30,487 nucleotides of DNA. Source: Streptomyces sp. RKND-216. GTDB lineage: Bacteria; Actinomycetota; Actinomycetes; Streptomycetales; Streptomycetaceae. The stretch covers positions 1 to 30,487 of the forward strand of contig NZ_SSBQ01000001.1 in assembly GCF_004795255.1 (NCBI RefSeq), given 5' to 3'. Below, piece by piece: positions 1 through 30,487 of the stretch; positions within the stretch are counted from its first letter, which is position 1, and each line of letters begins with the position of its first letter. Made by a program: the position numbers and the translations under genes. The notes below the pieces were generated by a model. That model saw only the letters and a program-made list of their open reading frames with translations. It ran no database searches and was not told where the DNA came from.

Positions 1-470
1 ATGCCGTAGGGGTCGGCGATCGCGGCGAGCTGGGGGACCATCCCCGCCGCCTCGCACCACACCTCCAGCCGCACCGGCTGCCCTTCCTGGCGGTCCAGGC
101 GGTAGCCCTCGGTCGCGCGGCGCAGCCCGGCGCGGAAGGCGTCCGGCCCGGCGAACGCGGCCGGCACGGCGGCGGTGCCGGACTCGTCCCGGATCGCCTC
201 CCACGGGATGCGGCCGGCGCGGCGGGCCATGCCGAGGGTCTCCTGCAGGCGCCGGTAGCCGCGCTCGGTCTTCGGCAGGACGCCGTCGGAGACCGCGGCG
301 TAGAAGACCTGCCGGATCGTGACCGGTAGATGGTCGGCGTACCGGTCCAGGACCGCATCCACGGCCGCGAGCAGCTCCAGGGTGGGCGTACGAGGCCGCC
401 AGTACGGCTGATAGCCCCGCGGGCGCTTCTCCGGCACCAGCAGCTCCTCCCGGCCGCGGAAGGACGCCAA
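1..470 (-). CDS. Partial N-terminal part of a possible TOPRIM/Spo11-like protein
   Basis: Leftward gene cut by the window start; about 156 N-terminal residues are present. The proposed start is TTG at 470, chosen because AGGG lies 5 nt upstream. The protein opens with a basic stretch, then a helical region with TIRQVFYAAVSDGVLPKTE and a run rich in Arg (GMARRAGRIPWEAIRDESG). Near the cut is LEVWCEAAGMVPQLAAIADPYG. From memory, this pattern belongs to an actinobacterial plasmid/phage family whose next part carries a GDHDPSG-like acidic motif of TOPRIM type, as in topoisomerase VI A/Spo11. That acidic motif lies outside the window, so the fold is inference. A downstream GTG (codon 14) is a less likely start. 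The gene is separated from its neighbour by two hairpins and so probably has its own promoter. Confidence 0.7.
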   Translation of the reverse strand, partial: MASFRGREELLVPEKRPRGYQPYWRPRTPTLELLAAVDAVLDRYADHLPVTIRQVFYAAVSDGVLPKTERGYRRLQETLGMARRAGRIPWEAIRDESGTAAVPAAFAGPDAFRAGLRRATEGYRLDRQEGQPVRLEVWCEAAGMVPQLAAIADPYG

Positions 471-578
471 GACGTCCCTGACCCTTCCAGGATGCGTCAG
501 GGGCGGGTAGGTGGGCGGGGCTTCTCAGGCTCCCAGCTCGTCTCTCAGGAACGCGACTACCAGGGAAAACGCCTTCTT

Positions 579-606
579 CACCTCCCAGCTTGGAGCCTGG
601 GAGGTG
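579..606 (-). terminator. Hairpin, probable terminator
   Basis: Perfect 10-bp stem CACCTCCCAG / CTGGGAGGTG with an 8-nt loop. It lies downstream of the leftward zinc-ribbon pair. It has no T-tract in the leftward direction, which is usual for actinobacterial terminators. Confidence 0.5.
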
Positions 607-656
607 CAGGGGCCAGACCGCCAGGTCGGTGAGGGAGCCGGCGGGTGGGCCGCGGT

Positions 657-688
657 GGGCCCCGGCGCTGACAGCGACGCCGGGGCCC
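657..688 (-). terminator. Strong hairpin, probable terminator of the zinc-ribbon pair
   Basis: Perfect 11-bp stem GGGCCCCGGCG / CGCCGGGGCCC around a 10-nt loop, about 90 nt past the stop codon of the mini zinc-ribbon gene. It is the first strong stem-loop met by that leftward transcript. Confidence 0.6.
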
Positions 689-780
689 GGGTGCACATCG
701 GGGGGTGACAGTGTGCTGCCCGGTGCAACGAGGGAGCCGCTGTCGGCGTCACGGCCCGGCACCGGGGTTGGTGGGTGGGG

Positions 781-987
781 TCAGTGGGGTGCCGGCGTTT
801 CCGGTTCGTCGTCGGCGGCCGTCTCCGGCCCGGAGCTCGCGGTCGGCGTGGTGTGCACGGCCGGTGGTTCCTCGGTGTGGAAGCACTGCGGGCAGACGTA
901 GCCGCCGTACGGTCCGATCGGCACGCTGCTCCACCCGCAGTGGGCGCAGTTCACCATTACCCCGTGCTGGGCCGCCTGGTTCGTCAT
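781..987 (-). CDS. Small zinc-ribbon protein (second of a coupled pair)
   Basis: A 68-residue protein of unknown role. Cys14-x2-Cys17 (VNCAHCGW) and Cys32-x2-Cys35 (YVCPQC) enclose a GPYGG turn, a typical zinc ribbon; the tail after residue 40 is Pro/Thr/Glu-rich and probably disordered. The ATG at 987 is preferred because GGAG lies 7 nt upstream and because it overlaps the stop of the preceding 27-codon gene (ATGA). The ribbon aligns closely with that preceding peptide (VNC..CG ... GP.GG ... C..C), so the two look like a tandem duplication. The open frame extends further upstream, so a longer form is possible but less likely. Zinc binding is inferred from Cys spacing. Confidence 0.75.
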   Translation of the reverse strand: MTNQAAQHGVMVNCAHCGWSSVPIGPYGGYVCPQCFHTEEPPAVHTTPTASSGPETAADDEPETPAPH

Positions 988-1067
988 CCACTCGCTCCGC
1001 AGTTGTTGCACGACCATCCCCCGCCCGGCCCCTGTATCACGGTCGCCCCGCACCTCGTGCAGTTCAC
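984..1067 (-). CDS. 27-residue zinc-ribbon microprotein
   Basis: A very short gene: GTG start at 1067 with GGAGG 3 nt upstream, and a stop at 986-984 that overlaps the ATG of the next gene (ATGA). The peptide is almost only a zinc ribbon: Cys3-x2-Cys6, a GPGGG turn at 13-17, Cys20-x2-Cys23. Its layout matches the ribbon of the downstream gene residue by residue around the Cys pairs, which argues that it is real and arose by duplication. The coupled start suggests the two peptides are made together. Whether it binds zinc, or a partner such as the replication-relaxation protein encoded upstream (also Cys4), is unknown. Confidence 0.6.
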   Translation of the reverse strand: MNCTRCGATVIQGPGGGWSCNNCGASG

Positions 1068-1173
1068 CCGCCTCCCTCCCCCAGCCGTAGGGCTCCTCCA
1101 CGGTGACACGCCGGTGGTGGCGCTGCCAGAGGGCGGGGGCAGAGACCCGGCGCAGGCCTGCGTCGCGCGCGGG

Positions 1174-1276
1174 CTGTCGCGTCTGGGCTCACGGGGCGGG
1201 TCACGAGGTCTTGGCGCAGGTCACGGCACGCGACAGGCCCCGGCGCGACAGCATGCGCGACAGGGCAACGCGACAG
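1174..1276. repeat. CGCGACAG repeats, four direct and one inverted
   Basis: CGCGACAG occurs at 1229-1236, 1244-1251, 1256-1263 and 1269-1276; the inverse CTGTCGCG is at 1174-1181. They fill the non-coding gap (1068-1284) between the replication-relaxation gene and the zinc-ribbon pair. The gap otherwise shows no gene. They may be an operator for the small genes or protein-binding iterons. Confidence 0.6.
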
Positions 1277-1284
1277 GCCCGGCC

Positions 1285-2649
1285 TCAGATGCGCAGGTGG
1301 CGCCACAGGCGGCGGTGGAGGCGCTGACTGCGGCGGTACTCCTCGTCCTCGTCTTCCAGTTCGGCTTCTTCGGCCGCCTGGCGGGCGGCCTTCTGGGCTT
1401 CGAGTTCGGCCATCCTAGCGTCGTGCTCGACGGTGTACGCGCAGGTGTGGCAGAGCTCCGGGTGCGGGTCGTCGCGGCCGTCTTCGCCGGCCAGGTACGC
1501 GATGCGGGTCTCGCTGAACCGGGCACCGCACTGGGTGCACTTCGGCAGCCGGGCCTCGCGTTCGGCCTCAGCCCGCCGCTGCTGCTCCTGTCGGCGCTCC
1601 TCTTCCCGGCGCCGGCGGTCGCGGTAGGCCTGGGCGCCGTCGGGGTCGGCGAGCGCCTGGTGCAGGGGCTCCCACCGGTCGTGGCCGAAGCGCCAGAACA
1701 CCGCGCCTCGAGGGCCGTGTTCGACGAGTCGGTCCAAGGTGGTGGCCAGGACCGGCAGGGCGTCGCGGTAGTCCCGGTAAGCGGCGTCCTCCTCCCGGAT
1801 GGCCGTCGCGCCGTTGGCCTGCACCCGGTACGGCGCCCACTGCCCAGCGGTGAGCCGGCAGACCTCCTTCGTCAGCCGGTGAAGCCCGCCTGGGGAGCGG
1901 CCGGTGAAGACCAGCAGCAGCGGCGGGTACTTCGACTCCGGCGGATACAGGCCCTCGCCGAGGGTGGTGCCAGTGGTGGCGGGCCAGCGCGTTCGCCACA
2001 TCGGCCGTGGGCGGCCGTCGGTGTCCTTCACCGTCCGGTTCAGGAAGCGCAGGTAGGCCGGGAGTTTCGCGGCGATGCGCTCCGCGCTCATGTGCCCGCA
2101 GTCCACTTCGACGAACAGCAGCGGCACGTTGTCCTCGGGGGCGGTGAGGACGGCGTCGGCGCGGACGCCGCCGCGGCCCGGCCGGGTCCAGGTGCCCACG
2201 GCCGGGAGCGGCACCTCCGTCGACCAGCCAGCCAGGGAGCCCAGGCCGCGGCCGGAGGCGGGTTGGAGGAACGCGGCCACGGTGTCATTGACGGCCATCG
2301 CGTGGGCGGCGCCGTGGCGGCCGACCCCGCGGGCGACGGTGCCCATCTCCTCGAGCGGCCGGTCCAGCACGCGGCCGGCCGACTCCAGGCCCAGAGGCGT
2401 CAGACCCCACAGCTTCTTGCCCTCCACAGTGCGGCCCTCCGAGACCGTCTCCCGATGCCGCGCCAGATCCAGAGCGGCGTTGCGGTGCGCCTTGGTCGGC
2501 TCCGCACGGCCGGCGGCGAACAGGTCGGGCCGAGTGATGCGGGTGATCTGCTCCGGCGTGGCGACCTTAAGCACACCCAGGACGGCGAGGACGTCCGCGC
2601 GCAACCTTGCCGTCGAACCGGCCGGATACCGCCTGCCGCCGGCGCTCAT
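1285..2649 (-). CDS. Replication-relaxation family protein
   Basis: A 454-residue protein resembling the Replic_Relax family of actinobacterial plasmids. Residues 15-95 look like a winged helix (VATPEQITRITRP, then KLWGLTPLGLESAGRVL). Residues 110-200 hold the family core: HAMAVNDTVAAFL, RADAVL (Asp165), FVEVDCG (Glu181, Asp183) and a following Lys195/Tyr199. This acidic/Lys spacing is reminiscent of restriction-endonuclease folds, which is my inference. Residues 343-368 form a charged coil, followed by a zinc-ribbon-like Cys371/374/400/403 and a second charged coil. The ATG at 2649 overlaps the stop of the preceding 99-residue gene (ATGA). The family name comes from plasmid replication; the biochemical activity is not established. 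Location next to repeat-rich DNA (3008-3253) fits a replication or copy-control role. Confidence 0.8.
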   Translation of the reverse strand: MSAGGRRYPAGSTARLRADVLAVLGVLKVATPEQITRITRPDLFAAGRAEPTKAHRNAALDLARHRETVSEGRTVEGKKLWGLTPLGLESAGRVLDRPLEEMGTVARGVGRHGAAHAMAVNDTVAAFLQPASGRGLGSLAGWSTEVPLPAVGTWTRPGRGGVRADAVLTAPEDNVPLLFVEVDCGHMSAERIAAKLPAYLRFLNRTVKDTDGRPRPMWRTRWPATTGTTLGEGLYPPESKYPPLLLVFTGRSPGGLHRLTKEVCRLTAGQWAPYRVQANGATAIREEDAAYRDYRDALPVLATTLDRLVEHGPRGAVFWRFGHDRWEPLHQALADPDGAQAYRDRRRREEERRQEQQRRAEAEREARLPKCTQCGARFSETRIAYLAGEDGRDDPHPELCHTCAYTVEHDARMAELEAQKAARQAAEEAELEDEDEEYRRSQRLHRRLWRHLRI

Positions 2650-2945
2650 GCCACACCCCCAGCGGCGAGCAGCTGCCGACGGGCTGGGCTGAGGGCGAGC
2701 CGAGCGAGCGGCGCCGGCCCCACCGACCAGAAGCAATCCCCTCCCCCACGGCTCTCGCGTGGAGAAGGGGTGTCGGCAGCCTGGGCAAGTCCGGAAAGCT
2801 GCCCTGACCAGGCGAGATGTGCCGTGGGGGAGGCCGGGTGACGGTAGTGGTCTCGGAAGGGGGCCCGGTAGTGGACCCGGAAGCAGCCGCCGGGCGCGGC
2901 GCCCGGCGGGCGGGCGGCCGGCGTGCAGGTGGACGTGGTGGTCAT
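2646..2945 (-). CDS. Small hypothetical protein coupled to the replication-relaxation gene
   Basis: A 99-residue protein of no recognised family. The ATG at 2945 is supported by a strong GGGGAGGAG 5 nt upstream, and its stop overlaps the next ATG (ATGA), so it is the first gene of a two-gene leftward operon. The N-terminal third is Pro/Ala/Thr-rich, the middle has FRVHYRAPFRDHYRHPASP with many aromatic and basic residues, and the C-terminus is Ala/Leu/Arg-rich and helical. No transmembrane segment or Cys motif is visible. The strong start context and the tight coupling are the main evidence that it is expressed. Confidence 0.6.
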   Translation of the reverse strand: MTTTSTCTPAARPPGAAPGGCFRVHYRAPFRDHYRHPASPTAHLAWSGQLSGLAQAADTPSPRESRGGGDCFWSVGPAPLARLALSPARRQLLAAGGVA

Positions 2946-3249
2946 CGCGTCGCTCCTCCCCGTTGATCGACGTGGACCCCAGCCTGCACCAAAACGGCAG
3001 GTGAAAGGCTTGCCCACCGTGGATGGGCAAGCTATTTGCTGCCGCGCTTTGCTCGCGGGCAAGCCTTCTGCGGAGCTGGGCAAGCCCCTTCGCCGGTGCT
3101 CCGGGCCGCGCCCGGCCGTCGGTGTGGCCGTGACCGGTCACGCCGTCGAATACCGCGAACGGTGACCGATCACCGGGGCGGTCCGGTGACCGGTCACGGC
3201 GCCGACCGATCGGTCATGACCGGCGGGGCGTGACCGATGCGGTGACCGG
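2946..3249. promoter_or_regulatory. Repeat-rich non-coding region, candidate operator or origin
   Basis: About 300 bases without a credible gene, between the stop of the small gene ending at 3250 and the start at 2945. It must hold the promoter of the 2945-1285 operon. It contains two unrelated repeat families: GGGCAAGC elements (3008-3086) and GTGACCGGTCAC palindromes (3130-3253), both listed separately. Such density in a region adjoining a replication-type gene suggests a control region for copy number, or a replication site. Confidence 0.6.
3008..3086. repeat. GGGCAAGC repeats with one perfect inverted pair
   Basis: GCTTGCCCA (3008-3016) and TGGGCAAGC (3024-3032) form a perfect 9-bp inverted repeat with a 7-nt spacer. 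Two more GGGCAAGCC copies are at 3057-3065 and 3078-3086. They lie 60-140 bp upstream of the start codon at 2945, where an operator would be expected. Confidence 0.6.
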
Positions 3250-3253
3250 TCAC
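3130..3253. repeat. Array of GTGACCGGTCAC palindromes
   Basis: Perfect 12-bp palindromes GTGACCGGTCAC occur at 3130-3141, 3186-3197 and 3242-3253, with a one-base variant GTGACCGATCAC at 3162-3173. Related palindromes GACCGATCGGTC (3204-3215) and CGGTCATGACCG (3211-3222) and a half site GTGACCGAT (3230-3238) lie between. Start-to-start distances are 32, 24 and 56 bp. The last copy overlaps the stop codon of the upstream gene. This is the pattern of a multi-site binding region for a dimeric DNA-binding protein. Confidence 0.75.
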
Positions 3254-3561
3254 GCGGCTTCGGTCATGACGTCGACCAGCTGCCGAAGGCGCAGGAGTGC
3301 GTCGGCCACCTCCGGCCGGTCATCGGCCGCCGGGTCCTCGAGGACGGCGGCCGCCACCGCGAGCACCCCGGCCAGACTCCCGCCGGCGAGCCCGGGGATC
3401 GCGCGCAGCACGGCGTCGAACAGGGCCGCGTTCCACTGGCCGCGGGCGAGGTGGTCGGCGGCCGCGGTCTCCTCGGGCATCGGGTGCCAGGTGCCGGCGG
3501 TGTGAGCGGTGTGCAGCGCGGCGGCATCGCACGCCAGCAGCTCGGGGTCGAGGTGGGTCAC
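3250..3561 (-). CDS. Small hypothetical protein
   Basis: About 103 residues if started at GTG 3561, 8 nt after the stop of the preceding gene. The frame is open to a GTG at 3615 (121 residues), and a TTG at 3573 overlaps the preceding stop; none of the three has a strong ribosome binding site, so translation is probably coupled and the start is uncertain. The protein is helical and Ala/Leu-rich with an acidic stretch (LEDPAADDRPEVADALLRL). No family is recognised and there are no Cys motifs or membrane segments. It forms a two-gene unit with the gene at 3570-3860. Confidence 0.55.
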   Translation of the reverse strand: MTHLDPELLACDAAALHTAHTAGTWHPMPEETAAADHLARGQWNAALFDAVLRAIPGLAGGSLAGVLAVAAAVLEDPAADDRPEVADALLRLRQLVDVMTEAA

Positions 3562-3569
3562 GTCCTGGG

Positions 3570-3860
3570 TCAACGAGTGCCGGGCCGGACCGGCTTCATC
3601 GCCTTCGGGTTCCACCAGTAGGTGCGGCTGGTGCCGACGTGGTGCAGGCCGTCGATCGTGAGGTTGATGTCGACCTGGTATGCGGCGCGGCCGTCGTGGT
3701 GGTCGTAGCGGGCGAGGACCACGGTGGTGTGCCAGCGGCCCTGCGTCCGTACGCGCAGCATCGGCCGCTCGCTGGGCGGGAAGACGTGCACGGCCGGCTT
3801 AGGCCCGTCGCCGGGGCGCCACGGCGCGACCTCTTCGGCGTCCTGGTCCTCGCGCAGCAT
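3570..3860 (-). CDS. Hypothetical protein, probable beta-rich small domain
   Basis: A 96-residue protein. ATG at 3860 has GGAG 5 nt upstream. Alternating hydrophobic strands (MLRVRTQGRWHTTVVLARYD, then AAYQVDINL) and the aromatic end RTYWWNPKAM suggest a small beta fold; similar small proteins are common in Streptomyces genomes and mobile elements as far as I recall, without known function. It is followed within a few bases by the next small gene, so the two are probably co-transcribed. Confidence 0.65.
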   Translation of the reverse strand: MLREDQDAEEVAPWRPGDGPKPAVHVFPPSERPMLRVRTQGRWHTTVVLARYDHHDGRAAYQVDINLTIDGLHHVGTSRTYWWNPKAMKPVRPGTR

Positions 3861-3904
3861 GCTCACTCCGCCGACCTTACGCCGGGCGTACCGGCGCCCT
3901 GCGC

Positions 3905-4369
3905 TCAGGACTCTTCGGCAGCCGTCGAGGGTGTTGCCCTGTGCGCGTCGTGGCCGTGGGTGCGGCGGCTCTCCTTCATCTCCGCTTCGGCGATGTGCCG
4001 GCGCCCGTCCGTCAGCTGGTCGCGCACCTGTTTCTCCAGGGCGCGGAAGGTGGCGTAGTAGTCGTCGTCGTACTCCTCGACGATCTGGAAGGTCCACCGG
4101 CCAGCCAGAACGTTGCGGCCGAGCAGCTCGGTGGCCACCTGCTCGGCCAGCGCGTCGTGGCCGGCTTCGCGCAACGAGTCCAGGGCGGTATCGAGGCGGC
4201 CGTCGGCACGGCCGGTCAGGTGATGGAAGGCGTAGAGGTGGCCACGCGCCCGCTCCACGATCTCCAGCGCGCCGGACAGCTTGGCGGCCGCGTCCACGTC
4301 GGCGTCGCTCGTGCCGGGCGGGCGCCGGTGGGCGGGGGAGGGGCAGTCTGCGGGTTCGTCGCTACTCAT
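3905..4369 (-). CDS. Conserved hypothetical protein
   Basis: A 154-residue protein, all soluble. After a Pro/Asp-rich N-terminus, residues 30-140 are helical with the striking run RWTFQIVEEYDDDYYATFR and then EKQVRDQLTDGRRHIAEAEMKE. I recall this pattern from a conserved hypothetical family that is widespread on Streptomyces chromosomes, so the gene may have been picked up from a host. The ATG at 4369 is used because it follows the stretch with poor codon use; ribosome binding is weak there and an upstream start is possible. The promoter should lie in 4370-4494. Confidence 0.7.
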   Translation of the reverse strand: MSSDEPADCPSPAHRRPPGTSDADVDAAAKLSGALEIVERARGHLYAFHHLTGRADGRLDTALDSLREAGHDALAEQVATELLGRNVLAGRWTFQIVEEYDDDYYATFRALEKQVRDQLTDGRRHIAEAEMKESRRTHGHDAHRATPSTAAEES

Positions 4370-4494
4370 GGGATGCAGCAGTACCCCGCCGTGCGGGCCC
4401 CGTACCGCCGCCGACGTCCGGCCACGCGATGTGACACAGGTCGGCGTGATCAACGGCCGGGACATCTCCTCGGCCCGACGGCCGCCGAGGGTGC

Positions 4495-4529
4495 GTGTGG
4501 CCCGCCAGCGCGGCGCTGGCGGGCCACAC
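4495..4529 (-). terminator. Long hairpin, terminator of the replication operon
   Basis: A perfect 16-bp stem (GTGTGGCCCGCCAGCG and its complement) with a 3-nt CGG loop, starting 17 nt past the stop of the HTH gene. It closes the leftward operon that begins with the initiator-like gene at 10349 and separates it from the gene at 4369. Confidence 0.8.
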
Positions 4530-4546
4530 CTGTTGTTCGGTGCTGG

Positions 4547-5302
4547 TCAGACTGTGGGTTTCCAGCCGCGTACCTCGAGGTGCGTGAGCTGGGCGTCGGG
4601 GGCGAGGCGACCGGTGGTGACCATCCAGTCGCGCACGGCCTGGGCGACGTCGCCGCCGGCGGCCTCCACCCGGTTCTGCCACTCCACGGCGTCGAACCCG
4701 GCGTCCTCAGGGAAGCCGGGACCGGCCGAGGCGCCGTAGCTGCGTTCCTCGGTGCCGTCCCGGCGCTGCACCACGCCGCGGCGGATGCCGGGTGAGTCGT
4801 TGCGGCGGCCGGAGCCGATGAGGAACGCGCCCTTCTTCGCCCGCACCGTGAACGCCAGTTTCCCGCCGTCGGCCGCGGTGCCTTCGACGACCGGGCGGAG
4901 CCGGGAGGCGCCAGAGGCGATGTGCTGCTTGGCCGCCCGTGCGGCGCGGGACTTGCCGGGGGTGGCGATGACGTCCTTGCCACGGACGCGGGCGACGTTG
5001 CCGCCCTTGGCGAGGCGGCGGCCGATGTGCGGCTGGGCGACCGACTTCAGTTCGTCGACTCCTGTTGCGGCGCCGACCTGCATCTCCTGGACGGCGGCGC
5101 GTAGGCCTTCGACGTAGGAGGCGCCCTTGCCCTTGGTGAAGAACTGCGACACCAGGGAGGGGTTGCGGCCGATGATGCGGCCGACGTCGCGCTTGGTGTA
5201 GCCGGCGTTGAGGAGTTCCTGTGTGAGGCGGGCGGCCTCGCCCGGCTGCCCGGTCTGGCGGCGGCCGCGGCCGCCGGTGGTGCGGCGCCTGCGCGGGGTC
5301 AC
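4547..5302 (-). CDS. Helix-turn-helix DNA-binding protein
   Basis: A 251-residue protein. A basic N-terminus (residues 1-16) is followed by a clear helix-turn-helix at about 33-57 (YTKRDVGRIIGRNPSLVSQF). The middle is basic, and the C-terminal 100 residues look like a separate globular domain (FTVRAKKGAFLIGSGRRND, then AVEWQNRVEAAGGDVAQAVRDWM). The GTG at 5302 overlaps the stop of the preceding gene (GTGA), so translation is coupled. As the last gene of the operon with dnaB and the polymerase-like gene, it may be a replication accessory protein or an autoregulator. It differs from the Streptomyces telomere proteins Tap and Tpg as I remember them. Confidence 0.75.
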   Translation of the reverse strand: MTPRRRRTTGGRGRRQTGQPGEAARLTQELLNAGYTKRDVGRIIGRNPSLVSQFFTKGKGASYVEGLRAAVQEMQVGAATGVDELKSVAQPHIGRRLAKGGNVARVRGKDVIATPGKSRAARAAKQHIASGASRLRPVVEGTAADGGKLAFTVRAKKGAFLIGSGRRNDSPGIRRGVVQRRDGTEERSYGASAGPGFPEDAGFDAVEWQNRVEAAGGDVAQAVRDWMVTTGRLAPDAQLTHLEVRGWKPTV

Positions 5303-5565
5303 GCGGCCACCTCCTCAAGGTCGTCGTCCTGGTCCTCGTCGCAGTCGTGGCCGGAGGAGGCCGACAGGCCGTCGGTGAAGATCTCGACGCAGGAGGACCC
5401 GCAAACCTCGCAGTCCCATTCGGCGTGCCAGACCACCTCGCCCTCCAGGGCGCAGTCGTGGTCGGGGTCAAGGATGGCGTCGTCGGCGAACTGGTCCTCG
5501 CCGCTCGCTCCGCAGGCCGGGTGTTCCCAGGTGCCCCACCACTGCACCGCATCCAGGCTGCTCAT
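5299..5565 (-). CDS. Small acidic Cys-containing protein
   Basis: An 88-residue acidic protein. It has WEHPACGASGEDQF near the N-terminus and a CEVCGSSC cluster in the middle, ending in an Asp/Glu-rich tail. The Cys pairs may bind metal, but no family is recognised. The ATG at 5565 overlaps the stop of the polymerase-like gene (ATGA) and its own stop overlaps the GTG of the HTH gene, so it sits in a fully coupled chain of three. Confidence 0.7.
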   Translation of the reverse strand: MSSLDAVQWWGTWEHPACGASGEDQFADDAILDPDHDCALEGEVVWHAEWDCEVCGSSCVEIFTDGLSASSGHDCDEDQDDDLEEVAA

Positions 5566-7769
5566 CGGCCCGCCCCCTGCTGCTGGTCGGCAAGGTGGGC
5601 GCGGCCCAGGGACTGGAGGGTGAGGAGGTCGTCCTCGGTGGTGGGTGCGGTGAGCTCCATCGGCAGGTGGCCCTTGAGGAGGTAGTCGCCGGGCTGGCCG
5701 TGGTAGGGCCAGTCGGGGCGGGCGGTGGTGTAGATCGCGTCGGTGCGGAAGGCGACGACGGACCGTGCGGGGAGGTGGAGGGCGCCGACGTGCGCGGTGG
5801 CGCCGTCGGGGGTCTTGGCGCGGGTGGACAGCAGCGCGGCGCGGGCGGCGGACCACACCCCGGCGGCCCACTCGGGGTGGGCGTTGGGGTCGCGGGAGAA
5901 CCCGCCGTGCCGCTGCCAGGTGATCGAGGTCGCGTCCGATCCGATGATCTGCGCACCCGCGGGCACCTCGTGCTCGCGGCCGACCGGGGTGGAGCCGGTG
6001 GTGATTCGCGGGCGCTGCGCGAACCCGCCGATGCCGTACAGCAGGATCGAGCGCACGCCGCGGGAGGCCAGGTGCGCCGCCAGGCGCTGACGCTCGTCGC
6101 CGTGGGTGGCTGCGAGGGTCTGCAGGGCGGACCAGGCGTCCTTGAGGCGGGTGGACCACTCGCGCAGTGGGGTGCCGGACTCCCACAGCAGCCCGTCCAG
6201 GATCTCCACCTTCCACGGGGCGATGGGGTTGCGCAGGGCGAGGTTGACCTCTGCCCCGCCGGCCCAGGTGGTGAACGTGCGGCCCCCTTCAGCCGGGTAG
6301 TGCCAGGCCTTGTCGCCGGCGGCCGGGGCGGGGAGCAGCCCGACGTGGTCCCAGCCGTCGGGGACGGTGACGCGGATGTGCCAGTGCGAGGGGGCGTACA
6401 GGGCGTTGACCTGTTCCTTCTCGGTCATGGCGGCGAAAGTGTGGGCGGTGACGCGGCGGGGTGCGCCGACGCCGGAGGCCCAGGTGTGCTTGGCGTAGGC
6501 AAAGGTGCGGTCCAGCTCCGTCAGCTGAGGGAGTGTGGCGGGGACGTGGGGTGGGGTGAGCAGTTCGGTGCGGCCCTGCCCAGCGGTGGCGTGGAGCAGG
6601 CCACGGACCTCCTCCGACATCACCGGATACCCCTCGGCCCAGCGCGAGCCGGGCTTGGCGGGGATGGTGCGGGTCCACAGGTCCCGGCCGGTCTGCGACG
6701 GCGCCCCCATCAAGACCACGTCGCTCCAGTGGCGGCGCAGCTCCTGCCACAGCAGCACGAACGCGTCCCGCACGGTGGCCGGGTCGGCACCGGCCGGGTC
6801 GAACCACTCCCCCACGCTGCGGATTTCGGTGTGCTGGTCGCCGCGCTGCCACCGGCCCACCGGCCGGCGTTCGTGGACCAGGTGGCCGGCCAGCCGGTCC
6901 CGGCCCCGGGTCGACTCCACCGTCCAGCCCTCGGGGAGGGGGGCGTTCAGCCAGGCCGCGACCGCGTCCCGAAGGAACGGGTACCGCTCCGCATCCCGGT
7001 GCCAGGGGTCCCCGCCGGTGATGTAGATCCGCTCCACCGACGCTGGCACCGTCGCGTACACGGCGGTCAGGATCTCCCCTACCGAACCCGTGCCGAGGTC
7101 CAGGCGCACGGTCTGGTCACGGTGCACCAGCACGCCGGTGCCGGTGTCCAGGAACGCCATCTGGCGGGCCTGCTGCGTGAACGTCGGGCGCTTCGACGCC
7201 AGACCCGGCGTCACCCCGAACCACGCGTCACCCGCCTCACCGACCGGGATCGACGGGAGGGTCCGCTCCCCCACCGGCCCAGCGGACACGGGCGCAGCCG
7301 CGGGTGCAGGCACCGGTACGGCGGGCGGCTGCTCCTGGCCGCCGTCGTCGTCGACCGGCTCCTCGGCTCCCGACCGCTCAACGTCGGGCGCGGCCGGCGG
7401 CGCGGCGGCCGCGGGCTCCGTGGCACGGTGACGCAGGTCAGGCGCGGCGGCACCCTCAACTGCGGAGGGCTGTACGGCGCTGTGAGCGGCCGTCTCGTGA
7501 TCGGCGGGCGCTTCCCCGGCCGAAGCCGTGGGAGGCGCTGTGGCGGGCTTCTGCGGGCCAAGGGAGGGCACCAAGGCGACGACATCGGCGACCGACAGGC
7601 CGGCGGCCGGGGCGATCCGGTCCGCCTTCGCCTTCTCGTAGCCACCAAGCACGGCGATCTGCTTGTCCCGGTCAGCCTCCAGCTGTGCCAACTCCCGCCG
7701 CAGCTCCTTGATGTCGTCGCGCAGGCCGCGCAGGTCCCGAAGCCCGGCGGTGAAGTCCTTGCTGTTCAT
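5562..7769 (-). CDS. Large protein with B-family DNA polymerase-like motifs
   Basis: A 735-residue protein encoded just after dnaB. Residues 1-50 form a coiled coil and 70-170 an Ala/Pro-rich linker. The C-terminal half follows the order of a B-family polymerase core: a motif A candidate ELDRTFAYA (Asp420), then HWHIRVTVPDGWDHVGLLP, FTTWAGGAEVNLALRN and WKVEILDGLLWE, a motif B candidate GVRSILLYGIGGF (571-583), and a motif C candidate AFRTDAIYTT with Asp677 at the place of the second Asp of DTDS. The first Asp of DTDS is Arg here. No exonuclease motifs are recognised. This assignment is my reading of weak motifs. The ATG at 7769 has AGGGGA 4 nt upstream; a GTG at 7796 overlapping the dnaB stop would add 9 residues. 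Confidence 0.8.
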   Translation of the reverse strand: MNSKDFTAGLRDLRGLRDDIKELRRELAQLEADRDKQIAVLGGYEKAKADRIAPAAGLSVADVVALVPSLGPQKPATAPPTASAGEAPADHETAAHSAVQPSAVEGAAAPDLRHRATEPAAAAPPAAPDVERSGAEEPVDDDGGQEQPPAVPVPAPAAAPVSAGPVGERTLPSIPVGEAGDAWFGVTPGLASKRPTFTQQARQMAFLDTGTGVLVHRDQTVRLDLGTGSVGEILTAVYATVPASVERIYITGGDPWHRDAERYPFLRDAVAAWLNAPLPEGWTVESTRGRDRLAGHLVHERRPVGRWQRGDQHTEIRSVGEWFDPAGADPATVRDAFVLLWQELRRHWSDVVLMGAPSQTGRDLWTRTIPAKPGSRWAEGYPVMSEEVRGLLHATAGQGRTELLTPPHVPATLPQLTELDRTFAYAKHTWASGVGAPRRVTAHTFAAMTEKEQVNALYAPSHWHIRVTVPDGWDHVGLLPAPAAGDKAWHYPAEGGRTFTTWAGGAEVNLALRNPIAPWKVEILDGLLWESGTPLREWSTRLKDAWSALQTLAATHGDERQRLAAHLASRGVRSILLYGIGGFAQRPRITTGSTPVGREHEVPAGAQIIGSDATSITWQRHGGFSRDPNAHPEWAAGVWSAARAALLSTRAKTPDGATAHVGALHLPARSVVAFRTDAIYTTARPDWPYHGQPGDYLLKGHLPMELTAPTTEDDLLTLQSLGRAHLADQQQGAGR

Positions 7770-7792
7770 GGGGTCCCCTTTCGCGCTCGCGC

Positions 7793-9187
7793 TCACAGGC
7801 CTGTGGCCATGTCGACGAACCGGCTGTAGTGGCCCTGAAAGGCAGTGGTGATGGTCGCGGTGGGGCCGTTCCGATGCTTGGAAACGATCATGTCGGCCTC
7901 GCCCGCGCGTGAGGACTCCCGCTCGTAGACGTCTTCACGGTGCAGCAGAACGATCATGTCCGCGTCCTGCTCCAGCGCGCCGCTCTCACGCAGGTCCGAG
8001 GTCTGAGGCTTCTTGTCGGTGCGCTGCTCGGGGTTGCGGTTGAGCTGAGAGATGGCGACGACCGGGACCTGAAGTTCTTTGGCCATCAGCTTCATCTGCC
8101 GCGACATGTCGGAGACTTCCTGCTGGCGGCTTTCTACGCGGCGGGAGCCGCCGTGCTGCATCAGCTGCAGGTAGTCGACGATGACGAGGTCCAGGCCCTG
8201 GCGCTGCTTGAGTCGTCGGGCTTTGGTACGGATGACCAGAGCGTTCAGTTCCGGGGAGTCGTCCAGGAACAGAGGCGAGGCGTCGATCTTGGTCTTCGCG
8301 CGGGCCAGGCGCTTCCAGCCTTCCTCATCGACCTTGCCAGAGCGGATGTGGTGCAGCGGCACGGACCCCTCTGCTGACAGCAACCGCTGCTGCAGCTCCT
8401 TGCGGCCCATCTCCAGGGAGAAGAAAACAGCCGGGCGGCCGTGTTTGATGCTGCATCCGCGGGCCCAGTCGAGCGCCAGCGTGGACTTACCAACGGAGGG
8501 CCGGGCGGCGATGATGATGAGCTGGCCGGGCTGCAAGCCCTCGGTGAGGGAGTCCAGATCGGTGAAGCCGGTCGGGACGCCGGTCAGTTCGCCGGGCTTG
8601 CGGCGGCCGGCGGCCTCAATGTCATCGATGGTGTCGGCGATGCCGTCGGTGACGTGGGTGAGGGTGTCCTCCACCCGGCGCTGCGCGACGGAGTAGACCT
8701 CGCGCTCGGCGTCCTGAACCCGGTCCTCAACGTCCCCGTCGCGGGTGTAGCCGCTCTGGATGATGCGGGTGCCAGCCTCGATCAGGCGGCGGTCGACGGC
8801 CGCGTCGGCGACGATCTGTGCGTAGGCTGCGGCGGTCGCCGCGGTGGGCACGACTTCCACCAGCTGGTGCAGGTAACCAGGGCCGCCCGCGCGGTCAAGG
8901 TCACCGGAGCTGAGCAAAGCGGCCTTCAGGGTAATCGGGTCAACGGGCTCGCCCTGGGCGTACAGGGCGAGGATGTGGCTGTAGATCGTCTGGTGGGCGG
9001 GGCGGTAGAAGTCGTGTGCGCCAGCCGGGCCGCGCAGGACTTCGGTCACGTCGTCGATAGCGTCGGTGGACAGCAGCATGCCGCCCAAGACGCACTGCTC
9101 GGCCTCCAGCTCCTGAGGCCGGACGCGTTCGAAGCCGCGAGCGGCGACCGGGTCATCGTCGTGGTTGGACTGGGTGGGTACGCTCAT
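7793..9187 (-). CDS. dnaB: Replicative DNA helicase DnaB
   Basis: A 464-residue hexameric 5'-3' replicative helicase. The N-terminal domain (PQELEAEQCVLGGMLL from about residue 24; FYRPAHQTIYSHILALY at 60-76) binds primase in the family. The RecA-like C-terminal domain has Walker A ARPSVGKST (228-236), SLEM (257-260), Walker B LVIVDYLQLM (334-343), ISQLNR (379-384), the DLRESGALEQDAD run (398-410) and KHRNGPT (437-443) with the arginine finger. Length and order are those of bacterial DnaB; no intein is present. The ATG at 9187 has GGAG 8 nt upstream. It follows the initiator-like gene and precedes the polymerase-like gene, an arrangement that points to loading at an origin carried on this element. 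Confidence 0.95.
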   Translation of the reverse strand: MSVPTQSNHDDDPVAARGFERVRPQELEAEQCVLGGMLLSTDAIDDVTEVLRGPAGAHDFYRPAHQTIYSHILALYAQGEPVDPITLKAALLSSGDLDRAGGPGYLHQLVEVVPTAATAAAYAQIVADAAVDRRLIEAGTRIIQSGYTRDGDVEDRVQDAEREVYSVAQRRVEDTLTHVTDGIADTIDDIEAAGRRKPGELTGVPTGFTDLDSLTEGLQPGQLIIIAARPSVGKSTLALDWARGCSIKHGRPAVFFSLEMGRKELQQRLLSAEGSVPLHHIRSGKVDEEGWKRLARAKTKIDASPLFLDDSPELNALVIRTKARRLKQRQGLDLVIVDYLQLMQHGGSRRVESRQQEVSDMSRQMKLMAKELQVPVVAISQLNRNPEQRTDKKPQTSDLRESGALEQDADMIVLLHREDVYERESSRAGEADMIVSKHRNGPTATITTAFQGHYSRFVDMATGL

Positions 9188-9263
9188 CAGTGGATCTCCG
9201 TTCGTTGGGATTCGCTGTGGCGGCCGGGCCGGGCAAGGTCTCCGGCCGCCACACCTGTGCGGG

Positions 9264-10349
9264 TCAGGCGCTGGGTTCCAATGCCTTACGACAGGCACAC
9301 GGCCTCAGCGGGTTGAGCGGCAGAAACGTGGTCGGGTCGTGCGCGAATCCCGAGCCGTGGCACTCGTCGCAGTTCCGGGTCGCCGCACTGATCGTGGCGG
9401 GGTGGTCGCCAGTAGGCGGGGTGTCGGGCAGGCGCTTGAGCTGATGGCGGTAGATCGCACCCACGTCGAAGACACGATCCGGATCGCACCTGCGTGCAAG
9501 GTGGCGCCGCAACGCGGGCAGCGTCCACATGCCGCCCTCCAGTGCTTCCATCACCAGCGGTGCCAGGTCCAGCGCGTCGTGCCGCCCCGGCTTTCCCGGC
9601 AGCGAGCTGAGCATCGACAGGACATCGTCCAGACGCTCGTCGTCGGTAGGAGAGGCCGGAGCCGTCGGCCCAACGGTCCTCTGCCCTGCGCCTGAGCTAC
9701 GGGGCAGGGGCACCGGGCCGGGCGCGTTGCTGTTCGGCGTAGCCGTCTCTCTCGCTCCCTCCGCCCGCGGGCTGTCGCCGATGTGACGGCTGTGACCAGA
9801 GAGAGAGTCATTAAGAGAGTCCTTATAGGAGGAAGCCTGGTTTCCCGAATCCGGATCCTCCGAATCCGGGGAACCCGATTCCTGGTTCCCCGATTCCTGG
9901 AAACCCGTAATCGGTGCGACCTGCGGCTTTGCGCTCTTCGGCTGCTTCGAGGGCTGCTCCTTGGGAGTGGAGCGCGACTGCTTGGTGCTCCCGCGCTTGC
10001 GGTCCTGCGGATCCGAGCGGTGCTCAGGGGGGACGGGCTGGGCGTAGATGCGGACCACCCACTCGTGGCGGCCTCCGGCGCCCGTCGCCAGCTCGCGCAC
10101 CAGGTAGCCGGCGGCCTCCAGCTCATAGGAAGCGCCGTACAGGGCGTCGCGGCCCTCCATGCGCTTCTTCCCGGCCCGCTTGGCCCGCTTGATCATGTCG
10201 GTGATGCTGTCGAGCTCGGCCCCCGGCGGCCGTCGCAGCCACCGAGTCAGCAGGCCCAGGGCGCGGCAGGACAAGTCATCGTCGATGATCAGGTTGTCCA
10301 GCGTCGTCCACGTCGGGCCGACCGGGTCGTGACCTCGTTCCCACCTCAT
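9264..10349 (-). CDS. Replication initiator-like protein (winged helix plus zinc tail)
   Basis: A 361-residue protein directly upstream of dnaB. Residues 1-105 look like a winged-helix domain (LDNLIIDDDLSCRALGLLTR, then DMIKRAKRAGKKRMEGRDAL and YELEAAGYLVRE), as in phage and plasmid initiator/primosomal proteins of the lambda O or DnaD kind. Residues 110-240 are a low-complexity linker with pentapeptide repeats (FQESG, NQESG, SPDSE, DPDSG). Residues 245-310 are a helical domain (DDVLSMLSSLPGK, LRRHLARRCDPDRVF), and the tail has CDECHGSGF and CACR, a likely zinc site. The ATG at 10349 has GGGGGGA 5 nt upstream. The pentapeptide repeats are encoded by 15-bp iterons. Role inferred from architecture and position. 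Confidence 0.8.
   Translation of the reverse strand: MRWERGHDPVGPTWTTLDNLIIDDDLSCRALGLLTRWLRRPPGAELDSITDMIKRAKRAGKKRMEGRDALYGASYELEAAGYLVRELATGAGGRHEWVVRIYAQPVPPEHRSDPQDRKRGSTKQSRSTPKEQPSKQPKSAKPQVAPITGFQESGNQESGSPDSEDPDSGNQASSYKDSLNDSLSGHSRHIGDSPRAEGARETATPNSNAPGPVPLPRSSGAGQRTVGPTAPASPTDDERLDDVLSMLSSLPGKPGRHDALDLAPLVMEALEGGMWTLPALRRHLARRCDPDRVFDVGAIYRHQLKRLPDTPPTGDHPATISAATRNCDECHGSGFAHDPTTFLPLNPLRPCACRKALEPSA
9786..9835. other. A+T-rich patch beside the iterons, candidate unwinding element
   Basis: Positions 9791-9835 are about 55% A+T against roughly 30% around them. The stretch includes CATTAAGAGAG and CCTTATAGG and purine-rich GAGAGAG. It lies inside the linker of the initiator-like gene, immediately downstream (in gene sense) of the iterons, the same order as in lambda ori. 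Confidence 0.5.
9844..9903. repeat. Four 15-bp iterons inside the initiator-like gene, candidate origin
   Basis: Repeats of consensus CCCGAWTCCKGG start at 9844, 9859, 9874 and 9889, exactly 15 bp apart: CCCGAATCCGGA, TCCGAATCCGGG, CCCGATTCCTGG, CCCGATTCCTGG. A weak fifth (CCCGTAATCGG) begins at 9904. They encode a five-residue repeat in a linker, so protein constraint is low while DNA identity is high. Together with the adjacent A+T-rich patch and the downstream dnaB this is a candidate origin of replication. Confidence 0.65.
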
Positions 10350-10447
10350 CGGCTTCCCCCCAACCCGTGCACGGCGTGCAGCCCGACGCCGCGCACGCTG
10401 TAGCTGCCCTTGCTGTCACGCGGTGCAGGTGTGAAAGAAGGGCATGG

Positions 10448-10569
10448 TGTGACATCTGTGACATGAACGAGGCGGGAGCAGGGCAACGTTCCGGAGTTGA
10501 CGGCCTGTGAGCTGGGCGAATACGTGTCCACACCAAGACCAAGTCCATCGAGAGGGGGTCGATGTGACA
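10448..10569. repeat. TGTGACA repeats upstream of the replication operon
   Basis: TGTGACATC and TGTGACATG stand in direct tandem at 10448-10465, and TGTGACA recurs at 10563-10569. They are 100-220 bp upstream of the initiator-like start and may be regulator binding sites. Confidence 0.4.
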
Positions 10570-10849
10570 AGCGTGTGGTTGCGGAACGGTAACGGTCGCC
10601 TCCCGCGGCGATGGGCCGCCGACGGTGGCGTACGGAGTGCATGTGTGTGGTCTCCCCGAGTGAGGTTGGGGAGCCGTGAGGACGGGGCGGGGATCAGATT
10701 CCGGACATCACACCCGCTGGTGGTGTGCAGCCATCGAGTATCTGTTTATCCTGGGCCGCGGTGACCAGACTTCCCTCAGGAAGTGGCACCGCGGTCACCG
10801 AACCGCACTTCACGACTCGCGAGCTTGGCAAGGGCCTGCAGTCGATATG

Positions 10850-10882
10850 ACGGCCGATCTGTTGTGGCGACAGGTCGGCCGT
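10850..10882 (-). terminator. Terminator hairpin behind the glycosyltransferase gene
   Basis: Stem ACGGCCGATCTGT / ACAGGTCGGCCGT, 13 bp with one G-T type mismatch, and a 7-nt loop. It lies about 80 nt past the stop at 10962 and should end the leftward GntR-glycosyltransferase transcript before the replication operon promoter. Confidence 0.7.
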
Positions 10883-10961
10883 CGCTTTGTGGCGGGCTGC
10901 GACCCCACTCCCCGATGAGCACGGTTTGTTCCTCTCGGTGTAGCGATGGGCGGACGATAGC

Positions 10962-11738
10962 TCAGCTCCCGCTGGCGGCGATGCGTCGCCGGTCGGGGGA
11001 CCATCGCCACCCCGTACGGCGCAGGGCATCCGCTCGGGCGAGCAGCACCTCGATGCGAGCAGCGCGCTCCTCGAGGGCATGGTGCTCGGGGCGGGCCGTT
11101 GACTGCTGCGGGTGCTTGCGGTAGATCTCGCCGGGCTTCTCCTGCATCCAGCCGTCGGCGACGGCCTCGCAGGCCAGCATCACGGCGACGTCCTCGGTGG
11201 CGGGGAGAGCCGGCCACCCGCCCACGATGTGCAGCAGCTCGGTGTAGACGGTCATCGACGTGCCTACGACCTGGAGCTGATCCGCCCGGAGGCCGTCGGC
11301 GAGCACGCCTGGTGGCAGCTGCCCCGGGGGCGGATCGTTGGGGCCGGGCCGCATCGTGCCGTCGGGCAGCAGATCGATCGCCGGTGACACGCACCAGCCG
11401 AGATGCGGCTGGGCGATGAGCAGGTCGATGTCGCGCGCGAGCGCCTCGTCATCCGGCAGGAGGTCGTCGGCATCGAGACACCGCACCAGTTGGCCCGTGA
11501 CGCGGTGCAGAGCGAGGTTGCGCGCGCGGGCTGCGCCACCGTGCCGACCTACGCCAGTGGAGATCCACGAGGCGACGGGCAGGGGGTCGAGCGGCTGGCC
11601 GGTCAGTCCGTCCTCCTGCACGACCCACTGCAGAGACCAGCCGGCCGGAAGTACCTGATTCTCCAACGTCGCGCGCACCTCGTGCAGATGTGCGTCGCCG
11701 CCCTCGTAGACCGGGGTGATGATCGAAATCGTAGGCAT
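10962..11738 (-). CDS. Family 2 glycosyltransferase
   Basis: A 258-residue GT-A fold enzyme. The N-terminus ISIITPVYEGG is the nucleotide-binding start of GT2 enzymes; QEDG (41-44), GGAARARNLAL (67-77) and CLDADDLL (87-94) follow, the last holding the DxD-type metal and nucleotide-sugar site. Residues 130-200 should bind the acceptor. No membrane segment or signal peptide is seen, so it is cytosolic. Donor and acceptor are unknown. The ATG at 11738 shares one base with the stop of the GntR gene (TGATG), so the pair is translationally coupled. The enzyme is an unusual cargo for a plasmid backbone and could modify a secondary metabolite, a peptide or a protein. Confidence 0.85.
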   Translation of the reverse strand: MPTISIITPVYEGGDAHLHEVRATLENQVLPAGWSLQWVVQEDGLTGQPLDPLPVASWISTGVGRHGGAARARNLALHRVTGQLVRCLDADDLLPDDEALARDIDLLIAQPHLGWCVSPAIDLLPDGTMRPGPNDPPPGQLPPGVLADGLRADQLQVVGTSMTVYTELLHIVGGWPALPATEDVAVMLACEAVADGWMQEKPGEIYRKHPQQSTARPEHHALEERAARIEVLLARADALRRTGWRWSPDRRRIAASGS

Positions 11739-12532
11739 CAGGACCAGCGCTCCAGAGGGGTCACGAAGACGAGCTTGGCCCGGTCGGCGGGGAACGGAAG
11801 AGCGGCCACCTCGACCGCGCGTCCGGATGTCGCGTAGGTGATCTTGAGGTCCCTCAGCACGGGGACTCCCGGGGGGATGTCCTGCTCCGCGACCTCTTCG
11901 TCGGTCGGCATGCTCGCGGTGACATGGTCCTCGATACGGTCAACCTCAATCCCGAGGGTGTGCAGCTGGTGCATGGTGCCGCCTGGCCACGGGTCACGGC
12001 TCTCGTCGAACAACTCGGGGTTACGGGAGGCCAGCTCGTACGGCAGGTACGACACGGAACACGAAGCACCCGCGCCCTTGCGGTGGCGGCGGGTCCGAGT
12101 GCGACGCAACACCTTCGCTCCTGGCTCGATCTCAAGAATCTCCGCGACCCAGTCGGGAGCGTCGACCACATCGTGGCGGGCGGTGTCCTCGTACACGGTG
12201 GTCAAGGAGATGCCTGACTCCCACTCAGCGACACCACAGCTGCGACGCTCCGCCTCCGGGCGCAGGACGAGATCCTTCTCCTCCTGGTAGCGCGTGTTGC
12301 GCCTCACGGTTGGTGCCGGCGGCACGCGGACCCATGTCTTCCCCCCACCCTTGCCGGACAGCAGCCCCTGCTCCTTCAAGTGCTGCACTGCGCGGGAAGC
12401 CGTGTTGCGGTGCACCCCAAACCGTTCAGCCAGTTCGGGCACCGTCGGGAATTGATCCCCGGGCGCCAGCTCGGTTTCGACGAGCCGCGCCATCGCCGCG
12501 GCGAGCTCCTGGTACTTCCCTGCAACAGCCAT
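11738..12532 (-). CDS. GntR/HutC-family transcriptional regulator
   Basis: A 264-residue regulator. The winged helix lies at about 5-70 with FPTVPELAERFGVHRNTASR and LKEQGLLSGKGG, typical GntR. Residues 95-260 match the UTRA effector domain (VLRRTRTRRHR; YLPYELASRNPELF; EDHVTASMPTDEE; PPGVPVLRDLKITYATSGRAVEVAALPFPADR). Such regulators are common on Streptomyces conjugative plasmids, where members of the KorSA/TraR type repress transfer genes. This gene is divergent from the transfer operon starting at 12786, so control of that operon and of itself is plausible. The ATG at 12532 lacks a good ribosome binding site; the message may be near-leaderless. Confidence 0.9.
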   Translation of the reverse strand: MAVAGKYQELAAAMARLVETELAPGDQFPTVPELAERFGVHRNTASRAVQHLKEQGLLSGKGGGKTWVRVPPAPTVRRNTRYQEEKDLVLRPEAERRSCGVAEWESGISLTTVYEDTARHDVVDAPDWVAEILEIEPGAKVLRRTRTRRHRKGAGASCSVSYLPYELASRNPELFDESRDPWPGGTMHQLHTLGIEVDRIEDHVTASMPTDEEVAEQDIPPGVPVLRDLKITYATSGRAVEVAALPFPADRAKLVFVTPLERWS

Positions 12533-12785
12533 GGCCGTACATTCCCACGTTCGATCACGTCATGCAACAACCAGCCTAGGACGGATTCATAATCCATCAC
12601 GTGCTGGATGCTTGACGGGGTATCGGTTGGCGTGTCAGTGTCCATATCGAGCGATGCAGCACAGGATGGATTGACCGACCTGGGGTGCATCACATTGAGC
12701 ACCGCCATGCCAAAACGGCTCCCCGGTCCTGCAGGGACCTTCCGGGGAGCCGCCCACGAGCCGCCCGACAAGAGAGGAACGACCC
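12533..12785. promoter_or_regulatory. Divergent control region between gntR and the transfer operon
   Basis: This 253-bp gap holds a small inverted repeat GGATT-CAT-AATCC (12583-12595) near the gntR start, a possible operator. Rightward -35-like boxes TTGACG (12612-12617) and TTGACC (12671-12676) are present; matching -10 boxes are weak (CAGTGT at 12636-12641 for the first). A strong leader hairpin lies at 12716-12752, before the ribosome binding site of the first transfer gene. Confidence 0.5.
12716..12752 (+). promoter_or_regulatory. Leader hairpin before the transfer operon
   Basis: Perfect 11-bp stem CGGCTCCCCGG / CCGGGGAGCCG with a 15-nt loop that contains the palindrome CCTGCAGG. It ends 33 nt before the GTG at 12786. 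If transcription starts at either upstream -35 box, the hairpin is in the 5' leader and could act as an attenuator or an mRNA stabiliser; it could also be a terminator. Confidence 0.55.
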
Positions 12786-13310
12786 GTGAACGCCATCATC
12801 GCAACTCCGGTTCAGCCGCGGGAGTCCGCCACGGATCTGCTGGCCGCCGCGTACGAGCGTCACGCCGCCGCCCTCACCCGCTGGTTCGCCAAGCGAGTGG
12901 ACTGGCACCGAGCCGAGGACCTCGCCTCCGAGGTGTGGACCGAGCTCGCCGGCTCCCTGGAGGTCCTGGACCGCCGGGTGCTGAAGCTGGACTGGCTGCT
13001 GCTGGTCGCCGGCAACGTCTTCCGCCGTGACACCGGCGACGACACCGACCCGGCCGTCCTCACCGACCCGGCCGACCTCGACCAGCTCGACATCGCGCTC
13101 GCCGCCACCGGGCAGGCCGCCGACGTCGACCAGGAGCAGGGCGAGGTGAGCGCGCTCGACTTCCGCCGCTCCCACGGCGACCCCGCCACCTGGACCAGCA
13201 GCGACTTCGACGCGTACGAGCACCTCGCCGAGACCGGCGAGGCCGCGACCGTCACCCGCCTGCCGCGCACCACCGCCGACGACGTCGTCCTGGAGGTGCG
13301 GGCCGCATGA
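12786..13310 (+). CDS. Sigma-70 region 2-like protein
   Basis: A 174-residue protein, the first gene of the transfer operon. Residues 15-65 resemble region 2 of ECF sigma factors (LLAAAYERHAAALTRWFAKR, then HRAEDLASEVWTEL), the part that binds core polymerase and the -10 element. After about residue 80 the sequence is acidic (DTGDDTDPAVLTDPADLDQ) and no region 4 helix-turn-helix is visible, so it may be a truncated sigma factor or an anti-sigma-like decoy. The GTG at 12786 has AGAGAGGA 7 nt upstream. Its stop overlaps the next start (ATGA). Confidence 0.75.
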   Translation: MNAIIATPVQPRESATDLLAAAYERHAAALTRWFAKRVDWHRAEDLASEVWTELAGSLEVLDRRVLKLDWLLLVAGNVFRRDTGDDTDPAVLTDPADLDQLDIALAATGQAADVDQEQGEVSALDFRRSHGDPATWTSSDFDAYEHLAETGEAATVTRLPRTTADDVVLEVRAA

Positions 13311-13693
13311 GCATCAACGTCACGCGTATCCGCCGACAGGCCTTAGTGACCACCTGGTCCTGCACCGGCCTGATCTCCTTCGGCATCGCCTGGGCCCTGG
13401 GCCTGCAGGCCTCCTGGTGGCAGCGCGCGCTGATCGCGCTCCCCCTCGCCGTCCTGGCCGTCCTCGACGCCCGTGGCGCCGGACCGGTCATGGACGCCCG
13501 CATCGCCCTGACCCGCCTGATCGCCGACATCGGCTGGATGCAGATCCCCCTCGCGGTCGCCGGCGGCGCCTGGCTCGCCGGGCTCACCCCCGACGTCGGC
13601 ACCCGCCTCGTCCTCGCCGCCGTCCTCGCGACGGTCGCCGGCCTCTTCCACCTCGCCCCGTCCGCCCCCGCCCCGGCTGGAGGTAACAGCTGA
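13307..13693 (+). CDS. Small integral membrane protein
   Basis: A 128-residue protein with about four hydrophobic segments: roughly 13-31, 38-53, 76-92 and 100-116. The N-terminus is basic (INVTRIRRQ). It overlaps the preceding gene (ATGA) and the next one (TGATG), so all three are coupled. Membrane proteins of this size stand beside spd genes of Streptomyces plasmids, where they assist plasmid spread between hyphal compartments. The role here is inferred from that context. Confidence 0.75.
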   Translation: MSINVTRIRRQALVTTWSCTGLISFGIAWALGLQASWWQRALIALPLAVLAVLDARGAGPVMDARIALTRLIADIGWMQIPLAVAGGAWLAGLTPDVGTRLVLAAVLATVAGLFHLAPSAPAPAGGNS

Positions 13694-15312
13694 TGAGCAT
13701 CACGGAGTTCCGCGCGGCGAAGCGCGACGACCGGGCCGCCGAGCGGGAGCAGGACCGCGCCGATCGCCTCGCCGCCGAGCAGGCGAAGCTGGAGCGGGAT
13801 CGGCTGGCCGCCGAGCAGAAGCTCGAGCGGGAGCGGCTCGCCCAGGAGGCCGAGGACAAGCGCCGGGAGCAGGACCGCGCCGACCGGCAGGCCGCCGAAC
13901 AGGCGCAGCGCGAGCGGGAAGAGGCCGACCGCAAGGCCCGCGCGCAGGCGGAGAAGGAGCGCAAGCGCGAGGCCGACCGCAAGCGCCGGGAGCGGCGCGA
14001 GCGCCGGGCGGCGTTCATCAAGTCGGTGCCGGGCTGGGTCAGTGAGCACCTGGACCTCGCGGCCGCGCTCGCGGTGATGGCGTGCAGCATCGTGCCCGCC
14101 CTCATCTCGCAGGCCGGGTCGCTGTCGTCGACCGGCATCGCCGGCGAAGACGCGATGGGCTGGATGGGCGGCCTGCTGATCGCCCTGCTCCCGGTAATGC
14201 TGGAGTGCTCCGCATGGGCGGCGACCGCCGGCGAAGCCAAGGCCATGAAGCAGCGGCGCTCGCCGTGGCCGTACCGGGTCGCCATCTACAGCTTCGCCGG
14301 GATGGCCGCGTGGGTGAACTACCTGCACGGCGACCACGTCGGCGGCGAGGAGTACGGGCTGCTGCTCGGCTCCGTCCTCGCAGCCTCCTCCGTCATCCCG
14401 ATCGCGGTGTGGCAGCTGGTGCAGGTCGGCCGGCATGGCGAGTACAAGGCGCAGCGCAAGGCTGACCGCGAGGCCAAGTCGGAACTGAAGGCGTGGCGGG
14501 AGCGGTGCAAGAAGCTCTACCCCGACGTGTGGCACACCGCCAAGCAGCTTCGGGCGATCGCCGGGCCGGGTGAGCTGACCGAGCTGGCCGCGTGGCAGGC
14601 CGCGTACGCCGTGCACGAGGGTGCCGGCGACGGCGAGATGGACCCGGAGCTGATGGCGCTGCTCTCCGCTGATCTGCTGGAGCTGCGGGTGGACGCGGAG
14701 GGCCGCCTGGCCGATGTCCTGAACCGGCTGCGCGCCGTCCGCACCGACCGCCTGAAGGCGTCCGCCACGCTCACCGGAAAGCCGTTCGCGGGCACCGGTG
14801 AGACGTCCGCTGACGCGTCCGTGAAGGTGGCCGCAAACGGGGGCACAACCCCCCCCACACGATCTCCGGAAACGTCCGTGAGCGGCCTCCTGGACCACCT
14901 GGGGCGGCCCCTCACGCAGAGTGCATCGTCGCAGGCTGCCCCGTCTGTCCCCCCGTCCGCGCGCGCCCGCGAAACCGCGCCCGCGCGTACACGTAAGCCG
15001 CGCCCGGCCCCGCCCGTGCGGACGCTGTCCAAGGGCGCGAAGAACGCCGCGAAGGAGACCGCGAAGCGGTCCGCCACGGCCGCAGCCGCGGACGAGAAGA
15101 AGGCCCTGGAGGAGTGGGCGCTGACCCGCCTGCGGACGTCCGGCGAGGTGACCTGGCAGGAGATCCGCGACGAGGCCCACGCACGCCGGAAGACGACCGA
15201 CAAGAAGGCCGTTGCCCCGGGCCGCTCCTGGGCCTACGACCGGCGCACCGCAGCCCTCGAGGCCCACGGCAAGGGCGGGCTGCACGCGGTCCGTACCGGT
15301 GAGGCCGCGTGA
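13693..15312 (+). CDS. DUF2637/SpdB-like membrane protein
   Basis: A 539-residue protein. Residues 1-108 are a highly charged Arg/Glu/Ala-rich coiled coil. Four membrane segments follow at about 120-142, 157-179, 194-212 and 221-246, with the motif-like PVMLECSAWAATAGEAKAM and AAWVNYLHG. Residues 250-350 are charged and helical, then comes a Thr/Ser/Pro-rich linker, and the C-terminal 80 residues contain a possible winged helix (VTWQEIRDEAHARRKTTDK, SWAYDRRTAAL). The DUF2637 core is found in actinobacterial plasmid proteins often labelled SpdB, thought to work with the TraB translocase in intramycelial spread. Start ATG overlaps the preceding stop. Here the gene is two genes ahead of the translocase. 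Confidence 0.8.
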   Translation: MSITEFRAAKRDDRAAEREQDRADRLAAEQAKLERDRLAAEQKLERERLAQEAEDKRREQDRADRQAAEQAQREREEADRKARAQAEKERKREADRKRRERRERRAAFIKSVPGWVSEHLDLAAALAVMACSIVPALISQAGSLSSTGIAGEDAMGWMGGLLIALLPVMLECSAWAATAGEAKAMKQRRSPWPYRVAIYSFAGMAAWVNYLHGDHVGGEEYGLLLGSVLAASSVIPIAVWQLVQVGRHGEYKAQRKADREAKSELKAWRERCKKLYPDVWHTAKQLRAIAGPGELTELAAWQAAYAVHEGAGDGEMDPELMALLSADLLELRVDAEGRLADVLNRLRAVRTDRLKASATLTGKPFAGTGETSADASVKVAANGGTTPPTRSPETSVSGLLDHLGRPLTQSASSQAAPSVPPSARARETAPARTRKPRPAPPVRTLSKGAKNAAKETAKRSATAAAADEKKALEEWALTRLRTSGEVTWQEIRDEAHARRKTTDKKAVAPGRSWAYDRRTAALEAHGKGGLHAVRTGEAA

Positions 15313-15677
15313 TGCCCCGCTTCAGCATCCGCTACGACGACCCGGACGGGGACCGGTACGGCAAGCCGACGTTCGGCTGGCGTACCGCCCCCGAAGGGCT
15401 CGCCACGAAGCGCCAGCTGCGGGCCCGCGGCCTGCGCCCCGGCGGACAGCCGGCCGCCGCACAACTCGGCTGGCGCTCCGGCGGCGAGGACAAGTTCGCC
15501 GCCCTGTACCGCATCGACCAGGCCAAGCCCGTCCGCCCGATGACCCCGGCGAAGTGGGCCGCGATCACCGCGGCGCTGCGCGCCCGCCGCGTCTGCCCGG
15601 ACTGCGGGCGCGAGCAGGACTACCAGATCCCGCGCCGGTTCGGCGCCTGCAACGACTGCTACACCACCGCCGCCTGA
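15312..15677 (+). CDS. RRQRL-motif zinc-binding protein
   Basis: A 121-residue protein of a family common next to transfer genes in actinobacteria. The signature ATKRQLRARGLRPGGQ lies at 31-46, with KRQLR at 33-37. LYRIDQAKPVRPMTPAKWAA follows, and a zinc ribbon is formed by Cys95/Cys98 and Cys113/Cys116 (RRVCPDCGREQDYQ, GACNDC). The ATG at 15312 shares a base with the preceding stop; a GTG one codon earlier also overlaps it. Function is unknown; position between the SpdB-like gene and the translocase suggests a part in transfer. Confidence 0.85.
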   Translation: MPRFSIRYDDPDGDRYGKPTFGWRTAPEGLATKRQLRARGLRPGGQPAAAQLGWRSGGEDKFAALYRIDQAKPVRPMTPAKWAAITAALRARRVCPDCGREQDYQIPRRFGACNDCYTTAA

Positions 15678-15795
15678 ACACCCCGGCACGACCCACAACT
15701 CAACGACGCGCGACGGGGCCGCCGGCCTCAACCGACCAAAGCGATGCCCGGCTCCCCGTCCCGCGCCACCACCCACATGAGGAGGCGTCACCAGC

Positions 15796-18360
15796 ATGAC
15801 CGAGATTCAGGAGCACGTGAGCACCGCCCCGGCCGACGGCGACCTGCTGCGCGAGGCCGCCGAGCTGGTGGTCTCCACCCAGTTCGGCTCCCCCTCGATG
15901 CTTCAGCGCAAGCTGCGCATCGGCTTCGAGGCCGCGACCCGCGTCATGGAAGCCCTGGAGCACCTCGAGGTCGTCGGCCCCGCCAAGGGCTCCAAGGCCC
16001 GCGACGTCCTGGTCCGCCACGTCGCCGACCTCGGACCGCACTTCGCCGGTGTCGACTACGACCAGGCCAACGTCGACCCCGCCGACGGCGCGGACGTCAT
16101 TGAGCTGCCCAGGCCCGCCAAGACCGACGACCCGGGCGAGGTGATCGAGGGCACCGTCCTCCCCGCCCACGACGACTCCGGCTGGGACCTGCCCGAAGAC
16201 GCTGAAGGCGACCGGCCCTGGATCGACCCCCGGCTCAAGACCCGCGAAGGCCGCGCCAACCACCGCTCCTACCTCGCCACCCGCACCCGCCGCGGCGCCC
16301 GCAAGTTCGCCGCCCGGCAGACCACCCCGCACGGCATCGTGCCCGCCGCCCTCCGCGGCGAGCGCCGCGCCCGCCAGTGGGTCATCGGCATCGAGGGCAT
16401 GAAGGCCCGCGCCGACATGGCCCTCGCCCTGACCATGACCAAGGAAGCGAAGAAGGAAGCCCGCCGCGCCGGCGTCGCCATCTTGGACCGCAAGAAGAAG
16501 CACGCCGCCGCGGCCCAGTCCCAGCAGGAAGCCGCCAAGGCCGTCATGGTCGCCGGCGCCGCGAAGAAGAAGGCGCAGAAGCTCGTCGCCGGGCGCGCCG
16601 CCGTGATGTACGGGCCCTTCGCCCTCGTCGACGCCGCCGCCCTCGGCTACGCCGACATCTGGGGCCTGCTCGGAGCCCTGGTCCTCAACCTCGGTGTCGC
16701 CGCCCGCGCCGGGAAGGACGTGGAGCTAACCGAGGAGCAGCTGGAGCGCCTGGAGCAGATCGAGGCCGGCGTACCCCAGCGCGTCGAGCCCGGCATGACC
16801 CCGCGCATGTTCGAGCAGATGATGCGCCAGGCCCTGACCGAGGACCTCAGCGCGAGCCTGTCCGCGCTGCGCGTCGACCCCCACCCGTGGGGCTTCGAGG
16901 TCCACGTCTGGCTGGACCGCATGACCCCGGAGAAAATCTCCAAGGGCCTGGACACCCTGGAGGCCTGCCTGCCCGGCGTGCGCACCGGCAGCATCCTGCT
17001 CCAGCAGTCCGCCGCCTCCCGCAACGAGTGCGTCATCCGCGTCCCCGGCGAGAACCAGTGGCAGGCCGTGCCCGAACTGCCCTACCGCGCACCCCACTCC
17101 GTCTCCACCGCCCAGCTGCACACCGCGCAGATCGGCGCCGACATGTCCGGCCGCCCGCTGGCCCTGCCGCTGTGCCGCACCAACGCCAACATGGTCGGCA
17201 AGTCCCGGTCCGGCAAGTCGACGCTGCTGCGCGGCCTGACCGACGCGCTGACCGCGACCACCGACCAGATCGTCATCGGCATCGACCTCGGCGGCGGCGG
17301 CAGCGGCTTCGGCGCGATGCGGCGCTGCATGCACGCGGTGGCCACCACCCCGCAGGAAGCGCACATGGTGCTGTCCTGGGCGCTCGCGGTCGGCAAGGGA
17401 CGCACCGGCCTGTTCGACCAGCTCGGCATGGTGGAGAACTGGGAGACCCGCCCGGACCGGCCCGGCATCAAGATCGAGGTGGACGAGTTCCCGGCGCTCG
17501 TGCGCGCCAGCCGCCAGGGCTACCTCGACGAAGAAGGCCGCAAGGTCACCTGGGACCTGGACGGCATGCTCGCCGAAATGGCCATCACCACCGCCAAGTC
17601 GGACGTGACGATGGTGATCGCCGGGCAGGGCGTCACCAAGGAGAAGATCAAGGAAAACACCTGGGTCGTCGAGCTGCCCGTTCAGGTCATGGCCGCCTGC
17701 GACACCGACGACATCACCCAGATCATGGGGGCCGGAGCGATGGCCGAGGGATGGCGCCCCGACCGCCTCATCCCCGCCATGGGCGACCAGATCAACGACG
17801 CCTCCGTCGCCTACGTCATGGCCGGCGCCACCTACTGCGAGCCCATCCCCTACCGCGGCTCCATCGCCTCCCACGACGAACTGCGCCGCCGCGCCGAGGA
17901 ACGCCTGACCGCCGGCCTGGTCGAGCTGGACGCCGAATCCGCCGCGCTGTCCTCCATCACCCTGGAGCAGATCATGCAGGCCTGCGCCGAGCGGCACGCG
18001 ACCGGCGCCCAGGACGAGGCCGCCGACAGTGTCCCGGCCCTGATCGCCACCATCCGCCAGGTCTTCGCCGACGCCGGCGACCCGGCCGGCATGTCCCAGG
18101 AGGACCTGGCCGACGCGCTCGGCACCGCCGACCCGCAGCGCTGGGCCCTCGAGGAGTTCGACGCCGACCAGGCCGACGAGGAGGACGGCGCCGACGGCCG
18201 CGTCCCGGCCCGCACCGACGCGCTGCGCAAGGCCATCACCGCCGTGCTCCAGCCGACCGGGCGCAGCTGGCCGCTGGAGAAGTACAGCAAGAAGCACCCG
18301 CGCGGCTACCGACTGCGCGACCTCAAGGCCATCACCGGCGAGCCCCTCGACGAGGCCTGA
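15796..18360 (+). CDS. FtsK/TraB-type DNA translocase with N-terminal gamma-like domain
   Basis: An 854-residue ATP-driven double-stranded DNA pump, the probable conjugation motor. Residues 15-72 resemble the FtsK gamma winged helix ([33 protein letters not shown]), which in FtsK itself lies at the C-terminus. Residues 145-265 are basic and coiled; 269-300 is a hydrophobic membrane-like segment. The motor domain has Walker [10 protein letters not shown] (468-476), Walker [12 protein letters not shown] (558-568) and [23 protein letters not shown] matching the FtsK region after the motor core. Residues 745-780 and 805-850 contain further possible winged helices. Streptomyces TraB moves plasmid DNA as a duplex and binds repeats called TRS at clt. 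The dyad directly downstream is a candidate. The ATG at 15796 follows GAGGAGG by about 10 nt. Confidence 0.9.
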
Positions 18361-18381
18361 TCCGGCCGCCGGAATCGTAAT

Positions 18382-18529
18382 GGAACCGCAGGTCAGCGAG
18401 GTGGAACCGGCCCGGAACCGGGCCGGAACCCCACCCCGCGACCGGAACCCGGTTCCGGTCCCACACCCCCGGTTCCCCCACCGTTCCGGCCCGCTGACCT
18501 GCGGTTCCCCCGGGTTCCACCCCGGTTCC
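18382..18529. repeat. GGAACC/GGTTCC dyad array, candidate transfer (clt) site
   Basis: Five GGAACC (18382, 18403, 18414, 18425, 18444) are followed by five GGTTCC (18451, 18471, 18503, 18513, 18524). The centre is ACCGGAACC-C-GGTTCCGGT (18441-18459). The outer arms GGAACCGCAGGTCAGCG (18382-18398) and its exact complement (18492-18508) are a perfect 17-bp inverted repeat. The array starts 22 bp after the translocase stop and fills the gap to the next gene. Known clt sites of Streptomyces plasmids are non-coding clusters of 8-bp repeats near traB. Confidence 0.75.
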
Positions 18530-18557
18530 AGCCCTCCCCGCGCCCTCTGGAGTGATC

Positions 18558-19508
18558 ATGAACCACGACCCGATCCGGGCCAACGACCCCGGCTCCGGCC
18601 GCCACCTGGTGATCGCCGCCCGGAAGTTCCGCTACATCGAGCAAGACCCCGCCCACGAGCTGCGCACCGTGTGGATCGCCCACGACGTCGTCTGCCCGGC
18701 CTGCCTCGCCGACACCAACCTCACCCTGACCTTCCACGAGGCCGTCGACCCCTCCGTGCAGGTCACCTGCCCCACCGGCCACACCTGGGGCGAGATGGCC
18801 ATCGATGTCGGCCACTTCACCGCCTACACCCGCCTGGTCTCCTGGTGCGACCCCGACCCCGACACCCGGTGGATCACCGACGCCGGATTCGGCGAGGAGC
18901 CCCCGCCGCCGATCGACTACGCCGGCGACCTGAAGGCCGGCTACACCTACGCCGCCAAATTCGCCTCCCGCCGCGCCAAGACCCGCACCCGGGCCGCGAT
19001 CCGCCGCCCCGTCAAGAAGGCGAAGAAGCGCGCGATCAACGTCACCTGCGCCCCACTCGCCGCCGCGCTGCGCACCGCCTGGACGTGGCAGGCCGGCGGA
19101 ATCCCCCAGGACCCGCCGCCGCCCGCCCCGAAGCAGCCAGCCAAGGAGCAAGGGCCGAAGGTGCCGTCGTACGCGAAGTACCGCAAGGCCTACGGCATCC
19201 CCGCCCCGCAGCGCGGCCCGCGCTGCCTGGTGTGCAACGACTCCCGGCGCATCCCCGGCACCGCCATCTCCTGCACCGAGTGCTCCCCCACGGCCGCCGG
19301 CGCCCCGAACCCGGCCGGGCAGGACGCGACGCCCCCCGGCGGCGGTGTCGTCAACCGCGGCGGCGTCGTCGGGGACGTCGTCAACAACGGCGCCAGTGCC
19401 CACGCCAGCCGCCTCACCGACCAGATCGGCCGCGCCACCGCAGGGCGAGGACACAGCAGCGTCGCCAACACCGGCCGTATCGGCAACGTCCAGAACAACC
19501 CCAACTGA
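18558..19508 (+). CDS. Hypothetical protein with two putative zinc sites
   Basis: A 316-residue protein without a recognised family. The N-terminal 110 residues are a beta-rich domain with Cys46/Cys49 and Cys71 (VVCPACLAD, VTCPTGHTW). Residues 125-165 are very basic (ASRRAKTRTRAAIRRPVKK), likely to touch nucleic acid or membrane. Residues 185-200 are Pro-rich, and a second Cys4 site follows at 223/226/239/242 (CLVCNDSR, SCTEC). The last 75 residues are Gly/Asn-rich (VVNRGGVVGDVVNNG). ATG at 18558 has GGAG 5 nt upstream; a GTG at 18552 is in frame. It follows the candidate clt site. Confidence 0.8.
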   Translation: MNHDPIRANDPGSGRHLVIAARKFRYIEQDPAHELRTVWIAHDVVCPACLADTNLTLTFHEAVDPSVQVTCPTGHTWGEMAIDVGHFTAYTRLVSWCDPDPDTRWITDAGFGEEPPPPIDYAGDLKAGYTYAAKFASRRAKTRTRAAIRRPVKKAKKRAINVTCAPLAAALRTAWTWQAGGIPQDPPPPAPKQPAKEQGPKVPSYAKYRKAYGIPAPQRGPRCLVCNDSRRIPGTAISCTECSPTAAGAPNPAGQDATPPGGGVVNRGGVVGDVVNNGASAHASRLTDQIGRATAGRGHSSVANTGRIGNVQNNPN

Positions 19509-19534
19509 CCGGCCCTCGAGGAAGGAACCCCGCC

Positions 19535-19726
19535 GTGCTGACCATCGCCCCGATCCTGCTCCTTGCCCTGGCCGTCGTCCTGCTGGTGCGCAAGGGCGGC
19601 ATGCGCTGGTGGCACGCCGCCACCACCGCCCTGTTCGGCTACTACCTCGCCTCCACCTCCATCGCCCCGAACCTCGACTCCGGCCTCGCCCAACTGACCG
19701 GCTGGGTCGGCAGCATCCAGCTCTGA
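19535..19726 (+). CDS. Small membrane protein
   Basis: A 63-residue protein with a hydrophobic N-terminal helix (2-18, ending LLVRKGG) and a second segment at about 28-45. GTG at 19535 is preceded by GAGGAAGGA. Similar tiny proteins with RKGGMRWWHA follow transfer genes in other Streptomyces elements as I recall. Role unknown, probably part of the transfer or spread membrane complex. Confidence 0.75.
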   Translation: MLTIAPILLLALAVVLLVRKGGMRWWHAATTALFGYYLASTSIAPNLDSGLAQLTGWVGSIQL

Positions 19727-19763
19727 CCGGCGCCACCGCACCACCGACCCCGAAGGAGCGCCC

Positions 19764-19946
19764 ATGGGCGTCAAGTACGTCATCTCCGAGCCGCCCGGCC
19801 CGACCTGGTGGGCCCGCAACAAGGTCGTCATCACCGCCGTCGCCGCCCTCGCAGCCGGCATCTGGATCGGCGGCCAGGGCGACGCCGCGACCTCCGACGG
19901 CCCCCGCCCGCAGCCGAGTCCGACCGCCACCGCCTCCGGCAGCTGA
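19764..19946 (+). CDS. Small single-pass membrane protein
   Basis: A 60-residue protein with one membrane helix at about 20-37 (NKVVITAVAALAAGIWIGG) and a short Pro/Ser/Thr-rich tail outside it. ATG at 19764 has GAAGGAG 5 nt upstream. It belongs to the same run of small genes after the translocase. No family recognised. Confidence 0.75.
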   Translation: MGVKYVISEPPGPTWWARNKVVITAVAALAAGIWIGGQGDAATSDGPRPQPSPTATASGS

Positions 19947-20037
19947 CCGGCCGCTGCCGCCGGCCCCGGGCAGCCACGGCGACCCGGGACCGGCGGGGGC
20001 ACCCCGGCCCCACCACTCGACACCGAAGGAGCACACC

Positions 20038-20418
20038 GTGCCGAACGTGCTGACCGACCTCATCGCCCGCCTGCAGGGCAAGACCGCCGCCTACGACACC
20101 ACCGAAGACGTCGCCGCCCTGCTGCGCGACCAGACGGTCCGCCTCACCGGCCGCGCCCTCGTGCACCATGCCGGCGCCGCCCGCCTGGCCGACGAACTGG
20201 CCTACCAGCCCGGACTGATCGACCTGCGCGGCGAGCAGCTGGACGGCGCGCTCTACCTCCAGGCCCTCGCCGACGCAGCCCGCGCGCACGGCCACCGGCC
20301 GCTCGCCGACCGGCTCCAGGACGCCGCCGTCTCCGCGCGGGAGACCGCCGCACTGGTCTCGATCGCGGCCCACGCCACCGTCTCCGCACACGGCACGCCG
20401 GTCACCGAGGCCGCCTGA
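20038..20418 (+). CDS. Small helical hypothetical protein
   Basis: A 126-residue soluble protein, almost wholly alpha-helical and Ala-rich. It has LTDLIARLQGK at the start and LRDQTVRLTGRALVHHAGAARLADELAY in the first half, written here as adjoining parts of one helix pair; the second half is LADAARAHGHRPLADRL. GTG at 20038 has GAAGGAG 6 nt upstream. No family recognised. It is the last gene before an A+T-rich promoter region, so probably the end of the transfer transcript. Confidence 0.7.
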   Translation: MPNVLTDLIARLQGKTAAYDTTEDVAALLRDQTVRLTGRALVHHAGAARLADELAYQPGLIDLRGEQLDGALYLQALADAARAHGHRPLADRLQDAAVSARETAALVSIAAHATVSAHGTPVTEAA

Positions 20419-20533
20419 CCAGCACCAACACAAGTAAGCAAACTAAATATAGGCACATGCTAGACAGGCCCATAAAAAGTAGGCATCATGAAGGTGTCGG
20501 CCCCACTCGGGGCCGGCAGAGAGGGGAAACTCC
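20419..20533 (+). promoter_or_regulatory. A+T-rich promoter island and leader hairpin
   Basis: Positions 20430-20492 are about 60% A+T, unlike anything around. They include AAACTAAATATAGG, CATAAAAAG and imperfect repeats TAGGCACATG (20450-20459) and TAGGCATCATG (20480-20490). A possible promoter is TAGACA (20461-20466), 17 nt, CATCAT (20484-20489). A hairpin GGCCCC/GGGGCC follows at about 20499-20514 before the ribosome binding site GAGAGGGG. The rightward accessory genes probably start transcription here. Confidence 0.5.
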
Positions 20534-21064
20534 GTGCTCGCAACCACCACCGCCAGCCCCGCCACCGGCCGCGGCTTCAAAGTCCGGCGCATCACCGCCG
20601 AGGCGCTCCCCCGCGTCGCCGACCTCATCGACCACCTCGCCTTCCTCGCGATGATCGGTCTCGCGGTCACCTCGATCGGCAACCTCGGCCCGGCCTGGGC
20701 GCAGCTGAACGACGGCGCCTTCACCGTCGCGGTGTTTGCCCTCTTCGGCGCTTCCCGGTTCGTCGAGGGCCTCTTCACCTCCGTCTCCGATGCGCTGGAC
20801 CCGGGCACCACCGACGGTGATCCCGCCCACCTGGCCGCGTGCGTGCTGCGCGGCCTGGCGAGCGACCTCGACAACGGCGCCGACAACGACGACGTGCGCA
20901 TCGCCATCCAGGACAGCCGCGTCCTTGCGGAGGCTGGCGACCTGCTGTTCACCCTCGCTGTGAATTACCGCGCCAGCGGTGATCCGGAGCCGTCCGCCGC
21001 GTTCGGAACCGCCGCTGACCACGTCTACCGCGCCGCCCGCGAGCTGGGCGACAAGCAGGTCTGA
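20534..21064 (+). CDS. Membrane protein, unknown function
   Basis: A 176-residue protein. Two membrane segments are visible at about 31-50 and 61-80 (HLAFLAMIGLAVTSIGNLG and FTVAVFALFGASRFVEGLF), after a short basic N-terminus. The C-terminal half is soluble, acidic and helical (LASDLDNGADNDDVRIAIQD). GTG at 20534 has GAGAGGGG 7 nt upstream. It is the first gene after the A+T-rich promoter island. No family recognised. Confidence 0.75.
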   Translation: MLATTTASPATGRGFKVRRITAEALPRVADLIDHLAFLAMIGLAVTSIGNLGPAWAQLNDGAFTVAVFALFGASRFVEGLFTSVSDALDPGTTDGDPAHLAACVLRGLASDLDNGADNDDVRIAIQDSRVLAEAGDLLFTLAVNYRASGDPEPSAAFGTAADHVYRAARELGDKQV

Positions 21065-21073
21065 CGCCGCCCT

Positions 21074-21125
21074 GGGGCGGCCGCCATCCCGGCCAAGGAC
21101 ACGGCCGGCCGCCCCGGGCCCTCCC
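21074..21125 (+). repeat. Intergenic stem-loop repeat, family A copy 1
   Basis: A 52-bp unit identical, base for base, to 23307-23358. Outer arms GGGGCGGCC and GGCCGCCCC and inner arms CCGGCC/GGCCGG form a long stem-loop. It starts 9 nt after a stop codon and ends about 40 nt before the next start. See also 24621-24674 and 26237-26280. Confidence 0.8.
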
Positions 21126-21166
21126 CACCCACGCGCACCACTCGACGAAAGAAGGAGAAACCCCTC

Positions 21167-22036
21167 GTGACGACCACCCGGAGCATCGCCGCCGCGAACG
21201 ACGGCCCCGTCACCATCGACGCCACACTGCTCGGACACGGCGGCCGCGTCACCGTCCACGCCGAAGCAGGCTGCAAGCGCGCCACCCTCACCATCTCCAC
21301 CCCGGACGAGTCCGGCCCGGCCGCCGACGCCGTGCGCGACGCCGCCCTCAAGCAGCACAAGGACAGCATCAGCGCTCGCATCGAGGGCCACGGCGGCATC
21401 AGCAGTGGCGGAACCATCGTCACCGGCGGCGGTCACCGCATGCAGTTCACTCACAACTCCGGCGTCATCATCGGCGGCAACTCCGTGGTCGGGAACGTCG
21501 TCAACGGCAGCGACGTCGTCATCGTCGGTGGACGCGTCGTGTCCGGCGGGAACGTGGTCTCCGTTGGTGGCAGTTCTCCCATCGAGGTCACCGCCACTGT
21601 TCCCCAGGGCAGCAGCGTGGCCGCGCGCACCCAATCCGCCGACGTCGACACCTTCGGCAGCCTGAAGACGGTCGGCGCCAACACCCAGTCCGGCGACGTC
21701 CGTGTCGGCCGCGCCGGCACCATCGAGGCCTCCACCCAGTCCGGCGACATCCGCCTGGAGCGCACCGACGTCGTCACTGGCAAGACCATGTCCGGCGACA
21801 TCACCATCGGCGACTTCGGCGGCACCGCGAAGCTCAACACGATGTCGGGTGACATCCGCGTCCACGCCACCGCCGGCGGCAACCTCGCCGCCCGCACTAT
21901 GTCCGGCGACATCGACGTCACCGCCACCGACGCCGCTCTCGCCGACGACCTGGACGTGCAGACCAGCAGCATGTCCGGCCGCGTCCGCACCCCGCGCCCC
22001 CGCCCCGGCACCACCGGCGTGCGCCGCCGCCGCTGA
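21167..22036 (+). CDS. Beta-repeat protein of DUF4097 type
   Basis: A 289-residue protein. After an N-terminal beta domain (1-70), Gly/Val-rich strands (about 90-140, NSVVGNVVNGSDVVIVGG) lead into about seven repeats centred on S-G-D-V/I: QSADV, QSGDV, QSGDI, three MSGDI and a final MSGRV, each some 20 residues apart. This is the signature of DUF4097 putative adhesin-like beta-helices of actinobacteria. The C-terminus is Arg/Pro-rich. There is no signal peptide, so export is doubtful. GTG at 21167 has GAAGGAG 10 nt upstream. The gene is flanked by intergenic stem-loop repeats on both sides. Confidence 0.8.
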   Translation: MTTTRSIAAANDGPVTIDATLLGHGGRVTVHAEAGCKRATLTISTPDESGPAADAVRDAALKQHKDSISARIEGHGGISSGGTIVTGGGHRMQFTHNSGVIIGGNSVVGNVVNGSDVVIVGGRVVSGGNVVSVGGSSPIEVTATVPQGSSVAARTQSADVDTFGSLKTVGANTQSGDVRVGRAGTIEASTQSGDIRLERTDVVTGKTMSGDITIGDFGGTAKLNTMSGDIRVHATAGGNLAARTMSGDIDVTATDAALADDLDVQTSSMSGRVRTPRPRPGTTGVRRRR

Positions 22037-22102
22037 CCGGCTGCCTGTCCTCCCCCGGCCACCACGGGGGCGGGCGGGGAGCCGGGCCAGGCCCGGCTCC
22101 CC
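22034..22102 (+). repeat. Intergenic stem-loop repeat, family B copy 1
   Basis: The first 53 bp (22034-22086), beginning with the stop codon of the preceding gene, match 22500-22552 with one difference. They contain CCCCCG/CGGGGG around a 7-nt loop. Unique to this copy, GGGGAGCCGGG (22076-22086) pairs perfectly with CCCGGCTCCCC (22092-22102). Confidence 0.75.
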
Positions 22103-22142
22103 GCGAGAGCCGCACCACCACCCACTACGAGGGGAGACCCAC

Positions 22143-22502
22143 ATGCCCGAACACGGAAACGCCACCAACACACCCCAGCGCGCCGCGCAGTTCCAGGACG
22201 GTGACCTGCTGCTGTACCGCGACCCTGAGGCGTACCTGACCGGCGCCGAGGACCACACGGTCGTGTGCCGGGTGGACGTGCACTCGCCCACCGACGTCGA
22301 GGAAGCCCACTACGGCCGGTCAGTACCAGTGCGAGTCATCTCCTCGGGTGAGCGGCTCCACGCGCCGCCGGCGTTCGTGCGGCGCATCGACCCGGCCGAG
22401 GTCATGCGGACCATCGACACCGCCCCGCTCCACGGGGACGTGTCGGCTCTGGAGTCGGCTGCGTCGGCGTGGCTGCGACAGCAGCCCAACGGCCGGGACT
22501 GA
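22143..22502 (+). CDS. Hypothetical protein
   Basis: A 119-residue soluble acidic protein. Its beta-rich first part contains FQDGDLLLYRDPEAYL and a central HTVVCRVDVHSPTD; the last third is helical (EVMRTIDTAPLHGD). No Cys clusters or membrane segments. ATG at 22143 has GAGGGGAG 6 nt upstream. It lies between two family B stem-loop repeats, as if it were one cassette. No family recognised. Confidence 0.75.
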   Translation: MPEHGNATNTPQRAAQFQDGDLLLYRDPEAYLTGAEDHTVVCRVDVHSPTDVEEAHYGRSVPVRVISSGERLHAPPAFVRRIDPAEVMRTIDTAPLHGDVSALESAASAWLRQQPNGRD

Positions 22503-22552
22503 CCGGCTGCCTGTCCGCCCCCGGCCACCACGGGGGCGGGCGGGGAGCCGGG
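22500..22552 (+). repeat. Intergenic stem-loop repeat, family B copy 2
   Basis: 52 of 53 bases match 22034-22086, again starting with the stop codon TGA of the gene before it. The shared hairpin is CCCCCG/CGGGGG. The second arm of the longer stem in copy 1 is only partly kept here (GAGCCGGG followed by CCCGGC). Confidence 0.75.
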
Positions 22553-22585
22553 ACAGCCCGGCACCGCACCGAGAGGAGAAACCCG

Positions 22586-22747
22586 ATGCCCAAGGACGAC
22601 AAGCAGTGCCAGCAGTGCCTGGAGCACGCCGAACTGCACAAGGACCTCTTCGGCTTCAGCGCCTTCGGCAAGAAGGAGCCCTGCAAGCAGTGCGAGGAAC
22701 ACCTCGAGCTGCACGCCAGGGAGCGGCGGTCGTGGAGCTGGTTCTGA
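22586..22747 (+). CDS. 53-residue protein with two Cys-x2-Cys/His repeats
   Basis: A small charged protein built from two similar halves: CQQCLEHAELH (8-18) and CKQCEEHLELH (33-43). The two CxxC pairs could together bind one zinc, and the following His residues could add to it. ATG at 22586 has GAGAGGAG 6 nt upstream, which is the main evidence that it is translated. No family recognised. Confidence 0.7.
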   Translation: MPKDDKQCQQCLEHAELHKDLFGFSAFGKKEPCKQCEEHLELHARERRSWSWF

Positions 22748-22841
22748 CCACCCATCGCTGACACCCACGGGCGGCCGCTCCGGTTCGCCTATCCCGCACC
22801 ACACGAGTCGGCCCCACCAGGGCTGGCAGAGAGGCGACACC

Positions 22842-23300
22842 GTGACCGAGTCCATCCGATACACCGCTGACGTTCTGGTCATCGACATCGAGGGCCGCGT
22901 GCTGCTGATCGAACGAGGGTGGCCGCCGCACCAGGGTCAGTTGGCTCTGCCGGGCGGGCACGTGGACCCGGGCGAGACCTCCCGGACCGCCGCCGCACGG
23001 GAACTGCTGGAGGAGACCGGAGTCCAGGTCCGCGAGGACGAGCTGACCCTGGTCGGCGTCTACGACGGCCCGGACCGCGACCCGCGCGGCCGGTACGTCA
23101 CCGTTGCCTACTCCGTCTCCGTCCCCGCCAACACCACCGCGCAGGCCGGGGACGATGCCGCCGCCGTGCAGTGGATGCCGCTGGACGCCCCCGGCGACCT
23201 CGCCTTCGACCACAACGAGATCGTGCACGCCGCATGGCGCCAACAGGTCGCCGGCGGCTCCGACAGCGAGTTCGCTGCACAGAACGACACGGGCCGCTGA
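22842..23300 (+). CDS. Nudix hydrolase
   Basis: A 152-residue Nudix-fold enzyme that hydrolyses a nucleoside diphosphate linked to another group. The full Nudix box is present at 39-61: Gly39, Glu45, then RELLEETGV (53-61) with the metal-binding glutamates. The N-terminal strand VLVIDIEGRVLLIERGWPP and RYVTVAYSVSV are as in the MutT/ADP-ribose group. The substrate cannot be told. GTG at 22842 has AGAGAGG about 9 nt upstream. Possible roles are nucleotide pool cleaning or removal of a nucleotide-derived signal; it is alone among unknown small genes. Confidence 0.9.
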   Translation: MTESIRYTADVLVIDIEGRVLLIERGWPPHQGQLALPGGHVDPGETSRTAAARELLEETGVQVREDELTLVGVYDGPDRDPRGRYVTVAYSVSVPANTTAQAGDDAAAVQWMPLDAPGDLAFDHNEIVHAAWRQQVAGGSDSEFAAQNDTGR

Positions 23301-23306
23301 CGCCCC

Positions 23307-23358
23307 GGGGCGGCCGCCATCCCGGCCAAGGACACGGCCGGCCGCCCCGGGCCCTCCC
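23307..23358 (+). repeat. Intergenic stem-loop repeat, family A copy 2
   Basis: Identical over 52 bp to 21074-21125. It lies 6 nt after the Nudix stop and 63 nt before the next start codon. Confidence 0.8.
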
Positions 23359-23421
23359 AACCGCTCCAACCGGAGCAGGAGGAGAACCTCCATCCTCCCC
23401 GATCCGAAGGAGCAGCACGAT

Positions 23422-23652
23422 ATGGCCCCGAAGAAGAGCCCTCACCCCGACAGCGTCGCCGCGGCCCAGCAGCGCCTCGCCGCCGCCAAAACCCGGCGGG
23501 ACGAGACCAAGACGCAGGCCGACTGCGACTTCTGGAACGAGGTGGCCGCCGCCATCGACGGCGGCGAGCTGCTCCAGGCCCAGGCGTGCGAGGCGATCGG
23601 CTACGGCCGCGAGTACGTCCGCCGCCAGCTCCTGGAGCACAAGACCGACTGA
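23422..23652 (+). CDS. Small protein with helix-turn-helix-like end
   Basis: A 76-residue protein. The N-terminal half is Lys/Ala-rich and helical (SVAAAQQRLAAAKTRRDETK). The second half, ELLQAQACEAIGYGREYVRR, has the spacing of a helix-turn-helix, similar to short DNA-binding modules in phage and plasmid proteins. ATG at 23422 has GAAGGAG 9 nt upstream. DNA binding is inference. Confidence 0.65.
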   Translation: MAPKKSPHPDSVAAAQQRLAAAKTRRDETKTQADCDFWNEVAAAIDGGELLQAQACEAIGYGREYVRRQLLEHKTD

Positions 23653-23659
23653 TCCGAGC

Positions 23660-23693
23660 GGGTGCCGCCCGGCCCGAACACCGGGCGGCACCC
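23660..23693 (+). terminator. Perfect stem-loop after the small HTH-like gene
   Basis: Stem GGGTGCCGCCCGG / CCGGGCGGCACCC (13 bp, perfect) with an 8-nt loop, starting 7 nt after the stop. It occupies the same place as the family A and B repeats but has another sequence. It may be an intercistronic terminator or an mRNA 3' stabiliser. Confidence 0.6.
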
Positions 23694-23716
23694 CACCCGC
23701 AGAGAGGACCCTGATC

Positions 23717-24607
23717 GTGCGGCTGATGCCCTGGGCACCCCGAGCCGAACGCCGGCGCTTCAAAGGCGCCCGTACCCTCGCCGACCTCGCCGACCTGACC
23801 GTCCGCGAGCTGGAGGCCGGCCACCAGCTCGATGTCGAGACCCTCCCGCTGATCCCGTCCCTGACCGCCGCCAACCAGGCCGGGCTGGTCACCACCTGCT
23901 CACAGCCCGGCGAGAGGGGCACCGGCGCCGACGGCCTGTGGTGGGAGCAGCGCGCCGCCCTCGAGGTCTTCACCGCCGACCGCGACCTGTGCCAGCGGAT
24001 CAAGGCCGCCGCCGTCAGCGCCGAGCTGATGGTCGCCGCCCACGACCCCCGCACCGGAGCGACCGACGCCCCGGTCCTCATCACCACCCGCGACGGAGAT
24101 CCGTACACCGACTTCCCCGTCCAGCTCACCCCCGAGGAACTGCGCAACAACTGGCCTGGCGCCCACCGCCACGCCCTGTCCGCCGCCGCGAATGCCGTGC
24201 ACCTCGTCATCTACGCCTTCGAGTACGGGCCCACCGGCCAGCGGCTCTGGCCGTTCCTGGACGAGATCACCGGCCGCATCACCCCAACCGCCGCGGACAT
24301 GGACTGCGTCGACTGCGGATGCACCGCCGCCTCCCGCTGCCCCGGCCCCTGCTGGTGGGTCTGGACCGCCGGCACCACCGCCGAATGCAGCACCTGCCGC
24401 TACGGCGACAGCCGCCCGGAGCCCGACGAGCCGGACGAGAACGAATGCGTGCTGTGCGGCGCCCCCTTCCACCACAGCGGCGACTACTGCACCCCCGCGT
24501 GCCGGGCCGCCGACCGGCCCGGTCTCAACGAGGACGGCAACTGGCCCGCCCCGGCGCTCACGCCGCTGCCCGCGCCCGCCTCCTACAGCGACGAACCGCC
24601 CTTCTGA
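23717..24607 (+). CDS. DUF6919-like protein with Cys-rich tail
   Basis: A 296-residue protein. Residues 1-190 resemble a family I recall as DUF6919 in actinobacterial plasmids: RTLADLADLTVRELE, LIPSLTAANQAGLVTTCSQPG, WWEQRAALEVF, and VHLVIYAFEYGP near its end. The tail is Cys-rich: CVDCGC (197-202), Cys208, Cys212, CSTC (224-227), then a second cluster Cys244/247/258/262 (CVLCGAPFHHSGDYC). At least two zinc sites are likely. GTG at 23717 has AGAGAGGA 8 nt upstream. Function is unknown. Confidence 0.8.
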   Translation: MRLMPWAPRAERRRFKGARTLADLADLTVRELEAGHQLDVETLPLIPSLTAANQAGLVTTCSQPGERGTGADGLWWEQRAALEVFTADRDLCQRIKAAAVSAELMVAAHDPRTGATDAPVLITTRDGDPYTDFPVQLTPEELRNNWPGAHRHALSAAANAVHLVIYAFEYGPTGQRLWPFLDEITGRITPTAADMDCVDCGCTAASRCPGPCWWVWTAGTTAECSTCRYGDSRPEPDEPDENECVLCGAPFHHSGDYCTPACRAADRPGLNEDGNWPAPALTPLPAPASYSDEPPF

Positions 24608-24620
24608 CAGCCCCCGCCCC

Positions 24621-24674
24621 GGGGCGGCCGCCATCCCGGCCAAGGACACGACAGGCCGCCCCAGGGCCCCTCCC
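24621..24674 (+). repeat. Intergenic stem-loop repeat, family A copy 3
   Basis: Matches the family A unit over its first 29 bases and again in the right arm GGCCGCCCC, with a few changes between. The outer stem GGGGCGGCC/GGCCGCCCC is kept. It follows the stop at 24607 by 13 nt. Confidence 0.75.
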
Positions 24675-24708
24675 TCCCCGCAGCACCCGACCGAACAGGA
24701 GACTCCTG

Positions 24709-25188
24709 ATGCACGCTCGCGCCGCGCGCTTCGCCGCCCTCTACGCCCTGATGCGGGCTGCCGCCGATCTGGGCGACCACTGGATCCAGTCCGACCACTG
24801 CGCCCGCACCAAGGGCGCCACGAACGCCGCGCCGGTCACCGCAGACGACGGCACCACCCACGGCACCGCCGCTGGCCGGAAGGCCTGCGCCTGGCACTGC
24901 ACCACCTACACCGCCACCCAGGTTGCCGCCCTCCTCATCGGTTCCCGTGTCCTGGGGCTCCGGCTGCACCCCGGCGCGACCGCCGCCGCGCTCGCGGTTT
25001 CCGGCCTGACCCACTACGCCGCCGACCGCCGCGTCCCCGGCGGCCTCCTCCAGCGCGTCGCCGACGCCACCGGCAAGGGCAACTTCTACCGGCTGGCCGG
25101 CCACGGCATGAACGGCTCCTACGCGCTGGACCAGGCATGGCACCACACCTGCGAGACGGTGGCCGCGCTCATCGCGGCCACCAAGTGA
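24709..25188 (+). CDS. Hypothetical protein, possibly membrane-associated (DUF3307-like start)
   Basis: A 159-residue protein. The opening DLGDHWIQSDHCARTKG resembles the start of DUF3307-type membrane proteins, and CAWHCTTYTATQVAALL follows. Hydrophobic stretches at about 71-84 and 92-106 could be short membrane helices. His/Asp residues (HW, DH, WHC, GLTHYAADRR) are spaced as in metal-binding membrane proteins, which is only a suggestion. ATG at 24709 has AGGAG 7 nt upstream. Confidence 0.75.
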   Translation: MHARAARFAALYALMRAAADLGDHWIQSDHCARTKGATNAAPVTADDGTTHGTAAGRKACAWHCTTYTATQVAALLIGSRVLGLRLHPGATAAALAVSGLTHYAADRRVPGGLLQRVADATGKGNFYRLAGHGMNGSYALDQAWHHTCETVAALIAATK

Positions 25189-25196
25189 CCCGGGTG

Positions 25197-25925
25197 ATGA
25201 CCGCCATGACAACCACGCTCGCCCCGGCCGTGCCGCGCACGTTCCGCTCCGAGAAAGCGCTCGCCACCGCCGTCGACGCCGTGTTCGCCGACGCCCTCGC
25301 CCAGGAACTCGCCGACGCCCTCGCCGACGACGCCCCCGGCACTGGGCGGCCGTTCGGCCTGCCGACAACCGGCGTCCTCATCGCGCAGGCCGGCATCGCC
25401 ACCGGCCCCGCGGCGCCCGACCCGCGCTCCCCCTCCCCCGCCGTGCAGGCGGTACGGCGCGGCGCCGCCGTCGGCGGCCGGTGGGCCGGGCGCGCTGCCT
25501 GGTGGCTGCTGAAGACCGCAGCCTGTGCCACCGCCGTCCTCACCCGCGAGGCCCTCGCGATCGGCTGGCAGATGGTGTTCGGCACCGCCCTGCCCGGCAC
25601 CGCCCGACCCGCCGAACTCGAGGCGGTCCCGCGGCCGACGGCGAGCGCTTTCCTCAAGGCCACCTCCGACCGCCTGCAGGTCGCGGGCTGGTCCCAGCAC
25701 GCGCTGCACACCGCGACCGGCAGCTGCGTCCTGGGCGCCGAACGCGACCTCATCGCCGACGGCGCAGGCACCCGCCGCACCGCCACCCGCGCCAACGGTC
25801 ACCTGTGCGCCGTGACCGGCGCCTGGTCCGTCTCCGCCTGGAACGACGCGCTGGCCCGCCGCGAGGACCAGGTCCACGCCGCGCTCCTGGCCGCCGCCGC
25901 CCGCGCCCGCGCCGCCGGCGACTGA
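25197..25925 (+). CDS. Protein with a C-terminal DUF6197-like domain
   Basis: About 242 residues. The N-terminal 100 residues are helical and Ala/Asp-rich; a hydrophobic stretch near 100-125 (AAWWLLKTAACATAVL) could be a membrane helix or a buried helix. Residues 155-240 resemble DUF6197 of Streptomyces: LQVAGWSQHALHTATGSCVLGAERDLI, given here in two parts of one region, and SAWNDALARREDQVHAALLAAA. The start is uncertain: GTG 25185 overlaps the preceding stop (GTGA), GTG 25194, ATG 25197 and ATG 25206 are all in frame, none with a strong ribosome binding site, so coupling is likely. Confidence 0.75.
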   Translation: MTAMTTTLAPAVPRTFRSEKALATAVDAVFADALAQELADALADDAPGTGRPFGLPTTGVLIAQAGIATGPAAPDPRSPSPAVQAVRRGAAVGGRWAGRAAWWLLKTAACATAVLTREALAIGWQMVFGTALPGTARPAELEAVPRPTASAFLKATSDRLQVAGWSQHALHTATGSCVLGAERDLIADGAGTRRTATRANGHLCAVTGAWSVSAWNDALARREDQVHAALLAAAARARAAGD

Positions 25926-26017
25926 CGCGCTGCCCGATCCGCCCGACCCCGCACGCGGGCGGTGAGGGGAGCCGGACAGCCGCCCGGCCAACCCGACACA
26001 CAAAGGAGGTGGACGCC

Positions 26018-26230
26018 ATGACCTGGTGGGAGATCACCATCCCCACGCTCACCGCCGAGCAGCAGCACGGCGTCCAGGTGTTCACGTACCCCGAGACCGC
26101 GTTCCGCGTCTCGGCCGAAGCCAGGCAGCAGGCCGCGCTCGACGCCATAAGCGCCGACGCGATCCGGCACCGCCGCGGCGCCCAGGTCGACCTGGCCGCC
26201 ATCACGGTCAGCAGCAGGCACACCGTCTGA
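26018..26230 (+). CDS. Small hypothetical protein
   Basis: A 70-residue protein with beta strands (WWEITIPTL, GVQVFTYPETAFRV) followed by an Ala-rich helix. ATG at 26018 is preceded by AAAGGAGGT, nearly a perfect complement to the 16S rRNA end, at 7 nt spacing, so high translation is expected. No family recognised. Its 3' side carries the fourth family A-type stem-loop. Confidence 0.75.
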   Translation: MTWWEITIPTLTAEQQHGVQVFTYPETAFRVSAEARQQAALDAISADAIRHRRGAQVDLAAITVSSRHTV

Positions 26231-26236
26231 CTGCGC

Positions 26237-26280
26237 CCCGGGACGACCGCACTACCGCCAAGCAGACCGGCCGTCCCGGG
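26237..26280 (+). repeat. Intergenic stem-loop, diverged family A copy 4
   Basis: CCCGGGACG (26237-26245) pairs with CGTCCCGGG (26272-26280). The unit aligns with family A (CGCCAAG.A.ACCGGCCG.CCCGGGCCC) but the stem bases differ on both sides in a matching way: GGGGCGG/CCGCCCC in A, GGGACG/CGTCCC here. Paired changes support a folded RNA. Confidence 0.6.
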
Positions 26281-26322
26281 CCCACCCAACCCGCATCACC
26301 GACACGAGAGGGCCCCACCATC

Positions 26323-26568
26323 ATGGCTCAGCTCACCCACCCCCCGGCGCAGGCCGCCGCCATCATCCGCAGCATCGGCCAGCGCCGCACCCTTCCCTCC
26401 CTCACCCGCAGCTACCTGTGCGCCCCCTGCGCCGTCTCCTGGGCCGGCGACGAAGCCGACTGCTGGAGCTGCGGAAACCCCGCCAGCACCGAGTACACCC
26501 GTCGCGACGCCGCCGCTCTCGTCCTGTGCGCCGGCACCCAGCCCCGCCGGGGAGGTGCCGCCGCATGA
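26323..26568 (+). CDS. Small zinc-ribbon protein
   Basis: An 81-residue protein. A helical N-terminus (AQAAAIIRSIGQRR) is followed by Cys33/Cys36 (YLCAPCAVSW) and Cys47/Cys50 (DCWSCGN), a compact zinc ribbon. ATG at 26323 has GAGAGGG about 11 nt upstream. Its stop overlaps the ATG of the next gene (ATGA), starting a chain of five overlapping genes that runs to 28469. Confidence 0.75.
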   Translation: MAQLTHPPAQAAAIIRSIGQRRTLPSLTRSYLCAPCAVSWAGDEADCWSCGNPASTEYTRRDAAALVLCAGTQPRRGGAAA

Positions 26569-26960
26569 GCGCCGACGTCCTCCCCCTCGACGTGATCCTC
26601 GGCCCCGCGACCGCCGCCGCCGTACTCCAGCAGCACGCCGACGCCATCGCCCACGCCGACCACCTCCCGCCCTCCACCGCCCTGCGCCTCGCCTGCGAGC
26701 GCGGCACCGATGGCGACCCCCTCCTCCTGGCGGCCCCCGGCCAGATCTGGTCCCTGCGCCCCGACGTCGCCCTCGACGACGCCCCGGCCCGCCGCCTCGC
26801 CGTGCACCAGCGCCTCGCCGCCCCGCCCCGCGTCCGCGTCACCTCCCTCGACGATGACACCGACGGCCAGGCCGACGAACTCCTCATCGAGGTCCTGGAG
26901 ATGTACCGCCTCGACTCCTGGACCCCCGTCGACGCGCTCCTTGAAGGAGGAACCCGATGA
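26565..26960 (+). CDS. Hypothetical protein
   Basis: A 131-residue soluble acidic protein, Ala/Asp/Leu-rich. LDVILGPATAAAVLQQHADA is helical, LLLAAPGQIWSLRPDVALDD suggests strands, and the end is LIEVLEMYRLDSW. No Cys motif, no membrane segment, no family recognised. Both ends overlap neighbours by four bases (ATGA), so it is co-translated with the zinc ribbon before and the 238-residue protein after. Confidence 0.75.
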   Translation: MSADVLPLDVILGPATAAAVLQQHADAIAHADHLPPSTALRLACERGTDGDPLLLAAPGQIWSLRPDVALDDAPARRLAVHQRLAAPPRVRVTSLDDDTDGQADELLIEVLEMYRLDSWTPVDALLEGGTR

Positions 26961-27673
26961 GCGACACCACCCACGCCCCCTCCCCGACCTGCTCAGCCGT
27001 TGCCGCCCTGATCGGTGACGCGAAGCCGGCCACCGACCGGCTGCTCCGGCAACTTGCCGAGTCGGTCCGCGACGTGCGTGAGCACGACCACCCCTCGCAG
27101 AACGAAGACCTGTACTGCTCGAACCTCACCTCTTGGATGGGCGACCGCACGGCCGTCGTGCTGCGACGGCTGCTGGACGCGGAGGCCCAGGTCGCCGAGC
27201 ATGAGGCCGCACCGCTCCCGTCATGGGTGCATCAGCTCGGTGACGAGCTGGGCGACTTCCTGTCCGACCTGGCGCCCGCCGCGATCTCGTACTACGACCC
27301 GGAGACGCCGGACGCCCAGGTGCTGGCCCGCGTGGAGCGGGCGTTCGCGGTCGGGCGGGACCGGGCGCGGGAGCGGCTGGCCGACCGGCGCGGCGAACCC
27401 GCCTGCGACACCGCGCCCGGAATCACGGTGTACCGCGCGTCGTACGACTCAATCGCCATGGGCCTCTACACCACCCGCGAAGCCGCCCGCGCCCACTGCG
27501 AGGCGTACGTCCGCCGCGAGGTCGGCGACGAGGTGATCCTCGACTGGGTGCCGGACGACAGCAGCGAGGACGCGCCCGAGGAGCTGTGCACCGGCTACGA
27601 CGCCGAGTGCACCGGCTACATCGTGACGCCGCTGACCGTGGCCGCCGCCTACGACGAGGAGGCAGACGAGTGA
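26957..27673 (+). CDS. Hypothetical protein
   Basis: A 238-residue soluble acidic protein. The first 115 residues are helical (TDRLLRQLAESVRDVREHDH, then WMGDRTAVVLRRLLDAEAQV). The last 90 residues form a distinct alpha/beta part: GITVYRASYDSIAMGLYTTR, EAARAHCEAYVRREVGDEV and a very acidic WVPDDSSEDAPEEL. The second part resembles small domains of actinobacterial hypothetical proteins that often end with a phenylalanine/tyrosine-rich strand; function is unknown. ATGA overlap before, GTGA overlap with the WhiB gene after. RBS GAAGGAGG is inside the previous gene, 8 nt upstream. Confidence 0.75.
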   Translation: MSDTTHAPSPTCSAVAALIGDAKPATDRLLRQLAESVRDVREHDHPSQNEDLYCSNLTSWMGDRTAVVLRRLLDAEAQVAEHEAAPLPSWVHQLGDELGDFLSDLAPAAISYYDPETPDAQVLARVERAFAVGRDRARERLADRRGEPACDTAPGITVYRASYDSIAMGLYTTREAARAHCEAYVRREVGDEVILDWVPDDSSEDAPEELCTGYDAECTGYIVTPLTVAAAYDEEADE

Positions 27674-27948
27674 CCACCCGCCTTGCCCCGTTCCCGCCGC
27701 TCACCGGCCGCGAGCCGTGCCGCCGCGACGACGTCGACCCGGACCTGTTCTTCGACGCCGACAGCACCGCGATCACCCGAGCCCGCCGCCTGTGCATCGC
27801 CTGCCCGCTGCGCACCGCCTGCCTCTCCTGGGCCCTGGATCACCCCGCCTGGACCACCCACGGCGTCTGGGGCGCCACCACCCCCGAACGCCGTGACGAG
27901 CTGCGCGTCGAGTTCACCACCAACAGCGAGAAGGGCAACGCCGCATGA
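27670..27948 (+). CDS. WhiB-family transcriptional regulator
   Basis: A 92-residue Wbl protein. The four iron-sulfur cluster cysteines are Cys17, Cys42, Cys45 and Cys51 (REPC; LCIACPLRTAC), followed by the turn GVWGATTPERR (65-75), the form of the Wbl G[VI]WGG motif with Ala in place of the last Gly. Members sense redox or nitric oxide through a [4Fe-4S] cluster and work with the primary sigma factor. GTG at 27670 overlaps the stop before it (GTGA). It is directly coupled to the Lsr2-like gene (ATGA), so the two regulators are made together. Confidence 0.92.
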   Translation: MTTRLAPFPPLTGREPCRRDDVDPDLFFDADSTAITRARRLCIACPLRTACLSWALDHPAWTTHGVWGATTPERRDELRVEFTTNSEKGNAA

Positions 27949-28469
27949 CCACCACCGACACCCGCACCGCCGCGCTCACCGCCCTGCAGAACGGCCGACC
28001 GATCGCCGACATCGCCGCCAAGACCGGGCTGAGCACCGGCCAGATCGCCGCCCTGGCAGAGGCCGCCGGCGCCACCAGCGAGCACGCCCGCACCGCGCTG
28101 CGCGACCTGATCGAGGCCCTCGCCTGGGGCGAGCAGCACGACACGAAGAAGGCACGCAATCTCGCCGCCCGCGCCCGCCGCGCCCTGACCGACCTGGTGC
28201 AGCTGAGGCATGAGGAGACCGCCATCGCCCAGGCCCGCGAGGAAGTCGCCGCGCTGAAGAAGCAGCTCGCCGACGCCGAAGCCAAGCTCCGCACCGTACG
28301 CACCGGTGGCCGCACAACCGCGCCCGCGACCGCCGCTGCCGGAGACGGCGCCCGCACCCGGGAGGAGCGCCGCGCCATCCGCGAGTGGGCCCGCGCGCAG
28401 GGCCACCAGGTAGCTGACCGCGGCCTGCTGCCCAGCCACCTCATCACCGCCTACCGCAACCGCGCCTGA
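27945..28469 (+). CDS. Protein with Lsr2-like C-terminal DNA-binding domain
   Basis: A 174-residue protein. Residues 10-42 can form a helix-turn-helix (RPIADIAAKTGLSTGQIAAL). Residues 45-118 are a long charged coil (ETAIAQAREEVAALKKQLAD), probably for dimerisation. Residues 138-174 match the C-terminal domain of Lsr2 (REERRAIREWARAQGHQV, ADRGLLPSHLITAYRNR), which binds the minor groove of A+T-rich DNA with an RGR motif. Here that motif reads RGL (159-161). The N-terminal oligomerisation domain of Lsr2 is absent and replaced. It may be a plasmid silencer or a modulator of the host Lsr2. Confidence 0.8.
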   Translation: MTTTDTRTAALTALQNGRPIADIAAKTGLSTGQIAALAEAAGATSEHARTALRDLIEALAWGEQHDTKKARNLAARARRALTDLVQLRHEETAIAQAREEVAALKKQLADAEAKLRTVRTGGRTTAPATAAAGDGARTREERRAIREWARAQGHQVADRGLLPSHLITAYRNRA

Positions 28470-28478
28470 CCGCGCTCT

Positions 28479-28521
28479 CCCGGCCGGGGCCGAACCGCCT
28501 TACCGGTTCGGCCCGGCCGGG
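28479..28521 (+). terminator. Long stem-loop between the Lsr2-like gene and dnaN
   Basis: A 17-bp stem with a single G bulge: CCCGGCCGGGGCCGAACC pairs with GGTTCGGCCCGGCCGGG around an 8-nt loop. It starts 10 nt after a stop and ends 37 nt before the dnaN start. Either a terminator or another of the intercistronic hairpins of this block. Confidence 0.6.
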
Positions 28522-28557
28522 CCCCGCACACCACTCCCCCTACACGAGGAGCAGCAC

Positions 28558-29667
28558 ATGAAGCTCACCATCGACCACACCAAGCTCGCCGACACCGTCG
28601 CCTTCGCCACCAGCGCACTCCCCGCCCGCCCGCCCGTGCCCGTCCTCGCCGCCGTCAAGCTCACCGCCACGGACGGCGAACTGTCCGTCGCGGCGTACGA
28701 CTACGAGCTCGCCGCGACCGCCACCGCGACCGCCGACGTCCACAACCACGGCCAGGCCCTCGTCTCCGGTCGTCTCCTGGCCGACATCACCCGCACGATC
28801 CGGCAGGACGTCCACCTCACCACCACCGACACCCAGGCCATCCTCGAGGCTGGCACCGCGAACTTCACCCTGCCGCTGCTGCCGCTGGAGGAGTACCCGA
28901 CCCAGCCCGACCTCCCCGCCCCGACCGGCACCGTCTCTGGTCGACTCCTGGCCGACGCCATCGCCCAAGTCACCCCGGCCGTCTCCCGCGACGACACCCT
29001 CCCCGTCCTGACCGGCATCCAGATCAGTCTCGACGGCACCGCACTCACCCTGGCCGCCACCGACCGCTACCGCTTCGCCGTCCGCACCATCGACTGGAAG
29101 CCCACCGACGGCGACCACCCCGTGCACCGCGTCCTCGCGCCCGCCAAGGCCCTCCAGGACATCGCCAAGGGCATGGCGGCCGCCGACGGCGACGTCACCC
29201 TCGCCCTCCCCGAGGGCGACCACACCATCGGCCTGACCACCGGCCAGCACCGCACCACCCTGCGCACCCTCGAGGGCAAGCTGCCCGACTACGACGCGCT
29301 GTTCCCCACCGAGTTCACCGCGACCGCCATCGTCGACACCGACGCCCTCACGGCCGCCATCAAGCGCGTCGCCCTGGTCGCGGACCGCAATACCCCCGTA
29401 AGCCTCTCCTTCACCAACGGCAGCGTCACCGCACAGGCCGGCACCACCGACGACGCCCAAGCCATCGACACCACTGACGCCACCCACACCGGCGACGACA
29501 TCGACATCGCCTTCAACCCCACCCTTCTCCTGGACGGCCTCAAGGCCGTCGGAACCGACCGCGTCCAGCTCGACTTCACCACCCCGGTCAAACCCGCGCT
29601 GCTCCACGGCGAGGGCGCCCCCGACAGGGCGCTGCGCTACCTCCTCATGCCCGTACGCACCAGCTGA
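28558..29667 (+). CDS. dnaN: DNA polymerase III sliding clamp (beta subunit)
   Basis: A 369-residue beta clamp of normal length. The dimeric ring holds polymerase on DNA. The N-terminus MKLTIDHTKLADTVAFATSA is typical; the domain linkers show LPLEEYPTQPDLP and LPVLTGIQISLDG, then LAATDRYRFAVRTIDW. FNPTLLLDGLKAVG, FTTPVKPALL and the C-terminal end YLLMPVRTS form the usual domain III and the hydrophobic pocket for clamp-binding peptides. ATG at 28558 has GAGGAG 6 nt upstream. A clamp on a mobile element suggests a replisome partly independent of the host, perhaps with the polymerase-like protein of the left operon. Confidence 0.93.
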   Translation: MKLTIDHTKLADTVAFATSALPARPPVPVLAAVKLTATDGELSVAAYDYELAATATATADVHNHGQALVSGRLLADITRTIRQDVHLTTTDTQAILEAGTANFTLPLLPLEEYPTQPDLPAPTGTVSGRLLADAIAQVTPAVSRDDTLPVLTGIQISLDGTALTLAATDRYRFAVRTIDWKPTDGDHPVHRVLAPAKALQDIAKGMAAADGDVTLALPEGDHTIGLTTGQHRTTLRTLEGKLPDYDALFPTEFTATAIVDTDALTAAIKRVALVADRNTPVSLSFTNGSVTAQAGTTDDAQAIDTTDATHTGDDIDIAFNPTLLLDGLKAVGTDRVQLDFTTPVKPALLHGEGAPDRALRYLLMPVRTS

Positions 29668-29683
29668 CCCCGCCACAGTGACG

Positions 29684-29715
29684 GGCCGCCTTTCGGTGCA
29701 AGTGCGGCCTTTATT
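29684..29715 (+). terminator. Rho-independent-type terminator after dnaN
   Basis: GGCCGC (29684-29689) and GCGGCC (29704-29709) form a 6-bp stem with a 14-nt loop, followed at once by TTTATT. It starts 17 nt after the dnaN stop. Confidence 0.6.
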
Positions 29716-29755
29716 CCGGAAAGTGAGGTCAGAAATTTCTGACCTCACTTTCCGG
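29716..29755. repeat. 40-bp perfect palindrome, candidate parS copy 1
   Basis: All 40 bases are self-complementary, centred between 29735 and 29736. The inner 22 bp (29725-29746, core AGGTCAGAAATTTCTGACCT) recur exactly at 30080-30101, inside the next gene. The core is A+T-rich in a G+C-rich setting. It may also strengthen the terminator as RNA. Confidence 0.8.
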
Positions 29756-29794
29756 GCGTCGCCCTGTGAACCCTGTCAGCCCACCCGATAAAGA

Positions 29795-29835
29795 AGGCCC
29801 CGACAGACAGCCTGTACGGCTCTCTGTCGGGGCCT
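29795..29835. terminator. Bidirectional terminator between converging genes
   Basis: Perfect 13-bp stem AGGCCCCGACAGA / TCTGTCGGGGCCT with a 15-nt loop that itself contains AGCC/GGCT. It lies between the rightward dnaN gene and the leftward gene ending at 29870, 34 nt past the latter's stop, and would serve both. Confidence 0.8.
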
Positions 29836-29869
29836 CGCTACGCCTCAGGTGCCTCGGCGCCCAGCACGC

Positions 29870-30487
29870 TCACGGTCTCTCCACGGACCGCTCCGCGGCG
29901 GTCAGGCGCTTCGCCACCTTGTCGAACTGTGCCCGCACCTCCGCCAGCACCTCCACGGCGCGCTCTCCGTCTGCATCCTTCACCGTGGACGGCGCCAGAG
30001 CCGCATGCGCGCGCTGCAAGGCGCCCACCGCCCCCCTCAGCTCGGCAACGCTGTCCGGCTGCTCCCGCTGGCCACCTGGGAGGTCAGAAATTTCTGACCT
30101 CGCCGACGGGATCGCCGGAGCCGTCAGCGCCTTCGCCGCACCCGAGAGCATGGCCGCTGTCGGCCGCGTCTTCCCCTGAGCTTTCGCCTCAGCCGCTCCC
30201 GCCTCGACCACCTCGCGCGCCCGGTCTGTCCCATGCTCCCTGAGTACGGCGGACACCACTTTGCGCGCGGACGCTCGCGTCAGGAGCTGCGCCACGTCGT
30301 CGCCCAGGGAGCTGACCGCGCGGATACGAGCTGCGTCCTGAAGCAACTCGAAGATGTACTTGGGCTCTACGTCCAGCACCCCGGCAGCCCACTGGGCGAA
30401 GTTCGGAGAGCCCGCCACCTGATGTAGCTCGCGCTGCTGCGCGATCTCCAGCAGCGCGCCCTTGTTGAGGGTGACGAAATCCTCGGA
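29870..30487 (-). CDS. Partial leftward gene, probable partition or DNA-binding protein
   Basis: The reading frame is open to the window end, so the N-terminus is missing; about 205 residues are visible. FVTLNKGALLEIAQQRELHQ and FAQWAAGVLDVEPKYIFELL look like the helical DNA-binding region of ParB-like plasmid proteins in actinobacteria, where a short helix-turn-helix (VEPKYIFELLQDAARIRAV) is usual. Then come DDVAQLLTRASARKVVSAVL, a basic/Ala linker, and a long C-terminal coil (VLAEVRAQFDKVAKRLTAAE). The 22-bp palindrome lies in the linker, encoding SEISDL. Internal GTG and TTG codons are not needed as starts. Stop at 29870-29872, followed by a bidirectional terminator. Family assignment is tentative. 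Confidence 0.75.
   Translation of the reverse strand, partial: SEDFVTLNKGALLEIAQQRELHQVAGSPNFAQWAAGVLDVEPKYIFELLQDAARIRAVSSLGDDVAQLLTRASARKVVSAVLREHGTDRAREVVEAGAAEAKAQGKTRPTAAMLSGAAKALTAPAIPSARSEISDLPGGQREQPDSVAELRGAVGALQRAHAALAPSTVKDADGERAVEVLAEVRAQFDKVAKRLTAAERSVERP
30080..30101. repeat. 22-bp palindrome inside the partition-like gene, candidate parS copy 2
   Basis: Exact copy of 29725-29746 (core AGGTCAGAAATTTCTGACCT), with centres 355 bp apart. It lies in a variable linker of the gene, where protein constraint is weak. parS sites inside or beside parB are common in bacteria. Confidence 0.75.

Follow-up and report, generated by a model that had tools for sequence, protein, structure and literature searches.

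TraB proteins of Streptomyces plasmids are FtsK-like hexamers which bind a site called clt and move double-stranded DNA, as described in passages of PMC3583192, PMC4170104, PMC3218068, and PMC12857230; 8-bp repeats are mentioned in those of PMC3583192, PMC4170104, and PMC12857230. For pSVH1, the passage concerned in PMC3583192 describes a hexameric TraB that recognizes repeated 8-bp motifs by means of its C-terminal winged helix. The passage on pWTY27 in the same source gives a clt of 175 bp, of which 16 bp belong to traA and the neighbouring 159 bp lie outside it; direct and inverted repeats are found in this clt together with footprints of the translocase. One separate channel for each arm of the circular chromosome was proposed for SpoIIIE, according to a passage of PMC4423119.

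The locus analyzed here belongs to a stretch of 30,487 bases (the window), which is the whole contig C1 of the two-contig, 5.61-Mb genome of Streptomyces sp. RKND-216, and it consists of a dyad of GGAACC and GGTTCC repeats behind an FtsK/TraB-type translocase gene. Like the clt of pSVH1, it is built from a short unit repeated on a plasmid and its proposed reader would also be the C-terminal winged-helix domain of an FtsK-type translocase; the unit itself is unlike the pSVH1 unit, and it is arranged as a phased mirror array of 6 + 6 sites with a constant pair of boxes. With the clt of pWTY27, which extends from the last bases of the translocase gene into the adjoining gap, it shares a similar position and the presence of direct and inverted repeats, but the units given in the passage on pWTY27 are TGACACC and CCCGCCC and no 6 + 6 layout is described there, and in the window there are 10 bases between stop codon and first site. 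The position of the dyad resembles that of the pWTY27 clt, and its symmetric layout is new. No earlier description of the dyad or of the box was found in the open literature, covered as titles, beginnings of abstracts, and passages, most subscription papers lying outside this coverage; repeat clusters as translocase sites are known, while the 6 + 6 mirror frame, the constant box pair, and the exchangeable units appear to be new. We propose that the dyad is quite probably the plasmid's own clt-type transfer-initiation site, where the C-terminal domain of the adjacent translocase would recognize GGAACC and the array would gather its subunits.

The Probable Plasmid and Its Putative Transfer Genes

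The order of genes in the window (GntR regulator, small ORFs, DUF2637-type protein, RRQRL-type protein, and FtsK-like translocase) is the one found on annotated Streptomyces and Kitasatospora plasmids, and a DnaB helicase and a DNA polymerase III beta clamp are encoded elsewhere on the contig, as detected with Pfam. The contig is most likely a plasmid. Its ends have neither an exact overlap nor a terminal inverted repeat in the range of 16-2000 bases that was searched.

The GntR-family regulator of the cluster, with a UTRA domain (Pfam), is encoded on the minus strand at 11738-12532. On the plus strand follow the gene of the DUF2637-type protein (13693-15312; 53% to the gene annotated as DUF2637 in the related locus L003), that of the small RRQRL-type zinc-binding protein (15309-15677; 41-64% to its homologues in 14 loci), which adjoins the translocase in many relatives but not in all, and the translocase gene (15796-18360; 854 aa), whose product is the proposed reader of the repeats. 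As at described clt/TRS sites, a translocase with the FtsK/SpoIIIE fold is encoded beside the array: its AlphaFold model matched the FtsK motor domain 6t8b with an E value of 1e-11. The Pfam FtsK_SpoIIIE profile stayed below its cut-off in 17 of the 18 members of this translocase group that were tested. Residues 16-73 (15841-16014, plus strand) form an FtsK_gamma-like N-terminal domain (Pfam 4.2e-19; PDB 2j5o, 4e-05), present in only some of the relatives. The C-terminal domain, approximately residues 745-854 (18028-18357, plus strand), is winged-helix-like and has the ...PRGYRL wing that accompanies GGAACC; the winged-helix match is weak, and the best Foldseek hit of the C-terminal model against the PDB had an E value of 0.78.

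Structure of the Dyad

Between the translocase gene and the next one there is a gap of 197 bases (18361-18557), and the stop codon lies 10 bases ahead of the first site. The initial annotation had reported five GGAACC followed by five GGTTCC behind the FtsK/TraB-type gene, and all ten exact copies, within 148 bases and with every forward copy preceding every reverse copy, are at the positions it gave. This count left out two variant sites, one degenerate and the other with a different sixth base, as well as the constant boxes. Since GGAATC at 18371 and CGTTCC at 18482 keep the spacing and are GGAAC-type sites in the homologues, the array is read as six forward and six reverse sites, twelve over 159 bp, a cluster of direct and inverted short repeats such as characterizes clt/TRS sites. 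The forward sites, on the plus strand, are the degenerate GGAATC at 18371-18376 and GGAACC at 18382-18387, 18403-18408, 18414-18419, 18425-18430, and 18444-18449, the last one being the left half of the core. On the minus strand the reverse sites are GGTTCC at 18451-18456 and 18471-18476, CGTTCC at 18482-18487 (GGAACG when read on that strand), and GGTTCC again at 18503-18508, 18513-18518, and 18524-18529. The left conserved box, GCAGGTCAG, occupies 18388-18396 on the plus strand and the right one, CTGACCTGC, 18494-18502 on the minus strand. A 19-bp centre had been noted at 18441-18459; the palindrome is indeed there, but it extends one base pair further, to 21 bases (18440-18460, without strand), GACCGGAACC C GGTTCCGGTC. 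The outer 17-base arms (18382-18398 and 18492-18508) are perfect complements, as had been claimed, and can be extended to 41 nt at 80%; each arm is made of the repeat GGAACC and the separately conserved box GCAGGTCAG, side by side.

The start-to-start spacing is 11, 21, 11, 11, and 19 bases in the forward set and 20, 11, 21, 10, and 11 bases in the reverse set. The phase vector for a period of 10.5 bp was 0.93 in the forward sites and 0.98 in the reverse ones, against 0.68-0.77 at periods of 10.0 and 11.0, and when both sets were pooled it fell to 0.05, so that the two are mutually out of phase. Taken over the full window, GGAACC shows no over-representation (21 copies versus 15.6 ± 3.8 expected, a number reached in 11 of 100 shuffles), but 10 of the 21 copies are in the dyad, where the rate of the remaining window predicts 0.054 (Poisson P ~5e-20). 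When the local 380 bases were shuffled 60 times, no 6-mer occurred more than 7 times, compared with the 10 copies observed, and the forward-before-reverse order of 5 + 5 copies has a chance probability of 0.008. The unusual features are then the local clustering and the forward-then-reverse order, not the frequency of GGAACC across the window.

A second copy of the dyad DNA was not found by a search of the whole genome. Pairs of GGAACC with 4-6 bases between them number 4 in the dyad and 11 on the 5.58-Mb chromosome C2, the reversed pattern giving 5 in the whole genome; at 5053237-5053260 of C2 there are three GGAACC copies in a row. The host chromosome also has three inverted box pairs, 153-155 bp apart, with no repeat array, which by eye lie within transposase-like gene copies and were taken as unrelated.

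Conservation in Close Relatives

Relatives were collected by a DNA search of a plasmid collection (5 records), by tblastn with the translocase (94 records, six of them covering at least 80%), and by a scan of genome contigs (18 loci, 12 of them close). After omission of duplicates (L007, which is a second copy within the L011 record, and L037-L040, L090, and L093-L095, which are the window itself or contigs equal in length to others of the set), the close set comprised 19 loci, the window included. The dyad is directly behind the translocase gene in all 19. Homologous elements having the same translocase without the repeat, which the initial annotation had named as evidence against its reading, were looked for and did not appear among these close loci; some distant relatives are without a clear array.

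Eighteen of the 19 were scored on one layout of 12 slots, located from the midpoint of the boxes at -71, -61, -39, -28, -17, and +2 for the forward sites and at +8, +28, +39, +61, +71, and +82 for the reverse ones. Exact GGAAC was found in 181 of 216 slots, and GGAAC with at most one mismatch in 209 of 216 (18 loci, tolerance of 2.6 bases), numbers which are not independent draws, the slots being derived from the scored loci themselves and some of the loci having been found through the dyad DNA. The opposite-strand control at ten of the slots gave 0 of 180. The start of GCAGGTCAG and that of CTGACCTGC are 104-106 bp apart in the scored close loci. L021 was left unscored because its left box reads GCAGGGCAG; its layout is otherwise the same. 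At this locus the translocase frame is broken near the 3′ end, and the array is still present next to the altered box. The record NZ_CP022546.1 (L007 and L011) carries much of the transfer region twice, several protein accessions being identical between the copies; this duplication may stem from an overlap in the assembly of a smaller plasmid.

As an alternative reading, the transcript of the dyad might fold into a long hairpin acting as a terminator or a regulator. The predicted fold is stable (-103.5 kcal/mol, z of -5.5 versus shuffles) and pairing in the spacers, 43%, somewhat exceeds the 32% expected. Across the 18 loci, though, complementarity was found in 251 of 310 pairs in the sites and 161 of 162 in the boxes but only 229 of 536 in the spacers, and complementarity concentrated in sites and boxes is as expected for protein sites. 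Compensatory changes of the stem, expected of a structured RNA, were not observed, the box changes of L021 and L026 being uncompensated; the window has no Rfam match, and there is no terminator-like site in 18250-18700; we give an RNA element hardly any probability.

The gene downstream of the dyad (18558-19508, plus strand; 316 aa, without a Pfam match) starts 28 bases past the last site, and its homologue was detected by tblastn in 16 of the 18 other close loci. Such proximity, the recurrence of this neighbour, and the presence of a GntR regulator in the cluster are what would be expected of an operator, in which a repressor, either the GntR protein or the one encoded downstream, would act through the repeats on the downstream operon or the transfer genes. 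Twelve phased sites over 159 bp, however, exceed the usual operators, and no sigma-70-like promoter match was found in 18250-18700, even though Streptomyces promoters often have no sigma-70 consensus. The homologue was not detected by tblastn in L024, L026, and the pFP1 type of plasmids described below; for L024 the first residues nevertheless look alike by eye, while L026 keeps the dyad and the pFP1 type keeps boxes and repeats, with another unit, although neither has a detectable downstream homologue. An operator was considered very improbable.

Distant Relatives: Other Units in the Same Frame

The pFP1-type plasmids (NC_006912, pSLUN2, and others) have a translocase only 26-28% identical to that of the window and a similar gene order, with the same boxes and a mirror array. 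Their units in the gap are CTCTAC, where the window has GGAACC, and on the outer side of the left box the unit has the opposite orientation. The distance from GCAGGTC to GACCTGC is 106-107 bp in these plasmids and 106-108 bp in the close loci. More generally, distant translocases (22-28% identity) can retain the boxes and the mirror layout with CTCTAC, GTGACG-like, TGCTC[AG], or CTGCTAG units, and even at 22-25% identity a mirror array built from a different unit can be accompanied by the same boxes at the same location.

Behind 42 further distant translocase genes, many of them mutually related, the box pair was present in 15, one box in 13, and none in 14. Not counted among the 42 were L065, which is a second copy within its genome, additional loci from genomes that had already contributed one, the short L100, and the phage and Micromonospora loci. 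The inverted pairs of the 15 loci are 85-86 or 97 bp apart, and L062, counted with a single box, would have a pair if GACCAGC were accepted. Single matches to the 7-base box occur in 28 of the 42 regions behind the genes and in 40 of 210 upstream windows; single boxes prove little, since 7-base matches are common in such GC-rich DNA. Correctly oriented pairs, on the other hand, were seen in 0 of 120 upstream windows (20 loci).

The unit follows the clade: GTGACG or a close variant is found in the 97-bp frame, and TGCTCA/TGCTCG and CTGCTAG in the 85-86-bp frame. An exact wrong-side copy of the best unit was absent from 17 of 20 loci, L012, L043, and L049 having one each, a count biased by the choice of the best unit per locus for its forward-left and reverse-right copies. 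L046 and L091, of the TGCTC class, have 6 + 6 sites at no more than one mismatch, with 5-6 in each half at L051 and L053; at L052 the box pair is present and the array is not clear. Repeats of their own occur in loci without the pair (GACAAC in L103, CCCGTCT in L061, CCCGTCC in L063, and CGGTAG in L036), and some of the distant loci examined, for example, L102, L104, L105, and L107, have no clear array. Neither did the phage Coruscant and one Micromonospora FtsK gene have such an array behind the gene. Single boxes occur in pIJ101 (8.8 kb), and their listed positions include no pair arranged as in the window.

L061, L063, L055, and L060 make up another group, with an incomplete box, GCAGGT, and mostly CCGTC[TC]-type repeats, some of which fall inside the translocase gene at its 3′ end. 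L096-L099 and L109 encode translocases ending in ...[KR]PT[AVG]YR, and in most of them the gap has just one box, the right-hand one (GTGACCTGC), with repeats that are less clear.

The claim that the dyad is a clt-type site of the translocase is favoured by these comparisons, the repeat accompanying the translocase in the 19 close loci and the unit differing between translocase clades. This correspondence also bears on two other kinds of plasmid sites. Phased repeats in a non-coding gap, as found here, are typical of centromeres, and the array could be a partition site bound by a plasmid ParB-like protein. Among the 18 ORFs of the window that were scanned with Pfam, some of which may not be real genes, no ParA/ParB match was obtained, and the unit is bound to the clade of the translocase; a centromere is highly improbable. 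Both the operator and the centromere readings are disfavoured because they leave the correspondence between unit and clade unexplained.

The other site to be considered is a replication origin, with the repeats as iterons bound by a plasmid initiator. The iteron of pWTY27, according to the passage in PMC3583192, has GTGGGAAC and TTCCCAC, five times each, inside a long inverted repeat, and with its GGGAAC-containing repeats in five copies each way it resembles the dyad of the window; as stated in the same passage, it adjoins and binds RepA. The dyad, by contrast, is 8-9 kb from the recognized replication genes, which lie at 7.8-10.3 kb, while the gene that adjoins it, 18558-19508, is the one without a Pfam match and might itself encode an initiator. 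The replicative helicase gene dnaB (7793-9298) is 9 kb away. Next to it, the ORF at 9264-10349 on the minus strand, which matches a phage DNA-binding protein family, is a better candidate for the initiator and has repeats of its own at 9844-9912, where the GC content is locally low. Given also that the repeat unit tracks the translocase clade, we consider an iteron array very improbable. The iteron, operator, centromere, and RNA readings all fit worse than a site of the translocase. Within the ORF 9264-10349, the locally low-GC segment 9780-9912 has GAATCC-type repeats (TRF, 9844-9912) as well as two copies of a AGAGAGTCATTA-like stretch, and it is a candidate for the replication origin of the plasmid.

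The C-Terminal Wing and the Repeat Unit

Returning to the translocase as the reader of the repeats, the sixth base of the exact sites is mostly C in the window, L003, L019, L022, L023, and L026; in the 12 remaining loci it is A most often. A short [PR]RGY wing goes with GGAACC, and a [VT][KR]GY wing, 3-5 residues longer, goes with GGAACA, in 18 of 18 loci. L010, L020, and L025 fall inside the GGAACC clade in the tree of the motor region (100/100), yet both their wing and their unit are of the other type. The change of wing and unit occurred twice on the best tree and once when only supported branches are counted; a grouping of the GGAACC loci was not rejected (p-AU 0.113). A check of covariation between repeat and winged helix had been suggested in the initial annotation, and the match of wing type and unit is complete; with only one or two independent changes, it is suggestive and not significant by itself. 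A single exchange could carry wing and array together, since both are adjacent in the DNA.

Two other candidates for a reader were discarded. The N-terminal gamma domain has no Pfam match in L005, L006, L011, L023, L026, and L027, and L005, L006, L011, L023, and L027 keep both boxes, which argues against it as the reader of the box. For the RRQRL protein, tblastn detected no homologue in L005, L006, L013, and L026-L030.

Proposed Mechanism and Its Implications

In the mechanism that we propose, the winged-helix-like C-terminal domain of the FtsK/TraB-type translocase would bind the GGAACC unit, and the array would collect the translocase subunits on their own plasmid. With one wing per unit, the subunits of a ring could be aligned by six phased units; each half of the array may nucleate one hexamer, the two facing opposite ways, and both arms of the uncut plasmid would be moved from one internal start point, much as in the proposal of one channel per chromosome arm for SpoIIIE (PMC4423119). 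There would be two arms to move because the start is at an internal point of uncut DNA. The two motors might converge or diverge, the sequence being compatible with either. The constant GCAGGTCA box pair may be read by a second factor or protein surface.

A comparable principle is found in SRS/SpoIIIE and KOPS/FtsK, where the orientation of a short motif steers a hexameric motor. SRS and KOPS motifs are scattered over the chromosome and not clustered. The box was also considered as a polarity motif of the chromosomal FtsK and rejected: GCAGGTCAG occurs 53 times forward and 56 times in reverse in the genome, versus 68 and 51 for the reversed pattern, with neither enrichment nor skew.

Start-to-start distances between GCAGGTC and GACCTGC of 85-86, 97, or 106-108 bp correspond to steps of about one helical turn. 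A wider reading, which we advance tentatively and hold as possible rather than probable, is that of a general modular start site for the transfer of double-stranded DNA in actinobacteria. A constant inverted box pair would frame an interchangeable, translocase-specific unit, with about six units per half; each half would seat one hexamer, and two motors would reel in both arms of the uncut plasmid. Together with the array, the translocase gene's 3′ end would form a swappable specificity cassette.

The dyad gives a signature by which to recognize the probable site of transfer in a group of translocases which is mostly below the Pfam FtsK_SpoIIIE cut-off. The host plasmids are often typed as non-mobilizable by PLSDB (3 of the 5 records from the DNA search and 74 of the 94 from tblastn), and the conjugative pIJ101 is typed likewise. 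If the 6 + 6 reading is true, the choice between one motor and two on opposite arms of an intact double-stranded plasmid becomes testable, and the clade-specific units would offer a DNA-recognition code to compare with the C-terminus of the translocase.

Other Features of the Window

Several GTGACCGGTCAC-type inverted repeats are located within ~140 bp at 3129-3270. The gene of the DNA polymerase III beta sliding clamp (28558-29667) has all three Pfam domains, on this small contig, and just behind it there is a perfect 20-bp inverted repeat without loop (29716-29755), CCGGAAAGTGAGGTCAGAAA/TTTCTGACCTCACTTTCCGG.
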